From Verrucomicrobiota bacterium (GTDB taxonomy: Bacteria > Verrucomicrobiota > Verrucomicrobiia > Chthoniobacterales > Chthoniobacteraceae): a stretch of DNA of 64,000 nt. Shown one piece after another: positions 1-64,000 of the stretch (its first letter is position 1; each line of letters starts with the position of its first letter). A model generated the notes under the pieces. That model ran no database searches and was not told the origin of the DNA. It saw only the letters and a program-made list of their open reading frames with translations. The position numbers and the translations under genes are program-made. Location: contig VFJQ01000035.1 of assembly GCA_009885995.1 (NCBI GenBank), positions 1-64,000 on the forward strand. Direction: 5' to 3'.

Positions 1-306
1 ATCGGCCACTGTCAGGCCCGACACCGGCATCAGGAATGGCTGAAGTTCCTGCAACTGGTCGATGCGCAGACCCCGCCAGAACGTGAACTGCATTTGATCC
101 TGGATAACTATGCCACGCACAAACATCCCAAGGTCAAAGCCTGGCTGGGCAAACACCCCCGCTTCCATCTGCACTTCACCCCGACCAGTGCTTCCTGGCT
201 CAACATGGCGGAACATTTCTTTCGCGATCTGACCACCAAACGACTGCGGCGCGGTGTCTTTCACAGTGTGCCAGAACTGGTGGGCGCCTTGGAAAAATAC
301 CGGTTC
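1..306 (+). pseudogene. IS630-family transposase, C-terminal fragment
   Basis: The frame is open from the first base of the window. It reads the C-terminal half of a DDE transposase of the IS630/Tc1-mariner type: [18 protein letters not shown] carries the second catalytic Asp, and [11 protein letters not shown] carries the final Glu. Similarity to the family stops near base 300, after LVGALEKY; what follows reads as foreign sequence from another element. The N-terminal half lies outside the window. It is best read as a transposase whose end was removed when it was joined to the ISL3 remnant next door. Confidence 0.85.
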
Positions 307-315
307 TCCGCTGTT

Positions 316-636
316 TCAAGTGGGACGGAGAGCGGGGAGTTTGAGGTCGAGTTTTGCGGCTTTGAGATAGGAGATGGCGCGGAAGAAGGTGAAGTTGCGG
401 AAGCCTCGGGCGAGGCGTTTGGCCAGTTGCACCTTGCCGTTGATGGCTTCGATGGCGGCGCTGGTAATGCCGCTCTCGAAGAAGCCAAGGATGCCCGCCC
501 AGTGTTTTTTGAGAGTGCGCGCCAGCCGCTGGAAGGGACCGAGCCGACTGCGCGCTGCCTAGCCGCACCACCAGCGCAGGCTCTCCTGGTCGCGCATGGC
601 CAGCACGTCCTGAAGGCTTTCGCGCAGGCCTGCGGG
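316..636 (-). pseudogene. ISL3-family transposase, C-terminal fragment with amber codon
   Basis: On the minus strand this reads the end of an ISL3 (IS204/IS1001/IS1096/IS1165) transposase. The residues [18 protein letters not shown] and [13 protein letters not shown] match the hallmark C-terminal region of the family. A native-looking TGA ends it at 316-318. One in-frame TAG at 559-561 interrupts it where the family usually has Trp. Upstream, the frame runs into a hairpin repeat and homology ends, so only about the last 105 residues remain. Confidence 0.75.
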
Positions 637-674
637 CTGTGCTTCGCACAGGCTGTCTCGCTCCGCTCGGCTCA
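631..674 (+). repeat. Covarying hairpin repeat, copy 1
   Basis: A stem CTGTGC-TTC-GCACAG (637-651) is followed directly by the constant block GCTGTCTCGCTCCGCTCG (652-669). The same constant block, preceded by a different but fully complementary stem, occurs at 13583-13600 and 56735-56752. This copy lies exactly between two ISL3 fragments of opposite orientation. Confidence 0.75.
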
Positions 675-1042
675 CATCATCAAACTGGCCAACGAAAAGA
701 TCGACCAACTGCAGCGCGCCCTCCAGCGTGGGGCCGACACCCTCGGCTACGCGCCCCTCAAAGGCACGCGCTACCTGCTGCTGAGCGGCCGCGAAAACGT
801 GCCCGAGGACAAGCGTGACCAACTCCAGGAGGCGCTGCGCTTCAACGAGCCGCTCTCGATTGCCTACTACTTGAAGGAGGAACTGCGCGCACTCTGGAGC
901 CGCGCCACGCGCGACTCGATGCGCCGCTGGCTGGAGCGCTGGATCGAGCGCGCGCTGGACCGCGGCATCGTGGCGATGCAAAGCCTCGCCAAAACCCTGC
1001 GCACCCACGCCACGGGCATCCTCAACTGGTTCGACCACCGCT
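673..1042 (+). pseudogene. ISL3-family transposase, internal fragment
   Basis: This reads a second, different ISL3-family transposase on the plus strand. [20 protein letters not shown], then a Leu/Arg-rich helix, then [18 protein letters not shown], follow the family order of the last third of the DDE domain. The region expected after ILNWFDH (the NGRVEGIN-type motif) is missing, and the frame changes character near 1042. Neither end of the gene is present, so this is a remnant. It is head-to-head with the minus-strand ISL3 fragment across the hairpin repeat. Confidence 0.75.
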
Positions 1043-1102
1043 CCATGTGGCGGAGCAATTTGTCGCTTGCGCTGCGGTGGTGCCTTGCTGCTTTCAAGGC
1101 CG

Positions 1103-2026
1103 ATGACTCAGCCCGTTTCACGCTCGCTGCTCGGTGACGCTCGTGTCTGGAGCCTGCTGCTCGCGGGGATGACCCTGCGGCTCGCGGCGCAGACGGTGCC
1201 CGGAAATTTTGCGGAGGTGCCGTTCCATCGGCTGTCGGACCGCAGCGTCGGGCCGCTCGGCACACGCGCGCTCGCGATCCGTAGCGATGACTGGAAGCAC
1301 GCGGAGTCCGCGCACTTCGTGTATCACTTCTTCCAGTCCTTCGTCGCCGCGCCGGTGTCGGTGGAGGCGGAGTTTTTCTACACGGTCGTGGCGAAGGAAC
1401 TCGGTCGCGACACCTCGCAATGGGAGCGCAAATGCCACATCTACATCTTCGAGAAGCCCGCGGACTGGGAGCAGTTCAAGACCGCGGGCCAGCTCGATCC
1501 GTGGACTGGCGGGCTGCACGTCTCGGGTGAGCTTTTCATCGTTCGTGACCCGCAGGCGAAGTGGAAAGGCGACACGCTCGGTCACGAAGTCACGCATCTC
1601 GTGCTGCACCGCTACTTCGGTCCTGGCATCCCGCTTTGGCTGAATGAAGGCTTCGCGGAATACACGGCGTCGCGCGGCTACGCGGCGTTCTGGCGGGCGA
1701 GGGGATACAAGGCCCGGCCGCGCGCGCAGGCGGTGGATCCCGCGCAGTGGATCCCGCTCGCGGAGCTGACGGCGGGGACGGCCTATCCGGTGGACGTGCT
1801 GAAGGTGGGGGTCTTCTACAACGAATCGGAGCGGATCGTGCGCTTCCTCAGCGGTGTGGATAAGGCCGGCTTCCAGCGCTTCATGGAGGCTCTCGCGCAG
1901 GGGAATCGGTTCGATACCGCGCTGAGCAAGGGCTTCCCGGGGAAGTTTTCGGATCTCGCCGCGCTGGAGCGCGCCGCGAAGGACTACGCCACGCGCGAAC
2001 ACGGCACGGCGATTCAGGATCGCTGA
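1103..2026 (+). CDS. Exported gluzincin-type metallopeptidase
   Basis: A protein of about 307 residues. The N-terminus has a hydrophobic stretch ending LRLAAQ, which looks like a signal peptide. The zinc site is clear: HEVTHLVLH supplies the HExxH-type helix (here HEVTH) and NEGFAEYTA about 22 residues later supplies the third ligand Glu, the arrangement of peptidase-MA-like gluzincins. ATG at 1103 is preferred over an in-frame start at 1067 because it places the signal peptide at the front. The substrate cannot be told from sequence. It stands alone, 43 bp before holA, and its start lies just past the transposase scar. Confidence 0.75.
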
Positions 2027-2069
2027 GAAATTTCTCGCGGCGCCCGCGCGCACTGCACACCTTCGCGAC

Positions 2070-3188
2070 ATGCCCGCTGCGAAAACTGCCACCTCCGCCT
2101 ACGCCATCGTCGGTTCCGACGACGGCGGCGTGATGACGGCGGCGAGGGAGCTGGCTGCCACACTTGGGCCCGGCGGCGACTTCGGCACCGAGATCATCGA
2201 TGGATCCGTGTCGAATTCCGCGGACGCGGCGGAGCGGATCGACTCGACGATCCAGGCGCTGCTCACGTTCCCGTTTTTCGGCGGCGGCAAGCTCGTGTGG
2301 CTCAAGAGCGCGACGTTTCTCGCCGACGATCAGACCGGCCGCTCGGAGCCCGTGCTGGCTGCGCTCGAGAAGCTCGTCGCCACGCTCGAGTCGGGTCTTC
2401 CCGACGGCACCGTCTTCCTCCTCAGCGCGTCGCCGGTGGATAAGCGCCGATCATTCTACAAGACCATCCAGAAGCTCGCGAAGACGCAGGTGATCGACGC
2501 GCTGGACACATCGAAATCAGGCTGGGAGGAGAATGCCGCGCTCCTCGTGCGCGAAGTCGCATCCGCGCATGGTCTCACGCTCGGCGGCGACAGTGCGGAA
2601 CTGCTCGCGCTCATGACCGGCGGCGATCGCCGCCAGATCGACAGCGAGATCGAAAAGCTCGATCTCTACCTCGGCAGCCAGCGCCGCAACGTGAGCGAGG
2701 ACGACATCCGGCTCATCGTCCCCGTGTCGCACGTCGGCGCCGTCTTCGAGCTGGGAACCGCGCTCTCGGCTCGCAACACCGCGCGCGCGCTGGAACTGCT
2801 CGATCTGCTCCTCTTCCACGGCGAGACCGCGGTGGGGATCCTGTTCGCGTCGATCATTCCCACGGTTCGCAGTCTTCTGCTCGCCCGCGACCTGATCACC
2901 CGGCACCGCTTGGGGCGGCAGGCGAATCCGTTCAACTTCGCGAGGCAACTGGAGCGTCTCCCCGCGAGCGCCACGGATCATCTCCCGCGGAAGAAAGACG
3001 GCACGCTCAACACGTTCAGCCTCGGCCACGCGGCAATCCACGCGCACCGCTTCAACGACACCGAACTGCGCGCCGCGTTCCACGCGTGCCTCGAAGCAAA
3101 CGCACAACTCGTGACGTCCGCGCTCGAAGCCAAGGTCGTCCTCACGCAACTCATCGTGCGGATCGGCGCGGCGAGTGAGTCGCGGTAA
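2070..3188 (+). CDS. holA: DNA polymerase III subunit delta
   Basis: This 372-residue protein matches the HolA family in length and order: an N-terminal AAA+-like fold (AYAIVGSDDG, then FFGGGKLVWLKS), a middle lid (LLALMTGGDRRQIDSEIEKL) and a helical C-terminal collar domain. Delta opens the beta sliding clamp within the clamp-loader complex during replication. As is usual for delta, no functional Walker A motif is visible. Its TAA overlaps the ATG of the downstream membrane protein (TAATG), which suggests co-translation. Bacteria have a single holA, so it marks core chromosome. Confidence 0.93.
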   Translation: MPAAKTATSAYAIVGSDDGGVMTAARELAATLGPGGDFGTEIIDGSVSNSADAAERIDSTIQALLTFPFFGGGKLVWLKSATFLADDQTGRSEPVLAALEKLVATLESGLPDGTVFLLSASPVDKRRSFYKTIQKLAKTQVIDALDTSKSGWEENAALLVREVASAHGLTLGGDSAELLALMTGGDRRQIDSEIEKLDLYLGSQRRNVSEDDIRLIVPVSHVGAVFELGTALSARNTARALELLDLLLFHGETAVGILFASIIPTVRSLLLARDLITRHRLGRQANPFNFARQLERLPASATDHLPRKKDGTLNTFSLGHAAIHAHRFNDTELRAAFHACLEANAQLVTSALEAKVVLTQLIVRIGAASESR

Positions 3189-3934
3189 TGCCTGATCTCA
3201 CGCCGACGCAGTGGGCACTCGCCATCGTCGCTGCTGCCGGCATCGGCGTGGCAAAGAGCGGCTTTTCGGGTGTGAGCATGCTGCACGTCCTCATCTTCGC
3301 GTTCCTCTTCGGCGCGCGGGACTCGACCGGGGTCGTGCTGCCTTTGCTCATCGTCGGCGACATCTGCGCTCTGCTCGCGTTTCATCAGCACGCGCGCTGG
3401 GACTACATCCGCCGCATGCTGCCGCCTGCGTGCCTCGGCGTCATCGGTGGCTGGCTGCTCATGCACCGGCTCGATGAAGCGGTCTTCAAACCCCTGATCG
3501 GTTCCGTCATCCTCGGTCTCACGGCGTTGCAGATCGCGCGGATGCGCTGGCCCCAGCGGTTCACCGACATGCCGCACGCGACGTGGTTCGCGTGGACGCT
3601 CGGCCTGCTCGCCGGCGTCACGACCATGCTCGCCAACGCCGCCGGGCCCATCATGGCGCTCTACCTCCTCGCCGTCGCACTTCCGAAGTATGAGTTCGTC
3701 GGCACCAGCGCGTGGTATTTCTTCATCGTCAATTCCTTCAAGGTCCCGTTCAGCGCCACCCTCGGCCTCATTCACCGCGACACTCTTCTCCTCAACGCCG
3801 CGCTTATCCCCGCTGTTGCGCTCGGTCTTCTCGGCGGCAGATGGCTGGTCAAGCGCGTCCCACAACGCCTGTTCGACGGACTTCTGCTCGTCTTCGCCGC
3901 GCTCGCTTCGTTGCGGCTCATCGGCGTGTTTTAG
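3188..3934 (+). CDS. TSUP-family (TauE/SafE-like) membrane transporter
   Basis: A 248-residue integral membrane protein with about eight hydrophobic segments. It opens with the family signature GIGVAKSGFSGVSMLHV and has the second TSUP half-repeat around GVTTMLANAAGPIMALYLL. TSUP proteins export sulfite, organosulfonates or related anions; the substrate here is unknown. The ATG overlaps the holA stop by one base, so the two are probably translated together although they are functionally unrelated. Confidence 0.88.
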   Translation: MPDLTPTQWALAIVAAAGIGVAKSGFSGVSMLHVLIFAFLFGARDSTGVVLPLLIVGDICALLAFHQHARWDYIRRMLPPACLGVIGGWLLMHRLDEAVFKPLIGSVILGLTALQIARMRWPQRFTDMPHATWFAWTLGLLAGVTTMLANAAGPIMALYLLAVALPKYEFVGTSAWYFFIVNSFKVPFSATLGLIHRDTLLLNAALIPAVALGLLGGRWLVKRVPQRLFDGLLLVFAALASLRLIGVF

Positions 3935-3973
3935 CTTCCGCCCGTCGCGGGGAGCGCGCTAGCGTCCGCGCCC

Positions 3974-4393
3974 ATGCTCCTGAAATTTCTCGGCAAGTAT
4001 CGTGATCTCGGCCTGCTCATCCTGCGCCTTGGCGTCGGTGCCGCCTTTATCGTCCACGGCATCGGAAAATTCATGGTCGGCAGTGACGCATTCAAAAATG
4101 TGGGTGCGGCGATGGGCCTGCTCGGCATACCCGGCTCCGCGGAGACATGGGGCATCGTCGTCGCTGCGACCGAGGCAGCGGGAGGGCTGCTGCTGCTCAT
4201 CGGTCTCGCGTATCGCCCGGCCTGCCTCGTCCTCGCCTTCACCATGGCCCTAGCCACCGCGCACCTCTACGTGAACGCGAAGATGCGCTCGATGAAGGAT
4301 TTTCCCAGCACTTCGCATCCGCTGAAGATGGCTTTCGTCTTCATCGGCCTGGCCTGCGTCGGCCCCGGCCGCTTCTCGGTGGACAAAGACTGA
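3974..4393 (+). CDS. DoxX-family membrane protein
   Basis: A 139-residue protein with four predicted membrane segments and the DoxX features LILRLGVGAAFIVHGIGKF near the N-terminus and GIVVAATEAAGGLLLLIG in the middle. The family is linked to membrane-bound quinone or thiol redox chemistry, but most members are uncharacterised. It begins 39 bp after the TSUP gene and ends 50 bp before tRNA-fMet. Confidence 0.88.
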   Translation: MLLKFLGKYRDLGLLILRLGVGAAFIVHGIGKFMVGSDAFKNVGAAMGLLGIPGSAETWGIVVAATEAAGGLLLLIGLAYRPACLVLAFTMALATAHLYVNAKMRSMKDFPSTSHPLKMAFVFIGLACVGPGRFSVDKD

Positions 4394-4443
4394 GAAACCG
4401 CTTGCACCCCTGCGGCGATACCGTAACCGTCGCACACACAAAT

Positions 4444-4520
<77 letters not shown>

Positions 4521-4528
4521 CTTTAATC

Positions 4529-4561
4529 GGCTCGCAATCAGTAGGTTGCGAGCCGTTTTAG
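4529..4561 (+). terminator. Rho-independent terminator after tRNA-fMet
   Basis: GGCTCGCAA (4529-4537) and TTGCGAGCC (4546-4554) form a perfect 9-bp stem with an 8-nt loop. The stem is followed by GTTTTA. It lies 8 bp past the tRNA CCA end and would end its transcript. Confidence 0.8.
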
Positions 4562-5361
4562 TTTCCGGGTGGATGCCGCAGAAATGGCCGTGAAATGGCG
4601 GTTTATGCACTGAAATGCACCGAAAGTTGCACGGGTAGTTGCACGAGTAACTTTTGCCCGTTCGCCAAGAGCGCCACAGGGACGCGGAGCGCGGAGGGTG
4701 GAAACAGGGGCACCCGTGCAAATCCGCAGTTGCACGGGTAGCCCTTGGGCGGAGGTGGTAGGTAGGGGCGCATGGGCGGTGTTTCCGCGTATCGCCAGCC
4801 GGCGAAGCCGGTGAATCCTTGGTTCGTGGCGTTGTAGCGTTTCCTTTCCCAGTCAGTGCCCTCCGTCGCTCTTGCCCCCGTGCGCTGCGCGCTCCCTTTT
4901 CCTTTTCCTTTTTGAGCCGTAGAAACACCACAAGACCACAAACCTTGTATTCATGCGGCTTCGCGGGTGAGGGTTTCGATGTCGTTGTTGTCTTTTTGCA
5001 CCTGCAAAGGGTCACAAACTGCGCAGGCGGTGTCACAAAGGGGCAAGCGAAGGGTCGCGAAGTGTCAAAACGTGGGGAACAAGTGACACGAAGGGCAAAA
5101 CCGCTGTCAAATTGTCGGAAAGGGGCATGACAAAGTGTCATTAAATTTTTGGAGGGGCCGTGCGCGAATGCGCATCGGGACATCCTAACTGATGCGAGGG
5201 GCCAGCCTTCAAAAAGATTCCTTACGGGGGGGAGGGTGTCGAGCGCAGCGGATCGCAATGCGCTCTGGCGTTGTTGTGGTTCGCTCCGCCAATGCCGCAG
5301 AGGGGTGAGGGGAGTGCGGTGATTGCCTGCCAGAGCGGGACCAGCTTCGCTTCGCGGTGTG
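4562..5361. other. Gene-poor stretch behind tRNA-fMet, probable integration scar
   Basis: No convincing gene is seen in these 800 bases. GTTGCACGGGTAG-type words recur (about 4633, 4729). The stretch around 4895-4918 is pyrimidine-rich, with alternating CCTTTTCC blocks. TGTCA/TGACA words cluster from 5028 to 5142. A 3' tRNA end followed by low-coding DNA and then a GIY-YIG nuclease gene is what a decayed tRNA-integrated island looks like. No integrase and no repeated tRNA 3' end were found here, so this stays an inference. Confidence 0.45.
5020..5142. repeat. Cluster of TGTCA/TGACA pentamers
   Basis: Within about 115 bp there are at least six copies of TGTCA or its complement TGACA, for example GGTGTCACAAAGG, AAGTGTCAAAACG, CAAGTGACACGAAG, CGCTGTCAAATTG and ATGACAAAGTGTCATT. 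The last forms an inverted pair. Spacing is irregular. They could be iteron-like or regulator binding sites of the lost element; the function is unknown. Confidence 0.4.
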
Positions 5362-5811
5362 ATGCTTTACTTTATGACCGATGGGCGGCGATTGAAAATT
5401 GGTCAATCGACACGCGTTGATCTGCGCAGGCAGCAAGTCCAAACGGGCAACAGCGACCCCGTTCGTATCGTCTTCTGCGTTGAGCTTTCTAACGCGGCGG
5501 AAGTAGAGAGCCGCCTACACGCGCGACTCTCGCACTGTAGGAAGCAAGGCGAATGGTTCGAGGCGTCGCTTGCCACGGCGTTTTAGCATCTACTCGCGAT
5601 CAAAGAGACGCTTCGTTTTGCCGACGACGCCGAGTTGTTGCTAGCGGTGACAACCGCGCCCGATGGAAGGCGAAAGCCGTCCACAGAGGAAGAATTTGGA
5701 ACGTTTCGGCGGTGGCTTGCGGAGCATTATCCTAATGCCCAACCGGACGTGCCATTTGATGACGTTTGGGGATACGTCGGCATAGAGTTCTTGGAATCCG
5801 AACACGATTAG
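5362..5811 (+). pseudogene. GIY-YIG (T5orf172-like) nuclease gene with in-frame amber codon
   Basis: ATG at 5362 begins LYFMTDGRRLKIGQST, then LQTGNSDPV-like and HCRKQGEWFEAS residues, which match the T5orf172 / GIY-YIG DNA-binding nuclease domain. A TAG at 5584-5586 stops the frame after 74 residues. The same frame then stays open with coding-like sequence (FADDAELLLAV, WLAEHYPNAQPDVPFDDVWG) to a TAG at 5809-5811, which overlaps the stop of the converging gene. The simplest reading is one gene of about 149 codons broken by a single nonsense change. Translation may also start earlier, at 5323. Families of this kind are common on phages and islands. Confidence 0.6.
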
Positions 5812-6188
5812 TTTCCCGACTCGTGCGGGAGAAAGTGCAGCGTGTAGCGCGCTCCCGGTGCCGCGTCCTTGTGCCCAAACTCGAAACGGCGCTCGCGCGT
5901 GTCGGTGAAAGTGCGTCCGCGCAGATGCGCGAGCTTGTGCCCCAGCCTTTGCTTTTGCCCCAGCTCGTTTTTCGCGGATGGCACCACCACGTCGAGCGTT
6001 CCGTCCTCGGTCAACCTCCCGAGGATGTTGTCTGTGGTGAGTTCGTTGCCTTCATTTGCCTCACCCGCTACGTGGCAGATTGCCGCTTCCAACGCGCGCC
6101 CGGCTTCATCGCCACCCATCGGCCATTCAAACGGTGCGAATGGATTGGCGATGCCCGCGGCGACGACTGCGTATAAGTCATCATGCAC
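5808..6188 (-). CDS. Hypothetical protein, island type
   Basis: A frame of about 126 residues from a GTG at 6188, with coding-like codon use (IANPFAPFEWPMGGDEAG, ELTTDNILGRLTEDG, then a basic C-terminus). I do not recognise the family; the layout loosely recalls C-terminal regions of island primase-like proteins. The frame stays open upstream to an ATG at 6494, but that extension collides with a better candidate on the other strand. The gene converges on the GIY-YIG remnant, sharing stop bases TTAG. Confidence 0.4.
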   Translation of the reverse strand: MHDDLYAVVAAGIANPFAPFEWPMGGDEAGRALEAAICHVAGEANEGNELTTDNILGRLTEDGTLDVVVPSAKNELGQKQRLGHKLAHLRGRTFTDTRERRFEFGHKDAAPGARYTLHFLPHESGN

Positions 6189-6551
6189 TGTCCCGGCGAA
6201 CTGACCGGGCCATGTGCGGATAGCAGGTTGCCGCGACCGGCCCGCCGGTCCCGTTGCTTTCCCGAAATCCTCGGCACGATCCACGACGACGCGGTGGAAG
6301 TCTGCGCGACCGCCGAAGCGCACTACCACTCCGCGCAGGAAAAGGTAACGGTGGACCTGGATGCCTTCACGCGGCGCGCGGTCGCCACTGGGGATGGCGA
6401 GCACTTGCCGCAGCCGTGGCTGCCGCGGCACGAGCAGGTGACGGAACATCTTCCCCGCGGCGACGCGGACCCGTTCGCACGCGATGTCTTTCATGCCTGG
6501 GTGCGGAAGGTGCGCGCCTCCGTCCCGGCCGAACTATCACTCCGGGTATGA
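6183..6551 (+). CDS. Hypothetical protein upstream of pdxH
   Basis: The C-terminal 85 residues look like a real protein (AEAHYHSAQEKVTVDLDAF, GEHLPQPWLPRHEQVTEHLP, FARDVFHAWVRKV). The stop overlaps the pdxH start as ATGA (6548-6551), the usual sign of translational coupling. The family is not recognised. The true start is uncertain: ATG 6183, TTG 6228 and GTG 6294 are in frame, and the first 35 residues from 6183 are low-quality. A divergent start near 6228 would avoid overlap with the minus-strand gene. Confidence 0.5.
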   Translation: MHCPGELTGPCADSRLPRPARRSRCFPEILGTIHDDAVEVCATAEAHYHSAQEKVTVDLDAFTRRAVATGDGEHLPQPWLPRHEQVTEHLPRGDADPFARDVFHAWVRKVRASVPAELSLRV

Positions 6552-7138
6552 GCACCGCCTGCGCATCGGACCCGATCGCGCAATTCCAGCAATGGCTGCG
6601 CGATGGCGCGGAGTGCGGGTTGAAGGAACCGACCGCGATGGCGCTCGCGACCGCCGACGCCGCGGGCCGGCCCGATGTGCGGATGCTGCTGCTCAAAGGC
6701 GTGGATGAGCGCGGCTTCGTTTTCTTCACGAATCTCGAAAGCTCGAAAGCCGCCGACCTCCGCGCGAACCCGCACGCTGCGCTTTGTTTCTACTGGATGC
6801 CGCTCGGCCGGCAGGTCCGCGTGCGCGGGGCCGTCGAGCCGGTGAGCGATGCGGAAGCCGATGCCTATTTCGCGACCCGCGCGCGGTTGAGCCAGCTCGG
6901 GGCGTGGGCCTCGCGGCAGTCGCGCCCGATGAATGGCTATTACGAACTCGAAACCGAAGTGGCGAAGGTCGCGCTGCGTTTCCCGTTCGGCGACATCCCG
7001 CGCCCGCCGCACTGGAGTGGCTATCGCCTCGTGCCGGACGAGATCGAGTTTTGGACCGAGAAGCCCTTCCGCCGCCACGAGCGCGTCCTCCACACGCGCA
7101 CCGCCGGAGGGTGGCAGCCGCAGTGGTTGTTTCCGTGA
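6548..7138 (+). CDS. pdxH: Pyridoxamine 5'-phosphate oxidase
   Basis: A 196-residue FMN flavoprotein that oxidises pyridoxine- or pyridoxamine-5'-phosphate to pyridoxal phosphate, the last step of B6 coenzyme supply. Family landmarks are present in order: RPDVRMLLLKGVDERGFVFF, the FMN-binding stretch, ADAYFATRARLSQLGAWAS, and the C-terminal block HWSGYRLVPDEIEFW. The start at 6548 gives the normal length; earlier in-frame starts would add an unrelated Arg-rich tail. It is coupled by ATGA to the preceding unknown gene. Confidence 0.93.
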   Translation: MSTACASDPIAQFQQWLRDGAECGLKEPTAMALATADAAGRPDVRMLLLKGVDERGFVFFTNLESSKAADLRANPHAALCFYWMPLGRQVRVRGAVEPVSDAEADAYFATRARLSQLGAWASRQSRPMNGYYELETEVAKVALRFPFGDIPRPPHWSGYRLVPDEIEFWTEKPFRRHERVLHTRTAGGWQPQWLFP

Positions 7139-7299
7139 GCCGGCGCTGAGTCGGGCTCGAAATCCACGCCTGCCTCCCTCAGCGCTGGGTGGTCTAACTC
7201 CGCGCACTCCCAGAACCATCCCATGAAGACCAGCCCATCCATGCGATGCGAGGAACCCTCACCTGCCACTGCGCAGGCGGAGCTGGCGGGCGCCCCCGC

Positions 7300-7570
7300 G
7301 GCGCGCGAGACCGACTGCCGAACTGCCATTCACACTCGCCGAATCGCCGCTCCCATTCGCCAAACTCCCGCTCTCGCTCCTCAGATCGCCACTCCCACTC
7401 GCCGAATCGCGACTCCCCGTCTCCAAACCGCCGCTCCACCTCGCTGGATTGCGACCCGGCACCTCGGGATTGAGACTTCACCTCTCCGGATTGCGACTCC
7501 CGGCTCTCGGGGCGCCACTCCCACTCGCTGGACTGCCAGCCCCCTGTCCCGAATCGCCCGCCCGCACCGC
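7300..7570. repeat. Degenerate 21-bp minisatellite
   Basis: About a dozen diverged units related to CTCCCACTCGCCGAATCGC are packed between pdxH and the next gene. On the minus strand the unit reads as a seven-residue repeat of the FGEWEWR type; on the plus strand as RIATPTR. Neither reading has a convincing start or end, so I treat it as non-coding tandem repeat. The rest of 7139-7733 holds nothing else I can support. Confidence 0.6.
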
Positions 7571-7733
7571 AGGACACCCATTCTTCTCTGTAAACATGCC
7601 GCCCATCCCGCCCGAACCCCCTCGCTGGGGCACCGCGCGCTGGGGCCAGTTTCGCTGGACCTCCTCCTCCGCCGCGCCGCTGCCACCCTCACCCGCTCCC
7701 CGCAGACGCCCTAAACCCACAACACGCAAAGCC

Positions 7734-8444
7734 ATGGAACAACGACAGCAAAACCGCCTTAACATGATCGCCGCCTGCCTCAGCGCGGCCAACAGCGACG
7801 AACACAAGTCCACCTGGGAAAACAAGCCGCCGACCGCCTTCACCGCAGAGATGACGGTGCTCGCCAGCCTCTACGAAGCCGCGCGCGTCACCGCCCAAAA
7901 GATCGAAACCCCCGTCACCGGCGTCACCCTCTCCAAAGCCGACGCCGAGACCCTGCTCGAAGACCGCGCCATCGCCATCGCCGGACCGCTGCGCTACCAC
8001 TTCATGAAAACCGCCGACATGGAAAACCACGCCAAGGTCAACTACACCGACTCCGGCATCCGCGGCCTGCGGCAGCAACTCCTCATCACCACCACCCGCA
8101 TCATCCGCGACTGCGGCACCCTCGCGCTCACCCATGCCGACGCCACCGCGCACGGCATCACCACCGCGAAAGTGACCGCGCTCACCGTGGCGATCGACGC
8201 CTTCGATGCGCTGCTCGCGGCGCCGCGCACGATGATCGGCGACCGGAGCGTCTTCGTGCGCGAACTGGTGACGGATCTCGCCGGCTGCACCGCCCAGCTC
8301 GAAATGATGGACGACCTCATCCTCGCCTTCGCCGGCACCCCCGCCGGCGATCATTTCATCGCCGCGTGGAACCAGGCGCGCATCATCGTGGATGCCGGCG
8401 GCGGGCCGGGGGAGGATCCTGCATCAGTTCCGGGTGTGCGCTGA
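7734..8444 (+). CDS. Hypothetical protein, Verrucomicrobiota-type family
   Basis: A 236-residue, helix-rich, Ala/Thr-rich protein starting MEQRQQNRLNMIAACLSAAN. I recall this layout (RLNMI start, an 'EHKSTWENKPP' region, a long set of amphipathic helices) from Verrucomicrobiota genomes, where it is uncharacterised. An in-frame ATG at 7596 would add a Pro/Trp-rich N-terminus (MPPIPPEPPRWGTARWG) that may be real, so the start is open. No signal peptide or catalytic motif is seen. It sits between a minisatellite and an IS110 copy. Confidence 0.65.
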   Translation: MEQRQQNRLNMIAACLSAANSDEHKSTWENKPPTAFTAEMTVLASLYEAARVTAQKIETPVTGVTLSKADAETLLEDRAIAIAGPLRYHFMKTADMENHAKVNYTDSGIRGLRQQLLITTTRIIRDCGTLALTHADATAHGITTAKVTALTVAIDAFDALLAAPRTMIGDRSVFVRELVTDLAGCTAQLEMMDDLILAFAGTPAGDHFIAAWNQARIIVDAGGGPGEDPASVPGVR

Positions 8445-8517
8445 GCGAGTCGGGCTGCGGGCCGGCGTCAATGTGAATCGCCTGTGCGCATTTATCTGCG
8501 CGCCGTTGATAAACCCA

Positions 8518-8826
8518 TTGAATGGCAAAACCGTCGGTCCCGACCGCACTCGGGTGAGGGCCATCGCCCGCGTCCGTAGTTGGAAGGAAACCTCGGCAAA
8601 GCTGTGGATTGAAGAAGACTACGAATCCGCGCAGTCGGGCGACGTTGTAGCTGACTTGCACACTTGGAAGGCACAACGACCGGAAACAGTAGGCTCCCTC
8701 GAAAAGGACGAGTGGTTTGCAGTGATCGATACTATCGACAGTGGAAGACCGTTGCCCTCGCGGAATATAGCCAATCTTTTGGAGCGAGGGGGGAAAGGCG
8801 GTGGTGGTCTGCCGCAGGTGCCGTGA
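8518..8826 (+). CDS. Hypothetical protein, weak
   Basis: From a TTG at 8518 the frame reads about 102 residues with balanced composition (KETSAKLWIEEDYESAQSGD, EKDEWFAVIDTIDSGRPL) and ends at 8826. It does not resemble a family known to me. The sequence is less GC-rich than its neighbours. No start codon stands out, and the frame stays open back to 8392 over the end of the previous gene. It may be a remnant. Confidence 0.35.
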   Translation: MNGKTVGPDRTRVRAIARVRSWKETSAKLWIEEDYESAQSGDVVADLHTWKAQRPETVGSLEKDEWFAVIDTIDSGRPLPSRNIANLLERGGKGGGGLPQVP

Positions 8827-8918
8827 CCGCGGAGCCTGTTAGATGCCATGAGGGATTGTCTGCGGGCGCCACTGGGCGCTCGCTGGATTTTGTGAAAGCA
8901 AAAACAAACAACCCACTC

Positions 8919-10003
8919 ATGACACCCAACTCTTCAGGGACAGTCGCGGACGGCGGCAAGCCTGAAGCGACGCCTCCAGCATCCCGGCCAAATCCATCGG
9001 CGCGCGTGTGCGCGCTCGGGCTGGACGTGCACATCGCCAGCATCGTGCTCGTGCTCCAGCAAGACTCGCAGCCGCCCCGGCCCGCCCGGCGGCTCAGCCA
9101 CGGCGAACTGCTCGGCCTGGTCCGCGGCCTCATCGCCAGCGGCGCCACGGTCCACTGCGTGCAGGAAAGCTGCGGCTTCGGCTTCGTGCTCCACCGCGAA
9201 CTGGAAGCGGTCGGCGCGCACAGCCACGTCATCACCCCCGTGCGGCTGGACGCCGAGCGGCGCGGGCGCAAGACCGACCGACTCGACGCCCGCGCGCTGT
9301 GCCTGCGGTTGCGCCGCTACCTCGACGGCCACCGCGACGAACTGCGCCCGATCCGCATCCCGGCCGAGGCCGAGCAGCGGCGCCGGGAGCTCTCGCGCCG
9401 GCGCGAATTCCTCGGCAATGAACTCCGAAGGCTCGAAAACCACGGGCGCGCGGTGCTGCTCGAGCATCGCTATCCAACGCTGCCCGCCGGCTGGTGGGGG
9501 CCGCGCAAGTGGAAGAAGACCCAGGCGCTGCTCGACCCGTGGCTGCTGCCGATCCTGGCCAACCTGCGCAAGCTGCTGGTCGAACTCAAGAGCCAGCTCG
9601 ACACGCTGAGCGCGCAACTGGTCGGGAGCCTCCACGGCCAGACGATCCCCAAAGGACTCGGCAGCCTCACCCTCGCCGCGCTCGATGGCGAAGTCTGCGA
9701 CTGGCACCGGTTCAAGAACCGCAAAGCCCCTGGCTCATACACCGGCTGCTGCCCGCGCGAACACAGCAGCGGCGGCAGCTCGTCGAAGCCGTCTGGCGGC
9801 TGCTGCGCTGGAACCCCGGCTGGCACGCCGCGCGCAAAATGATCCAGCGACTCGGTGATAGCGTCGCACAGAAAAAGAAAGCCGTCGTCGCCCTGGCCCG
9901 CCAGCTCATGGTCGACCTGTGGCGCTGGCGCACCGGGCGCTGCCGGCTCGAAGATCTCGGCTTTTGCACCGTGCAGGCCGGAACCGAAACCACCGCAAGC
10001 TAA
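8919..10003 (+). pseudogene. IS110-family transposase, internally deleted and frameshifted
   Basis: ATG 8919 begins a DEDD (RuvC-like) transposase of the IS110/IS1111 group: ARVCALGLDVH supplies the first Asp, and RRGRKTDRLDARAL is the conserved KTDRxDA box. The frame is good to SYTGCCPREHSSGG near 9774. There about 25 residues are missing and the reading frame changes; the family C-terminus (RQLVEAVWRLLRW to LEDLGF) continues in another frame to a stop at 10003. The junction lies in GGCGGCAGC-type sequence, suggesting a small deletion. No inverted repeats are expected for this family. Confidence 0.8.
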
Positions 10004-10715
10004 CCTTCCATCCCACCCATGAACATCCCGACTTTGCGATAGCGGAGCAAAAAGGCAGGGAGGCGCAGTCCGGCGCTGGAGCTGAGCGCGGCTCCCCTCG
10101 GGAAAGCCACGGCTCGTCTGTTAGATGGGACGCGCCCCTTGCCGAGGCTGCGTCGACCCGCGGGCATGACACCTTGGGCGGAACGCGAACGCGTTCCAGT
10201 CCGGATAGGAGCTTGCGTCGGAGTCGAACACTCCCGACCTGCCACAGTCTCGGACCTGCCCGCTCCACTCGCCCCACCGCTGGACGCTCCCACCCCGGGC
10301 GCCGGTTCGGGGGGAACATCCACCCTCCTCCCGCCCCCCGCGCTTGGCACCGCAAAGCCAAGCCCGCCCCAACCCCAACCCCACACCATCGACTAACTAA
10401 TCTTCATCCTCAGTTTGACTGACCTTCATAGGCGCTACAGCGTCGGGTTCGGAACCGAGAGAACGTGCGTCATTCTTCGATTCCTTAGAGGAATCTGCAT
10501 AGCAGGTTCCGTCATGGATGCCAAGCGTTTCGCGTGGTGATGCGGGGAATACGTGCTGATTGCATGATTTCATGCAACCGGACCGCCGTCGAAATCTCGA
10601 CTTCAAAGCGTCGAGTTTGGGAACAAGCTGTGCGCTTTGAGCGCGAACCATAGTGGATCGCTCTTGTGTCGCGGGATTCTTGACTTGCTGCGGCTCCCTG
10701 TCAGCAAGTGCCGTG
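10004..10715. other. Intergenic stretch without a supported gene
   Basis: Frames here are Pro/Ser/Arg-rich and lack family resemblance. It contains an exact palindrome GGAACGCGAACGCGTTCC near 10178 and, around 10540-10575, the inverted word TGCATGATTTCATGCA. The last 300 bases are less GC-rich. A minus-strand frame ending at 10397 is open but unconvincing. The kinase promoter should lie at the right end. Confidence 0.4.
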
Positions 10716-13700
10716 ATGCCCGACGACTCTCGTGAACCTTCCGCCTCCGATGATCTCGGCGGATTAAATCCCGAGGAGCTTTTCGCCCAGGCGCTGCCGA
10801 CGGCAAAGATGCAGCCGACCAGCGACGGCGGGCGCGGCTGGACACCGCCCACGATCGAGGAACTCCAGCGCGTGCTGCCGCTCTACGAGATCCTCGAAGT
10901 GCTCGGCCTCGGCGGCATGGGCGCCGTCTATAAAGGAATGCAGCGCAGCCTCGACCGGCACGTCGCGATCAAGATTCTCCCGCCCGGCCTCGAAGACGCC
11001 GACGTGCATTACGCCGAGCGCTTTAAGGTCGAGGCGAAGTCCATGGCGCGCCTCAGTCACCCCGGCATCGTCGCCGTCTTCGATGCGGGCGAGACCGCGG
11101 ATGGGCTGCTCTACTTCGTCATGGAATTCATCGAGGGCACCGACGTGCAGAAGATGATCGCCACCGGCCCGCTCGAAGCCGAGCAAGCGCTCGCCATCAC
11201 CGCGAACGTTTGCGATGCGCTCGGCTTTGCGCATGAGAGCGGCATCGTGCATCGCGACATCAAGCCCGCGAATATCATGATCGATGCGCGTGGTCGCGTG
11301 AAGGTCGCCGACTTCGGCCTCGCCAAAGTCACCACGCTCGACAGCGGCGGCTTCACCCGCACGAACCTCACCATGGGCACGCCCGACTACATCGCACCCG
11401 AGGCGCTGACTTCCATCGCGCACGTCGATGGCCGCGCCGATCTCTACGCCGTGGGCGTGATGCTCTACACCATGCTCACCGGCAGCATCCCGCGCGGACG
11501 GTTCGCCCTGCCGAGCGGCGTGGTGAAGAAGCTCGACCCGCGCTTCGACGCCATCGTGGACAAGGCCATGCAGACCGACCGCGAGCAGCGCTACCCGAGC
11601 GCCGCGGCGATGCGCGCCGATCTCGACTGCATCCTCTCCGGGCCGATCCCCGTCGCGCTGCCAGCGCCGCGGCGGAGCAAGATGCCGCTGCTCATCGCGG
11701 CAGCCGTCGTCGTGCTCGGCGTGGGTGGATGGTCCGTGTGGAAAAGCACGCACACCAACGCGCCGGGTCCACTCGCCGCGCAGCAAACACAACCCGCGCT
11801 CGAGCCCGGCGCGCGCAAGCTCTGGGAGACGGCCGAGCAGCTCCCGAACACTCCGGGCATCCGTTGGGAAAACGGTGCCGCGCGGCTCGACGGGACGCCG
11901 CTCAGATACAGCGGCACACCGAGCCGCGACGCCATCCTGCGCGCCGACATCCGCATGAACCCCGAGCATTCAGCCCCACAGATAGCGCTCCGTTACCGCG
12001 CGACTCAGCCGGGCGGCGACTCCTACTTCGTCGCTGTGGATGCAGGCAAGGCGAAGGCAAAACTCACCTCTCTACATCTGGGCAAACAGACGGAATTGAA
12101 GTCATGGCCGTTGCCCCGCGTTTACGGTCCCGACGAATGGCTGCGCCTGGAACTGCGCGCCATCGGCGACGAACTCACCGTCAGCGCCGATGGCCAGACA
12201 CTCGGCACCGTGCGTGACACCTCGCATCCCGAGGCCGGAGACATCCAGCTCTTCGCCGTCGCCGACGGCTACTTCCGCAACATCGTCTATGTGCCGCTGG
12301 ACAAAGGCGCTGCTGTCTCCCCATCTCCAAGTCTCTCCGTCTCCCCGTCTGCAATCGCCGCCACGCTCGCCGCGAATCCGGCGAACTGGGTGGACCGCCT
12401 GACGACGGGGAAATGGGAAGCCCCATGGACGCTGGAGAACGGGGTGCTCAAGACCACGGACAAAGCCAAGGCGATGAGCGGCACCGTGGCCACGATGCAG
12501 GATGGGGCCATCCGCGTGCGGGCGCGGGCGAAAGAGAGCACCGGCATCCAATTGCAACTCGTCCTGCGGTCCGGCATCGTCGTCGGAGTGGAGCACACCA
12601 CCGGGAAATACCAGCTCCAGACCAATCTCAATGGCAAAGCCTGCTCACTCATTTACTTCGAGCATCGCAACGGCATCTCCCAGCCCCCTGAGAATCTGTG
12701 GTCGAGCCCACCCGTGCCCGCCGCGCTCAAAGCAAAGACGGAGACCGAGTGGGAGTTTCGCGTCGTAGGCGATGAATTCACCGCCTGGGCCGACGGCCAG
12801 CTCGTCGCCACCGTGCACGACAAGCGCATCCCCAAAGGCGCCGCAGCCTTCACCAGCGATGTGAATCTGGAGATCACCAAAGTGGAGACCATCGACTTTG
12901 CCAGCGGTGCCCCATTTTCAAGTCTCCCCGTCTCCCCGTCTGCAAATGCCGCCACGCTCGCCGCCAATCCCGCAAACTGGGTGGACCGCCTGACGATCGG
13001 GAAATGGGCGGACCTGATGAAGGCGGGGAAATGGCCAGGCTCCTTGGTGCTGGAGAATGGAGTGCTCAAGGCCACGGCCAAGGACAAAGCCAGCAGCGGC
13101 ACCCTGGCAACCATGCAGGACGGCGCGCTCCGCCTGCGAGTGCGGGCGACCGGCAGCACAGACAGACAATTGCAACTGTCGCTGCGCCAGGGCACCGTCC
13201 CAGGAAAGCAGAACTCCACCGGCGGCTACACACTGGTCACCCTCGGCAACGGGCTGGCCTGCACGCTCAATTACTCGGAAAGACTCAACGGCGTCGATAA
13301 GAGCGAACCACTCTGGAGCAAGATGGCTCTGCCCGCTGCGCTCATCGGAAAGAAGGAACTGGAGTGGGAATTGCGCGCCGTGGGTGATGAATTCAGCGTC
13401 TGGGCCGACGGCCAGCTCATCGGCACCGCGCACGACTCACGGGTGCCAACGGGCGGCGCTAATTTCACCACCGACACGGGCCTGGAGATCACCAAGGCGG
13501 AGACCATCGACTTCGCCAGCCTCTCTGCATCTCCCAGTTTGCCAGCATCCGCCGATGCAGCCCTTCGGGTCGCCTCCGGCGAGCTGTCTCGCTCCGCTCG
13601 TCTCCCCGTCTCCCCGTCTTCACCCTCCGCCAGCTACCCGAAGCCCGCCGCATGGATCGACGCCACGAATGAGGTGGGCGTCAAAATGGGGGACGTCAAG

Positions 13701-14171
13701 GCCGGGGTGCTCGATGAGGGTCAGTTGCGTATGACCAAGGGTGCCAGCATCCCGGTAGCAGGCGGGCGGGAGTTTCATAACGCCGTGGTGCGCATCACCT
13801 GCACGCACAACGCGTCCATCTTCCTGCGCCAACGCGACAGGGCCCGCTACAATGCCATGGCTGGCAGCAAAGGAGGCGGCTTCATCGATTTCAATGACCC
13901 CGCGCAAAACGCCAACACCAACGTGAAGAGGGAGAATGGAATCCCACCTGCAAACTTCGATCCCGAGGCCGAGCACGAGATCGTCTTCGCCGTGCAGGAC
14001 GACCGGTTCACCCTGTGGGTCGATGGCGTGGAGAAGACCACCCTGCGCGACAGCACCCTCGCCCGCGGATCGATCGGCGTGCAAGTGAACACCGCCGACG
14101 GCATCACCGGCACGGTGCGCATCCGCAAGATCGAATACGCCGAGCTGCCAGACGTGCCTCCAGTGAAATGA
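10716..14171 (+). CDS. Transmembrane Ser/Thr protein kinase with repeated sensor domains
   Basis: A 1151-residue eukaryotic-type (Hanks) kinase. The glycine loop GLGGMGAVYKG is near residue 62, the ATP-binding Lys of VAIKIL at 85, HRDIKPANI at 179-187 and DFGLAK at 199-204, so the catalytic set is complete. One membrane helix follows at about 323-345 (MPLLIAAAVVVLGVGGW). The outside part has a chain of LamG/DUF1080-like beta domains: two near-identical units begin ANPANWVDRLT, with WADGQL and FASGAP-type ends, flanked by two more distant units. Ser/Pro linkers (SLPVSPSANA) join them. One linker contains the 45-bp hairpin repeat in frame. ATG 10716 is chosen over 10653 because it gives a plausible cytosolic start. 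It is followed by a nucleotidyltransferase and sigma factor gene, suggesting a signalling group. Confidence 0.9.
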   Translation: MPDDSREPSASDDLGGLNPEELFAQALPTAKMQPTSDGGRGWTPPTIEELQRVLPLYEILEVLGLGGMGAVYKGMQRSLDRHVAIKILPPGLEDADVHYAERFKVEAKSMARLSHPGIVAVFDAGETADGLLYFVMEFIEGTDVQKMIATGPLEAEQALAITANVCDALGFAHESGIVHRDIKPANIMIDARGRVKVADFGLAKVTTLDSGGFTRTNLTMGTPDYIAPEALTSIAHVDGRADLYAVGVMLYTMLTGSIPRGRFALPSGVVKKLDPRFDAIVDKAMQTDREQRYPSAAAMRADLDCILSGPIPVALPAPRRSKMPLLIAAAVVVLGVGGWSVWKSTHTNAPGPLAAQQTQPALEPGARKLWETAEQLPNTPGIRWENGAARLDGTPLRYSGTPSRDAILRADIRMNPEHSAPQIALRYRATQPGGDSYFVAVDAGKAKAKLTSLHLGKQTELKSWPLPRVYGPDEWLRLELRAIGDELTVSADGQTLGTVRDTSHPEAGDIQLFAVADGYFRNIVYVPLDKGAAVSPSPSLSVSPSAIAATLAANPANWVDRLTTGKWEAPWTLENGVLKTTDKAKAMSGTVATMQDGAIRVRARAKESTGIQLQLVLRSGIVVGVEHTTGKYQLQTNLNGKACSLIYFEHRNGISQPPENLWSSPPVPAALKAKTETEWEFRVVGDEFTAWADGQLVATVHDKRIPKGAAAFTSDVNLEITKVETIDFASGAPFSSLPVSPSANAATLAANPANWVDRLTIGKWADLMKAGKWPGSLVLENGVLKATAKDKASSGTLATMQDGALRLRVRATGSTDRQLQLSLRQGTVPGKQNSTGGYTLVTLGNGLACTLNYSERLNGVDKSEPLWSKMALPAALIGKKELEWELRAVGDEFSVWADGQLIGTAHDSRVPTGGANFTTDTGLEITKAETIDFASLSASPSLPASADAALRVASGELSRSARLPVSPSSPSASYPKPAAWIDATNEVGVKMGDVKAGVLDEGQLRMTKGASIPVAGGREFHNAVVRITCTHNASIFLRQRDRARYNAMAGSKGGGFIDFNDPAQNANTNVKRENGIPPANFDPEAEHEIVFAVQDDRFTLWVDGVEKTTLRDSTLARGSIGVQVNTADGITGTVRIRKIEYAELPDVPPVK
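13557..13604 (+). repeat. Covarying hairpin repeat, copy 2, in frame inside the kinase gene
   Basis: CCCTTCGGG (13561-13569) is followed by stem TCGCC-TCC-GGCGA (13570-13582) and the constant block GCTGTCTCGCTCCGCTCG (13583-13600). It reads AALRVASGELSRSARL in the kinase frame and lies in a linker between extracellular domains. Compared with copy 3 the stem differs but stays complementary. Confidence 0.75.
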
Positions 14172-14216
14172 GCCCGCCTTGCCTCGCGTCCCATCTCCCG
14201 CTACGCTCGCGCCACG

Positions 14217-14441
14217 ATGACTTACGAAGAGCTCTCCGACGAATGGAAGGAATGGCTGGACCTCAGCCCCATCGAACGTTTCCGGCAGAGCGAGTTGATC
14301 TTCGCGCAATACCTAGCCATGGGAGGCAGCCTTGATCCCGACCCCGATCCGACAAGTCCTTTCGACGATGCGAGCCAATGGCGTGCAGGCGCTGCTCATG
14401 GGCGGGCAGGCCTGCGTGTTCTACGGCGCGGCGCAAGTTAG
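14217..14441 (+). CDS. Small partner protein upstream of a nucleotidyltransferase
   Basis: A 74-residue frame beginning MTYEELSDEWKEWLDLSPIE, followed by RFRQSELIFAQYLAMGGSLD. Short acidic proteins of this layout (W..WL.LSP.ERF, then GGSLDP.PD) sit upstream of nucleotidyltransferase-like genes in many bacteria. The last 36 residues overlap the downstream gene in another frame and may be only a shadow. Function is unknown; a role as partner or antitoxin is an inference from position only. Confidence 0.5.
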   Translation: MTYEELSDEWKEWLDLSPIERFRQSELIFAQYLAMGGSLDPDPDPTSPFDDASQWRAGAAHGRAGLRVLRRGAS

Positions 14442-15087
14442 CAAGGACATCGACTTCCTCCTGCTCGCCGACCCGGCAAACTATGCGCGGCTGCACGCCG
14501 CGCTGACGACCCTCGCGGCGCGGCGCATCGCCGTGCCGCGGTTCGATCCGGAGGCCCTGGCACGCGGCCACGCGGTTCACTTCCGCTGCTCGGCCGCAGG
14601 CGTCGAGGAACTGCGCGTGGATGTGATGACCCGGCTGCGCGACCTCGCGCCCTTTGCCGAGCTGTGGGCACGGCGCACCGTCTTCGCCGACGCGACCGGT
14701 GAGGAATTCCACCTGCTGAGCATCCCCGATCTGGTGCAGGCGAAAAAAACCCAGCGCGCGAAGGACTGGCCGGTCATCGAACTGCTCGTCGCCATCCAGC
14801 ATCGGGAAAACGCCGCCACGCCCCGCGCGGACTGGGTGGACTTCTGGCTGCGCGAAGCGCGCACGCCGGAGCTGCTGCGGGAGCTCGCCGCCCGCTTCCC
14901 CGCCGAGGCCCGCGCGCTGCGCGCCGCCCGCCCGCTCCTCGCCCTCGCCCCGGCGGACGACCTGGAGCCGCTGCGCGCCGCGCTGGATGCGGAGACGCGC
15001 GCCGAGCAGGCCAAGGACCGCGCCTACTGGGAGCCGCTGAAGCGGGAGATGGAGGAATTCCGCCGCCAGGAACGCGTCGCTCCATGA
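14332..15087 (+). CDS. Nucleotidyltransferase-like protein
   Basis: A 251-residue protein. The start LLMGGQACVFYGAAQVSKDID matches the nucleotidyltransferase fold of the MNT/AbiEii type: GG helix, then KDID with two metal-binding acidic residues. A helical C-terminus rich in Ala/Arg follows. The TTG at 14332 keeps the expected first helix (IRQVLSTMRANGV); ATG 14368 would cut it. It overlaps the small upstream gene by about 110 bp and the sigma gene downstream by ATGA. Such proteins can be toxins that nucleotidylate tRNA or kinases, but nothing here fixes the target. Confidence 0.7.
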   Translation: MIPTPIRQVLSTMRANGVQALLMGGQACVFYGAAQVSKDIDFLLLADPANYARLHAALTTLAARRIAVPRFDPEALARGHAVHFRCSAAGVEELRVDVMTRLRDLAPFAELWARRTVFADATGEEFHLLSIPDLVQAKKTQRAKDWPVIELLVAIQHRENAATPRADWVDFWLREARTPELLRELAARFPAEARALRAARPLLALAPADDLEPLRAALDAETRAEQAKDRAYWEPLKREMEEFRRQERVAP

Positions 15088-15812
15088 GCCCGCGCGCCGA
15101 CGGCAAATTTCCCACCACGCACTGGACGCTGATCGCGCGGATCAAGTCGGCCGATGAAGCTGTCGCGGCCCGCGCGCTCGATGAGCTGTGCGCGCAGTAT
15201 CACTACCCCCTCTACTGCTATCTGCGGCGGCGCGGGTGCGAGCATCACGATGCGCAGGATGTGCTGCACGATTTCTTTGCGAAGCTGCTGCGCCTGCGCG
15301 CGCTGGAGCGGATGGAGGAATCACGCGGGCGGCTGCGCGGCTACCTCGCCGCGGCCCTCGGGCGGGGCCTGCACGACTGGCGGCAGAGCGAGGCGCGGCG
15401 CGAGCAGCCGGCTGGCGCGCACGGGCTCGACTTCGAGGCGATAGAGGATCGCTATCAGCGCGAACGCTTCAAGGATAGCGATACGCCCGACCGCGTCTTC
15501 GAGCGCAAGTGGGCGCTGGAGCTCCTCCGGCAGGTGATCGACAAGCTCGCCGTGCGTTATGAGCAGCGCGGCCGCAGCCCGCTCTTCGCCGCGCTGCGCC
15601 CGGTGCTGGAAGGCGGCGGCAGCCTGCGCGGCGGGGATACCCGCACGCTGGCCACGGGGCTCGGGATGAGCGATGAGGCGCTGCGCGGTGCGCTGAGCCG
15701 ACTGCTGGGCGAATTCCGCGAGGAGATGCAGGCCGAGGTGCGCCTCACCGTGGAGGATGCCGCGGAGGTGCCCGACGAGCTGACCTATCTGCAAGGGCTC
15801 TTCCGGCGGTAG
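15084..15812 (+). CDS. ECF-type RNA polymerase sigma factor
   Basis: A 242-residue sigma-70 family protein. Region 2 is recognisable (TTHWTLIARI at the front, LDELCAQYHYPLYCYLRRRG, then DAQDVLHDFFAKLL, the core-binding helix). A C-terminal helix-turn-helix-like region (LATGLGMSDEALRGALSRLL) would contact the -35 box. The TTHWT start and lack of a partner anti-sigma gene are typical of the group found next to protein kinases in Planctomycetes and Verrucomicrobiota. It overlaps the previous gene by four bases. Regulation by the kinase at 10.7-14.2 kb is a reasonable inference. Confidence 0.85.
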   Translation: MSPRADGKFPTTHWTLIARIKSADEAVAARALDELCAQYHYPLYCYLRRRGCEHHDAQDVLHDFFAKLLRLRALERMEESRGRLRGYLAAALGRGLHDWRQSEARREQPAGAHGLDFEAIEDRYQRERFKDSDTPDRVFERKWALELLRQVIDKLAVRYEQRGRSPLFAALRPVLEGGGSLRGGDTRTLATGLGMSDEALRGALSRLLGEFREEMQAEVRLTVEDAAEVPDELTYLQGLFRR

Positions 15813-15814
15813 CC

Positions 15815-15906
15815 TTTGGACTGCGGCAGCTTGCTACGGGGGGCGCTGGCCGCCGCGGAGCAAGCTCCGCCGACCGAAAGCGCCAGCAAGCTGGCGCACT
15901 CCACGG
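15815..15906. repeat. Double-hairpin repeat (REP-like)
   Basis: Two strong hairpins share the centre AGCAAGCT: GCGGAGCAAGCTCCGC (15855-15870) and GCGCCAGCAAGCTGGCGC (15880-15897). The ends TTTGGACTGCGG and CGCACTCCACGG are imperfect inverted copies. This layout resembles dispersed palindromic repeats that I associate with Verrucomicrobiota intergenic DNA. It directly follows the sigma factor stop and could also act as a transcript end. Confidence 0.6.
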
Positions 15907-15984
15907 CGCTTCGCGCGCAAACTTTTTTTAGATTCCGCGTCACGATGGACGGCGAGACCGGTAACCGCGTGGTGAAGACCGATC

Positions 15985-16143
15985 ATGCGCCTGCTCACAT
16001 TTCCCTCAGCCTCCAGCCCCGGCTACGTGGCCACGCAGCCTTTCCCCGCCACGCCGAGGAAGTGGACCTGCCGCGCCATCTATCGCGTGGGCGACGCGCA
16101 GGCGGGCCAGTGGGGCCAGACGGCAACCGTGACGGTGGGATGA
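15985..16143 (+). pseudogene. C-terminal fragment of a hypothetical family
   Basis: A 52-residue frame from ATG 15985 ending RAIYRVGDAQAGQWGQTATV. The tail parallels the end of the hypothetical protein at 57298-57993 (EYRLRYWEDSAPTGEWTPWR). It is probably the last 50 residues of a related gene left behind by deletion; a small intact protein cannot be excluded. Confidence 0.4.
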
Positions 16144-16699
16144 AGACTCCGGGCCTGGACCACGGAGCAACGATTCTTGGGGAGGGGGGCCGAAGGTGCG
16201 CGGCTTGGGAAGCCTGTGTGCCTGAGAGCCAACGCCGGTCAGGAAAGCCGGTCGGAGGGGTTGGGCGATTCGGGGGAACCGCTCAACTCCGCCCTCTGGG
16301 CACTGACTCACGGAGCACTGACGACGGCTCCACCCGCCATGTCCTTCGACCCCGCCCAGCTCCAGGCTGTGGCCGATAAACTCGATGAACTGCTCGCTGC
16401 GACAAAGCGTGAGCCGCCACACATGCATCGCGATGCCGCCACTCGCCACCGAAAGGACTCCGCAAATTGGGTTGCGCGGGCCGGTCGGGGTGCCAGTCTC
16501 GGCGCGTTTTTTCGAGACCACCTCTCTGGCTATTTGCCGGACTGGCTATTTGCCGGAATTCGCGCGGAGGAACGTTCACTCCAGCAGTCGCGCCAGTTCC
16601 GCTGAGTCAGCACCGCGGCGCTTTCCCGGATTCGCTGCCGCGGACTTTACCAAACCCATGTCCGCGGCGGCGCGTGCCACCCATAGACCCCGACTCTCC
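16144..16699. other. Region before the giant lyase gene, no firm gene
   Basis: One short frame, ATG 16339 to 16605, begins [20 protein letters not shown] and looks like a protein for its first 25 residues, then turns into Arg/His-rich sequence, so it is probably a remnant. Frames running from 16385 into the giant gene give an implausible N-terminus. The promoter of the giant gene is expected in the last 100 bases, but no clear -35/-10 pair is seen. Confidence 0.35.
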
Positions 16700-19600
16700 A
16701 TGAAACACCGCTCCCTCCTCACCATCCTGCTCTGCCTGCTCGGCAGTCCCGCCTTCGCTACCACGCAGGAGCTGCTCACCAACGGCGGCTTCGAGCCGCC
16801 TTACAACGCCGTCAGCGGCACGACCGGGGGCGGCACGGTGAGTGGGAACTTTCCGAGCGGCTGGACGGACAACTCGCGTAACCAGGGCAAGCAGACGAAC
16901 AACATCTACAGTCAGGAGACCACGGGCACCGTCAGCGGCTCGGCTTTCAAGGCGATCCTCGCGGCGGACTCGGCGGGCGCGAACCCGGCACCGTCGCTCG
17001 CCATTTACCAGACAATGAACGCCGTGCCGGGGCGCACGCTCACGGCTTCGGTGTGGATGAAGGCGTCCGCGAATACGACGGCCACGATGAACTTCCTGCT
17101 CACGACTTCGCCCTTCACCAGCCGCGGATCGAGGTCGTGCAGTGTGACGACGAGCTGGCAGCAGTTCACGCTCACCTCGAACACGCCTGCCACCACAGAG
17201 ACGGATCGCATGGAGATCCGCTGCTCGTCGGCAGTGACGCTGTGGCTGGATGAGGCGAGCATCACGGTGCAGGCGGGCATCAGCCCGTTCATCGTCTCGC
17301 CCAGCGGCTCGGACACGACGGGCGATGGCTCGCTGGCCGCGCCTTTCCAGACCATCGGCAAGGCGGTGTCGCAGGTCTATCCCAGCGACACGGTGCAAGT
17401 GCGCGCGGGCACTTATCGCGAGACCATCACGCCGACGCAGAGCGGAACGGCGAACGCACCGATCACCATTCAGAATTACAACAACGAAGCCGTCACCGTG
17501 ACCGGCGCGGATGTGGTCGCCGGGCCGTGGACGGCGGGGGTCAACGGGGTTTTCACCGCAGACGTGGGATGGGACCTGACCGGGGGAAAGAACAATGTCT
17601 TCGTCGATGGCGCGATGGTTCACGAAGCGCGGGAGCCGAACTACGGCGCCGGTGACCTGCTGCACCCCGCGACGGTGAGCATGACGCGCGATGCGACCAA
17701 CACCAACCTCATCACCAGCGCCACTTTCAGCGGCAAGCCGGACAATTTTTACGCCGGTGCGCGCTGGCACGCGGGCATCAACGAGAAATGGAACTGGAGT
17801 GCCGGAACGATCGGCAGTTCGACGGGTAGCACGGTCACGTTGAGCACTTCGTCCGTGCCCGTGTTCACGGGCGCGGGGGCGGGCTACGTCTATGGCCTGC
17901 TCAGTCTGCTGGATGCGGACAACGAATGGTTCCTGCAAACCAACACGAGCGCGCCGCACACGCTCTCGCTGCGCATTGCGGGCCAAGCCGATCCCGCCAG
18001 TCACAGCGTCGAGATGCGCCGCCGCACCTACACGCTCGACTGCAATGGGAAGAACTACATCGTCGTCCGCGGCCTGAATCTGCGCTGCGGCGATGTGCGG
18101 ATGAATGGCACCGGCGATGTGCTCGACCGCTGCGAGGCCAGCCACCTCAGCCACTTCCTCACCTACGGGAGCGGCTACAACGTCACCAACGGCATCGTGG
18201 TCAGCGGCACGGGCAACACCGTGAGCAACTGCACGGTGCATGACACGGCGGGCTGCGGCCTGCTGATCTCGGGCACCGGGCATCTCATCACGCGGAATGC
18301 GATCTCCAACACCGACTACAGCGGCACCTACTCGGCAGGCATCGCGCTGAATGCGAACAGCTCGGGCCACACCGTGACATTTAACACCGCGCATCACTCC
18401 GGGCGCGACATCCTCTATCTCGGCGGCGGCAGCTCGGGCAACGTGGAGTTTACCCAAGGCGGGCATTTCATCGGCTACAATGACTTTTATGAGCCTGGCC
18501 AGATGGCCAAAGACCTCGGGTGCATCTACACCTACTCGACCAATGCCCAAGGCGCGACCGGCAGCGCCACACGCATCGCCTACAATTGGTGCCACGACGA
18601 TACGGTGCCGAGCGGCCTTCGCATCCTGATCTATTTCGACAACTGGGACCGAAACTACATCGTCGATCACAACGTCTGCTGGAACGGAACGGGCGACGCC
18701 GGCATCCGGATGAATGGGCCGAATTCCGGCCACAAGATCTATCACAACACGCTCTACAACTGCGACGACGCCAACACGCATACCTTCACGGCGATCTTGC
18801 CGCAGTCGAGCAACCCGGACACCACCTTCTTTTACACCGGCGCGACCTACGCGGCCCCTGACCTGCGCAACAACCTCTTCCTCGCCACCACGCCGGACGC
18901 AGTGCTCACCAGCAGCGGCACGCGGGACTTTCGACCAAAGGCAGGCACCACCGCGATCGACAGCGCCACGCTCATCGCCGGCTATAACGACACCTTCACC
19001 GGCGTGGCTCCCGACACCGGCGCGTATGAAGTTGGCGGGCCATATTGGGTGCCGGGCGTGAATGGTTGGGCCATCGATCAGGTGGTCGTCGCGAGCAGTG
19101 GCGCGAGCAATGTGAGTGTGACGGGTGCGACGACGACGAGCGCGACGGCCAATGGCACGCTCATCTCCGCCGGCACGGCGGCGACGACGGTGGCGCTGTA
19201 TTGGGGCACGAGCGATGGCGGGACGGTGCCCGGCGCGTGGGGAAATGTCTTCACTCTCGGCACGAACTTCTCCGGTAGCTACGTGGCCCTCGCGCAGGTG
19301 CTCGCGAATCTCACGCCTGGCAGCACCTACTCGTATCGCTACCGCGCGACGAACACGACCAACGACGTGTGGACCGATCCGCAGAGCTTCACCACGCCGA
19401 GCGATACCACCTCGCCAACGATCAGTGGCACCTTCTCGCCGCTCGCGCTGACGACCGGTGTGGGCACGAGCGTAGCTTTGCCGGACTACACCGGGCAGGC
19501 GGTGACGAGTGATAACATCGGCGTGACCAGCGTGACACAGTCGCCTGCCATCGGCGCGGCGCTGGTCGCGGGCACGACGCACGTGACGCTCACCGCGCAC

Positions 19601-22600
19601 GATGCGGCGGGGAATACGGCGAGCGCGGGCTTCGATGTGACGGTGACATCACCGCTCATCGTTCCGTCGCAAAGCAATGCCGTAAATAGCGACAGCTTCA
19701 CGGACGGAAGCCGGAGCAATACCACGGGCGGCGATGCGCTCGGGGGCGTGTGGTATCACACCCAGACTAACGCAGCACCGAGCCAGCTCACGGTCGTCGA
19801 TGATTCCGCGGGAATCGGCTCCGGCAACGCGATGCAACTCATCCCGTCGGCGGATAGTCATAAAGCACTCACGTTTTTCTCCACGATCACGCTCGCCAAT
19901 GCCGGGGATGGGATCGAGGTAAGCTTCGACTATCGCTTCGCCACGGCACCCACGAGCTTGGGCAACGGTTTCCGCATCGGGCTCTACAACTCGGTGGGCA
20001 CCCGCCAGTCCACGGATACGAGCACGACGACCACCCGGAATGATGACAAGGGTTATATGGTTCGGACCAATCTCGGCTCAGCGGTTGCGGATACGGCCAT
20101 CGTCGGGGAGCCCGCAGGCGATGACATCCTCGGCGGCGCCGGCCAAATCACGGCGGTCGGAACGATCGCCGGCCTGAGCGCGAACAGCGGGACGAGCAAA
20201 CACTCGATGATCTTCCGGATCACACGGCAGGCGAATGGCGACCTCGCCTTCTTCGGACAGATTGACGGTCAGAGCCCGGCGGTGGGAACGCACGCGGCGG
20301 CTTCGGCGATCTCTTATGCCTTCGATGAATTCGCCTTTGGTTTTGCGGGCGCGAGCTACCGGCCCTCCATCCTAGTGGATAATGTGGTGATCCATCCCGT
20401 CACAGCAGCGCCGATAGTGGTGTTGACCGCGCCCGCGAGCGATGCCCTCTTTGCATCGCCCTCGGTGCTCCATCTCACAGCCACGGCCACTTCCGCGATG
20501 AGCGCCGTGACGAAGGTCGAGTTTTACCACGGCACGACGAAGGTCGGCGAAGACGCGGCGGCACCCTACGAGACCGATTGGCTGAATCCCGCGCCGGGCG
20601 TGCATGCGCTGACCGCCGTGGCGTATGACGACCAGGGCTTGCGCACGACTTCCGCGCCGGTGGACATCCGCGTGACGGGCAACACGCCCGACGAGTTCGA
20701 CACGCTGCGCGCGCGATGGCTGACTCTGTTCACCGGCGGCAATTACAACCTCGGCGACGCCGATGTGGCCGCACGCGTGGTGGTGAACACCAGCACGGCG
20801 CAGAGCAACTGGACCACGATGGTGAAGACTGGCGGAAATGGCCGCAGCTTTCTCTGGAGCGACTTGGCGAGCACGACGGTGTCGTCGCAGCTTAGCAGCA
20901 ACTATGGACGCCTGCGTGCGATGGCGCTGGCCTACGCCAGCACGGGCTCGACCTTGCAAGGCAACGCCTCGCTGCTGACCGACATCCTCGGCGGGCTGGA
21001 ATGGATGTATGCCAACCGCTACAACGAGGGCAAAATCGAATACGACAACTGGTTCTACTGGGAGATCGGTGTGCCGCTCCAGGTGAATGACCTCGCGGTG
21101 TTGCTCTACGATCAACTCACTCCCACGCAGTTGATGAATCAGATGCGGGCGATCGAGCGTTTTACGCCGGTCGCCCATTTACTCACCAACAACGCGTTCC
21201 TCTCCACCGGCGCGAACACCGCTTGGAAGGCCCAGGTAGTCACGGTGCGCGGGGTGGTGGTGAAGGACGCCACAAAGATGACCGCAGCGCGCGATGCGCT
21301 GAGCCCGGTCTTCCCATATGTGACGAGCGGCGACGGTTTCTATACCGACGGCTCTTTCATTCAGCACGGCGCAACTCCCTACAACGGTGCCTACGGTGCG
21401 TCGGTCATTCGGAATCTCGCCGGGACGCTGGCTCTCACGAATGGCTCCTCGTGGACCGTCACCGATCCGAACCTCGACAATCTCTACCGCTGGATTTACG
21501 ACTCATTTGCACCTTTCCTCTTCCGTGGCGCATTCATGGATGCCGTGCGCGGCCGTGACCCGGCCCGGTCTGTGAATCAGGATCATCTCGCCGGCCATGA
21601 TGTGATCACCTCGATCCTCGCCATCACCGAATTCGCCCCACCGGCAGATGCGGCGAACTTCAAGGCGAAGGCGAAGGCGTGGATTCAGGCGGACACGTTC
21701 CGAAGCTTCATAAGCAACGCGAGCATGCCCGCGTTGATTCGGGCCAAAGCGGTGCTGAACGACAACTCGATCACGCCTGCTGCGGAACCGATCGTTAACA
21801 AACAATTCCCGGGCATGGATCGCGCGATCCATTGGCGCCCCGGCTTCGCCTTCGCCGTGAGCATGTGCTCGTCGAGGATCTACAACTACGAGTCCGGCCT
21901 CACGGAGAATTTGCGCGGCTGGTATTCGGGCGACGGCGCGACTTATCTCTACAACTCGGATATTGACGAATACAGTTCCAACTTCGCCCCGACTGTGAAC
22001 CCCTACCGGCTCGCTGGCATCACCGTGGATACGCAGGCCCGCACCGATGGTGCCTCGAAGGGAACCCTGAGTCCGAAGAGCTGGGCGGGTGGGGCCGAGA
22101 TCATGGGCCTCTACGGATCGAGCGGCATGGAGTTGCAAGCCACACAGAGCACGCTCACCGCGCGCAAATCGTGGTTCATGTTCGACAACGAAGTCGTCGC
22201 GCTCGGCTCCGGCATCACCAGCACGGACAACCGCACCATCGAGACGATCGTCGAGAACCGGCGGCTGAAAATCGCCACGAGCGCACTGACTGTCGATGGC
22301 GTCGCCAAGTCCACCACGCTCGGCTGGAGCGAAACAATGACCGGCGTCGGCTGGTGCAACCTCGCGGCCACCGGCGGCTACGTCTTCCCCGGCGGCGCGA
22401 CGCTCAAGGGCTTGCGCGAGACCCGCACCGGCCAGTGGCACGACATCAGCAACGACGACACGACCACGGTGAACACGAATAACTTCGCCACGCTGTGGTT
22501 CGACCACGGCAGCAATCCATCCGGTGCCGGCTATTCCTACATCCTTCTGCCAAATCAGACCGCCGCGCAGACCGCCGCGTATGCCGCCAGCTCCGACATC

Positions 22601-25600
22601 GTCATTCTCGAAAACAGCTCGTTCGCCCACGCCGTGCGCGAGCGGAACCTCGGCATCACCGCCGCGAACTTTTGGGAAGACGGCACGCACACCGTCGGAT
22701 TCATCACCGTGGACAAGAAGTCCGCCGTGCTCGCGCACGAAACCACCGCGCAAGTCGATATCTCCGTCTCCGACCCGACGCAGCTCGACACCGGCGTCGT
22801 GACTGTGGAGTTGGCCCGCAGCGCGACCGCACTGGTTTCCGCCGACGCGCAGATCACCGTCCTGCAACTCACGCCGACCATCCGCTTCACCGCGAACGTG
22901 AGCGGCGCGTTTGGCCGCACGATCAAAGCCAGCTTCGCCGTCCCCGACGTCACACCGCCGACGATCGTCGCACCGGTGAGCGGCTTCACCCCGCTCACGC
23001 TGACGGTCGGCCCGAGCGGCACCGTGGCCTTGCCCGACTACACGAGCCAACCCGCGACCAGCGACAACATCGGCGTGACCAGCGTGACGCAATCCCCCGC
23101 CGCCGGAGCCGCGCGGAGCCCAGGGACTACGCAAGTGACGGTGACTGCATTCGACGCCGCGGGGAACATGGCGAGCACGAGCTTCAACGTGGTGGTGCAG
23201 GATACAACGCCCCCGACGATCAGCGGCACCTTCTCGCCGCTGACATTGATCGCGCCCGCTGGGCTGCCGGATTACACGATGCAGGCGGCGACTTCCGACA
23301 ACGTGGGCGTGACCAGCGTGACGCAATCTCCCGCGGCCGGCACCGCGACGAGTCCGGGCGTGCTGCCGGTGACGCTGACCGCGCACGATGCGGCGGGGAA
23401 CATGGCGAGCACGAGCTTCGATGTGACGGTGCTTTCGGGAGACGCGGGCGTGCTCAGCTTCGCGTCGGGCGCGGTGAGCGCGAACCCGGTGAACGGCGCG
23501 GGCGCGCCCAATCTCGTGGTGCTGACGATCACTCGCAGCGCGGGCACCTACGGCGCGGTGACGGTGGAGGTGAGCGCGAGCGCGACGGGCGTGGCGGGGG
23601 CGACGGTCGGCGGGTTCAAGAACTACACGTATGGCACCGAGTATCAGTTCGCGAGCGAGTCGGCGCCGGGCAAGGCGCTCGCATCGTTCGCGGATGGGCA
23701 GACGAGCGCGACAGTGAGCGTGCAACTCAAGACGGCAGCGGCTGCGGCGAAGGGAAAGTTCAATCTCCTGCTCGGCACGAGGACTGGCGGCGCGGCGCTC
23801 GGAACGCCTGCGACGGCGATGGTGACGATCAATGCGAAGGACACGGTGCTGCCGGTGATCGCGTTGACGGAGCCGACGATCAGCACGGTCGGCGCGAGCT
23901 TCGATCTCACGGGCACGGTGAAGGAGAACGTGGCGCTGTATTCATTTACCGTGAAGCTCAACGGCGTGGTGGGGGCGCTGACGGTTGATCCGCTCGGCGC
24001 GTTCGTGGCGAACACGAACGTGGCGTTCAGCGTCGTCGGCGTGACGCCGGAGAACGGCAGCAACACGCTCGTGATCGAGGCCGTCGATACGATGGGCAAC
24101 AAGGCGACGGTGACGAAGACGCTGACTTACACGAACAACCGGCCCGCGCTCGCCGGCACCTACAACGCGATCCTCGCGCCGACGGGTGCGCCGAACATCG
24201 GCACGACCGGATTGGTGACGGCGACGGTGACGGCGACCGGCGCGTTCAGCGGCAAGGCGATGCTCGGCGGGCTGAGCGTGCCATTCAGCGGGCTGCTCAA
24301 CAACGCAGGCGCGGCGCGATTCAATCCGGCGAAGGGCACGAGCCTCGACCTGATCGATGCGACCGAGTTCGCCAGCTACCTCGGCGCGCTCGCGTTCACG
24401 GTGAGCGATCCCGCGGGGATGAGCGGCACGCTCTCGACGCAGGCGGGCGGCGGCAGCGTGCTCGCGAATTTCGCGGGCAAGGTCGCGCCCGCCCTCGCCC
24501 CGGTGGGGCTGCTGAATCAGCCGATCGCCGGGCCGTTCACCAAGGGCGTTTACACGGTCGCCTTCCCGAGCAAGGCGCAGACGCCGCCGCTCGACGCGAG
24601 CGCGTATCCGCAAGGCGACGGCTTCGCGACGCTGACGCTGAGCAGCGCGGGCGCCGTCACGCTCGCGGGCAATCTCGCCGACGGGACGAAATACATCGCA
24701 TCGAGCAAGCTGCGCGCGGATGGCAGCGTGCCGCTCTTCACGCAGCTCTATCGCAAGCTCGGCGGCCTCGGCGGCGAAGTGGCCTTCGCCGATCTCACGA
24801 ACACCGATGTGAGCGGCGCGGGCTTCACATGGCTGCGGCCCGCGTCGCCAGGCGCGCGCTTTTATCCGCCCGGCTTCACGCTCAGCGTCGATGCGATCGG
24901 GGCGAAGTATGCGAGCCCGGCGTCGCTTAACTTCGGGCAGGGCGCGGCGGATGCGACGAATGGAAACGCGGTGCTCGGCTTCAGCGGCGGCCTGCTCAGC
25001 AGCAGCGTGAGCAAGACGGTGAGCGTCGATCCGCTCGCCGGCGCGGTGAAGCTGATCCCCACGACGAACCAGAGCTACGCGTTGAGCCTCACGACGAGCA
25101 GCGGCCTTTTCAGCGGCACGTTCACGCACACCGACGGCACGAGCGACGCCTACCGCGGCATCCTGCTCAACAAAGGCGCGAACAAGCGCGGCTTCGGCTA
25201 CTTCGTGAGCACGCCGTCGGAAACCACGAGCGGCAGCGGGCAAGGCGGGCGCGCGTCGCTCACGCCCGGCCCAGGCTCGCTACCACCACCGCCGCCGGTG
25301 CCGGGCAGCGATGTGAGCGCGCCGACAATCGCGTTCACCGCGCCGACGACGAGCACGGTGACGGGTGCGTTCGATCTCACCGGCACGGTGAAGGAGAACG
25401 TCTTGCTCGCGTCATTCAGCGTGAAGCTCAACGGCGTCGCGCTCGCGCTGACGACTGATCCGCTCAGTGGATTCGTGGCGAATACGAACCGGGCGTGGAG
25501 CGTCGCCGGCGTCGCGCCGGAGAACGGCACCAACACGATCGTGGTCGAAGCCATCGACACGGGTGGCAACAAGGCGACCGCGACGAAGACGCTGACCTAC

Positions 25601-26746
25601 GTGAACAACCGGCCCGAGCTCGTCAGCACTTACAACGCATTGCTCACCGCCACCGGCGCGGCGTCGCTCAACACCACCGGACTCGTGAGCGTGACGGTCA
25701 CGAGCACCGGCGCCTTCACCGGCAAAGTCACGCTGGGCAGCGTGAGCGTGGCGTGCAGCGGTGTGCTGCGCAACGACGGCGCGGCGCGATTCAAGCCGTC
25801 GCTCGGCACGAGCTTGAGCCTGATCGATGCGACTGAATTCGCCAGCTACCTCGGCGCGCTTGCCCTCAACGTGAACGCCACGACCGGACTCAGCGGCACG
25901 CTCTCGACGCAAGCGAGCGGCGGCAGCGCGCTCGCCAATTTCGCCGGCAGCGCCGCGCCCTACAGCGCGACGAACCTCGTGCCCGCCGCGTTTCTGAACA
26001 TGCCAACCACGGGCACGCCCACGAGCGGCCGTTACACGCTCGCCTTCCGCGCGAGCGGCGCGACGTCGGCACAACCGCGAGGCGACGGCATCGCCACGCT
26101 CACGCTCACCAACACCGGCAGCGTCTCGCTCGCCGGCGCGCTCGCCGACGGCACCGGCTACAGCGCCGCGGGTAAACTGTGCGCCGATGGCAGCGTGGCG
26201 CTCTTCACGCCGCTCTACCGCAAGCTCGGCAGCCTCAGCGGCGAACTCACCTTCGCAGCACTCGCCGACAGCGACGTGAGCGGCGACAGCTTCACATGGC
26301 TGCGTCCGGCCAACAGCCTCGCGCGCTACTTCCCATCCGGCTTCACGCTCAACGTCGCTGCGACCGGCGCGAAGTATGCCGCCCCCGCGTCGCTCGACTT
26401 CGGCCAGGGAGCCGCCGACGCGCTCGCTGGCAACGCGTCGATGGTCTTCAGCGACGGCCTTCTCACAAGCGCGGTGACGAAAGCGGTGAGTATCGATCCG
26501 TTGACCGGCGCAGTGAAGCTGATCCCCGCGACGAACACGACTTACAAATTCGCGCTCACCACCAGCACCGGCCTGTTCAGCGGCACGTTCCTGCACAGCG
26601 CCGGGACGACGAACGGCTACCGCGGCATCCTGCTCAACAAGGGCGCGAACAAGAGCGGCTCCGGCTACTTCCTCAGCACGCCACCGGCGAGCTTCGGCGG
26701 CAGCGGCCAGGCCGGCAGCGTGTCGCTCGATCCCGGTGGGCCGTGA
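16700..26746 (+). CDS. Giant secreted polysaccharide lyase (beta-helix plus PL8)
   Basis: A 3348-residue exported protein. ATG 16700 is chosen because it opens a clear signal peptide ([15 protein letters not shown]). In order: a CBM4/9-like domain (to about 195); a right-handed beta-helix with a PL9/DUF1565-type start (about 195-790); fibronectin-like and HYR-like modules; an Ig-like domain; a polysaccharide lyase family 8 unit from about 1327. In the lyase, Asn1506 (TGANT), His1556 and Tyr1565 ([12 protein letters not shown]) keep the 50- and 9-residue spacing of the hyaluronate lyase Asn-His-Tyr set, and DNWFYWEIG gives the aromatic patch. Then come two HYR-like modules, a Calx-beta-like stretch, and two near-identical C-terminal modules of about 475 residues. 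The enzyme class beta-eliminates uronic-acid polymers; the exact substrate is unknown. Possible in-frame recombination between the repeats should be kept in mind. Confidence 0.88.
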
Positions 26747-26758
26747 CCGACTACGACA

Positions 26759-26774
26759 ACGGCTAAGAAGCCGT
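26759..26774 (+). terminator. Hairpin after the giant lyase gene, weak terminator
   Basis: ACGGCT-AAGA-AGCCGT forms a 6-bp stem 12 bp after the stop, followed by AAATTTA and not a clean T run. It may end the transcript weakly. Confidence 0.3.
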
Positions 26775-26782
26775 AAATTTAC

Positions 26783-26857
26783 ACCGGCCTGATGACCGGT
26801 CACGCGACAGGGCTTGCGTGCCATTTCCTTCTGTGGACATCGGCCAGATGACCGGCC
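26783..26857. promoter_or_regulatory. Paired palindromes and a -10-like box before the Fic remnant
   Basis: ACCGGCCTGATGACCGGT (26783-26800) and CGGCCAGATGACCGGCC (26841-26857) are imperfect palindromes sharing the core CC.GATGACCGG. TATAAT follows at 26868-26873, only two bases before the remnant's ATG. They look like operator sites for a self-regulated gene, but the gene they served is broken. Confidence 0.4.
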
Positions 26858-26875
26858 AAAAGTGCGGTATAATTC

Positions 26876-27077
26876 ATGCCAAATCTCCAAGAACTCTACC
26901 GCGAACCGGCCGCCTTGGAGCCGCTTTTTCCGACTGACAAGGCCGGCGAATTGCGCGAGCTGGCGGCTGAGCTGATGCGGAAATCGGCCCGGCTCGGCGG
27001 GGCGCTCCACCCGGTCACGCGGCGTGGTGGAGTTGTTGCGGACGATGAACAGCTACGACTCGATTATGTCCTTGTGA
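26876..27077 (+). pseudogene. Fic-family protein, N-terminal fragment
   Basis: The first 55 residues (LRELAAELMRKSARLGGALH, PVTRRG) match the N-terminal helical region of Fic/DOC-family proteins. A frameshift near 27030 is needed to continue with VELLRTMNSYDS, and a TGA at 27075-27077 then ends it. The Fic catalytic HPFxxGNGR motif is absent. The frame is lost at the promoter of the next gene, so the body of the protein has been replaced. Confidence 0.6.
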
Positions 27078-27084
27078 AAAGGAC
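27068..27084. promoter_or_regulatory. Inverted repeat upstream of the ATPase gene
   Basis: GTCCTT-GTGAA-AAGGAC is a perfect 6-bp inverted repeat 36 bp before the ATPase ATG. A third half-site, AAAGGAC, lies at 27111-27117 and doubles as the ribosome binding site. A binding site for a repressor, or autoregulation, is plausible. Confidence 0.4.
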
Positions 27085-27119
27085 GTATCTCGTGACACTC
27101 ATCCGCATTAAAAGGACAA

Positions 27120-28433
27120 ATGCGTCAGATCATCCGCCAGAAAATCATCGATTCGCTCGCCTCCAAACCGCCGGCGTTCACGCCACGCGACGTGCGGCTT
27201 CCCGGCCTCCGTGGGAAGGCCATCGCCGTGATCGGGATGCGGCGCAGTGGAAAGACGACGTTCCTTTGGCAACTCCTCGCCGAGCGGCTCGCCAAGGGCA
27301 CTGCGCGCGAGGGGTTGCTGTATTTCAACTTCGAGGACGAGCGCCTCGCCGGGATGTCGGCAGCCGACCTCCAGTGGGTCATCGAGGAATACTACAGCCT
27401 GCACCCCGAGTGGCGCGACGCGCGACGGGCGACGCTCTTTCTCGACGAGATTCAGGTCGTGCCGGGCTGGGAAGTCTTTGCTCGGCGGCTGCTCGACACC
27501 GAGCACGTCGAGTTGTTCATCTCCGGCTCGTCGGCGCGGCTGCTGAGCCGCGAAGTGGCCACCTCGATGCGCGGCCGCGCGATGGAAGCGCTCGTGCATC
27601 CGTTCAGCTTTCGCGAATACCTCCGGCATCGCGATGCCGAGCCGGAAAAGAAAGTGGACCGATTGCCGAAGGCAGCACGCTCAGCGTTGGACAAGCACCT
27701 GCGCGCCTATCTCGCGGAGGGCGGATTTCCCGAGGCGCAGAAGACGCAGCGGCGCGACCGCTTCGAACTGCTGCGCGGCTACGTGGACACCGCGCTCTTC
27801 CGCGATGTCGTCGAGCGCCACGCCGTGTCGCACCCCGTCGCGCTGCGCTGGATGGTGAGGCACCTGCTCGGCAATGCAGGCGGGCTTTTCAGCGTGCAGA
27901 AATTTCACGACGGCCTGCGCTCACAAGGCGTGCCCGTCGCCAAGGACACGCTCCACGCTTATCTCGCGCATCTCGAAGACGCCTTCCTCGTCCGCACGGT
28001 GCCCGTGGCTACCGACTCCGAGCGGCGGCGCCAGGTGAATCCCCGCAAAGCCTACCCCATCGACCCCGGCTTGATCCCCGTCTTCGACCGCTCGGGCAAA
28101 GCGAACCTCGGTCACGCGCTCGAAACCACCGTGCTGCTCGAACTCGAACGCCGTGGCTGCACCACCGCCTACGTCCGCACGCCGGAAGGCTTCGAGGTGG
28201 ACTTCCTCGCCACCGGTCCCGAGGGCGACGAGCACCTCATCCAGGTCTGCGCCGAGTTGGACGATGCGGAGACCCTCGCGCGAGAACTTCGCGCACTGGA
28301 AGCCGCCGCAGTCCGGCATCCACGCGCACACGCCAGCCTCATCACTCTCACGCTGCCCGCACGACGCGCCTCAATTCCCGAGCATATCCAGGTGACGACA
28401 GCCGCCGTGTGGCTGCTGGAAAACTGCGAGTAA
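27120..28433 (+). CDS. AAA-family ATPase with DUF4143 domain
   Basis: A 437-residue protein of the AAA_14/DUF4143 group. Walker A is GMRRSGKTTFLW near residue 40, Walker B is ATLFLDEIQ near 107, and the sensor FISGSSARLLSREVA follows. The C-terminal half has the DUF4143 layout ending FEVDFLATGPEGDEHLIQVC, a nuclease-like VDF...LIQV core. The family is very common, often on accessory DNA, and its role is unproven. ATG 27120 has an AAAAGGA ribosome binding site. Confidence 0.85.
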   Translation: MRQIIRQKIIDSLASKPPAFTPRDVRLPGLRGKAIAVIGMRRSGKTTFLWQLLAERLAKGTAREGLLYFNFEDERLAGMSAADLQWVIEEYYSLHPEWRDARRATLFLDEIQVVPGWEVFARRLLDTEHVELFISGSSARLLSREVATSMRGRAMEALVHPFSFREYLRHRDAEPEKKVDRLPKAARSALDKHLRAYLAEGGFPEAQKTQRRDRFELLRGYVDTALFRDVVERHAVSHPVALRWMVRHLLGNAGGLFSVQKFHDGLRSQGVPVAKDTLHAYLAHLEDAFLVRTVPVATDSERRRQVNPRKAYPIDPGLIPVFDRSGKANLGHALETTVLLELERRGCTTAYVRTPEGFEVDFLATGPEGDEHLIQVCAELDDAETLARELRALEAAAVRHPRAHASLITLTLPARRASIPEHIQVTTAAVWLLENCE

Positions 28434-28502
28434 CACTTAACGGCACGGCCAACCACGTTCAGCCGATGGGGCGGTGTCACCCTCCGTGCGCGTTCACCAC
28501 CG

Positions 28503-28880
28503 ATGAAACTACCGCTAGTCTGCTACTGCCTCCAAATCGCAGGCCGCGAATTCCTGATCAAAGTCACGCACGACGGATTCATCCACTGGGACGATTACCA
28601 AGAGCGCCGACGGCTGCGGCATCCGACCGAGCGGAGCCTCGAGATCAAAGCGATTTTCGGAAGTCCCAAAGCGCGCCAGCGGCTGAATGCAGAGATCGAC
28701 GAGTTCACGGTTTCATTTCGATTGAGCACGGAGATGTCCGCGCGTTTCGCCGAGGCTGCGCGTTTGTTCGATAGCAAACAGTGGACCGACGCGAACGAGC
28801 GCCAACTTGATGAGCATCTGGTTCCACTCTTCTGGGAGAACGTGAACGCTTACATCGTCAATCCGATCAACGCGCCGTGA
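28503..28880 (+). CDS. Hypothetical protein
   Basis: A 125-residue protein (LQIAGREFLIKVTHDGFIHW, KQWTDANERQLDEHLVPLFW). No family recognised, no signal peptide or membrane segment. It begins 69 bp after the ATPase gene and ends 12 bp before the convergent capsid gene. Codon use is compatible with a real gene and GC is slightly lower than in the core regions. Confidence 0.55.
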   Translation: MKLPLVCYCLQIAGREFLIKVTHDGFIHWDDYQERRRLRHPTERSLEIKAIFGSPKARQRLNAEIDEFTVSFRLSTEMSARFAEAARLFDSKQWTDANERQLDEHLVPLFWENVNAYIVNPINAP

Positions 28881-28892
28881 AGCGCAAGCGCG

Positions 28893-29786
28893 CTACGGCT
28901 TTACGATCCGCTTGATTCCGTCCGCGAGCCCGACCGCGAAGCCATACAGGCACTCGACCGTGACGAAGACGCGATTGCTCTGCGTCTCGGTGTAGCGGAG
29001 GTAGCCGAACGTGAGGCCGGTCTCGGGATCGGTGACCGCACCAGCTTCGTCATATTCCGCGGCGGGAACGAGATAACGCATTGCGACCGCCAAGCCGCTC
29101 GGGTGCGCCGCGAACCCGACGAGCTTCTCGCCGTTTTCGGACAGGATCACGTTCTCGTGCAGATCGAAACCGGCGAGCCGGCGAATCAGGGCGTCCATCA
29201 CGCCCGGCTGCACGACCTGCGGGACGAAGCCTTTCGCGACGACATCATCGCCGAGCAGGTTCGTGTAGTAGGCACCGTCGAGCACGAGCGCGCGATCGGT
29301 CATCGGCATCTTCACCGCGCTGCACGCCTCGCGGATCGCGAGCAGCTTCTTGTAATCGAAGTCCGCCGCCGCAAGCGCGGCGATGACGGGCGCGCCGTAG
29401 TGCGCTGCCGTGATCTCGCTGAAGATGTCCTGCAACACATCCTGCGCGAGTTGCTTCATCGCGGCGGAGACGAGCGTATCGAGCACGTTGAACGCTGTCT
29501 CGCTGGCATCGCGCGCGGTGAGATGCACGGTCTTGAACTTGTGCCGCGTGAGCTGCACTGGAATCACGCTCACAGTCGAATCCGCGCTCGTGGTGTAGTT
29601 GCCGGTGAAATCGCTCGATCCCGTCGGCGTGCCGACGATCGGCACGCGCACCGTGTCGAGTTTGTCCGCCGGATCGGGTGAGAAGTTGCTGGAGAAAGCG
29701 CGGATCGGTGTGAGCGCGGCGGTGAATGGCTGGAGCGCGCGCTGGGCTACTTTGATGTCGTGAACGTGCGTGAGCGTGTTGGGCAT
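28893..29786 (-). CDS. Phage major capsid-like protein
   Basis: A 297-residue protein that reads like an HK97-fold coat protein of the P22 gp5-like type. The N-terminus (LTHVHDIKVAQRALQPFTAA) and the stretch PVQLTRHKFKTVHLTARDAS, followed by AMKQLAQDVLQDIFS, resemble the N-arm and spine helix. VILSENGEKLVGFAAHPSG and a CLYGFAVGLADGIKRIV end, with a Tyr-Gly-x-x-Val-Gly pattern, also fit. It is the last gene of a tightly packed minus-strand group led by an integrase. No terminase, portal or tail gene is nearby. The assignment rests on pattern recognition only. Confidence 0.6.
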   Translation of the reverse strand: MPNTLTHVHDIKVAQRALQPFTAALTPIRAFSSNFSPDPADKLDTVRVPIVGTPTGSSDFTGNYTTSADSTVSVIPVQLTRHKFKTVHLTARDASETAFNVLDTLVSAAMKQLAQDVLQDIFSEITAAHYGAPVIAALAAADFDYKKLLAIREACSAVKMPMTDRALVLDGAYYTNLLGDDVVAKGFVPQVVQPGVMDALIRRLAGFDLHENVILSENGEKLVGFAAHPSGLAVAMRYLVPAAEYDEAGAVTDPETGLTFGYLRYTETQSNRVFVTVECLYGFAVGLADGIKRIVKP

Positions 29787-29798
29787 GGCGGTGATCGG

Positions 29799-30140
29799 TT
29801 AGTTGGATTTGGAGAGGGCGGTGCGCTGCTCAGCGGTGAGCGAGCGCCAGAACGCGGTTTGCGCGCGCGGTTCGGTGATGGCAGCGAAGCACTCGGCGAG
29901 AGACTGCGGCGGATCATCCGCAGCGGGCGCGGGCGTAGCGGTGGTGTGCTGCGCGCTCACACGAGCGAATTCTTCTGGCGTCATGCACACAAGACCCTCG
30001 GCTTTGGCGAGACAGCGCGCCGCCTCGACAAGCCGAGTGTCCGTGCTCTCCTCCGCAGTCAGCGGAGCGGTGAAACGATTCTGCGCCTGCTCGGGCAGCA
30101 AGGCGACAATGGAGGCAAGGCGATCTTCGAGCGACATCAT
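29799..30140 (-). CDS. Small protein before the capsid gene, scaffold candidate
   Basis: A 113-residue protein starting MMSLEDRLASIVALLPEQAQ, with an Ala/Thr/Pro-rich middle and a helical C-terminus (FWRSLTAEQRTALSKSN). Its ATG overlaps the upstream stop by four bases (ATGA) and AGGAGAGG lies just before it. Position immediately upstream of a coat gene is where phage scaffold or protease genes sit, but no motif proves this. Function unknown. Confidence 0.55.
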   Translation of the reverse strand: MMSLEDRLASIVALLPEQAQNRFTAPLTAEESTDTRLVEAARCLAKAEGLVCMTPEEFARVSAQHTTATPAPAADDPPQSLAECFAAITEPRAQTAFWRSLTAEQRTALSKSN

Positions 30141-30709
30141 GCCCTCTCCTTTGCTGTCCAAACGTCCGCGTTGCTCATCAGCGTGCCGGCGAGTTCGAGC
30201 GGCGACCGTTTACCGGCACTTCCGTTGCAGGCCCCAAAGACGTAGCCGCCGAGCCGATCCGCATATTCGATCGCTTTGCGGCTTTCGATGACGATCGGAT
30301 TCCGCTGCTTGCTCGACATCACCGGCTCGGCCTTTTCGAGTCGGCGCTCGTGCTCCGCTGCCAATGTCGCGCTGATTCGCTCAATGACCGGCCGCAAAAG
30401 CTTCCCGGCTTGTGCGCTGATGCGCGTGCGGACGTCGGCGAACGCGCGCCGCAGCAGCGCGTAGCGAACGCCGGTCAGATTCGCATCGGCTAGGACCGTC
30501 AGCCGGTGCTCATTCTCGGGCGACGGGTTCGCGACGAACGACGCGTAAGCGAGCTTACGCTCCTCCTCGATGCGCAACGGCATGAGCTGCTGCTCACGCT
30601 CGCGCCAATGATTCCACTGGTCTTGCAACTGGCGCAGCGCCGTGATCTCAGCGTCGCTGAGCAGCGGGATTTTCAACGCCTTGACCAAGCTCGTGAATTG
30701 TTCGCTCAT
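30137..30709 (-). CDS. Hypothetical island protein
   Basis: A 190-residue, mostly helical, charged protein (LQDQWNHWREREQQLMPLRI, FADVRTRISAQAGKLLRPVI, EHERRLEKAEPVMSSKQRNP). Coiled-coil tendency is visible in the middle. ATG 30709 is used; a longer frame to 30763 has no better start. It overlaps the downstream small gene by ATGA. No family recognised; part of the capsid island operon. Confidence 0.6.
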   Translation of the reverse strand: MSEQFTSLVKALKIPLLSDAEITALRQLQDQWNHWREREQQLMPLRIEEERKLAYASFVANPSPENEHRLTVLADANLTGVRYALLRRAFADVRTRISAQAGKLLRPVIERISATLAAEHERRLEKAEPVMSSKQRNPIVIESRKAIEYADRLGGYVFGACNGSAGKRSPLELAGTLMSNADVWTAKERA

Positions 30710-30740
30710 GTTCGTGTCGTTCAGGTTGTGGGTTGGGATT

Positions 30741-30947
30741 TCAAAGCAGTGAGCGGCTGCCAACGCCGACAGCCCCAGTGCCCGCGAACTGGACGATGAC
30801 GCGGGCGCGCTCGGAGCTGTCCTCGATGACGATGTCGCGTTGGGGTTCGCGCGTGCCGAGGGTGTCGGCGGCGAGCTGCTCGGCGGCGATGCGCTGCTCG
30901 GTCGCGCGGGCCTTTGCCGCGAGGCGCAGGATGGTCGCGACGTTCAT
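30741..30947 (-). CDS. Small island protein
   Basis: A 68-residue protein starting MNVATILRLAAKARATEQRI and ending in a beta-like tail (RARVIVQFAGTGAVGVG). Its ATG overlaps the upstream stop as ATGA (30944-30947). Too short for family assignment. The tight overlap supports that it is real. Confidence 0.55.
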   Translation of the reverse strand: MNVATILRLAAKARATEQRIAAEQLAADTLGTREPQRDIVIEDSSERARVIVQFAGTGAVGVGSRSLL

Positions 30948-31183
30948 GGTCTCGACGGCTTCGCGCAGGGCGTAGCGGGGAACTTCGAGGCGCTTGTCGG
31001 CAGGGGCATTGTCATCACGCCGCCGCTGGGCACGGTGGCGAAACGCTGCTGGCATTTGGTGACCAGCGGAGCTTCGCGCCATTGATCGCGCACGACGGGC
31101 GCGGGCTCGTCGCCTTCGTCGGGGTATTGGAAGTCCACCGTGGGGACGAGGGCCGCGGCCGTGTCGTCAAAGCCGATGTTCAC
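30944..31183 (-). CDS. Small island protein
   Basis: A 79-residue protein from GTG 31183 (MNIGFDDTAAALVPTVDFQY, then WREAPLVTKCQQRFATVPSG). GTG is used because it overlaps the stop of the upstream regulator gene (GTGA) and no ATG fits. Acidic at the front, Pro/Ala-rich at the end. Family unknown. Confidence 0.55.
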   Translation of the reverse strand: MNIGFDDTAAALVPTVDFQYPDEGDEPAPVVRDQWREAPLVTKCQQRFATVPSGGVMTMPLPTSASKFPATPCAKPSRP

Positions 31184-31491
31184 AGCGCACCGCCTTTCAG
31201 GCTGCGGATGGTCGCGACGACTTCGGCGCTCATGCCGAACTGGCTGCGGGCGACGCGCGGGGCGATGAGGCTCATCACGGCGCACAGGGTGAATCCGCGG
31301 GGCATCGAGCGTCCGGTTTCCCAATTCTCGATCGTGCGCGCCGAGCAGAGGAGTGTCTCGCCGGCGTCGGCGCGGGAGAGCCCGCAGCGATGCCGCCAGG
31401 CGATGATGAGTTTTGCGAATTGCGCGGTGCTCGCCGCGCGCGAGCCGGATTTGTCCGGCGTTGGCGTTGGTTTTGGTGTGATACGTTTCAC
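31180..31491 (-). CDS. Helix-turn-helix regulator of the capsid island
   Basis: A 103-residue protein. Residues FAKLIIAWRHRCGLSRADAG followed by ETLLCSARTIENWETGRSMP give an XRE/Cro-type helix-turn-helix. Phages and islands use such proteins to control lysogeny-like switches. It is the first gene after the integrase, 138 bp away, and its stop overlaps the next start. The intergenic stretch 31492-31629 is the likely promoter region. Confidence 0.75.
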   Translation of the reverse strand: MKRITPKPTPTPDKSGSRAASTAQFAKLIIAWRHRCGLSRADAGETLLCSARTIENWETGRSMPRGFTLCAVMSLIAPRVARSQFGMSAEVVATIRSLKGGAL

Positions 31492-31629
31492 CCCAATTGT
31501 TTGCCAGCCGGTCCTCGCGGAGAACCATCAGTTTGCCGCGCCAAAGTTGCCTGCTTTACGCAGTTTGCGGGATGCGTTGGCGCGAAAGGTGAGTCGTTAA
31601 GAATCAGAAACTAACATGATGAACACTTG

Positions 31630-32880
31630 CTAAGCCGCAGCCTCGTCGGCATCGGCTGACACCACCCGCAGAAGTGGAAAGATGCTGAACCATTCTTCGG
31701 CGGCCGTCGCCGTGACTAACTCGCGGTAGTGCAGGAAAAGCTTCTCGGGACTGTTGCCCATCTCCAACGCGACCTTCGCCGCGTCTTGGATCTGCGCGAG
31801 CCGATAACTCGCGAAGCTGTGACGCAGCGCGTTCTGCCGCCAGCCAAAGCCAGCTTTGTCGCCGAGGTAGTTCAATCTAACCGCGGTATTAGGCAGATGG
31901 CACACGAACCCGGTCTGCTCGCGATACGGCTCCAACCACGCCCGCAGATTCGGCAGCAGCGGCACGAGTCGCCGCGCCTTCGTCTTCGCCTTCCGCACCT
32001 TGATCTCGATGTAGCCCTGCTCCCACAGCACGTCCCCCCATTCCAGCCGTGCAATCTCCGCCGACCGAATGCCCGCGAACGCCCCGATGACGATGTGCGG
32101 CAGCAAGTTCTCCGGGCAGACTGCGATAATCTGCTTCAACTCGTCCGGCGTGAAGATCGCGGGCGCCGTGCCCGGCTCGTTGAACGTCATGGTTCGCTCC
32201 GCAGAGGTCTTTCGATCAGCCTGCAAATAGCCCTGATCGCGCGCCCACTTGAACAGCGTGACTAACGTGCGGCGCATATTGTTCTTCGTCACCACACCGA
32301 GCCGAGCCTGCTGTAATACACCATCGAGTTGCTACGTAGTCAGGTCCGCAATCAAGCACGGGCCGAGCTGCCGCTTGAGCGACTTGAAATAGCAGCGCAG
32401 CCCTTTGATGTAAGTATCCGATAACTGCGCGGCCTCCCTCGACGCGACGAAGAGATCAGCCGCCTCACCCAGCGTGATCGCCTTGATCCCCGAATGGCTG
32501 TCGGCATAAGCCCGCGCCGCATCCACGATCCCAAGCCCACGCAACACCCGCCGGGCCGCAGCCCATTCCTCGATCGCAGCCGTGATCGTCAGGCCAAATT
32601 CCGCCACGCGCGCCTCGCAGCCCCGAAGAATCTCAATCTCCCGGAAGCTGGCCTCGACCGGCGCCGCCCGCCCGTTCATCAGTTCGACCGTCTTCTGCTG
32701 GGCGTAGGTCTTCGCTGCCGCCAGCTCCGCAAAGACCTTCGTCGCCCGTGCCCCGAGGCTATACCAAGCGCACTGGTAGGATGTGTAGCCGTCAGCCTTC
32801 CGCCGGAGCGTGTAGATGCGGATTTCCGCCGCGTCCTTGCCGACGGAGATAACCGAGGGCCGCTTGGATTTCTTCTTCAT
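31630..32880 (-). pseudogene. Tyrosine recombinase (integrase) with one in-frame amber codon
   Basis: The gene would encode 416 residues from ATG 32880. The C-terminal catalytic domain is well kept: first Arg in FAGIRSAEIARLEW, the HxxR box in ALRHSFASYRL, the later His in LFLHYRELV, where the family has His/Trp and then Tyr. A single TAG at 32332-32334, after CLIADLTT, splits it into N-terminal (SAM-like, DNA-binding) and catalytic parts that stay in the same frame. Either the integrase is dead or the amber is read through. The N-terminus carries many Lys/Arg residues. It faces the S8 peptidase remnant and lies at the edge of the island. Confidence 0.8.
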
Positions 32881-33022
32881 GCCCGCCTCCGGTGTCAACG
32901 CGGTGCATGATAATTTGCATGATTTCTCCGGTGGTTGCGGGGTGGGTGATTTGTAATTACCCTGCTGCTGGCTGTTTAGCGAGGATTCCGAACCGGATGC
33001 AGCGCACGGTTCGGCGACGTTC

Positions 33023-33424
33023 TCATGCGCGTGCTGGAGTGGTGGCTGGCAAATGCATCTCGCGAAGAAAGCGTCGAAAGTGATCCTCGACTGTCGCGAA
33101 CGTAACGCCGCGCTCGATTGAAAGGCGAGACTCTACTGGTGGTCTGCGTCCAGGTGGATCGTAGATGAGGAGAACCGGTTCGTCGGCCTGGAGGCGACGA
33201 GTAACGGAAATGTCGTTGTGGGCGTTAACCTGAAATGAGTGGCTACCGTGCGTGAAGGTGTAAACGCTCATGCCGAGCGCCTCGACGCGGTAACCGAGGC
33301 GCTGGCCAAGCCGGTTCAGTTCGGTGTCGTCGATGCCATATAGAAGTTGAGGCGTCGGAGTGAATGCCGCACAGGCGGAGAAAAGCGTTGCGAGTAAGCT
33401 AACGCTGAAAGCTCTACTCTTCAC
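33023..33424 (-). CDS. Putative lipoprotein
   Basis: A 133-residue protein from GTG 33424. The start FSVSLLATLFSACAAF has a lipobox-like LFSAC, so it is probably an envelope lipoprotein. The rest (LNRLGQRLGYRVEALGMSVY, then FRRFLREMHLP) gives no family. The GTG overlaps the stop of the upstream S8-peptidase remnant (GTGA). It sits between the integrase and that remnant and may belong to the island or to older flanking DNA. Confidence 0.55.
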   Translation of the reverse strand: MKSRAFSVSLLATLFSACAAFTPTPQLLYGIDDTELNRLGQRLGYRVEALGMSVYTFTHGSHSFQVNAHNDISVTRRLQADEPVLLIYDPPGRRPPVESRLSIERGVTFATVEDHFRRFLREMHLPATTPARA

Positions 33425-33882
33425 AGGAGACGTGGCGAGTCGCCGGTGGCCGGCCATTCGCGGTTGAGGTATTCGGCAAAAATACGCTCCAGTTCCGACA
33501 GCGCACCGTCGGGGACAAACCACGTCTCCCGCATCACGATTTTTCCGTCTGCCAGTTCTTGCTCGCGCCGATTCAATAATTCCAAGCCGACGCCAGGATT
33601 CATGAGGCTTTTGAGATTCAGCTCCACACCTGGAGGACTTTCAAACTCGACGGTGATTCCGCGCGCACGAATTTCCTCTCGACCCTCCCAGTTCTGAAGT
33701 AGCTCCGCATAATCGTGCTTTAGCTCCTGCACGGTCTGCATGAGCGCAGCCCCGTGTTCACCGCGCGGCTTGGCGGGAATGTCCGAGTCGATCGGTGCGG
33801 TGCGTGGAGAGGCGTATGGCTTCCGCTCCACAAACCTGTCTGTGCGGAGATGCCTTTTCTCCGACTGGCCGTCGGGAGTCAT
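33421..33882 (-). pseudogene. N-terminal fragment of a defence-type S8 peptidase
   Basis: 153 residues. The arrangement KPRGEHGAALMQTVQELK, then REEIRARGITVEFESPPGVE and LNLKSLMNPGVGLELLNRRE, resembles the N-terminal region of large subtilisin-like (S8) proteins that pair with an AAA+ ATPase in phage-resistance clusters. The frame ends at 33421 before any Asp/His/Ser catalytic motif, so only the front of the protein is left. No partner ATPase is next to it. The identification is from memory of the family and should be tested. Confidence 0.45.
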
Positions 33883-33917
33883 TTCTTCCGATTGCTAACC
33901 GCTTTCCGTTTTGGTGA

Positions 33918-34106
33918 GGGCTTGGTCTCGCGCTGTTTGACTCGGTCAAGGTCGTCAACATCGACGCCAGGGCGCTGGCGATGCTGCTGCGGGGCAACTT
34001 CATCGCGCGGGTGCATGTGTCGGCGGGCGCCGCTGCGGACAGGCGCGCCTTTCGCTCCGGGCGCTTGCCTTTCCCATCGCACGCTCGTAACGTGCGGCAT
34101 GCCTGA
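33918..34106 (+). pseudogene. Possible 3' end of a gene cut by the island
   Basis: Between a TGA at 33915 and a TGA at 34104-34106 the frame reads coding-like sequence without a start (FDSVKVVNIDARALAMLLRG, NFIARVHVSAGAAADRRAF). Its stop lies 8 bp inside the UBact gene, the kind of overlap expected inside an operon. It could be the tail of a proteasome-cluster gene (ARC ATPase, Dop or ligase) lost when accessory DNA arrived. No motif confirms this. Confidence 0.35.
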
Positions 34107-34275
34107 ACGGACGCAAAAACCGACGAGTCCCGCGCCGTGGGGACCGAAAGAAGGCGATGGCGGCGGGCCGAAATCGCCCGACGTATCCAAGCCCGACGTG
34201 AAGGATCTTCTCCAGCGGATGCGGAAGGTGGACCCGAATCAATCGCGGCGCTACCGCCAGCGGACAGGCCAGTGA
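34099..34275 (+). CDS. ubact: UBact, ubiquitin-like protein modifier
   Basis: A 58-residue Pup-like tag. It begins MPERTQKPTSPAPWGPKEGD, continues with a Gly-rich/acidic linker and a helix DVKDLLQRMRKVDPNQSRRY, and ends RQRTGQ. This fits the UBact family described in several Gram-negative phyla, including Verrucomicrobia, which marks proteins for the proteasome. The C-terminal Gln would need deamidation to Glu (by a Dop-like enzyme) before ligation to lysines. The stop overlaps the prcB ATG (TGATG). No ligase or deamidase gene is in the window. Confidence 0.88.
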   Translation: MPERTQKPTSPAPWGPKEGDGGGPKSPDVSKPDVKDLLQRMRKVDPNQSRRYRQRTGQ

Positions 34276-35063
34276 TGCAGCCCGCACTTCCCCCAGCGGC
34301 GGGCGCGGAAGATTTTGCCGCGGTGCTGCGGCGTGGTGGATTGCTGGCGAATGTGCCCGCGGTCAATGCGCATGGCTCGATCACGCCGACCGATGCGACG
34401 ACGATCCTCGCCTTCAAATATGCCGACGGCGTGCTCGTGGCCGGCGATCGGCGCGCGACGGCGGCGAATCAGATCGTCTATGATCGCGCGGACAAGGTGC
34501 TGGAGATTGACCGCCACTCGCTCATGGCCATCGCGGGCGTGCCGGCGACGGCTTGGGAAATGGCGCGCGTGCTCGAGCATTCGTTTCAGTTTTACCGCCG
34601 CACGCAGCTCCAGGAGATGAGCCTCGACGGCAAAGTGCGCGCTCTCTCGAAGCTGCTGCGCGACAATCTCGGCTTCGTGCTGCAAGGCGTCGGCGTGGTC
34701 GTGCCGATCTTTGCGACCTACGACAGCGAGGCGGAAACGGCGCGGCTTTATTTCTACGATGCGATGGGCGCGCAGTTCGAGGCGACCGACTTCGCCGCGA
34801 CCGGCTCGGGCTCGGGGGCGGTGCGCGCGGTGTTGCATTTCGAGAACTCGTGGGGAGGAAAACCGCTGCGCAAACTCAAGGCTGACGAGGCGATCCTGCT
34901 CGCGCTGCGTGCGCTCGAGACGGCCGCATCGAGCGACAGCGCGACCGGCGGTGTGGACCGGCGGGCGGACATTTTTCCCATCGTGAAGACGATCACGAGC
35001 GCGGGCATCGAGACGCTGCCGGAGAAGCGGATGGCGCGGCTCTTCAAAGGGAAGCTGGTATGA
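34275..35063 (+). CDS. prcB: Proteasome subunit beta
   Basis: A 262-residue catalytic subunit of the 20S core. The propeptide of about 41 residues ends HGSITPTDA, and processing would expose Thr42 (TTILAFKYADGVLVAGDRRA), the N-terminal nucleophile; the Asp and Arg of AGDRRAT and a Lys in DRADKV complete the usual set. The barrel assembles with alpha subunits and degrades tagged proteins in the cytoplasm. Start ATG 34275 overlaps the UBact stop; the end overlaps prcA by ATGA. Confidence 0.92.
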   Translation: MQPALPPAAGAEDFAAVLRRGGLLANVPAVNAHGSITPTDATTILAFKYADGVLVAGDRRATAANQIVYDRADKVLEIDRHSLMAIAGVPATAWEMARVLEHSFQFYRRTQLQEMSLDGKVRALSKLLRDNLGFVLQGVGVVVPIFATYDSEAETARLYFYDAMGAQFEATDFAATGSGSGAVRAVLHFENSWGGKPLRKLKADEAILLALRALETAASSDSATGGVDRRADIFPIVKTITSAGIETLPEKRMARLFKGKLV

Positions 35064-35845
35064 TCGAGGAGCCTTACCGCTGGGTCGAAGCGATCGCGAA
35101 CCGGCGCGAATACATCGAGCATCAGCTCGCAGTGGGCAGCCCGATCGTGGCGCTGAGCTACGCCGATGGCGTCGTGCTTTTCACCATGAGCCGCGAGCGG
35201 CAGAAGGTGTTCGAGATTTACGATCGCATCGCGATGGGCGGGATTGGGCATCCGGGCGACATTGAGCGGCTGCGGCTCGCGGCGATCGAGCTGTGCAGCA
35301 CGGAAGGTTTCGCGCGCTCGGCGCACGATGTCTCGCTGCGGCGCCTGGCGAACTACTCGCTCAGCCCGGCGCTGAAGGCGGCCTTCGAGCAGGTGTATGG
35401 CGCGCCGTATCTCGCGCGGCTGCTCTTTGCCGAACTCGGGCGCGGTGATGCGCCGAATCTTTTCCTGCGGCTCGATTACGACGGCTCGATCCAAACGAAC
35501 GGCGGCAACTTCGGACGGACGTTTGAAGAGTGGGGCGTCGTCGCCGGGACGAAGGCCGCCGCGGAGCGGATGGAGCGGCTGCTGCGGGAAGAGGAGGTGA
35601 CGAAGGCTCCGCTGTCGCACGCCGTGAAGACCGCCGCGCTCGCGTGGAGCGCCGGGCATCTGCCGCTGGCGGAGGATCCGGAAGCGAAGCCGCCCGGCCG
35701 CGAGGAGCTGAAGAAACATCTCGATGCTCAGCTCGCGCAGGCTGCGATCGAGTGCGCGGTGCTCGAGCGCAGCTCCACGTTGCCGATCACCTGGCGGCCT
35801 GTGCCCGAGGCGGAGTCGCGCGCGCTTCTGGACGGGCAGCCATGA
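35060..35845 (+). CDS. prcA: Proteasome subunit alpha
   Basis: A 261-residue ring subunit. It begins with IEEPYRWVEAIANRREYIEH and keeps the alpha-type fold (GSPIVALSYADGVVLFTMS, KVFEIYDRIAMGGIGHPGDI, LRLDYDGSIQTNGGNFGRTF). It has no catalytic Thr, as expected. Alpha rings gate entry to the chamber and bind the ARC/Mpa ATPase; the C-terminus ends in a charged tail. Four-base overlaps with prcB and the amidase gene place all of these in one transcript. Confidence 0.9.
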   Translation: MIEEPYRWVEAIANRREYIEHQLAVGSPIVALSYADGVVLFTMSRERQKVFEIYDRIAMGGIGHPGDIERLRLAAIELCSTEGFARSAHDVSLRRLANYSLSPALKAAFEQVYGAPYLARLLFAELGRGDAPNLFLRLDYDGSIQTNGGNFGRTFEEWGVVAGTKAAAERMERLLREEEVTKAPLSHAVKTAALAWSAGHLPLAEDPEAKPPGREELKKHLDAQLAQAAIECAVLERSSTLPITWRPVPEAESRALLDGQP

Positions 35846-36795
35846 AGGAAAAGCGCCCGCCTTCGCTGGCACCGATGGAGGGTGCTCAAGCACTGCTGCC
35901 GCTCGACGCCGCGCCTCGTGCGAGGGCAAAGACAGTCGTGTCGGCTCCCACGTCGAGCGACTTGCCGGCCCCGCGGCCTCCCGTGACGCGAGTTGGCGCG
36001 TGGAAGAAGCTGTGCGAAGGTTTGCACATGGAAGTTGTCACACCAACCGTGGGTCTCCTGACCCTAGCGGGGTGTCTTACCTTCCTCGTCGCACCCGAGG
36101 AGGCTCCGAGGGATATCCATGTGGCGGCAGCGCTGAGCCCGAGCACGCTCCCGGTTGTCGTCGTCGATGCGGGTCATGGAGGCCGCGATGAAGGGGCGCG
36201 GTGCAACGGCTTGGTGGAGAAAAACGTCTCGCTCGACCTCGCCGTCCGCGTCGAGCAGCGGCTTCAGGTGCTTGGCTTCAAGACGGTGATGACGCGGCGT
36301 GCCGATGCTTACGTCTCGCTGCCCGAGCGCGCGGAGCTGGCGAACCAGGTCGAGCATTCGCTCTTCGTGAGCCTGCACTGCAACAAGTCGCCGAGCAGCA
36401 GCGCCACTGGCGTCGAGACGTTTTTTGCCACCGAGAAAGTGGTGCCGGAGCCGGAGTGGACGTTCGTCGGATTCTTTGCGAAGCCGGAGCCGATGGCCCG
36501 CGCCGACCGCGGCGAAAATCTCGCCGGTTACGTGCAGGCCTCGCTGCTGAACCGGACCGAGGCCGGCAATCGCGGCATCAAGGCGCGGCCGCTCTACGTC
36601 GTGCGGCACACGCGCGCGCCGGCGGTGCTGGTCGAGGCGGGCTTCCTGAGCAACCCCTTCGAGGCGCGTCTGCTCGGCACGCCGGAATATCGCGAACTGA
36701 TCGCCAAGGCGGTCGCCGAGGGCGTCGCCGAATTTGCGCGCACGATGCCGCCGCCTCCGAAACCGGCGACGCAGCTCGCGAAGGCGACGCGTTGA
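35842..36795 (+). CDS. N-acetylmuramoyl-L-alanine amidase
   Basis: A 317-residue amidase_3-type Zn enzyme that cuts the amide bond between MurNAc and L-Ala in peptidoglycan. VVVDAGHGGRDEGARC gives the first zinc His, LVEKNVSLDLA the Glu ligand, VSLHCNKS the second His, and PAVLVEAGFLSNPFE the catalytic Glu. A membrane segment near residue 70 (VGLLTLAGCLTFLVA) follows a Pro/Ala-rich cytosolic start, so it is anchored with its catalytic domain outside. Overlap with prcA (ATGA) is clear; no functional link to proteolysis is evident. Confidence 0.9.
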   Translation: MKEKRPPSLAPMEGAQALLPLDAAPRARAKTVVSAPTSSDLPAPRPPVTRVGAWKKLCEGLHMEVVTPTVGLLTLAGCLTFLVAPEEAPRDIHVAAALSPSTLPVVVVDAGHGGRDEGARCNGLVEKNVSLDLAVRVEQRLQVLGFKTVMTRRADAYVSLPERAELANQVEHSLFVSLHCNKSPSSSATGVETFFATEKVVPEPEWTFVGFFAKPEPMARADRGENLAGYVQASLLNRTEAGNRGIKARPLYVVRHTRAPAVLVEAGFLSNPFEARLLGTPEYRELIAKAVAEGVAEFARTMPPPPKPATQLAKATR

Positions 36796-36835
36796 ATTCA
36801 CGCGTGGCCCCGCGCGTCTGAACTCTGAATTTTCC

Positions 36836-37600
36836 ATGCACCTCCGACTTCTCTCTCTCGCCCTCGTTTTCGCTGCCGCTGCACATGCGGATGAATTGAC
36901 CAAAAGCGTGCAAGGCGCGCTGAAAGAACAGGGCTTCTTTTACGGCGAAGTCAGCGGCGCCAGCGGTCCCGAGACCGCGGCGGCGGTGAAGCGCTACCAG
37001 ATTCGCAACGGGCTCGAAGTGACCGGTTCGCTCACCAAGGAGACGCTGGAGTCGCTCGGGCTTGCTGGGGAAGCGCCCACGCCCGTCGCGCCACCGCCGG
37101 TGACTGCGAAGCCCGCCACGCCCGTCGAGCGCGCACCCGAGGCGCGGCCGCCGGCGAACCTTCGGAAGGACAACGCGGTGCAGGAGAAGGATCGCGATTT
37201 TCTCCGCCGTGAGACGCCTCCGCAGCCGAGGGACGATGAAGACCTGCGGCGTCCGCCTGCGCCGGCGGCGAGCGGGCCGTATGGCCGGATCTTTGCGGGG
37301 ACGCCGTATGCGAGCGCGCCGCTCCAGGTGCAGCAGGACACGATCAAGCGCGCCCAGCGGTTCCTGCGCGACCTGAGCTTTTTCCGCGAGGACAGCGACG
37401 GCGTCCCGGGGCCCGCGCTGGAGGAGGGAATCCTCGGCTACCAGCGTTTCATCGCGCTGCCGCTCACCGGGCAACTCGATCTCGAAACGCTCGCCGCGAT
37501 GCGCCTGCTGCCCGGCCGCGGCGGAGCGCCTGCGCAGTCGGCGAACCCGAAGGTGCGCACCGTGCCGGGCAAGCCGCTCAAGGGCGTCTGGATCAAGTAG
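36836..37600 (+). CDS. Peptidoglycan-binding domain protein
   Basis: A 254-residue exported protein. A signal peptide (LLSLALVFAAAAHA) precedes two PG_binding_1-like domains: residues about 24-75 (KEQGFFYGEVSGASGPETAA, YQIRNGLEVTGSL) and about 170-230 (AQRFLRDLSFFREDSDGVPG, YQRFIALPLTGQLD). A Pro-rich linker joins them. It follows the amidase gene by 40 bp and probably acts in the same envelope compartment. Its stop overlaps that of convergent topB by 8 bp. Confidence 0.8.
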   Translation: MHLRLLSLALVFAAAAHADELTKSVQGALKEQGFFYGEVSGASGPETAAAVKRYQIRNGLEVTGSLTKETLESLGLAGEAPTPVAPPPVTAKPATPVERAPEARPPANLRKDNAVQEKDRDFLRRETPPQPRDDEDLRRPPAPAASGPYGRIFAGTPYASAPLQVQQDTIKRAQRFLRDLSFFREDSDGVPGPALEEGILGYQRFIALPLTGQLDLETLAAMRLLPGRGGAPAQSANPKVRTVPGKPLKGVWIK

Positions 37601-40085
37601 CCGCGGGCGGCGTGGCGGGCGCTGCTTTGCCCTTTGCGGGCTTTTTCTCGCGCGGCTCGAACTCGAACGCGATCTTCCCGTCCTTCCCGAGCGTGAGGTA
37701 GGCGGAGAAGGCGCGCTTGGTTTTGTTCGAGATGAATTTGTGGAGCATCGGCGACTTGCCGGTCTCGACGAGCACCTTCGCCTCCGCACGCGTGACCACG
37801 CGCTGGAGCAGCGTCTTGCCGAGGCGGAAGGTGCATTTCTTCGCGGGCAACTGGTCGCAGATGAATGCCTTTTCGTGTTCGAAGACCTGCCCCGCCTCGC
37901 ACGCGCGGCACGCGCCGAGCGGCTCGGGATTCACGGGCACGGACGCCTCGCCCTCGGCCTCGTTGCCGAAGTCGAACTTCGTCTTCCACTCGTTCTTTTC
38001 GGTGAGGATGATCTCGGCGGAGAAGGGCCTGCCGAACTTGGATTTGAAGCCTTCCAGCGGGCCGACCTTGCCGGTCGTGAGCAGCGCGGTGACTTCCTCG
38101 CGCTCGAATTCGCGATCGGCCATCGTCTTCCACACGATGAGTTTGCACTCGGGGTTCGCGCACTCGAAGGCGCGGAAACTCTCGTTGAAATGATCGCCGC
38201 CGCAGCGCGGGCACTTCACCGCGAGGGGCTCGAAGCGGCCATGGACCTCGGAGCCGATCTTGTCGCTGATCTTCCGCACGATCTCGGTCGTGAGGTGGCG
38301 GATGTCTTCCATGAAGACCTCGCGTGAAAGCTGGCCACGCTCCATCTGCCGCAGCTTGTGCTCCCACTCGCCGGTCAGCTCGGGCTTCGTCAGCGCGGCG
38401 GCGTCGAGATCGCGCAGGAGCGTGATGAGGGAGAGCCCTTTGGCCATCACCTTCAGCTCGCGGCCTTGGCGCGAGAGGTAGCCTTCGTAGATGAGCCCCT
38501 CGATCGTCTGCGCGCGCGTGGCCGGGGTGCCGAGGCCGCGCTCGGCCATCGCTTCGCGAAGTTCTTCGTCGTCGATGAGTTTGCCCGCGCCTTCCATCGC
38601 GGAGAGCAGCGTCGCTTCGGTGAAGCGCGCGGGCGGCTTGGTGACGCACTCCTTCACCTCGACCGCGTCGGTGCGCGCTGTGCTCTCGCCGGTGGCGAGC
38701 GGGCAGATCACCTTGTCGCCCTCGGTCTCGATCTGGCGGCCATAGACGGCCATCCAGCCGGGATCGACGATGATCTTGCCGTCGGTCTTGAACTTCTCGC
38801 TCTCGACCGTGGTGATGCGCGTGGTGACCTCGAACTGCGCTGCCGGATAGAACACCGCGATGAAGCGCCGCGCGACGAGGTCGAAAATCTTCTGCTCGAT
38901 CTCGGTGAGGTTCTTCGGCGCGGTGCCCGTGGGCACGATGGCAAAGTGGTCGCTGACTTTCGCGTCGTTGAAGATGCGTTTGTTCGGATGCACCCAGCCG
39001 GCGTCGAGCGCCTTGAGCGCGTGGACGGAGAGCGACGGGTCCTCGAAGCCCGCGAGCACGCGCTTGGCCGTGGCGAGGTGATCCTCGGGCAGGTAGCGCG
39101 AGTCGGTTCTCGGGTAAGTGAGCGCCTTGTGCTTCTCGTAGAGCGCCTGCGCGAGCGAGAGCGTCATCTTTGCGGGGAAGCCGTAACGCGAGTTCGCTTC
39201 ACGCTGAAGCGTGGTGAGGTCGTAAAGCTGCGGCGCGATCTGAGACGTGGGTTTCTTCTCCTCCTCGACGGTGCCGGTCTTGCCCGCGCACTTCGCGACG
39301 ATGGCGTCCGCTTTCGCGCGCTCCCAGAGCCGCTCGGCGCGCGCGTCTTCGTCGGCGCCTTTGCGAAATCCCGGATCGAACCAGCGCCCGCGGTAGCCGC
39401 CGGCTTGCACGCTGAAGTCGCCATACACCTCGAAATAATCGCGCGGCACGAACTTGCGGATGCGCTCCTCGCGCTCGGCGAGGATGGCGAGCGTCGGCGT
39501 CTGCACGCGGCCGGCGGTGGTCTTTTGGAAACCGCCCATCGCCTTTGTGTTCAGCCGTGTGAGGGCGCGCGTGGAGTTGATGCCCACGAGCCAGTCCGAC
39601 TCGCTGCGCGACAACGCGGCGTCCGCGAGCGGCTGCATATCCGCATCGCTGCGCAGCCGCGAAAAGGCGGTGAGGATCGCGTCGGTCGTCATCGATTGCA
39701 GCCAGAGCCGCTGCACGGGCTGCTTCGCGCCGGTGCCGCGCATGATGTTGAGGAAGATCAACTCGCCCTCCCGCCCGGCGTCGCACGCATTGATGACCGC
39801 CGTGACTTCCTTCCGCTTCAGCAGCTTGCGCAGGAGCGTGGCGCGGTTGGCGTTCTTATCGATCACCTTCAGCGCGAAGTGCGGCGGCAGCGACGGGAAG
39901 AAGTTCCACTTCCCCTTCGCCGGCTCGAATCCCTCCGGCGGCTCGATCTCGAACAGATGCCCGACCGCCGAGGAGATGACGTAGCGATCGTCCTCATACC
40001 AATCGTCCGCCTTCTTCACCCCAAGGGCTTTGGCGAGGTCGGTAGCGACGCTGGGTTTCTCGGCGATGACGAGCGTTTTGGACAT
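37593..40085 (-). CDS. topB: DNA topoisomerase III
   Basis: An 830-residue type IA topoisomerase. MSKTLVIAEKPSVATDLAKA and NACDAGREGELIF form the TOPRIM domain with metal-binding acidic residues; ALTYPRTDSRYL near residue 324 has the catalytic Tyr. The C-terminus has a zinc-ribbon (CPRCGGDHF...CANPEC) and two topoisomerase C-terminal repeats, the last with CRAC and ICDQLPAKKCTF. It decatenates and resolves single-strand passage during replication and repair. ATG 40085 removes an eight-residue odd extension. It is read convergently with the gene at 36836. Confidence 0.94.
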   Translation of the reverse strand: MSKTLVIAEKPSVATDLAKALGVKKADDWYEDDRYVISSAVGHLFEIEPPEGFEPAKGKWNFFPSLPPHFALKVIDKNANRATLLRKLLKRKEVTAVINACDAGREGELIFLNIMRGTGAKQPVQRLWLQSMTTDAILTAFSRLRSDADMQPLADAALSRSESDWLVGINSTRALTRLNTKAMGGFQKTTAGRVQTPTLAILAEREERIRKFVPRDYFEVYGDFSVQAGGYRGRWFDPGFRKGADEDARAERLWERAKADAIVAKCAGKTGTVEEEKKPTSQIAPQLYDLTTLQREANSRYGFPAKMTLSLAQALYEKHKALTYPRTDSRYLPEDHLATAKRVLAGFEDPSLSVHALKALDAGWVHPNKRIFNDAKVSDHFAIVPTGTAPKNLTEIEQKIFDLVARRFIAVFYPAAQFEVTTRITTVESEKFKTDGKIIVDPGWMAVYGRQIETEGDKVICPLATGESTARTDAVEVKECVTKPPARFTEATLLSAMEGAGKLIDDEELREAMAERGLGTPATRAQTIEGLIYEGYLSRQGRELKVMAKGLSLITLLRDLDAAALTKPELTGEWEHKLRQMERGQLSREVFMEDIRHLTTEIVRKISDKIGSEVHGRFEPLAVKCPRCGGDHFNESFRAFECANPECKLIVWKTMADREFEREEVTALLTTGKVGPLEGFKSKFGRPFSAEIILTEKNEWKTKFDFGNEAEGEASVPVNPEPLGACRACEAGQVFEHEKAFICDQLPAKKCTFRLGKTLLQRVVTRAEAKVLVETGKSPMLHKFISNKTKRAFSAYLTLGKDGKIAFEFEPREKKPAKGKAAPATPPAAT

Positions 40086-40106
40086 TTGGGTGGGGAAAGG
40101 GCGCAC

Positions 40107-41240
40107 CTAGTCGGCGGGCGACGGCGATCCGTCAAGCGGCGCGGCAGGCCGCAGGAATTGGCGGCCTGGGAGCTGCCGCACCTGCCGCTTGATCTCCAGC
40201 ATGAGCAAGCAGGCGCTCACTTTCGGGAATGGCAGCCCGCATTTCTCCGCGATCTGTTCGGGCGCGAGCGTGTCGCCGCCGAGCGCGTCGAGGATCGCGC
40301 TCTCTTCCGCGGAAAGGGCGCCCGCCGGTGCTGCGCCTGCCGTCGGCGCGGTCCGGCGCGGCTCGGGAAAAAGCGAGTTCAGGTCGTCGAGGATGTCGCC
40401 CGCTGAGGTGACGAGCTTCGCGCCCTGCTGGATGAGCCGGTTGCTGCCGAAGGAGGTCGGTCGGTCGATCGGCCCCGGCACCGCATACACGAGCCGCCCG
40501 GCTTCCATCGCCTGGTCCGCGGTGATGAGCGCGCCGCTCTTCGCGCCCGCTTCGACCACGAGCACCCCCTTGCCCCAGCCGGCGACGATCCGATTCCGGT
40601 AAGGAAAAGTCTGCGGGCTCGGCGGGAACGTCATCGGAAACTCGCTCACCACTGCACCTGACGCCGCGATCTTTTCGGCGAGCCCGGCGTTTTCCGGCGG
40701 GTAGAGATCCATCAAGCCGGAGCCGATCACCGCGATCGTGCGCCCATTCGCTGCGAGCGCGCCCTGGTGCGCCGCGGTGTCGATGCCGCGCGCCAGCCCG
40801 CTCACGACGGTGAGCCCCGCGTAGGCGAGTTGATACGAAAGTTTCTTCGCGCACTCGGTGCCGTAGTGGCTGGTCTTGCGCGAACCGACCACGCCGATCG
40901 CGCGCCAGTCTTCGCTCGTCACCGTGCCCCACACGTAGAGGACGATGGGCGGGTTGTGCAGCTCGCGCAGCCCCGGCGGATACTCCGGCGACTGCTGCGT
41001 GATGACCCGCGCGCCGAACTCCTCCACCCGCGCCAGCTCCGCCGCGAGATCGACCGTCTTTTCCCAATCCCCGATCGCGTCCGTCAGCTCCGGCCCGATG
41101 CCATCGATCTGTCGCAGCCGCGACTTCGGCGCCCGCAGGATCGCCTCCGGCGAACCGATCGCATCGCGCAGCTTGCGCAGCCGGACCGGGCCGAGATTCG
41201 GCACCATGTTCAGCGCGATGCAGGCTTGGGTCTCGGTCAT
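40107..41240 (-). CDS. dprA: DNA processing protein DprA
   Basis: A 377-residue protein that protects incoming single-stranded DNA and loads RecA in transformation. It has an N-terminal SAM/HhH-like part (LRQIDGIGPELTDAIGDW), the Rossmann core (GVVGSRKTSHYGTECAKKL, VVSGLARGIDTAAHQGAL, VVEAGAKSGALITADQA) and a C-terminal winged helix (LAPEQIAEKCGLPFPKVSAC). ATG 41240 is preferred over 41321. topB follows 21 bp downstream in the same direction. Confidence 0.94.
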   Translation of the reverse strand: MTETQACIALNMVPNLGPVRLRKLRDAIGSPEAILRAPKSRLRQIDGIGPELTDAIGDWEKTVDLAAELARVEEFGARVITQQSPEYPPGLRELHNPPIVLYVWGTVTSEDWRAIGVVGSRKTSHYGTECAKKLSYQLAYAGLTVVSGLARGIDTAAHQGALAANGRTIAVIGSGLMDLYPPENAGLAEKIAASGAVVSEFPMTFPPSPQTFPYRNRIVAGWGKGVLVVEAGAKSGALITADQAMEAGRLVYAVPGPIDRPTSFGSNRLIQQGAKLVTSAGDILDDLNSLFPEPRRTAPTAGAAPAGALSAEESAILDALGGDTLAPEQIAEKCGLPFPKVSACLLMLEIKRQVRQLPGRQFLRPAAPLDGSPSPAD

Positions 41241-41347
41241 TCGGCGGACTACTGCGCGCGCTCGCAAGCCGTCGCCAGCGGTTTTCTCGCATCGCCGGCA
41301 CGATTGCATCTTGCCCACCACGTTTGTCGCGGGCAGAACCCAGCGCC

Positions 41348-42901
41348 ATGACCTGCCGGCTGTCTCTCCTGTTCGCCCTCATCGTCGGCCTTGCGCACCG
41401 TGGAGTCGCGGAGCCGCCGCCCGCGATCAAGGAACTGATCGCACAGATGCGCATCGAACTGCAGGCCGACATGAAAGCCGCGCGCGACGACGAACGCGGC
41501 ATCGACCGGCAATGGCAGCTCTCCTCGATGTTGCTGCAAATCGAACGCTCGTTCGACGAAGACGCGGAGTTCGAATACGACCTGAAGCAAATCGTGCCTT
41601 CGCTGCTGAGCTACGCCGCGTCGGAGAAGATGCAGCAACTCGTGCAGGCGCTCACGGCCGAGGCGGGCAGGGAGTTCGCCGCGAGAGAGAAGGCGGCTCT
41701 GGCGGAAATCGATAAGTTGATCGAAACCAACGTCACGCCCGGAATCGATGCGAAGACCGCTGCGGAACTCGACGCACCGCTGGCGGCGCTCCAGAAGTCG
41801 CAAGGCAGGAGCCGTTATCGCCGCGAGAGCCGAGGGGCGCAGTCGGCAAATCAACGCCTGAGCAGCGCCATTTCATTTCTCACGCACTGGCAGGACTACC
41901 TCGCGGCGAAAGAAACGGGGCGCATGGATCAAGCTCGCTCGGCGCTCTCGAACCTCACGAGTTCCGGCCGCGAGTATTCCTTTGTCCCGCGTTCGAGGCT
42001 GCTGGCGCTCGCGAACAGCTTGAAGGGGGAGCCCGAACCGCCGGCGGTTCGGGTCGAGGAGTTGCTCGCCAGGATTGAAAAGCTCGATGATCTCCCGGTC
42101 ATCGAGGCCGAGCTGAGAAAGCTCCCCTATGGTGGCAGCAACGGAGTGTCGCCGGACCTGATGAACGCCGTTCGGTCGCTCGCGCTGACATATACCCAGA
42201 TCAAAGCCGGGCGCGCTGCGTCGCTGAATTTGCCTTCACGGGAATCGCTCTTGTCTGCCGGGCTCGATTCGATTCGCGAGAAGGTTTTTGCCTTCGCTCT
42301 GCCTCGCATCCTCTTACTCGACGATGCCGATGGCTTGCGACCGGGCGAGAGCGCAGTCAGCTATCTCGGCAGAAAGCTGGCGGAGGCACAGAAGCGGGAA
42401 GATTGGGCGCTGGTGGGACGCATCGGCAGCACGAGCCGCTCGCTCAATCTTCTCGAAGGCTTCACGGGGACGAATGACTCGTCGGCACTCTCGCAGTTCC
42501 TCGCAGGGTTGAACCAAGAGACGGCCAAACAATACTCACTCGCGGTCGCGTCTTACCAAGGGGCGCTCAAGACCGGTTCTCGGATCGTCCCGCCTGAATT
42601 GATTGGCGAGCACCTCGAGAAGATTCGTGAAGCTCATCCGAAGGATTTCGAGCGAGGCGTGGAACTCGCGTTGAATCCACCCATGCCGGACATGAGTGAC
42701 CCGCGGTATCGCTACCGCGGCTACCCTTTCTCGGTCCCGCCCGGCTTCGGTTCGGAGACGACGACTGGCGGACGATACACCATCGGGCCGGATGGGCGTC
42801 CGGTGCCGATGAGCGAAGCGACGACTGTGACCATTCCTCCCAAGGCCTCGCCTGCTCCCGGCACTCCGGCGCCAAAGCCGGACAAGGAGCCAGCGAAGTG
42901 A
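41348..42901 (+). CDS. Exported protein of unknown function
   Basis: A 517-residue protein with a signal peptide (LSLLFALIVGLAHRGVA). The body is helical and charged (MRIELQADMKAARDDERGID, LLQIERSFDEDAEFEYDLKQ), without a known domain, and the end is Pro-rich (PKASPAPGTPAPKPDKEPAK) with a disordered GGRYTIGPDGRPV stretch. It may be periplasmic. It lies between divergent dprA and convergent L,D-transpeptidase and is probably transcribed alone. Confidence 0.7.
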   Translation: MTCRLSLLFALIVGLAHRGVAEPPPAIKELIAQMRIELQADMKAARDDERGIDRQWQLSSMLLQIERSFDEDAEFEYDLKQIVPSLLSYAASEKMQQLVQALTAEAGREFAAREKAALAEIDKLIETNVTPGIDAKTAAELDAPLAALQKSQGRSRYRRESRGAQSANQRLSSAISFLTHWQDYLAAKETGRMDQARSALSNLTSSGREYSFVPRSRLLALANSLKGEPEPPAVRVEELLARIEKLDDLPVIEAELRKLPYGGSNGVSPDLMNAVRSLALTYTQIKAGRAASLNLPSRESLLSAGLDSIREKVFAFALPRILLLDDADGLRPGESAVSYLGRKLAEAQKREDWALVGRIGSTSRSLNLLEGFTGTNDSSALSQFLAGLNQETAKQYSLAVASYQGALKTGSRIVPPELIGEHLEKIREAHPKDFERGVELALNPPMPDMSDPRYRYRGYPFSVPPGFGSETTTGGRYTIGPDGRPVPMSEATTVTIPPKASPAPGTPAPKPDKEPAK

Positions 42902-42940
42902 AGCTTCGCCGGAGATGGGTCTGAGCGGGCGCGGCCTCGC

Positions 42941-43891
42941 TTACTCGATCGTCACCTTCATCCCCGCGGAGATCATCTTCTCCAGCCGCACGACGTCCCA
43001 ATTCGCCACTCTCATGCAGCCGTGGCTCGCGCTGCGGCCGATGGTCTGCGGGGAGTTCGTGCCGTGGATGCCGATGCCGGGTTTGTTGAGCTGGCACCAC
43101 AGCACGCCCACGGGGTTGTTCGGCCCGGGCGGCAGGAGCCAGAATTCCTCCGTGCGCACGCCGTGATTGAGCACGCCTTCGTCCCAGCGGAAGTTCGGCT
43201 GCGCGGCGATGCCCGCGATCTTCCACTCGCCCGCGGGCGTCGGCGTCTGGTCCGAACCGGGCGTGATGGGCACGCTGGCGATCAGCGCGCCGCCGTCGCT
43301 CAACTCGAGCAGGCGGTGCTTGCGGCTGATCTTGATCGTGCGGTGCGTGTATTCGGGCTTGGACTTCACGGGCCCTGCCTTGGGCAGTTCCTCGATCTTG
43401 AACGGCTCGACGTTCGGCACGCGCACGATGTCGCCCGGCTGGAGCTTCATCATGTCGTGCGTCGGGTTGAGCTTCGCGAGCAGGTTCGGGTCGCAGTGAA
43501 AGCGCTCGGTGAGAAACTCCAGCACGCAGTCGTAGGGCAGGTATTTCAGCTTCGCCTTCGCGGAGTTCGCGACCGGCAGATCGCCGACGAACTTCAAATC
43601 CTCATCGCGGATCGTGTATTCGGTATAAACGGGGAAGACCGAATCGAGCGGGATGTTTTCATCGAGCCGTCCGGTCGCGGGAAGGCCGTGCGCGCGCTGA
43701 TAGCACCACAGCGCCTTCGTGGTGAACTCCCCGCCGAGCCCGTCGATCTTTCCCGGCCCGAAGAGCTGCTGGTCGAGGAAGATTTGCAGCTGCGTCATCA
43801 CCTCGCGCTCGTTCACGAGGCCGGGACGCGCGGCTTCCTGCGCGCGTGCTGCGAAGGCAAAGAGGATGAGAAAAACGAAGGGGCGAATCAT
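42941..43891 (-). CDS. L,D-transpeptidase (YkuD)
   Basis: A 316-residue exported enzyme. After a signal peptide (FVFLILFAFAARA) there is a PG_binding_1-like domain (FLDQQLFGPGKIDGLGGEFT), a LysM-like segment (LLAKLNPTHDMMKLQPGDIV) and the YkuD catalytic domain with IGIHGTNSPQTIGRSASHGC followed by MRV, containing the catalytic His and Cys. It cross-links peptidoglycan 3-3 or attaches proteins to it. ATG 43891 gives a good signal peptide; the longer frame to 44032 does not. Confidence 0.9.
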   Translation of the reverse strand: MIRPFVFLILFAFAARAQEAARPGLVNEREVMTQLQIFLDQQLFGPGKIDGLGGEFTTKALWCYQRAHGLPATGRLDENIPLDSVFPVYTEYTIRDEDLKFVGDLPVANSAKAKLKYLPYDCVLEFLTERFHCDPNLLAKLNPTHDMMKLQPGDIVRVPNVEPFKIEELPKAGPVKSKPEYTHRTIKISRKHRLLELSDGGALIASVPITPGSDQTPTPAGEWKIAGIAAQPNFRWDEGVLNHGVRTEEFWLLPPGPNNPVGVLWCQLNKPGIGIHGTNSPQTIGRSASHGCMRVANWDVVRLEKMISAGMKVTIE

Positions 43892-43950
43892 CGCGCGCAC
43901 TGTAGCTCGGAAATCTTGTTGGCAAGTCTTTGCACCGACTGCTGGATCCA

Positions 43951-44430
43951 TCAGCGCAGGTTGAACAAATACAGCAGCGCCGCCCAGCCGCTTGGCAGCG
44001 ACTGCGGAGGTTCTTCGAGTCCGGCGTAGCACACGGCCATTTCCAACATGAAGCGGGCGTGAAAGAACGCTTCAACGATGGGACGGACGTTCACCAACCA
44101 GGCTTTGTTCCACGACGAATCGAAATCCCGGCCGGTTCCCTCCCGCACAATCTCTACGAACCAGTCGTTGAGTTCCCGGGCCGGTAACAGCGCCCGCAGT
44201 TCCTCGACCACCTTCACCGTCGTGCTCTGCAATGCGACCACTTTGAAGCTCTGATGGTAGAAGCGATAAATCGGATCTTCGTAGCCCCAATGGTCCGAGC
44301 ATTCGGCGAGCAACTTTTCCAGTCCCGCCCGGCGCGAGCGGATCGCGCCGAGGAGTTCGCGCTCCATGATCTCCCGCTCCGCGGGCGCCAGTGGATGCTT
44401 GAGCAAGTCTTCTGGTTTCGTCTCCGGCAT
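43951..44430 (-). CDS. Conserved hypothetical protein
   Basis: A 159-residue protein (MERELLGAIRSRRAGLEKLL, YEDPIYRFYHQSFKVVALQS, WFVEIVREGTGRDFDSSWNK). No membrane segment or signal peptide. I recall similar proteins in many bacteria without a function. It is 59 bp upstream of the transpeptidase gene in the same direction and may be co-transcribed. Confidence 0.65.
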   Translation of the reverse strand: MPETKPEDLLKHPLAPAEREIMERELLGAIRSRRAGLEKLLAECSDHWGYEDPIYRFYHQSFKVVALQSTTVKVVEELRALLPARELNDWFVEIVREGTGRDFDSSWNKAWLVNVRPIVEAFFHARFMLEMAVCYAGLEEPPQSLPSGWAALLYLFNLR

Positions 44431-44483
44431 GGCGGCGCAGCGTGCCCGGTGCGCGCAGCAGTGGCAAGCCGCGCTCGATTACT

Positions 44484-44520
44484 TCGAGGTTGGATGTTCG
44501 ATGCTCGATGTTCGATGCTT
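44484..44520. repeat. Short tandem of GATGTTC-type octamers
   Basis: Between the divergent genes, TTCGATG is repeated three times with one-base changes (GGATGTTCGATGCTCGATG, then TTCGATGC). The complementary strand reads SNIEHRTSNLE, a peptide string that recurs in spurious frames in this group of bacteria, so this is a dispersed simple repeat and not a gene. Confidence 0.6.
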
Positions 44521-44528
44521 CCCTGACA

Positions 44529-45572
44529 ATGAGTCTCCGCATCGCACTGGCCGCCCCGCTCTGGACCTCGATCCCGCCGCACACGTATGGCGGCATCGAG
44601 CTGTTGTTGAAGCTGCTCGCCGATGAGCTGGTCGAGCGCGGCCACGAGGTGACGCTCTTTGCCTCCGGCGAATGCCACAGCCGCGCGCAGCTCGTGCCGG
44701 TGGTGGAGATGAATCTCAGCGACCTCATGAGCGAAGGCCGCGCGTATTGCTTCGAGTATTATACCAACTCGATGCTCGCCGAGATCGCCGCGCGGCAAAG
44801 CGAGTTCGACGTGATCCATTTCCACTGCTCCACCGCGTGGCTTCCGAGCGCGACGATGCTGCGCACGCCGTCGTTTTTCACGATGCACACGCAGCCGCAT
44901 CACGACGACGAATGGGTGCTCCGCCGCTGGCCGCACGTCGCGGTGAACGGCATCAGCCGCGCGCAGATGCAGGCGATGACGCTGAAGCTCGGGCGCGAAT
45001 TCCCGACCGTCTATAACGGCGCCGACTTCGACGCCTACGAAGCCCGCTACGAGCCCGGCCACTACCTCGCCTTCCTCGGCCGGCTCTCGCCGGAAAAGAA
45101 CCCGCTCGGCGCGATCCAGGTCGCGCAGGACTGCGACATGCCGATCGTCCTCGCCGGCCAGCCGCAGAACGCGAAGGAGCACGCCTACTTCGACGCGCAG
45201 ATCCGCCCGCTCATCGACGGCGAGCGCGTCCGCTGGATCGGCGCGGCGAATCATCCGCAGAAAGTCATGCTGCTGCGCAATGCCGGCGCGCTCATCTTCC
45301 CGATCCAGTGGGAGGAGCCGTTCGGTCTCGTGATGATCGAGGCGATGGCGTGCGGCACCCCCGTCGTCGCGCACCGGCGCGGCTCGGTGGAGGAAGTCGT
45401 CGATCAAGGCATCACCGGCTTCCACGCTGGGTCGCTCGACGCGCTGCCGGAGCTCGTCCCGCAGGCGCTCACGCTCGACCGCCGCGAAGTGCGCCGCCAC
45501 GCCGAGAGCCGCTTCGGTTACCGCGCGATGGTCACCGCCTACGAGGCGCTTTACGGCCAGCTCGTTCGCTGA
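44529..45572 (+). CDS. Glycosyltransferase family 4
   Basis: A 347-residue GT-B enzyme. The N-terminal half has the acceptor-domain start IALAAPLWTSIPPHTYGGIE, and the C-terminal half has the nucleotide-sugar domain: YLAFLGRLSPEKNPLGAIQV, then EEPFGLVMIEAMACGTPVVA with the conserved E-x7-E. It transfers a sugar, probably to a cell-surface or storage glycan; donor and acceptor are unknown. ATG 44529 gives the typical start; an upstream extension runs through the simple repeat. Confidence 0.88.
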   Translation: MSLRIALAAPLWTSIPPHTYGGIELLLKLLADELVERGHEVTLFASGECHSRAQLVPVVEMNLSDLMSEGRAYCFEYYTNSMLAEIAARQSEFDVIHFHCSTAWLPSATMLRTPSFFTMHTQPHHDDEWVLRRWPHVAVNGISRAQMQAMTLKLGREFPTVYNGADFDAYEARYEPGHYLAFLGRLSPEKNPLGAIQVAQDCDMPIVLAGQPQNAKEHAYFDAQIRPLIDGERVRWIGAANHPQKVMLLRNAGALIFPIQWEEPFGLVMIEAMACGTPVVAHRRGSVEEVVDQGITGFHAGSLDALPELVPQALTLDRREVRRHAESRFGYRAMVTAYEALYGQLVR

Positions 45573-45627
45573 GCGACGCACGATCTTCACTCGCCGCCGC
45601 CGCCGCTCGGCGCTACATCGCGCGCCG

Positions 45628-47040
45628 ATGAAAACGCTGCTCGCTCTCTCGCTCCTCGCTTCCATGTCTCTCCACGCCGGCACGCCGAACTGGCCGCGCT
45701 TCCGCGGACCCGCAGGTTCCGGCGTCGCCGATGCGGAGAAGCCGCCGGTCGAATTCGGCCCGGAGAAAAACGTGCTCTGGCAAGTCGCCACGCCGTCCGG
45801 TGCGTCGTCGCCGTGCGTGTGGGGCGCGCGCATCTTCCTCACCGCGTTCGATGGTGGGAAGCTGTGGACGCTTTGCCTCGACCGCGCGACGGGCAAGGAG
45901 CTGTGGCGGCGCGATGCGGGCGCGGAAAAGATCGAGGCATTCCTGCCCAAGCACGGGAGCCCAGCCGCATCGACGCCCGCGACCGATGGCGAGCGTGTGG
46001 TCGTGTATTTCGGTTCGTGTGGGCTGATCGCTTACGATTTCGCGGGCAAGGAACTGTGGCGCCACGCGCTCCCAGTCGCGGAGACGAACAACGACTTCGG
46101 CAGCGGCACGTCGCCGATCCTCGCGGACGGGCTCGCGATCCTCGTGCGCGATCTCAAGACCGACTCCGCCGTGCTCGCTGTGGATGCCGCCACGGGCCGG
46201 CAGGTGTGGAAGACCGCGCGCCCTGCGATGGCGACTGGCTACTCGACGCCGATCGTCTGGGAGCACGACGGCGTGAAGGAGGTCATCGCGCCCGGCGGCC
46301 TCATGATGAAGGCCTACGACCTCACCAGCGGCGCCGAGCGCTGGCTGGTGCGCGAGTTGCCCGCGGTGAACTGCGGCTCGCCCATCGCGAGCGAGGGGAT
46401 GCTCTACTTCGCCGGATGGTCGCCCGCGGGTGAGGATATGCCGATGCCGACCTTCGACCAACTCATCGGCCCCGATCCCGATAAGGACGGCCGCCTTTCC
46501 AAAGCGGAAGCGGAGAACACGATGATGAAGGATTTCTTCAACTCCAACGACACGAACAAAGACGGCTACATCTCTCGCGACGAGTGGGACGCGATGATCG
46601 GCTACCTCAAGCGCGGCAAGAACCGGCTCATCGCCGTGAAGCCGGGCGGCAGCGGCGACATCACCGACACGCACATCGCGTGGCAGAAGACCAAGGGCCT
46701 GCCCTACGTGCCGAGCACCCTGCTGTATCGAGGCCAGCTTTTCATGGTGAAGGACGGCGGCCTCGCCTCGTGCTTCGACGCCGCGACTGGTGCCGCGAAA
46801 TACGAGCAGCAGCGCCTCGGGATCGACGGCTCCTTCTACGCCTCGCCCGTCGCCGCCGACGGCCGCATCTACCTCATCAATCTCGACGGCAAAGCCGCGA
46901 CGATCGCCGCGGGGGACAAGCCGGAAGTGCTCTGGCGCGGCGACTTCGCCGAGCGCGTGGCCGCCACGCCAGCCATCGCCGACGACACGCTCTACGTGCG
47001 CACGGAGTCGAAGCTCTTCGCGTTCAAACAGACGAAGTGA
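45628..47040 (+). CDS. PQQ-like beta-propeller protein with EF-hand insert
   Basis: A 470-residue exported protein (signal LLALSLLASMSLHAG, then NWPRFRGPAGSGVA, typical of the planctomycete/verrucomicrobial group). Propeller blades show the KLWTLCLDRATGKELWRRD pattern repeated several times. Between blades, about 285-330, is an EF-hand-like pair (DPDKDGRLSKAEAE and NDTNKDGYISRDEWD), with correct Ca-binding acidic positions. Such proteins may scaffold or sense in the periplasm; the true substrate is unknown. Confidence 0.85.
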   Translation: MKTLLALSLLASMSLHAGTPNWPRFRGPAGSGVADAEKPPVEFGPEKNVLWQVATPSGASSPCVWGARIFLTAFDGGKLWTLCLDRATGKELWRRDAGAEKIEAFLPKHGSPAASTPATDGERVVVYFGSCGLIAYDFAGKELWRHALPVAETNNDFGSGTSPILADGLAILVRDLKTDSAVLAVDAATGRQVWKTARPAMATGYSTPIVWEHDGVKEVIAPGGLMMKAYDLTSGAERWLVRELPAVNCGSPIASEGMLYFAGWSPAGEDMPMPTFDQLIGPDPDKDGRLSKAEAENTMMKDFFNSNDTNKDGYISRDEWDAMIGYLKRGKNRLIAVKPGGSGDITDTHIAWQKTKGLPYVPSTLLYRGQLFMVKDGGLASCFDAATGAAKYEQQRLGIDGSFYASPVAADGRIYLINLDGKAATIAAGDKPEVLWRGDFAERVAATPAIADDTLYVRTESKLFAFKQTK

Positions 47041-47080
47041 GTCGGCTAAGAAGCGCGTGCAGCGGCGGTCTTCCCGGCGC

Positions 47081-48310
47081 ATGAAAACGCCCCTCGTCCT
47101 CCTCGCTCTCGCCGCCACCGTCTTCGCGCAGCAGACGCCTTCGCAAAAGCAGGACACCGCGCTGCTTCCGCCGAAGGGGCTCAAGACGACGATGGCGCCG
47201 GGCTACACCATCCCGACGATCGATCTCTCCGCCGAGACGCAGCGGCAGGTGCTCGTCGATCGCGAGGCGGGGCAGTATCTCGGGCATCCGACGACCGTCT
47301 TGCTCGAGGATGGGAAGACGATGCTCATCGTGTATCCGAAAGGCCACGGGCGCGGCGCGATCGTTTACAAACGCAGCACCGATGGCGGGAAGACGTGGAG
47401 CGAGCGACTGCCGACGCCGAAGTCGTGGGAGACTTCGCTCGAGGTGCCGACGCTGCACCGCGTGATCGATGCGGAGGGGAAGAAACGCATCATCATGTTC
47501 AGCGGCCTGTATCCGATCCGCATGGCGGTGACGGAGGACGATGGCGCGACGTGGAGCGAGTTGAAGCCGATCGGGAACTTCGGCGGCGTGGTGACGATGG
47601 CATCCGTGGTGAAGCTCAAAACACCTGGGCATTACATGGCGCTCTTTCACGACGACGGGCGTTTCATCATCGGCGGCGAGGAAAAGAAATTCACCGTGAA
47701 GGGACCGCACAGCGAACACACGTCGCCCGCGGCGAAGCCTTATCGCTTCTACGTGTATCAGACGCGCAGCGCCGATGGCGGGCTGACCTGGAGCGTGCCG
47801 GTGCCGATCGCGATGCTGCCCGACGCGAGCCTGTGCGAGCCCGGCGCGGTGCGTTCGCCCGATGGAAATGAGATCGCCGTGCTGCTGCGGGAAAACAGCC
47901 GCAAGTATAACAGCTTCCTCATTACCACGAAGGACGAGGGCCTCACCTGGAGCGAGCCGAAGGAACTGCCCGCGGCCTTGACCGGCGACCGCCACACTGC
48001 CGTGTATGCTCCCGACGGACGCTTGTTCGTCAGCTTCCGCGACACCACGCACGTGAGCCCCACGAAAGGCGACTGGGTCGCGTGGGTCGGGAAATACGAA
48101 GACATCATCGCCGGCAGGGAAGGCCAGTATCGCATCCGCATGATGGACAATACGAAAGGCGCCGACTGCACGTATCCCGCCGTCGATCTGCTGCCCGACG
48201 GCACGATCGTCACGACGACCTACGGCCATTGGACCGAAGGCGAGCCCGCTTACATCATGAGCGTGCGGCTGAAACTCGAAGAAGTGGACGCCAAGGCCGC
48301 AGCGCGCTAA
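47081..48310 (+). CDS. Exported sialidase-like (BNR) protein
   Basis: A 409-residue protein with signal peptide (LVLLALAATVFAQ). Asp-box motifs are seen: RSTDGGKTWSERLP, VTEDDGATWSEL, RSADGGLTWSVPV and TTKDEGLTWSEPK, giving a six-blade sialidase-like propeller. Catalytic Arg and Tyr/Glu residues of true sialidases cannot be assigned with certainty, so it may be a non-sialidase glycoside enzyme or a binding protein. It follows the PQQ gene by 40 bp. Confidence 0.82.
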   Translation: MKTPLVLLALAATVFAQQTPSQKQDTALLPPKGLKTTMAPGYTIPTIDLSAETQRQVLVDREAGQYLGHPTTVLLEDGKTMLIVYPKGHGRGAIVYKRSTDGGKTWSERLPTPKSWETSLEVPTLHRVIDAEGKKRIIMFSGLYPIRMAVTEDDGATWSELKPIGNFGGVVTMASVVKLKTPGHYMALFHDDGRFIIGGEEKKFTVKGPHSEHTSPAAKPYRFYVYQTRSADGGLTWSVPVPIAMLPDASLCEPGAVRSPDGNEIAVLLRENSRKYNSFLITTKDEGLTWSEPKELPAALTGDRHTAVYAPDGRLFVSFRDTTHVSPTKGDWVAWVGKYEDIIAGREGQYRIRMMDNTKGADCTYPAVDLLPDGTIVTTTYGHWTEGEPAYIMSVRLKLEEVDAKAAAR

Positions 48311-48319
48311 ACGCCGCGC

Positions 48320-48904
48320 GTGCCAAAACCCGACAGCTCCGCCGAAAGCCTCCTCGAAAAGACGATCTTCGCCAGCCGCTGGCTGCAAGCGCCGCTTTAC
48401 CTCGGCCTCATCGCCGCGCTGGGCGTGTATGTTTACCAGTTCTTCATCGAGCTGTGGCACATCGTCGGCGTCGTCCTGCACATCACGCACGGCGGCCCCG
48501 ACCCGATGGCCGGCGCCGATCCAGCGACGAAGATCATGCTCGGCGTGCTCGGCCTCATCGACGTGGTGATGATCGCGAACCTGCTCATCATGGTCATCAT
48601 CGGCGGCTACGAGACCTTCGTCTCCCGCCTGCACCTCGACGACCACGCCGACCAACCCGAGTGGCTCAGCCACGTGAACGCCGGGATGCTCAAGGTGAAG
48701 CTCGCCACCGCGCTCGTGAGCATCTCATCGATCCACCTGCTCAAGACCTTCATCGAAGTCCGCACGCCGGGTCTCGTGGTCAACAACGCCGCCGTGATGT
48801 GGCAGGTCATCATTCACGGCGTCTTCCTTTTGTCCGCCATCGTCCTCGCGTGGACCGATCGCTTGATGCTCGCCGGGGTGAAGGCGGAGAAGGAGACGCA
48901 CTAA
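48320..48904 (+). CDS. UPF0114 (YqhA/TIGR00645) membrane protein
   Basis: A 194-residue protein with four membrane segments. The front LLEKTIFASRWLQAPLYLGL and the middle IDVVMIANLLIMVIIGGYET, followed by FVSRL, are the conserved features of the UPF0114 family. Function is unknown. GTG at 48320 begins it, 9 bp after the sialidase-like gene. Confidence 0.9.
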   Translation: MPKPDSSAESLLEKTIFASRWLQAPLYLGLIAALGVYVYQFFIELWHIVGVVLHITHGGPDPMAGADPATKIMLGVLGLIDVVMIANLLIMVIIGGYETFVSRLHLDDHADQPEWLSHVNAGMLKVKLATALVSISSIHLLKTFIEVRTPGLVVNNAAVMWQVIIHGVFLLSAIVLAWTDRLMLAGVKAEKETH

Positions 48905-48949
48905 TCCTTTGCCTTCCGCCGGGCGCGGTGAAACATCCCGCCGACTCGG

Positions 48950-49037
48950 GGAGGGATGGCAGAGCGGTTTAATGCACCGGTCTTGAAAACCGGAGACGCG
49001 AAAGTGTCCGTGGGTTCGAATCCCACTCCCTCCGCCA
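48950..49037 (+). tRNA. tRNA-Ser (anticodon UGA)
   Basis: An 88-nt class II tRNA with encoded CCA. The acceptor stem GGAGGGA pairs with TCCCTCC, the discriminator is G, and the anticodon loop is CTTGAAA with TGA. The long variable arm (GACGCGAAAGTGTC) is present. The PIN-type pair begins 37 bp beyond, on the other strand. Confidence 0.97.
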
Positions 49038-49073
49038 GTTCCTCCGCGCATTGACGCACGCGCAGCCCTCCCT

Positions 49074-49505
49074 CTACGGCACGACCGCAAGGCCGGCGGC
49101 TTTCGCCATCGCAGACTGCCGCGAGTCGAACGTGCAAAACTCCGTCCCGCCGAGTTCCAGCGCGAGCGCGACATGGAGCGTGTCCAGCGTGCGGCACAGG
49201 GCCGCCGTCGCGCGTGCTGTGGCGAGCGCCTCCGCTCTTGCAAAGACAGCGGGCCAATCCGGTGCGGTCGCCGCGAACACGCTCGCAGCGATGTCGTTCT
49301 CAAAACCAGCCAGCACCGCGTCGCGCTCCGTGGCAGTGATTTCGCCGCGTCCGTGTTTCTGGCCGATCGCCGCCTTCATCTCCAGTCGGTGCAGTTCGGT
49401 GAGAGGCGGCGGCGCGCCTGTCTCCTGCACGAGCGCCACCGCTTGCGGCGAGTTCGGCTCGCTCAGGTAGAGCTTCAGCAAGACACCCGAGTCGAAACAG
49501 CGCAT
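49074..49505 (-). CDS. PIN-domain (VapC-like) toxin
   Basis: A 143-residue PIN nuclease. MRCFDSGVLLKLYLSE carries the first Asp, TELHRLEMKAA the middle Glu, and DTLHVALALELGGTEFCTFD the later Asp pair. These Mg-dependent RNases block translation. ATG 49505 overlaps the antitoxin stop by one base (TGATG); a GTG two codons earlier is an alternative. Together with the upstream gene it makes a standard antitoxin-toxin pair beside tRNA-Ser. Confidence 0.85.
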   Translation of the reverse strand: MRCFDSGVLLKLYLSEPNSPQAVALVQETGAPPPLTELHRLEMKAAIGQKHGRGEITATERDAVLAGFENDIAASVFAATAPDWPAVFARAEALATARATAALCRTLDTLHVALALELGGTEFCTFDSRQSAMAKAAGLAVVP

Positions 49506-49735
49506 CACCACCGATCCGCGCGGAGGTCATCCAGCACCGCTTGCGAATCCGGCAGCACTCGTTCGCCAAAAATCGCCTTTTGCCTGGCGAGAAAATCCGG
49601 CATCGAGCGGGTCGGCGAAACCGCATTGGTGCCTGCCGGGCGCGGCCCATGGCGATCCATCCAGCGGCGGATTTCCAGCCACTGGTCGGGCGCCAGTCGT
49701 GCGATGGCTTGTTCGATTTCAGCGAGCGTGCTCAT
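49505..49735 (-). CDS. Antitoxin partner of the PIN toxin
   Basis: A 76-residue protein starting MSTLAEIEQAIARLAPDQWL, then EIRRWMDRHG. This front is common among antitoxin-like proteins next to PIN toxins; the C-terminus (PDSQAVLDDLRADRW) is likely to wrap the toxin. ATG 49735 is used because upstream frame sequence is not antitoxin-like. The stop overlaps the toxin start. Confidence 0.75.
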   Translation of the reverse strand: MSTLAEIEQAIARLAPDQWLEIRRWMDRHGPRPAGTNAVSPTRSMPDFLARQKAIFGERVLPDSQAVLDDLRADRW

Positions 49736-49919
49736 GCCCGCGAGCCTGCCACGCGCGCGCACGTTTTCAAAACCATTCTCCACCCGCGCCATCCACCTCC
49801 CGCATTGACACGCGCCGCGCTGCGCGTCCACTGGCGGGCACTCACAGCAACGCCGACAGACCGGTGACGGCCGGGCGGACTGCGGAAGGCATCCATTCCT
49901 CGCGCAATGGGTTCGTCCA

Positions 49920-52900
49920 ATGAACACGCTCCGACATTTCCTCACCGCGCTCGCCGCCACGCTTACGCTGCTGGCCGCCGCTCCGCCGGCGGCGGCGCAG
50001 GCGCCGGGGTCGCTCGATCCGGGTTACGATCCCAACGTGACCGGTGGCAGCAACCCCGTCTATGCCACGGCGGTGCAACCAGATGGCAAGACGATCATCG
50101 GGGGCAACTTCACCATGGTGGGAGGAGCGTCGCATAAGAATCTCGCGCGACTCAATACCGATGGGACGGTGGATGCGAGCTTCACGGCGAGCACGGTTGG
50201 CGACGTCAATTGCGTGGCGGTGCAGGCGGATGGGAAGTTGGTGATTGGTGGCGACTTCACGAGTGTGAACGGCATGACGGGGATCAACGGCATCGCGCGG
50301 CTCAACGCGGACGGGACCCGAGATGCCGGCTTTAATCCCGGCGGAGCCGGGACGAATGGCATCGTCTATTGCGTGGCGGTGCAGGCGGATGGCAAGCTGT
50401 TGCTCGGCGGCGACTTCACGAGCGTGAACACCACGGCGGGGATCTACTACGTCGCGCGCCTCAATGCCGACGGGACGCTGGATGCCGGCTTCAATGCCGG
50501 TGGCACCGGGGCTTACAGCCACGTCTTTAGTGTGACGGTGCAGGCGGATGGAAAACTGGTGCTGGGAGGCATAGGCATCGTCGCGCGGCTCAATGCGGAC
50601 GGGACGCGGGATACCGGCTTCAATGGCGGCGGCACCCAGGTGAATAGCGCGGTCTTAACCATGGCGGTGCAGGCGGATGGGAAGTTTGTAATCGGCGGCT
50701 ACTTTACGAGCGTGAACGGCACGACGCGGATCAACCGCGTCGCGCGGCTCAACGCCGACGGGACGCTGGATACTGGGTTCAATGCCGGCGGCACCGGGGT
50801 CGATAGCGACTTTGCCGCCGTCCATAGCGTGGCGGTGCAGGCGGATGGGAAGCTGTTGCTCGGCGGCCACTTCACGAGCGTGAACGACACGGTGGGGATC
50901 AATCGCATCGCGCGGCTCAATTCCGACGGGACGCTGGATGCTGGATTCGATACTGGCGGCACCGGGCCGAACAATGCCGTCCTTAGCGTGGCGGTGCAGG
51001 CGGATGGCAAGTTGCTGCTCGGCGGCGCCTTCACGGGCGTGAACGAGACGGAGCGCAACCATCTCGCACGACTCAACAACGACCTTGCCACCGAGAGCCT
51101 CACCGCGCCGGATAGCACGCAGGTGCTGTGGCAACGCGGTGGAGCCTCGCCGGAGGTCTCACAAGTGACTTTCGAGCTGAGCACCGATGACGGCAACATC
51201 TGGACCGCACTCGGCGCGGGCACGCGAGTGGGGACCACTGCCGACTGGCAGCTCGCTGGCCTCTCGCTCCCCGGCAGCGGCACTCTCCGTGCCCGCGGTC
51301 GCACGGCCAGCGGCTGTCATAGCGGCAGCTCCGGGTTGGTGGAGACGATCCGCAACTTTCCCGACTTCACCCCCGCGGCCTACACCACCGTCGCCACCGC
51401 CCTGAACAGCACCGGAGCGACGCTCAACGGCATCGTGACCAGCAATGGCGGGCCGACGGATGTCGCTTTTCAATACTCCACGGATGCGACCTTGGCCTCG
51501 AGCGTGACGGCGACGACAGTCCAGACGCTGCCCCGAGAAGCAAGCGGCATAGCAGTGAGCCAGGCCATCAGCGGCCTCGCACCGCACACGACTTATTACT
51601 TCCGCACCAGCGCGGTGAACTCCTCCGCGACGACCGCCGGAGCGATCCTGTCCTTTGCCACGACCAACACTCTGCCGACCGCTCCGGATGGCACCGCGAC
51701 CGCGACGACGGGCGACCGGAGGACGATCACGCTGCCCTTCCCGAGCCCGGATGCAGATGCGGACACGGTGACGTTGACGAGCACGACACCCGATGGGCAT
51801 CTCACGGTGGATGACACGAGCGGGAAGGATGTAACCTTCGCTCCCACGGCGAACTACGTGGGCCCGGCGGCGCTTGGCTACACAGTGAGCGACGGCTTCG
51901 GCGGCACGGCCAGCGGGACGATCACCGTGACGATCACGGACAACGATGCGCCGACCATCGCCGGCCCTTTCTCTCCACTGACCTTCACCGTCAGCCAAGG
52001 CGGGACGGTCGCGCTGCCGGATTACACCACGCAGGCCGTGAGCAGTGACAACGTGGGTGTAACCAGCGTGACGCAGTCGCCCACCGCGGCGACGTTCGTC
52101 GCTGAGGGCGTGGTGGTGGTGACGTTGACTGCGCACGACGCGGAGGGGAACACAGCAGACGTGAACTTCGGCGTGGTGGTGGGCACAGCGGCGCTCGCGA
52201 CGAAGAGTGGCAACGTGCCGGGGGCGGGCGTCGATCCACGCATCCCGGCGGGGACGAAGTGGGGGACATTCGGGGTGCCGTCGATCACGATGGACGGGGA
52301 GAATGCGAACTGGCTGGGGATGGCGCTGACGCCCGCGGGCAGAAGCTTTCACGGCATCTTTACCGGGCCGATCCTCGCGCCGACACTGCGGTTGCGAACG
52401 GGAGAGCCGGTGAGAGATGCAAATGGTGCGGCGATGGCGGGCGTGGTGTTCAAGAGCTTCCGGGAACCGGTCTATGCGGGTGATGATTTCGCGGTCGCGG
52501 CGACGGTGCATGGGGCGCATGTCGGCGCGGGCAACGACACGGGCCTGTGGGTCGGCAAGCCGGGCACGCTCAGGCAAATCGCGCTGGAAGGCGCCGCGGC
52601 GCCCGGTGCGGAACCGGCGAAATTTAAGGCGTTCACCTCGCTGGCGATGCCGGCGCCGGGCGTGGTGTTCTTCACCGCCAAGCTCACCGCGCCCGCCGCG
52701 AAGGACATGGGGTTGTGGGTCTGGACCGCTGCAACGGGCACGAAGCTCGCGTTGGTCGAAGGGGCGTTTGTGAACTTGGGCGCCGGGCCGGCGGCGCTCA
52801 AATCCTTCCAAGCGCTGACCAGCGTGAACGGCTCCTTCGGCCACGGGCGCTACGATGCGGGCGCGCCTGCGCTCGATGTGCGGTTGAGTTTTGCTGATCC

Positions 52901-53678
52901 TGACCGCACGACGGCGATCGGCACGGTGGCTGCCGATGGCAGCGTGCGGGTGACGCAGCGTTCCGGCCAGACGGACCCGAATGGTCGCGTGCCGGTGAGC
53001 TTCGGCTTGCCGTCGAGTCCGGGGCAGGGTTTGGGGGCGATGGCGGTGACGACTTTCGCGCCCGATGCGGCGCGCGGGATCACACCGACGAGCATGGTGA
53101 CGATCTACGATTTCGAGGAGGGAGCGATCCGCGCGCAGCAAGGCATGGCCGCGCCGGGGGCCGAGCCGGCGACGTTTAAGCGCTTCCTCGATCCGGTGGC
53201 TGGCTTTGGGTTCGACGGCGGGCGCGTGCAGTTCTTTGCGGCGTCGCTCGCCGGAGCCGCGCGCTCGGGCGATAGCGGGCTGTGGGCTTTCACGAGCAGT
53301 CTCGCGTTGGTGGCGCGCGAAGGCGCGGAGCCGCCTGGTGCCCCGGGGACGAAGTGGAAGAGCTTCACCTCGCTCTCGGTGCTGGAGGGACGAGGGCCGA
53401 TGTTCACGGCGAAGCTCGCGAGCGGCACCGCGAAGGTGACGGCAAAGAACGACACCGGCCTGTGGGCCACGGACTCGACCGGCGCGCTGCGGCTGGTCTT
53501 CCGCGAAGGCGACGCTGTCGCGGGCAAGACGATGCGTAGCTTCGATGTGCTCGATGCAGTGGCGGGCTCACCCGGCCAGCGCCGCGCGTGGACGAATGGC
53601 GATGCGTCGGCGCGGGTGATCTACCGGGCGTTCTGCACCGACGGCACGAGCGCGGTCGTGAGCACGGCGGTGCCGTGA
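49920..53678 (+). CDS. Delta-60 repeat exported protein with HYR-like module
   Basis: A 1252-residue surface or secreted protein. Signal peptide LTALAATLTLLAAAPPAAAQ is followed by about seven Delta-60 repeats (VAVQADGKLLLGGDFTSVN, then ARLNADGTLDAGFN), then a fibronectin-like part, a cadherin-like part (TPDGHLTVDDTSGKDVTFAP), and a HYR-like module ([13 protein letters not shown]) nearly identical to those in the giant lyase at 16.7-26.7 kb. The C-terminal 480 residues have repeated GLW and EGAAAPGAEPAKFKAFTS units of the DUF7453 kind. Function is unknown; adhesion or a structural role is a guess. Confidence 0.85.
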   Translation: MNTLRHFLTALAATLTLLAAAPPAAAQAPGSLDPGYDPNVTGGSNPVYATAVQPDGKTIIGGNFTMVGGASHKNLARLNTDGTVDASFTASTVGDVNCVAVQADGKLVIGGDFTSVNGMTGINGIARLNADGTRDAGFNPGGAGTNGIVYCVAVQADGKLLLGGDFTSVNTTAGIYYVARLNADGTLDAGFNAGGTGAYSHVFSVTVQADGKLVLGGIGIVARLNADGTRDTGFNGGGTQVNSAVLTMAVQADGKFVIGGYFTSVNGTTRINRVARLNADGTLDTGFNAGGTGVDSDFAAVHSVAVQADGKLLLGGHFTSVNDTVGINRIARLNSDGTLDAGFDTGGTGPNNAVLSVAVQADGKLLLGGAFTGVNETERNHLARLNNDLATESLTAPDSTQVLWQRGGASPEVSQVTFELSTDDGNIWTALGAGTRVGTTADWQLAGLSLPGSGTLRARGRTASGCHSGSSGLVETIRNFPDFTPAAYTTVATALNSTGATLNGIVTSNGGPTDVAFQYSTDATLASSVTATTVQTLPREASGIAVSQAISGLAPHTTYYFRTSAVNSSATTAGAILSFATTNTLPTAPDGTATATTGDRRTITLPFPSPDADADTVTLTSTTPDGHLTVDDTSGKDVTFAPTANYVGPAALGYTVSDGFGGTASGTITVTITDNDAPTIAGPFSPLTFTVSQGGTVALPDYTTQAVSSDNVGVTSVTQSPTAATFVAEGVVVVTLTAHDAEGNTADVNFGVVVGTAALATKSGNVPGAGVDPRIPAGTKWGTFGVPSITMDGENANWLGMALTPAGRSFHGIFTGPILAPTLRLRTGEPVRDANGAAMAGVVFKSFREPVYAGDDFAVAATVHGAHVGAGNDTGLWVGKPGTLRQIALEGAAAPGAEPAKFKAFTSLAMPAPGVVFFTAKLTAPAAKDMGLWVWTAATGTKLALVEGAFVNLGAGPAALKSFQALTSVNGSFGHGRYDAGAPALDVRLSFADPDRTTAIGTVAADGSVRVTQRSGQTDPNGRVPVSFGLPSSPGQGLGAMAVTTFAPDAARGITPTSMVTIYDFEEGAIRAQQGMAAPGAEPATFKRFLDPVAGFGFDGGRVQFFAASLAGAARSGDSGLWAFTSSLALVAREGAEPPGAPGTKWKSFTSLSVLEGRGPMFTAKLASGTAKVTAKNDTGLWATDSTGALRLVFREGDAVAGKTMRSFDVLDAVAGSPGQRRAWTNGDASARVIYRAFCTDGTSAVVSTAVP

Positions 53679-53695
53679 GGGGCGGAGATGCCGCC

Positions 53696-53842
53696 GGGTA
53701 GTGGCACAGCTTGGTCTGATGCGTGGCAGCGAAGGTAGGGCGCGGTGTCCCCACCGCGCTGCGTTCCAGAGGGTGCGCTTTCTCCGGACCGCTGGGGACA
53801 GCGGTCCCTACCTTTGCGTCAGAGCAAATTGCGCCACTACCC
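53696..53842. repeat. MITE-like element
   Basis: GGGTAGTGGCAC (53696-53707) and GCGCCACTACCC (53831-53842) are inverted, and the similarity extends about 27 bp inward on each side. Inside lie GGTAGGGCGCGGTGTCCCC and its near complement GGACAGCGGTCCCTACC. The core resembles that of the element at 57991-58137. It lies between two genes. Confidence 0.6.
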
Positions 53843-53890
53843 GCCGCCGGCTTGACAGGGGCGCGCACATAGAGCGGAGTGCTGCCGACC

Positions 53891-54448
53891 ATGAACGATC
53901 CCGCTTCCACTCCGGAGCCGTCCGATGCACCACCCGTCGAACGGCGCGAATTCCTCAAAGGCGCTGCGTGCGCCGCGCTCGGGGGCGCGTGCGTGCTCGG
54001 GCCGATCGCGGCCGGCGTCGCCGTGCTCATCCAGCCGCTGTGGCTCAAGGGGCCGCCAGTCGAAGTGAAGCTCACGACGATCGACGCGCTGCCCGTCGGC
54101 AGTAAGCCGAAGCTTTTCCAAATCATCACCGGCCGGCGCGATGCGTGGACGGAGTTTCCCAAGCAGCCGATCGGCGCGGTCTTCCTGCTGCGCAAGTCGG
54201 CGGAGGAAGTCGTCGCTTTCAACGCCTCGTGCCCGCACCTCGGCTGCTCGGTGGAGTTCCGCGAGGAGGTGAAATCCTTCTATTGTCCGTGCCACGACAG
54301 CACGTTTGCGCGCACGGGTGAAGTGGTGGGCACGAGCCCGAGCCGGCGCGGGCTCGACTCGCTGGAGGTGGAGCTGCGCGGCAACGAGGTGTGGGTGAAG
54401 TTCCTCAACTTCGAGGCCGGCCGGCCCGAGAAAGTGCCCGTCGCGTGA
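53891..54448 (+). CDS. Rieske iron-sulfur protein
   Basis: A 185-residue subunit of a cytochrome bc/b6f-type complex. VERREFLKGAACAALGG is a twin-arginine-like signal and membrane anchor. CPHLGCSV and CPCHDSTFARTG hold the two Cys and two His that bind the 2Fe-2S cluster. It passes electrons from quinol to cytochrome c. The stop overlaps the next start as GTGA (54445-54448), so the two subunits are translated together. Confidence 0.92.
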   Translation: MNDPASTPEPSDAPPVERREFLKGAACAALGGACVLGPIAAGVAVLIQPLWLKGPPVEVKLTTIDALPVGSKPKLFQIITGRRDAWTEFPKQPIGAVFLLRKSAEEVVAFNASCPHLGCSVEFREEVKSFYCPCHDSTFARTGEVVGTSPSRRGLDSLEVELRGNEVWVKFLNFEAGRPEKVPVA

Positions 54449-56250
54449 AGGGTCTTTTCGACTGGCTGGATCATCGCACGGGCTATCGCGGGCTGGTTCA
54501 TGCGGCGCTCTACGAGCACATCCCCGGCGGCGCGCGCTGGCGCTACATTTGGGGCAGCACGCTCACGTTCGCGATCGTGGTGCAGTTCATCACGGGGGTG
54601 TTCATGTGGATGGCTTACAGCCCGAGTGCGCAGACGGCTTGGGAGAGCGTGTTCTTTCTCCAGCATCACATCCCGGGCGGTTGGATCGTGCGCGGCATCC
54701 ACCACTGGATGGCGCAGATGATGGTGCCGCTGCTGGTCTTGCACCTCATGCAGGTGGTGATCGATGGGGCGTATAAGGCGCCGCGCGAGATGAACTATTG
54801 GTTCGGCCTCGCGCTGATGGGCATCGTGCTGGCGATGTCCCTCACTGGCTATCTACTGCCGTGGGATCAAAAGGGATTCTGGGCGACGAAGGTCGCGACG
54901 AATCTGCTCGCGAGCATTCCTTACATCGGCCCGTCGTTGCAGAAGATCGTGGTCGGCGGACCGGACTACGGGCACCAGACGCTCACGCGCTTTTTCGCGC
55001 TGCACGCGGGCGTGCTGCCGGCGCTGCTCATCGCGCTCATCGTCGGGCATATCTATCTTTTCCGCCGGCACGGCATCACGGCGAAGGAGCCGAAGCGCCG
55101 GCCCGACGCGAAGTTCTGGCCCGACCAGGTGCTCAAGGACGGCATCGCCTGCTTCGCGGTGATGGCTGCGGTGCTCGTGCTCGTGTGGTGGAAAAAGGGC
55201 GCCGAGCTGACCAGCCCGGCGGATCCCGGCGACAGCTACGCCGCGGCCCGGCCCGATTGGTATTTCATGTCGCTCTTCCAGCTCCTGAAATTCCAGGAAT
55301 ACTTCCCGGGCAAGGATCTCATCTGGGGCAGCGTGATCATCCCGAGCGCGATCGTGATCTTCCTGCTCATCATGCCGCTGTGGTCGCGCTGGAAGTTCAT
55401 GCACCGCTTCAATCTCGCGGCGCTGTGGTGCGGGCTCGGCGCGTTCTGCTACCTCACGTTCATCGCCTACTGGCACGACTTGAAGGATCCGAAATTTTCG
55501 CCCGCATACATCGCTGCGGTGAAGCGGGCGCACATCGATGCCGAGCGCACGAAGGAACTCGCGACGCGCCACGGCATCCCGCCGATCGGCGCGCTGGAGC
55601 TGCTGCGCGAAGATCCCGCGACGCAGGGTCCGAAGATCTTCGCGACCAAGTGCTCGAGCTGCCACAGCTACGACGGGCACGACGGACTCGGCCTGCCACT
55701 GCAGGACAAGCAGACCGCCGCGGAGCTGAAAGGGTGGGGGAGTCGCGAGTGGCTGCGCGCCTTCATGGACCCGCAGCAACTCGTGACCGAGCGCTGGTGG
55801 GGCGGCACCGCCTTCGTCCATCCACCGGCGGGGAAGAAGCAGGGCAAGATGGTGGAATACGTGGTCGATGAAGTATCGAAGTTCGACGCTGCGATGAAGC
55901 AGCAGCTCGACGATGCCAACGTCGCGCTTTCCGCCGAGGCGCAGCTCCCTGCGCAGCGCGAGGCCGACGCGCACGACACCACGCACATCGAAGCCGGCCG
56001 CATCGCGATCAGCGAGAAGGGGCTCAACTGCGTCGATTGCCACACCTTCCGCGGCGAAGGCGGCGGCACCGGCCCGGACCTCACCGGCTGGGGATCACGC
56101 GAGTGGACCATCGGCATCATCAAGAACCCCGCGCACAAGCGCTTCTACGACCGCCGCAATGACCGCATGCCCGCCTACGGCGAACGGCAGGAACTCACCG
56201 ACAAGCAGATCGAACTCGTGACCGACTGGCTGCGCGGGGACTGGCGCTAG
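54445..56250 (+). CDS. Cytochrome b fused to a di-haem cytochrome c
   Basis: A 601-residue membrane protein. The N-terminal part is cytochrome b6-like: haem His pairs in IHHWMAQMMVPLLVLH and FFALHAGVLPALLIALIVGH. The subunit IV-like part includes ARPDWYFMSLFQLL, a PEWY-type quinol motif reading PDWY. Then come two cytochrome c domains, with CSSCH at residue 403 and CVDCH at 529. GTG 54445 is the start. The gene makes the core of a quinol-oxidising complex in one chain; fusions of this kind are known in several phyla. Confidence 0.9.
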   Translation: MKGLFDWLDHRTGYRGLVHAALYEHIPGGARWRYIWGSTLTFAIVVQFITGVFMWMAYSPSAQTAWESVFFLQHHIPGGWIVRGIHHWMAQMMVPLLVLHLMQVVIDGAYKAPREMNYWFGLALMGIVLAMSLTGYLLPWDQKGFWATKVATNLLASIPYIGPSLQKIVVGGPDYGHQTLTRFFALHAGVLPALLIALIVGHIYLFRRHGITAKEPKRRPDAKFWPDQVLKDGIACFAVMAAVLVLVWWKKGAELTSPADPGDSYAAARPDWYFMSLFQLLKFQEYFPGKDLIWGSVIIPSAIVIFLLIMPLWSRWKFMHRFNLAALWCGLGAFCYLTFIAYWHDLKDPKFSPAYIAAVKRAHIDAERTKELATRHGIPPIGALELLREDPATQGPKIFATKCSSCHSYDGHDGLGLPLQDKQTAAELKGWGSREWLRAFMDPQQLVTERWWGGTAFVHPPAGKKQGKMVEYVVDEVSKFDAAMKQQLDDANVALSAEAQLPAQREADAHDTTHIEAGRIAISEKGLNCVDCHTFRGEGGGTGPDLTGWGSREWTIGIIKNPAHKRFYDRRNDRMPAYGERQELTDKQIELVTDWLRGDWR

Positions 56251-56255
56251 CGGAT

Positions 56256-56846
56256 GTGAAGTGCCTGAACGGTTCCAGCCAAGCGCCCTCCGTCCCGCGG
56301 CGCGACCTCCTGCGGTTGGACAAGCTCCAGGAAGTCTGGCTCGGCAGCGACCCGGCCCGGCAGATCCACCACGAGCTGGAGGCCGAGCTGCTCAACTGGC
56401 GCGACGCCGCCCGCGAACTCAAGAGCCTGCTCAAGGCGCGCTACCGGCAGCGGGGCGTGCTGCGGGTCGAAGGCCCCGGCGTCTTCAGCCCCACCCGGCG
56501 CGAAGACTATCTCGCACAACTGCCCGGCGACGCCCAGCGGCGCATCCTGCGGCGGCTCTACACCCAGCACGACGCCACCCTCGGCCACTGGCGCGACACC
56601 CTGCGCGAACTGCGCGCCGCCGCCGCCGGGTTCTGGGAGATCGAGCAGTTTCGCCAAGTGCCCGGCATCGGCGAAGTCGGCGCGCACGTGTTGCCAGAGC
56701 CCGCCGGCGCTGCCCTTCGGGCTGCCTGCGGCAGGCTGTCTCGCTCCGCTCGGCTCAGCGCGCTCATCGGCGACCCCGCCCGCTTCCGCACCCGGCAGGC
56801 GTTCATCAAATACGCCCGCCTAGCCATCACCGACCGCAGCAGCGAC
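56256..56846 (+). pseudogene. IS110-family transposase, C-terminal remnant
   Basis: The N-terminal DEDD domain and the final part are missing. What remains is the middle and the transposase_20 region: RQIHHELEAELLNWRDAARE, then FWEIEQFRQVPGIGEVGAHV and SALIGDPARFRTRQAFIKYA. About 22 residues containing [16 protein letters not shown] interrupt the last block in frame; they are encoded by a hairpin repeat copy. It starts directly after the cytochrome gene. Confidence 0.75.
56709..56757 (+). repeat. Covarying hairpin repeat, copy 3, in frame inside IS110 remnant
   Basis: CCCTTCGGG, then stem CTGCC-TGC-GGCAG (56722-56734) and the constant block GCTGTCTCGCTCCGCTCG (56735-56752). It splits the transposase block GIGEVGAHV / SALIGDPARF without shifting the frame. 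Aligned with copy 2 it differs at about 7 of 47 positions, and stem changes are compensated. Confidence 0.75.
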
Positions 56847-56924
56847 GGGGTGTCCGAGGCGGGAGTCTGGGAGGCGCGGTGCTTGTCCCGCGTGTCGCGG
56901 GGCGGGTGGTGGATGGTTGAGTCG

Positions 56925-57225
56925 CTGGCCCGGCGATCAGGGGACGGGTGCTGAATGGTCCGGGCAAAGCGCTGAGCGAGCCGGTCGCTGTCCCTCCATT
57001 AGCGGGACGAGCGCTGGATGGTTCAGTCGCGCGAGCGGATCGTCGAGGCGCTGTCCTTTTACTCGCGGGACAGCAACGGAATCGTTCGAGCCTTTGCCAG
57101 GCAGGCCGAGCGCCTGTCCCGCTATCGGCGGGACGTTCGCCGAACCAGCGGGGGCCTTGTCTGAACGATCCAGTCTTCGCCCCGGATCGTCGCGCGGTCG
57201 TCCCATTTAAAGCAGGACAAGCGCT
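56925..57225. repeat. Degenerate 63-bp tandem repeats
   Basis: Four to five imperfect units. Each has a short hairpin such as CTGTCCCGCTATCGGCGGGAC, followed by a G/C-rich part ending near GCGCTGG or GAGCGC. A 21-residue periodicity shows on both strands, but no frame has a start with support. The stretch 56847-57297 holds nothing else that I can name. It precedes the hypothetical gene at 57298 as the 21-bp array precedes the one at 7734. Confidence 0.5.
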
Positions 57226-57297
57226 CGGAAAGCCGGTTACTCTGTTCCGCCTCCCAGCACTCGCCCCGAACCACCCATCCTCACCACTCCCACACCC

Positions 57298-57993
57298 ATG
57301 CGCCTCCAACGCTACTTCCCCAGCCGTATCGCCGAGCAGGTGCTCTGGCTGCTGAGCTTCGCCGACAATTTGCCCAAGTATCGGCAAGAGCTCGGGCTCT
57401 CTGACGACGCGCTCGCCAGCCTCGTGGCCGATGCGCGCTTCGCCGCCTACACGCTCGGCTCGTGGCTGAGCGCGGTGCGCCATTTCTCCGATGCCGCCAC
57501 GGCCGCCGTCGCGCAGACGCTCCACGGCTCCGGTGCGAACGGCTTGCCGGTCTTCACCGCGCCGCCGCTGCCCGACGGGGTGCCCGTCGTCGCCGATGGC
57601 GCGCTGGAGCGGATCTTCCGTGCCGTGCGCGCCGCCAAGTTCCAGGAACACTACACCGACACGATCGGGACCGACCTCGGCCTCATCCCCAAGAGCGAAA
57701 ACACGAACCGCACGACGCCGCGCTTCAAGCTCAAGGCCGTGCGCATCGCCAGCGGCCCCGCGGTGGAGATCGGCTTTTCCAAATACAGCCACGCCGCCGT
57801 CTGGATCGAGAGCCGCCGCGCCGGCGGCGAGCCCGAGGGACTGGGCATCGCCGTGAGCACCCCGTGGACGGACCAACGCCCGCTCCTCGTCCCCGGCCAG
57901 CCCGAGACGCGCGAATACCGGCTGCGCTATTGGGAAGACAGCGCCCCGACCGGCGAGTGGACGCCGTGGCGGATGATCACGGTGCCGGCGTAG
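57298..57993 (+). CDS. Hypothetical protein, Verrucomicrobiota-type family
   Basis: A 231-residue protein (MRLQRYFPSRIAEQVLWLLS, FADNLPKYRQELGLSDDALA) with a helical N-terminal half and a beta-type C-terminal half ending EYRLRYWEDSAPTGEWTPWR. I recall similar layouts from Verrucomicrobiota and Planctomycetes, without known function. A C-terminal relic of a related gene lies at 15985-16143. Its TAG stop is the first three bases of a MITE-like element, so the native end may have been different. Confidence 0.65.
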   Translation: MRLQRYFPSRIAEQVLWLLSFADNLPKYRQELGLSDDALASLVADARFAAYTLGSWLSAVRHFSDAATAAVAQTLHGSGANGLPVFTAPPLPDGVPVVADGALERIFRAVRAAKFQEHYTDTIGTDLGLIPKSENTNRTTPRFKLKAVRIASGPAVEIGFSKYSHAAVWIESRRAGGEPEGLGIAVSTPWTDQRPLLVPGQPETREYRLRYWEDSAPTGEWTPWRMITVPA

Positions 57994-58137
57994 GGCGTGT
58001 TTGTAAATTCGTCCGCAGGACGGTAGGGCCCACTTTCCCCAGCGGGCCGGAGTGAGCGCAAGGCCCGCGAATCGACTCCACACCGACGGCTGAGGACAGC
58101 CATCCCTACCTTTCGCTGAATTTACAAACACGCCCTA
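57991..58137. mobile_element. MITE-like element with perfect 20-bp inverted repeats
   Basis: The ends TAGGGCGTGTTTGTAAATTC (57991-58010) and its exact complement at 58118-58137 bound 147 bp without a gene. If the terminal TA is the duplicated target, this is the pattern of elements moved by IS630/Tc1-type transposases. Inside, GGTAGGG and CCCTACCTTTCGC form a second inverted pair like that at 53.7 kb. Confidence 0.8.
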
Positions 58138-58424
58138 GGAGACTGTTGAAATACTCTCCACCGCGGTCATTCCGAGCGGAGCGCCGCAGCGGGCGAAGGT
58201 GGCGCGGCGCGCAGTCGAGGAACCCCGTGGAATGACGAGCGGCTCCCACAACGAGCAGGCATCAGCTTTTGCGGCCACATCGTCCGGACCCTCCACGGGG
58301 TTTGTGCCGCCCGCCTCCGCCCACGGCACTGTGCCTTCGGCGCTCTCGACTGCGTTCCGCCCGCCTTTCCGCCTTCACTTCGCTCGGAATGACTCCGTTG
58401 TGAGGTTTTTCAACAGGCTGCTAG
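58135..58424. mobile_element. Second MITE-like element, abutting the first
   Basis: CTAGGAGACTGTTGAAA (from 58135) and TTTCAACAGGCTGCTAG (to 58424) are inverted terminal repeats with two mismatches. Just inside, GTCATTCCGAGCGGAG and GCTCGGAATGAC are also inverted. The two elements share the TA at their joint. From 58425 to 58566 no gene is seen; the leader promoter may be there. Confidence 0.7.
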
Positions 58425-58566
58425 GGCAGGGAAGCCGCGCCGCGGGCTCTTCAGCGCAGCGTTTCCTCCATCCAAACGCCCGATCGCGCCGGCAGAAAAA
58501 CGGATGTGCTCCCGCCCCGCCCGCCTAGTCTCCGCGGCCTTTTGATCCTCACTGAAATCGAGGCCC

Positions 58567-58743
58567 ATGAAAACCCTCCGCCTCCTCGCCCTGCTCCTGT
58601 GCAGCCTCGCCCCGCTCCTCCACGCGCAGAGCGGGCTGACGCGGCTGGGGGAGTTTAAGCCCGATGAGACGGCCGACGGGAACGACTCCGGCACTTTTTC
58701 ACATCGCTCCCGCACCGCTACCGTGCTCCCTTCCCACCCATGA
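58567..58743 (+). CDS. Leader copy A: signal-peptide ORF coupled to an antitoxin
   Basis: A 58-residue frame starting MKTLRLLALLLCSLAPLLHA then QSGLTRLGEF, the same leader as at 59363, 60103, 60930 and 61601. It is a signal peptide plus the first strand of the exported protein encoded by copy E. After the leader it runs through unrelated residues and stops at TGA 58741-58743, overlapping the antitoxin ATG as ATGA. It is either a decayed gene start or a translated coupling leader. Confidence 0.6.
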   Translation: MKTLRLLALLLCSLAPLLHAQSGLTRLGEFKPDETADGNDSGTFSHRSRTATVLPSHP

Positions 58744-58946
58744 GCACCGTCACCGCCATCTACGAAAACGGCGTCTTCCGCCCGCTGGAGAAGGTCGATC
58801 TGCCGGAGCACGCGCGCGTCGAAATCACCGTGGACGATCAGCCACCGTCAAACTCTGGGTCCTCCGATCCCGTGCGCGCCGTGCTGGCCTGGCGCTACGA
58901 CGGTGAGCCACACGATGCCGCGCGCGTCGATCCGGCCCGCAAATGA
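58740..58946 (+). CDS. DUF104-type antitoxin
   Basis: A 68-residue protein. MSTVTAIYENGVFRPLEKVD followed by LPEHARVEITV is the AF2212/DUF104 antitoxin signature. It probably neutralises the PIN toxin that follows. The start overlaps the leader stop and the end overlaps the toxin start as ATGA (58943-58946). The 50 bp upstream resembles the region upstream of the third unit's antitoxin. Confidence 0.85.
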   Translation: MSTVTAIYENGVFRPLEKVDLPEHARVEITVDDQPPSNSGSSDPVRAVLAWRYDGEPHDAARVDPARK

Positions 58947-59342
58947 GCCGGGTTTTTCTCGACTCGTCCGGCCTCATCGCGCTCTGGAACCGGCGCGACC
59001 AGTGGCACGAAACCGCCGTCCGCGCTTATGCACGCCATCGATCCCGCCGCGCGCTTTCTCACGCACACCTACGTGATCGCCGAATGCGCCAACGCTTTCG
59101 CCCGCAGCGAGCTTCGTCAACGGCTGGTGATTTTGGGCGACGACCTCGCCGCGCAAGACGCGCTCATCTTTCCCAGCGATGCTGATTGGTCCGAAGCGTG
59201 GGAAGCGTTTCACGGCGGCCACCCCGGCGCGCCGAGTCTTACTGATGAACTCTCCTTCGCCGTCATGCGCCGGCTTGGCTTGCGGCGGGCCTTCACGAAT
59301 GACGGGCACTTCGCGGATGCGGGGTTCGAGCCGATGTTTTAG
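58943..59342 (+). pseudogene. PIN-domain toxin, frameshifted
   Basis: The start SRVFLDSSGLIALWNRRDQW has the first Asp and the correct PIN strand. Near 59025 the frame changes by one base; the rest continues in another frame as HAIDPAARFLTHTYVIAECA (Glu), then SLTDELSFAVMRRLGL with the later acidic residues and the end AFTNDGHFADAGFEPMF. As written the toxin is dead while its antitoxin is intact. A sequencing error is possible. Confidence 0.8.
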
Positions 59343-59362
59343 AAGACCATACCCACCAGACC

Positions 59363-59446
59363 ATGAAAACCCACCGCCTCCTCGCCCTGCTCCTGTGCGG
59401 CCTCGCTGGATTCTCGGGACTTGTCACAGGCGCGGTCGCGACGTAG
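59363..59446 (+). CDS. Leader copy B: short signal-peptide ORF
   Basis: A 27-residue frame starting MKTHRLLALLLCGLAGFSGL; the first 18 residues match the leader repeat, then it diverges and stops at TAG 59444-59446. The antitoxin ATG is 25 bp further. It starts 20 bp after the previous toxin stop. Whether it is translated is unknown. Confidence 0.5.
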   Translation: MKTHRLLALLLCGLAGFSGLVTGAVAT

Positions 59447-59471
59447 CTCACTCCACCGCATTTGCATCATC

Positions 59472-59672
59472 ATGAGCCAGACCACGACCGCCGTTCTCGA
59501 TCAGATCAAAGCCCTCCCGGAACACGAGCAGCGCGAGCTTTTCGCCGCCCTTGCGCCCCTCGCCGAGGCCGTCCGTATCCCGGAGCGGAGATCGTTGAGA
59601 GGCTTGCTCGCTGGCAGTGGGGCCGGCGCCGCGCTGCTCAGCGAGCGCGAACGGGAGCGCCGTCGTGGATGA
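59472..59672 (+). CDS. VapB-like antitoxin
   Basis: A 66-residue protein (MSQTTTAVLDQIKALPEHEQ, RELFAALAPLAEAV), typical of short helical antitoxins upstream of PIN genes. ATG 59472 is chosen over a GTG at 59421 whose extra residues look random. The C-terminus is Arg/Glu-rich. Its stop overlaps the next gene, whose GTG lies at 59665. Confidence 0.75.
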   Translation: MSQTTTAVLDQIKALPEHEQRELFAALAPLAEAVRIPERRSLRGLLAGSGAGAALLSERERERRRG

Positions 59673-60084
59673 GCCCATCCTCCTCGACACCTCCGCCATC
59701 TTCGCCCTTGCCGAAAATGAGCCCGGTGCTGACGAAGTCGAAGCGATCCTGAGCCGGGCCGAGGCCGGGGAAGTCCGGCTCCACGCCTCCTTCGTCACCC
59801 TCACCGAACTCGACTACATCACCACGCAAGAGCGAGGCCCGGAAGCCGCCGCCACACTCCTCGCGATCGTGCGCGCCTGGCCCCTGCGCTGGCACCACTC
59901 CGACGACGCTCTCTGCGCCGAAGCCGCCACGCTCAAGGCCGCGCACCGCATTTCCTTCGCCGACGCCTTCGTCGCCGCCACCGCGCTGCTTTGCGCCGCG
60001 CGTCTCGTCCACCGCGACCCCGAGTTGGACGCCCTCGCTGCCTTTCTGCCTACGCAAATGCTCCCTCCGAAGACGACCACCTGA
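59665..60084 (+). CDS. PIN-domain (VapC-like) toxin
   Basis: A 139-residue, intact PIN protein from GTG 59665. ILLDTSAIFALAENEPGADE gives the first Asp, FVTLTELDYITTQERG the Glu, and ISFADAFVAATALLCAARLV with HRDPELD the later Asp residues. It is the only clearly intact toxin in the leader array. Confidence 0.85.
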   Translation: MDEPILLDTSAIFALAENEPGADEVEAILSRAEAGEVRLHASFVTLTELDYITTQERGPEAAATLLAIVRAWPLRWHHSDDALCAEAATLKAAHRISFADAFVAATALLCAARLVHRDPELDALAAFLPTQMLPPKTTT

Positions 60085-60102
60085 ACCTCTCACCAGCCCG
60101 CT

Positions 60103-60282
60103 ATGAACTCCCTCCGCCTCCTCGCCCTGCTCCTGTGCAGCCTCGCCCCGCTCCTCCACGCGCAGAGCGGGCTCACGCGGCTGGGGGAGTTTCGGGTGAA
60201 TACGACAACGACTAGCGGGGGGCGGCACCATCACTCTTTGCATCGCTGTCATGCCGCTTTCATGCTCCCTTCACATCTATGA
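60103..60282 (+). CDS. Leader copy C: signal-peptide ORF coupled to an antitoxin
   Basis: A 59-residue frame starting MNSLRLLALLLCSLAPLLHA, then QSGLTRLGEFRVNTTTTSGG, the closest copy to the complete gene E (GEFKVNTTTSGDQ). It then leaves the gene-like sequence, reads HHHSLHRCHAAFMLP and ends TGA 60280-60282 in an ATGA overlap with the next antitoxin. Same architecture as copy A. Confidence 0.6.
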   Translation: MNSLRLLALLLCSLAPLLHAQSGLTRLGEFRVNTTTTSGGRHHHSLHRCHAAFMLPSHL

Positions 60283-60508
60283 GCAAGCTCGCCACCGAAC
60301 TCGACTCCCGCCTGCGCAAGCTCGATCCCGCGGCCCAGGCGCACATCGAAGCCCTCCTGCGCGAAGCCCTCGCCCTCGCCGAATCCAAGCCGGTCCAACT
60401 CAGCGGATCATGGCCCCCCGGATACTTCGAGCAAACCGCGGCGCGTTCGCCGGAGAACCTCTGGAGCGACCCGTGCAGAGCCCCTTGGAAACCCGTGAGC
60501 GCTGGTAA
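60279..60508 (+). pseudogene. VapB-like antitoxin, frameshifted
   Basis: MSKLATELDSRLRKLDPAAQ then HIEALLREALALAESKPVQ is a good antitoxin start. In the stretch ACCGCGGCGCG (about 60440) one G appears to be missing; only in the other frame does the expected acidic tail appear (AFAGEPLERPVQSPLETRER) with TAA at 60506-60508 overlapping the toxin start as TAATG. As written the antitoxin has a long unrelated tail. Confidence 0.65.
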
Positions 60509-60920
60509 TGGCCCGGCTACTCGATACGAATGCGTGGATTCACTACCTGAAGAATCCACACAGTCTCATTCGCACCCGACTCGAACAGCTCGCGCCCGCC
60601 GACATCGTCTCCTGCTCCATCGTCCGCGCCGAGTTGCTGCACGGCGCGCTGAAATACGGCCAGCCGGAACGCCGTGCCGCCCTCGTGGTTCAGACTCTCG
60701 CGCCCTACGCCTCCCTGCCCTTCGGTGATTCCGCTGCCGGGCATTATGCCCGCCTCCGACACGATCTCGAAACTCGCGGCTGCATCATCGGCCCACACGA
60801 TCTGCTCATCGCCGCGATCTGCCTGCCCACGGCCTGACGCTGGTCTCATCGAACACAGCCGAGTTCAGCAGAGTGGCAAACCTGCGCGTCGAAGACTGGC
60901 TCGCCCTCGCGCCCTCGTAA
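60508..60920 (+). pseudogene. PIN-domain toxin, frameshifted near the end
   Basis: MARLLDTNAWIHYLKNPHSL gives the first Asp; VRAELLHGALKYGQPE the Glu; IIGPHDLLIAAI an Asp. Near 60822 a G is missing (CTGCCCACGG, where CTGGCCCACGG would restore the frame); after that the true tail HGLTLVSSNTAEFSRVANLR and VEDWLAL lies in another frame, to TAA 60918-60920. As written it stops early and lacks the last conserved Asp/Asn region. Confidence 0.75.
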
Positions 60921-60929
60921 ACCATCGCC

Positions 60930-61022
60930 ATGAAAACCCTCCGCGTCCTCGCCCTGCTCCTGTGCGGCCTCGCCCCGCTCCTCCACGCGCAGACCGGGCT
61001 CACGCGGCTGGGGGAGTTTTGA
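60930..61022 (+). CDS. Leader copy D: signal-peptide ORF
   Basis: A 30-residue frame (MKTLRVLALLLCGLAPLLHA, then QTGLTRLGEF) stopping at TGA 61020-61022 right where the repeat ends. It begins 9 bp after the previous toxin's stop. The next gene starts 70 bp later. Confidence 0.55.
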   Translation: MKTLRVLALLLCGLAPLLHAQTGLTRLGEF

Positions 61023-61092
61023 TCGATTCGACCACCGCGAACGCAACACTCGCACCTTGCGACGCCACTCCATTTCCCCTAGCCTCCGACGC

Positions 61093-61314
61093 ATGATCCT
61101 CATCCGCTTCGCCGATTCGCAGATGGAGAAACGCGCCCTTGGCTATCTTGCTGGCCGCTTTTCTGGCAAGACTTGGACCACTGGCGAGACGCTGGTGCCC
61201 GAGGAGGCGCTGCCGCATCTCGCCGCGGAAGGCATCACCTTTAGCGTCGCAGGCCGCCTCCCCTACGAACGTGCGTATGCGCCGCTACGAGATTCTTCTC
61301 CCGCTTCGGTTTAA
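61093..61314 (+). CDS. Small protein, first gene of a TA-like pair
   Basis: A 73-residue protein (MILIRFADSQMEKRALGYLA, GRFSGKTWTTGETLVPEEAL). A mixed alpha/beta layout that I recall as uncharacterised. Size, overlap with the next gene and place in the array suggest a toxin-antitoxin-like partner. No family is assigned. Confidence 0.6.
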   Translation: MILIRFADSQMEKRALGYLAGRFSGKTWTTGETLVPEEALPHLAAEGITFSVAGRLPYERAYAPLRDSSPASV

Positions 61315-61586
61315 CGACGGCTCACCCGTTTCCGACCTTCTCGTCGGCGAGGTGCTCGTCAGCATCCGCGAGCGGTTCGGCGCAGCCTCCTTCGAGACGC
61401 AAGACCATTCGCGGAGTCTGGCAGCACGAAGGTGAAGTCTATCGCGATGACCTCGTGCGGATCTTTGCCGATGTGGCGGACTCCACCGAAAACCGCGCGT
61501 GGTTTCTTCAGCTAAAAGAGCGGCTCAAGCGCGACTTTGACCAACTCGACATCTGGATGATCACGCACCCGATCGAAGTGCTCTAA
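61277..61586 (+). pseudogene. Second gene of a TA-like pair, frameshifted
   Basis: MRRYEILLPLRFNDGSPVSD starts a family of about 100 residues that I recognise from many bacteria without function. After SFETQ an extra G (about 61405) shifts the frame; the other frame continues GVWQHEGEVYRDDLVRIFAD and VADSTENRAWFLQLKERLK to the expected end DIWMITHPIEVL and TAA 61584-61586. As written it is broken. It overlaps the upstream gene by 38 bp. Confidence 0.65.
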
Positions 61587-61600
61587 ACTCTCCCACCGCC

Positions 61601-64000
61601 ATGAACCACCTCCGCCTCCTCGCCCTGCTCCTGTGCAGCCTCGCCCCACTCCTCCACGCGCAGACCGGGCTCACGCGGCTGGGGGAGTTTAAGGTGAACA
61701 CGACTACGAGTGGCGATCAGGACTTCGCGGCGGTTTCCGGCAATAAGGATGGATTCGTTATCGTGTGGAGAAGCGCCAGCGGTTCCGGCTACGACATCAA
61801 GGCGCAACTCTACAATTCAGCCGCTTCGCCCGTCGGTTCCGAAATCAGCGTCGCAACCGGGCTGAGCAATCTGAACGCCTTCCATGCATGGCCTGCGGCT
61901 GCGATGAACGCCCGCGGAGAATTTGTCATTACGTGGAGCGATTTTTCGGCCTCTACCGGTTCATCCTACATCATTCGGGCGCGACGGTTCGACCGTTTGG
62001 GAAATCCCGTGGGCGGTGTGTTCCAGGCCGATTCCGCACCGAATACCAACCAAAATATTCCCGCGGTGGCTTTCGATGACGACGTGCAGAACCCGCAATT
62101 TGTCATCGCATGGCAGCGATACAATCAGGATGGCCCCTCTTCCATCTACTTCCAACGTTTCGCCATCAATGGCGCGAGCAACACGCCCTTGGGCAGCGAA
62201 ACTCGGGCTAATGATTCGACTTTAGGCAAGAACGAGAGCCCTTCGATCGATTGCACTCCAGGTGGCGATTTTGTGATCTGTTGGACCGAGAACTCGGGAA
62301 CGAGCGGCACTAAGGTCAAAGCCCGCCGTTTCACGAAATCTGGCGTTCCAGTCGATCCACAAGACATCACCGTGGCCTCCGAGGCTCAGACCGTCCTAAC
62401 CTATCCTGCCGTCGCCGTCGTCCCCGACGGGCGGTTCGTCGTTGTTTGGGACGGTAATCGCGGGAGCACGGGCAACGATGTGTTTGCGCAACGTTTCGCC
62501 GCGGACGGAACGGCTGCTGGTGGAGCAATTCCGGTCAATGCGGGGACATCGGGCGATCAACGCGATGCGTCGGTTGCCGTCGACCCCGCTGGAAACTTCA
62601 CCGTGGTCTGGGGGAGCGATTCGGCAGACGGAAACGGCGATGCGGTGGCTTGCCGGCAGTTCGACTCATCCGGCACGCCGCTCACGGCGTTCGATGTCGT
62701 CGTCAATTCATATACGGCGGGCAATCAACGTCCGATATATTTTAACAAGGCGGCCATGGTGGACGAGGACGGAAATCTTGTCGTCGCTTGGCAAAGCGCC
62801 GCACAGGACGGCAGCGGCACCGGCATCTACGCGGACAAGTTCTACCTCCCCAACCAAGGCCCGCCGCTGACGGAGTTTCGGGTGAATACGACGACGACGG
62901 GGGATCAAACATTGCCCTCCATCGCCACGATGCCGGATGGACGTTTCGTAGCAGTCTGGCGTGGGTTCAGTGGATCTGGAAACAATGCGATCTTCGGCCA
63001 GCGGTTCGATGCCGCGGGGCGACGATTCGGTCCGGAGTTCATCGTCAACACCTCGTTGCCAGCCAGCGAGTCTTACGGTAATCCCCAATCGCTCTCGCTC
63101 GCTCCGCGTGTTGCCTTCGATTCCAACGCGGGGTTTACGGTCGTTTGGGTTGCTGCGAGCGATGGAAGTAGTCTTGGCATTGTCGGGCGAAGCTTCCCTT
63201 GGAATCCCCAAGCCGCGGCCGGCAGCGAATTCCCGGTGACGCTCGGTTCACTAGCCACTGGCCACCAGTCTCAGCCGAGCATCGCGGTCGCACCAGATGG
63301 CCGATTTGCCGTGGCTTGGCTGCGCTATGAAGAAAGCGGGGAAATCGTTCAACGACCCTACATCCAGTTTTTCGCGGCCAACGGCACTCCGGGCACAAGC
63401 GCTGAGCTAGGCGTCAATTTCGGCTACGAGCAGGTAGTCGCCTACTCCCCTCTCGGGCGCTTCATAGTGGCTTGGCGGCAAAGCGCCCCACCGCCAGGAA
63501 GCCTGAACCTGCGTTTGCATGAATTCGATCTGCAGGGTGTATTCCTCCGTGATCTTCTGTTTGTGGACGACCCCGGCGATGGCCTGCAAGAGTCCCCCAG
63601 CCTGGCCATCCAAGGTGATGGGTCGATGATCGTAGCTTGGGAGACTGTCGGGACGGAAGGTAACGGGACAAGCGCTGTTCATGCGCAAAGGCTCGATGCA
63701 AATGCCGGTCGAATCGGCGCCAGCTTTCGCGTCAATACTTTCACTCTGGGTGATCAAATTGCGTCGTCCGTAGCGGGCGGGCCGGGTAGCGACTTCATCG
63801 TCTGCTATCGTAGTCCCGGGCTCGACGGCAGCGGGCAGACCGTCGCAGCTCAACGCTTCACGAGCGGATCGGGCACACCGCAGAAAGACGGATCCGAGAT
63901 CGTGGTGAATCAATTCAAGAATGGCGATCAAAGTTCTTCCGGCAGGCAAGGGGCCATCGTCACCGATGCTTTTGGCAATTACGTCATCGTCTGGCAGAGC
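61601..64000 (+). CDS. Large exported repeat protein, leader copy E, runs off the window
   Basis: The frame is open from ATG 61601 to the end (800 codons, no stop yet). It opens with the leader signal peptide (LRLLALLLCSLAPLLHAQ) and TGLTRLGEFKVNTTTSGDQ, then repeats of about 50-60 residues of propeller type: FVIVWRSASGSGYDIKAQ, FVVVWDGNRGSTGNDVFAQR, FTVVWGSDSADGNGDAV. At residue about 420 it has PLTEFRVNTTTTGDQTLP, an internal echo of the leader end. It is likely a secreted or surface beta-propeller protein. Function is unknown, and the C-terminus lies outside. Confidence 0.85.
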   Translation, partial: MNHLRLLALLLCSLAPLLHAQTGLTRLGEFKVNTTTSGDQDFAAVSGNKDGFVIVWRSASGSGYDIKAQLYNSAASPVGSEISVATGLSNLNAFHAWPAAAMNARGEFVITWSDFSASTGSSYIIRARRFDRLGNPVGGVFQADSAPNTNQNIPAVAFDDDVQNPQFVIAWQRYNQDGPSSIYFQRFAINGASNTPLGSETRANDSTLGKNESPSIDCTPGGDFVICWTENSGTSGTKVKARRFTKSGVPVDPQDITVASEAQTVLTYPAVAVVPDGRFVVVWDGNRGSTGNDVFAQRFAADGTAAGGAIPVNAGTSGDQRDASVAVDPAGNFTVVWGSDSADGNGDAVACRQFDSSGTPLTAFDVVVNSYTAGNQRPIYFNKAAMVDEDGNLVVAWQSAAQDGSGTGIYADKFYLPNQGPPLTEFRVNTTTTGDQTLPSIATMPDGRFVAVWRGFSGSGNNAIFGQRFDAAGRRFGPEFIVNTSLPASESYGNPQSLSLAPRVAFDSNAGFTVVWVAASDGSSLGIVGRSFPWNPQAAAGSEFPVTLGSLATGHQSQPSIAVAPDGRFAVAWLRYEESGEIVQRPYIQFFAANGTPGTSAELGVNFGYEQVVAYSPLGRFIVAWRQSAPPPGSLNLRLHEFDLQGVFLRDLLFVDDPGDGLQESPSLAIQGDGSMIVAWETVGTEGNGTSAVHAQRLDANAGRIGASFRVNTFTLGDQIASSVAGGPGSDFIVCYRSPGLDGSGQTVAAQRFTSGSGTPQKDGSEIVVNQFKNGDQSSSGRQGAIVTDAFGNYVIVWQS

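Follow-up and report, generated by a model that had tools for sequence, protein, structure and literature searches.

Toxin-antitoxin operons alternating with copies of a gene start in a Verrucomicrobiota genome: probable serial insertion with long target duplication

Introduction

Integron cassette arrays are rich in toxin-antitoxin (TA) genes and consist of small modules in a row with a recurring element between them. Modules are also stacked in ICE/CIME accretion, where they lie between repeated copies of a target and the host gene end stays intact, and in surface-gene families such as Campylobacter fetus sapA and Mycoplasma vsa/vsp conserved 5' ends serve for recombination. The movement of TA genes where no mobile element is visible is an old question. 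The closest described process concerns restriction-modification systems, for which insertion with long target duplication has been described (Nobusato et al. 2000; Furuta et al. 2010), as related in PMC3874152 and PMC3031569.

Here we describe an array of small TA-like gene pairs joined by copies of the start of an exported-protein gene. The source genome (G000) is a 5.94-Mb draft, 91% complete, and the window, the whole stretch of DNA analyzed, is the first 64 kb (64,000 nucleotides) of its contig C1. A first-pass annotation of the window knew of no described system of this kind; the restriction-modification process is a described precedent. In the literature searched, with most subscription journals outside it, neither long-target-duplication insertion of a type II TA module nor an array built in this way is reported.

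Results and Discussion

Organization of the leader array

Sequence comparison confirms the array seen in the first-pass annotation, with five leader copies, starting at positions 58567, 59363, 60103, 60930 and 61601, alternating with four different small gene pairs in the 58567-61690 region. Copies 1, 3, 4 and 5 share 93-97% identity across 90 bp, and chance is ruled out by E-values of 1e-10 to 1e-58 in the leader search of the genome and by the recurrence of the leader around another AF2212/PIN pair on contig C127. Copy 2 matches the others over its first 44 bp only, and thus the motif GLTRLGEF, previously ascribed to a leader of about 90 bp in every copy, is present in copies 1, 3, 4 and 5 and absent from copy 2. 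The intervals from the stop of the previous unit to copies 2-5 are 20, 18, 9 and 14 bp respectively, in agreement with the 9-20 bp reported earlier, and the inserts are 581-718 bp long.

All of the leader copies and genes lie on the forward strand. Copy 1 (58567..58656) is a truncated copy of the putative target, copy 2 (59363..59406) is the 44-bp copy, copy 3 (60103..60211) reaches GEFRVNTTTTSGG, copy 4 (60930..61019) ends at GEF followed by TGA, and copy 5 (61601..61690) is the start of the intact host gene. As noted before, only this fifth copy runs into a complete large exported gene; it has 1,424 codons, encodes an exported repeat protein, occupies 61601..64000 of the window and ends at contig position 65875. 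What appears from its sequence to be the original upstream flank (58500..58566), with a promoter-like CTAGTCTCCGC at 58525-58535, precedes copy 1 only within the window; a similar CTAGCCTCCGCG sits ahead of the leader on contigs C20 and C32. The layout is that of a promoter and first leader, then four repetitions of a TA unit and a leader, then the gene body. Two dispersed inverted-repeat elements (57991..58427, no strand assigned) lie directly upstream, outside the insertion units.

The TA units

Units 1-3 have a VapBC-like layout, with a predicted PIN-domain toxin gene right after a small antitoxin gene; toxicity is putative. Unit 1 contains an AF2212/DUF104 antitoxin-like gene (58740..58946; PF01954, E 2e-12) and a PIN toxin gene (58943..59342) with a frameshift near 59028, whose match to PF01850 (E 9e-4, in the second half) falls under the Pfam cut-off because of that frameshift; its relative on contig C127 is intact (51% amino acid identity). 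In unit 2, a putative antitoxin (59472..59672), whose open reading frame overlaps the toxin start, is followed by a VapC-like PIN toxin (59668..60084; PF01850, E 3e-13). Unit 3 has a putative antitoxin (60279..60509) that loses its frame near the 3' end and has a relative in locus L057, and a PIN toxin (60508..60920; PF01850, E 1e-11) with a frameshift near 60825, which matches the VapC model NF047863 with E 2e-20, below that model's cut-off. Unit 4 consists of two uncharacterized genes (61093..61314, 73 aa; and 61277..61586, with a frameshift near 61403), neither with a Pfam or NCBIfam family match. The earlier assignments of DUF104/PIN, of the PIN toxins of units 2 and 3 and of an uncharacterized fourth pair stand; the VapB assignments do not, as the putative antitoxins of units 2 and 3 match no Pfam or NCBIfam model.

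Frameshifts at ~59028 in unit 1, ~60420-60480 and ~60825 in unit 3, and ~61403 in unit 4, which the first-pass annotation had missed, leave at most unit 2 looking intact, and three of the four units look decayed. The PIN toxins are not recent duplicates of one another, whereas the leaders are 93-97% alike, and the modules were therefore acquired separately; they also appear to have their own putative promoters. The leader was not found beside relatives of unit 3 elsewhere, of which the one in L057 (Planctomycetota) is flanked by its own repeat of ~109 bp that may be a dispersed element.

Other copies of the leader and paralogues of the host gene

The leader occurs nine times in G000: five times in the window, twice on C127, and once each on C20 and C32. 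The C20 copy heads a full-length paralogue with 54% amino acid identity to the host gene product, the C32 copy is truncated, and no TA units are seen beside the leader on either contig. The two copies on C127 flank another AF2212/PIN pair, and this leader-AF2212/PIN-leader block is 73% identical at the DNA level to unit 1; the first copy lies 23 bp after a small antitoxin-like gene, and the second is joined to the tail end of another gene, one that has a relative (82% identity) at 57298-57993 of the window. Between the C1 and C20 paralogues the leader DNA is 93% identical, also at third codon positions (93%), while third positions of the bodies are 33-68% identical apart from one stretch at 86%. 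Because the leader is far more alike than the bodies, gene conversion among paralogues acts on it as well.

Among 56 family- and order-level relatives there was no convincing leader copy or exported protein, only a few short partial DNA matches, and the host protein was found in no other organism. The leader as a mobile repeat spread across relatives was rejected, full leader DNA having been found in G000 only. A wider search for the leader, which the first-pass annotation had proposed, thus yielded a recurrence with a TA pair on C127 and none in the relatives. The outcome that it had set against its own reading, a leader confined to this locus with full-length paralogues in place of the pairs in relatives, was not obtained, since the leader is also on C127 and the relatives are without the gene.

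Recurrence of the anatomy at unrelated genes

Self-comparison of the remaining PIN loci in G000 brought out long direct repeats around TA units at several of them. Over the genome, at least five loci outside the window have this anatomy, a TA-operon insert of 0.6-0.9 kb between two direct copies of a target repeat (T), each with a different T, and contig C16 provides a sixth in which the duplicated T is intergenic. On C72 the T is 187 bp long (98% identity), derives from the 5' end of a radical-SAM gene and surrounds an antitoxin-like gene and VapC; on C152, a 199-bp T (97%) from the 3' end of a PEP-hydrolase-like gene on the opposite strand surrounds a PIN pair; these two scars are taken to be the youngest. 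The 3' ends of a cytochrome c gene on C51 (203 bp, 85%) and a solute-binding gene on C17 (100 bp, 92%) are similarly repeated around PIN modules. Two loci are arrays. On C74 the T is the 5' end of a sigma-factor-like gene that was not seen there in intact form; its three copies, of 123-143 bp, have an HNH-containing pair and a PIN pair between them. C16 has five T copies of 34-45 bp, with PIN pairs and a DUF433/ParE segment between them and pheS next to the last copy, and T is longer where the neighboring antitoxins are homologous.

At most of these loci the repeat is the end of a neighboring gene. With the same scar around unrelated genes, the exported-protein leader is just one of several targets, and the earlier view of a surface-protein start as a special joint does not hold, as the joint at other TA loci of G000 is the start or end of some unrelated gene. 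The G000 inserts that were measured span 581-865 bp and are filled by TA genes, with no transposase or integrase in those examined, and the distance from toxin stop to the next T ranges from -4 to +41 bp in the cases measured. Across loci T varies from about 20 to 203 bp and lies at gene starts, gene ends or intergenic sites, and the T sequences of separate loci look unrelated by eye. The cargo comprises PIN, AbrB/MazE, AF2212, ParE, DUF433 or HNH pairs, and not restriction-modification systems.

Frequency of repeats abutting toxin stops

In an unbiased sample of ~1.1 Mb of G000, chosen regardless of TA content (L112-L151, L201-L220), direct repeats were sought with a minimum length of 30 bp, a minimum identity of 85% and a spacing of 0.3-2.5 kb. 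Once within-frame repeats, those between tandem paralogues (sulfatases, DUF1080) and dispersed intergenic ones had been set aside, two direct-repeat-flanked inserts were left, those on C51 and C17, and both hold PIN modules.

In a wider survey, a locus was counted when one copy of a direct repeat lay within -5 to +100 bp of the toxin stop and its partner 450-1500 bp upstream. Such repeats are present at 9 of 14 PIN loci in G000, which are not independent of one another, and at 9 of 76 elsewhere (5 of 48 in family- or order-level relatives, 4 of 28 across the phylum), compared with one of 29 ParE loci and none of 30 acetyltransferase controls. Other positions within the same TA loci score 0.4-2.3%, a figure inflated by the matches themselves, and the comparison of 9/76 PIN with 0/30 acetyltransferase loci gives a one-sided p of about 0.04 by hand estimate, weak if taken as the sole control. 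Some matches in relatives are short (20-28 bp; L171, L288, L307, L180) and could reflect chance or dispersed repeats; among the longer ones, several T are again gene ends, including those of short-chain dehydrogenase (SDR) and iron alcohol dehydrogenase genes. Locus L152, whose repeats resemble a dispersed repeat and which was also negative in this survey, was set aside.

Empty sites and exchange of modules in a related genus

No relative found carries the gene or leader of the window locus; an empty-site comparison comes instead from an SDR gene in the genus of genome G213. The 3' end of this gene is single in G246, G249, G251, G252 and G253, and double in G213, around an AbrB/PIN pair, and in G250, around a different pair on the opposite strand whose toxin-side gene looks PIN-like by eye and has no Pfam match. 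G252 and G250 have the same upstream neighbor, a large gene whose end aligns over 72 bp at 85%, and in G252 a single SDR end follows after ~100 bp from that neighbor, which constitutes an empty site. A second locus, 94% identical between G249 and G253, consists in both of T, an addiction-module antitoxin pair, T, an AbrB/PIN pair and T. Its AbrB/PIN pair is 89% identical to the one in G213, and in G246 T stands alone. Single versus double T with different modules between species indicates that units come and go exactly at the joint borders, and the first-pass suggestion of a recurring, recombination-prone joint thus gains support from unit-wise gain at another locus in a related genus.

Origin of the array

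We consider it likely that TA operons were inserted serially at the 5' end of the exported gene with duplication of the target, that homology between T copies builds arrays, and that old units decay. This builds on the observed anatomy, its recurrence at unrelated genes, the enrichment at PIN loci, and the empty site and module difference between species elsewhere. The insert would be a small TA operon (promoter, antitoxin and toxin) of about 0.6-0.9 kb without a transposase, and every insertion would leave it between two direct copies of the target, which run from the start codon to at most ~110 bp inside the gene. The upstream T copy would be left as a truncated stub retaining the original promoter-like flank, and the copy right after the toxin stop would head the intact gene, so that the copy after the last insert retains the body. 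Once a T-TA-T structure had formed, T would offer homology for T-TA units from other strains or loci, and unequal crossing-over or circle integration could then add or remove such units to give arrays, with older units decaying through frameshift. Under this model the leader is the duplicated target of TA insertion and not a special part of the TA system; we infer the serial order in the window, the T-mediated homologous growth, the enzymology of the initial insertion and the toxicity of the modules.

The borders are more regular than random breaks would make them. In the window every leader copy has its left border at the start codon, a regularity not expected of random staggered breaks, and outer T borders elsewhere fall at a start codon (C74, as in the window) or a stop codon (C152, C17, C51, SDR). 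Either only insertions that spare the host gene survive, or later units that joined through T by homologous recombination inherited the border. Ku-dependent end joining is not supported, a search of the 91%-complete genome having turned up no Ku gene.

Repeated decay of a paralogue family was proposed in the first-pass annotation. On this view the paralogues stood in tandem, a full-length one at each leader, and TA modules have since taken the place of their bodies. The full-length C20 and truncated C32 paralogues with the same leader would suit it, as would the fall in identity from 93% in the leader DNA to 47-62% across the 800 codons that follow, but no body remnants lie ahead of leaders 2-5, each 9-20 bp past a toxin stop, and the same scar is found at radical-SAM, PEP-hydrolase-like, cytochrome c and SDR genes; we regard it as largely refuted and improbable. 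Modules might instead have accumulated purely by homology, through recombination between leader copies that had been joined to TA genes beforehand at paralogues, with no target-duplicating insertion. That the leader-AF2212/PIN-leader block recurs on C127 and that the leader is homogenized among paralogues are both to be expected on these terms; the origin of the first leader-TA links is nevertheless left unexplained, as are the single-insert scars at unrelated genes on C72, C51 and C17, and so this account too has little likelihood.

A site-specific cassette system, integron-like or resembling CIME/ICE accretion at an att site, would make the leader a recombination site. It would account for TA-rich arrays of short modules split by a recurring element, and for one T common to different modules in related species; yet T varies between loci in length (about 20-203 bp) and position and looks unrelated in sequence by eye, no integrase lies within the inserts examined, and the modules keep putative promoters of their own, which makes such a system improbable.

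Serial target-duplicating insertion would provide a simple origin for TA arrays, and the scar suggests how chromosomal TA genes move without a transposon, as discrete inserts that leave a readable trace. With an empty site in a sister species, and with one target holding different modules from species to species, the process is directly testable by genome comparison. A broader proposal is that TA operons are autonomous minimal mobile units, for which a dedicated process inserts exactly promoter, antitoxin and toxin, ending at the toxin stop, at gene borders with long target duplication, the duplicated target then giving the homology by which TA arrays are built and shuffled across Verrucomicrobiota; this we regard as doubtful.

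Relation to known systems

Integron arrays share with the window small TA modules in a row with a recurring element between; here, however, no common attC is apparent by eye, the joints are locus-specific gene ends, and the modules seem self-promoted. ICE/CIME accretion likewise stacks modules between repeated target copies and keeps the host gene end, although the present inserts are under 1 kb, have no integrase and use a different target at each locus. With sapA and vsa/vsp the array has in common a surface-protein gene start as recombination joint, but in the present case it is TA modules that the joint keeps apart, and nothing points to antigen switching.

The closest likeness is to the long target duplication of restriction-modification systems, as portrayed in PMC3874152: a self-contained addiction-type unit, no transposase, variable direct target repeats on the order of 100 bp, and an empty site in a relative, here at the SDR locus (G252 versus G250). 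The present loci differ in that the cargo consists of type II TA operons, mostly PIN, instead of restriction-modification genes, that several modules pile up at one target, that modules can take T along to a second locus, and that borders are often at the start or stop codon of the host gene. Restriction-modification cargo, as first described, is a historical feature and not part of the mechanism, and the window array probably works like that process, which would extend a mechanism known, as far as we found, only for restriction-modification systems to the other large class of addiction modules.

Borders and contents of repeat-flanked loci

The borders of the target sequence T, which at most loci copies the 5' or 3' end of a host gene and is duplicated on both sides of a toxin-antitoxin (TA) insert, often fall within a few bases of the host gene start or stop codon, both in the window units and at loci L105, L109, L130 and L214. 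At L109, a small gene and an HNH endonuclease (1945–2597) are placed between target copies exactly as the TA modules are, and possibly constitute an uncharacterised addiction pair. The second locus, which is T-TA-T-TA-T in G249 and G253, has a single T copy in G246 (contig C38; L342, oriented 3467–3585), possibly a scar of module loss via T x T recombination. In a Planctomycetota MAG (L057), one of the closest relatives of the third TA pair of the window has a direct repeat of ~109 bp (88%) on both sides. In G003 (L278), a 153-bp direct repeat (96%) surrounds a ParE-type toxin, near the toxin stop; this repeat could represent either a duplicated target or a dispersed element.

Apparent rearrangements within the genome

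Third codon positions of window 61601–64000 and its full-length paralogue on contig C20 (L032) are much closer in the leader and at ~codons 830–1030 than in the remaining gene, a pattern of mosaic exchange between paralogues. On contig C127 (L033, about 6669–6776), a second, truncated leader is joined at a short shared CCGCTC to the tail of a member of the window 57298–57993 gene family, apparently by illegitimate recombination. Two dispersed inverted-repeat elements (window 57991–58137 and 58132–58427) lie upstream of the array; they have numerous relatives across the genome, several of them at contig ends, and therefore elements of this type probably break the assembly.
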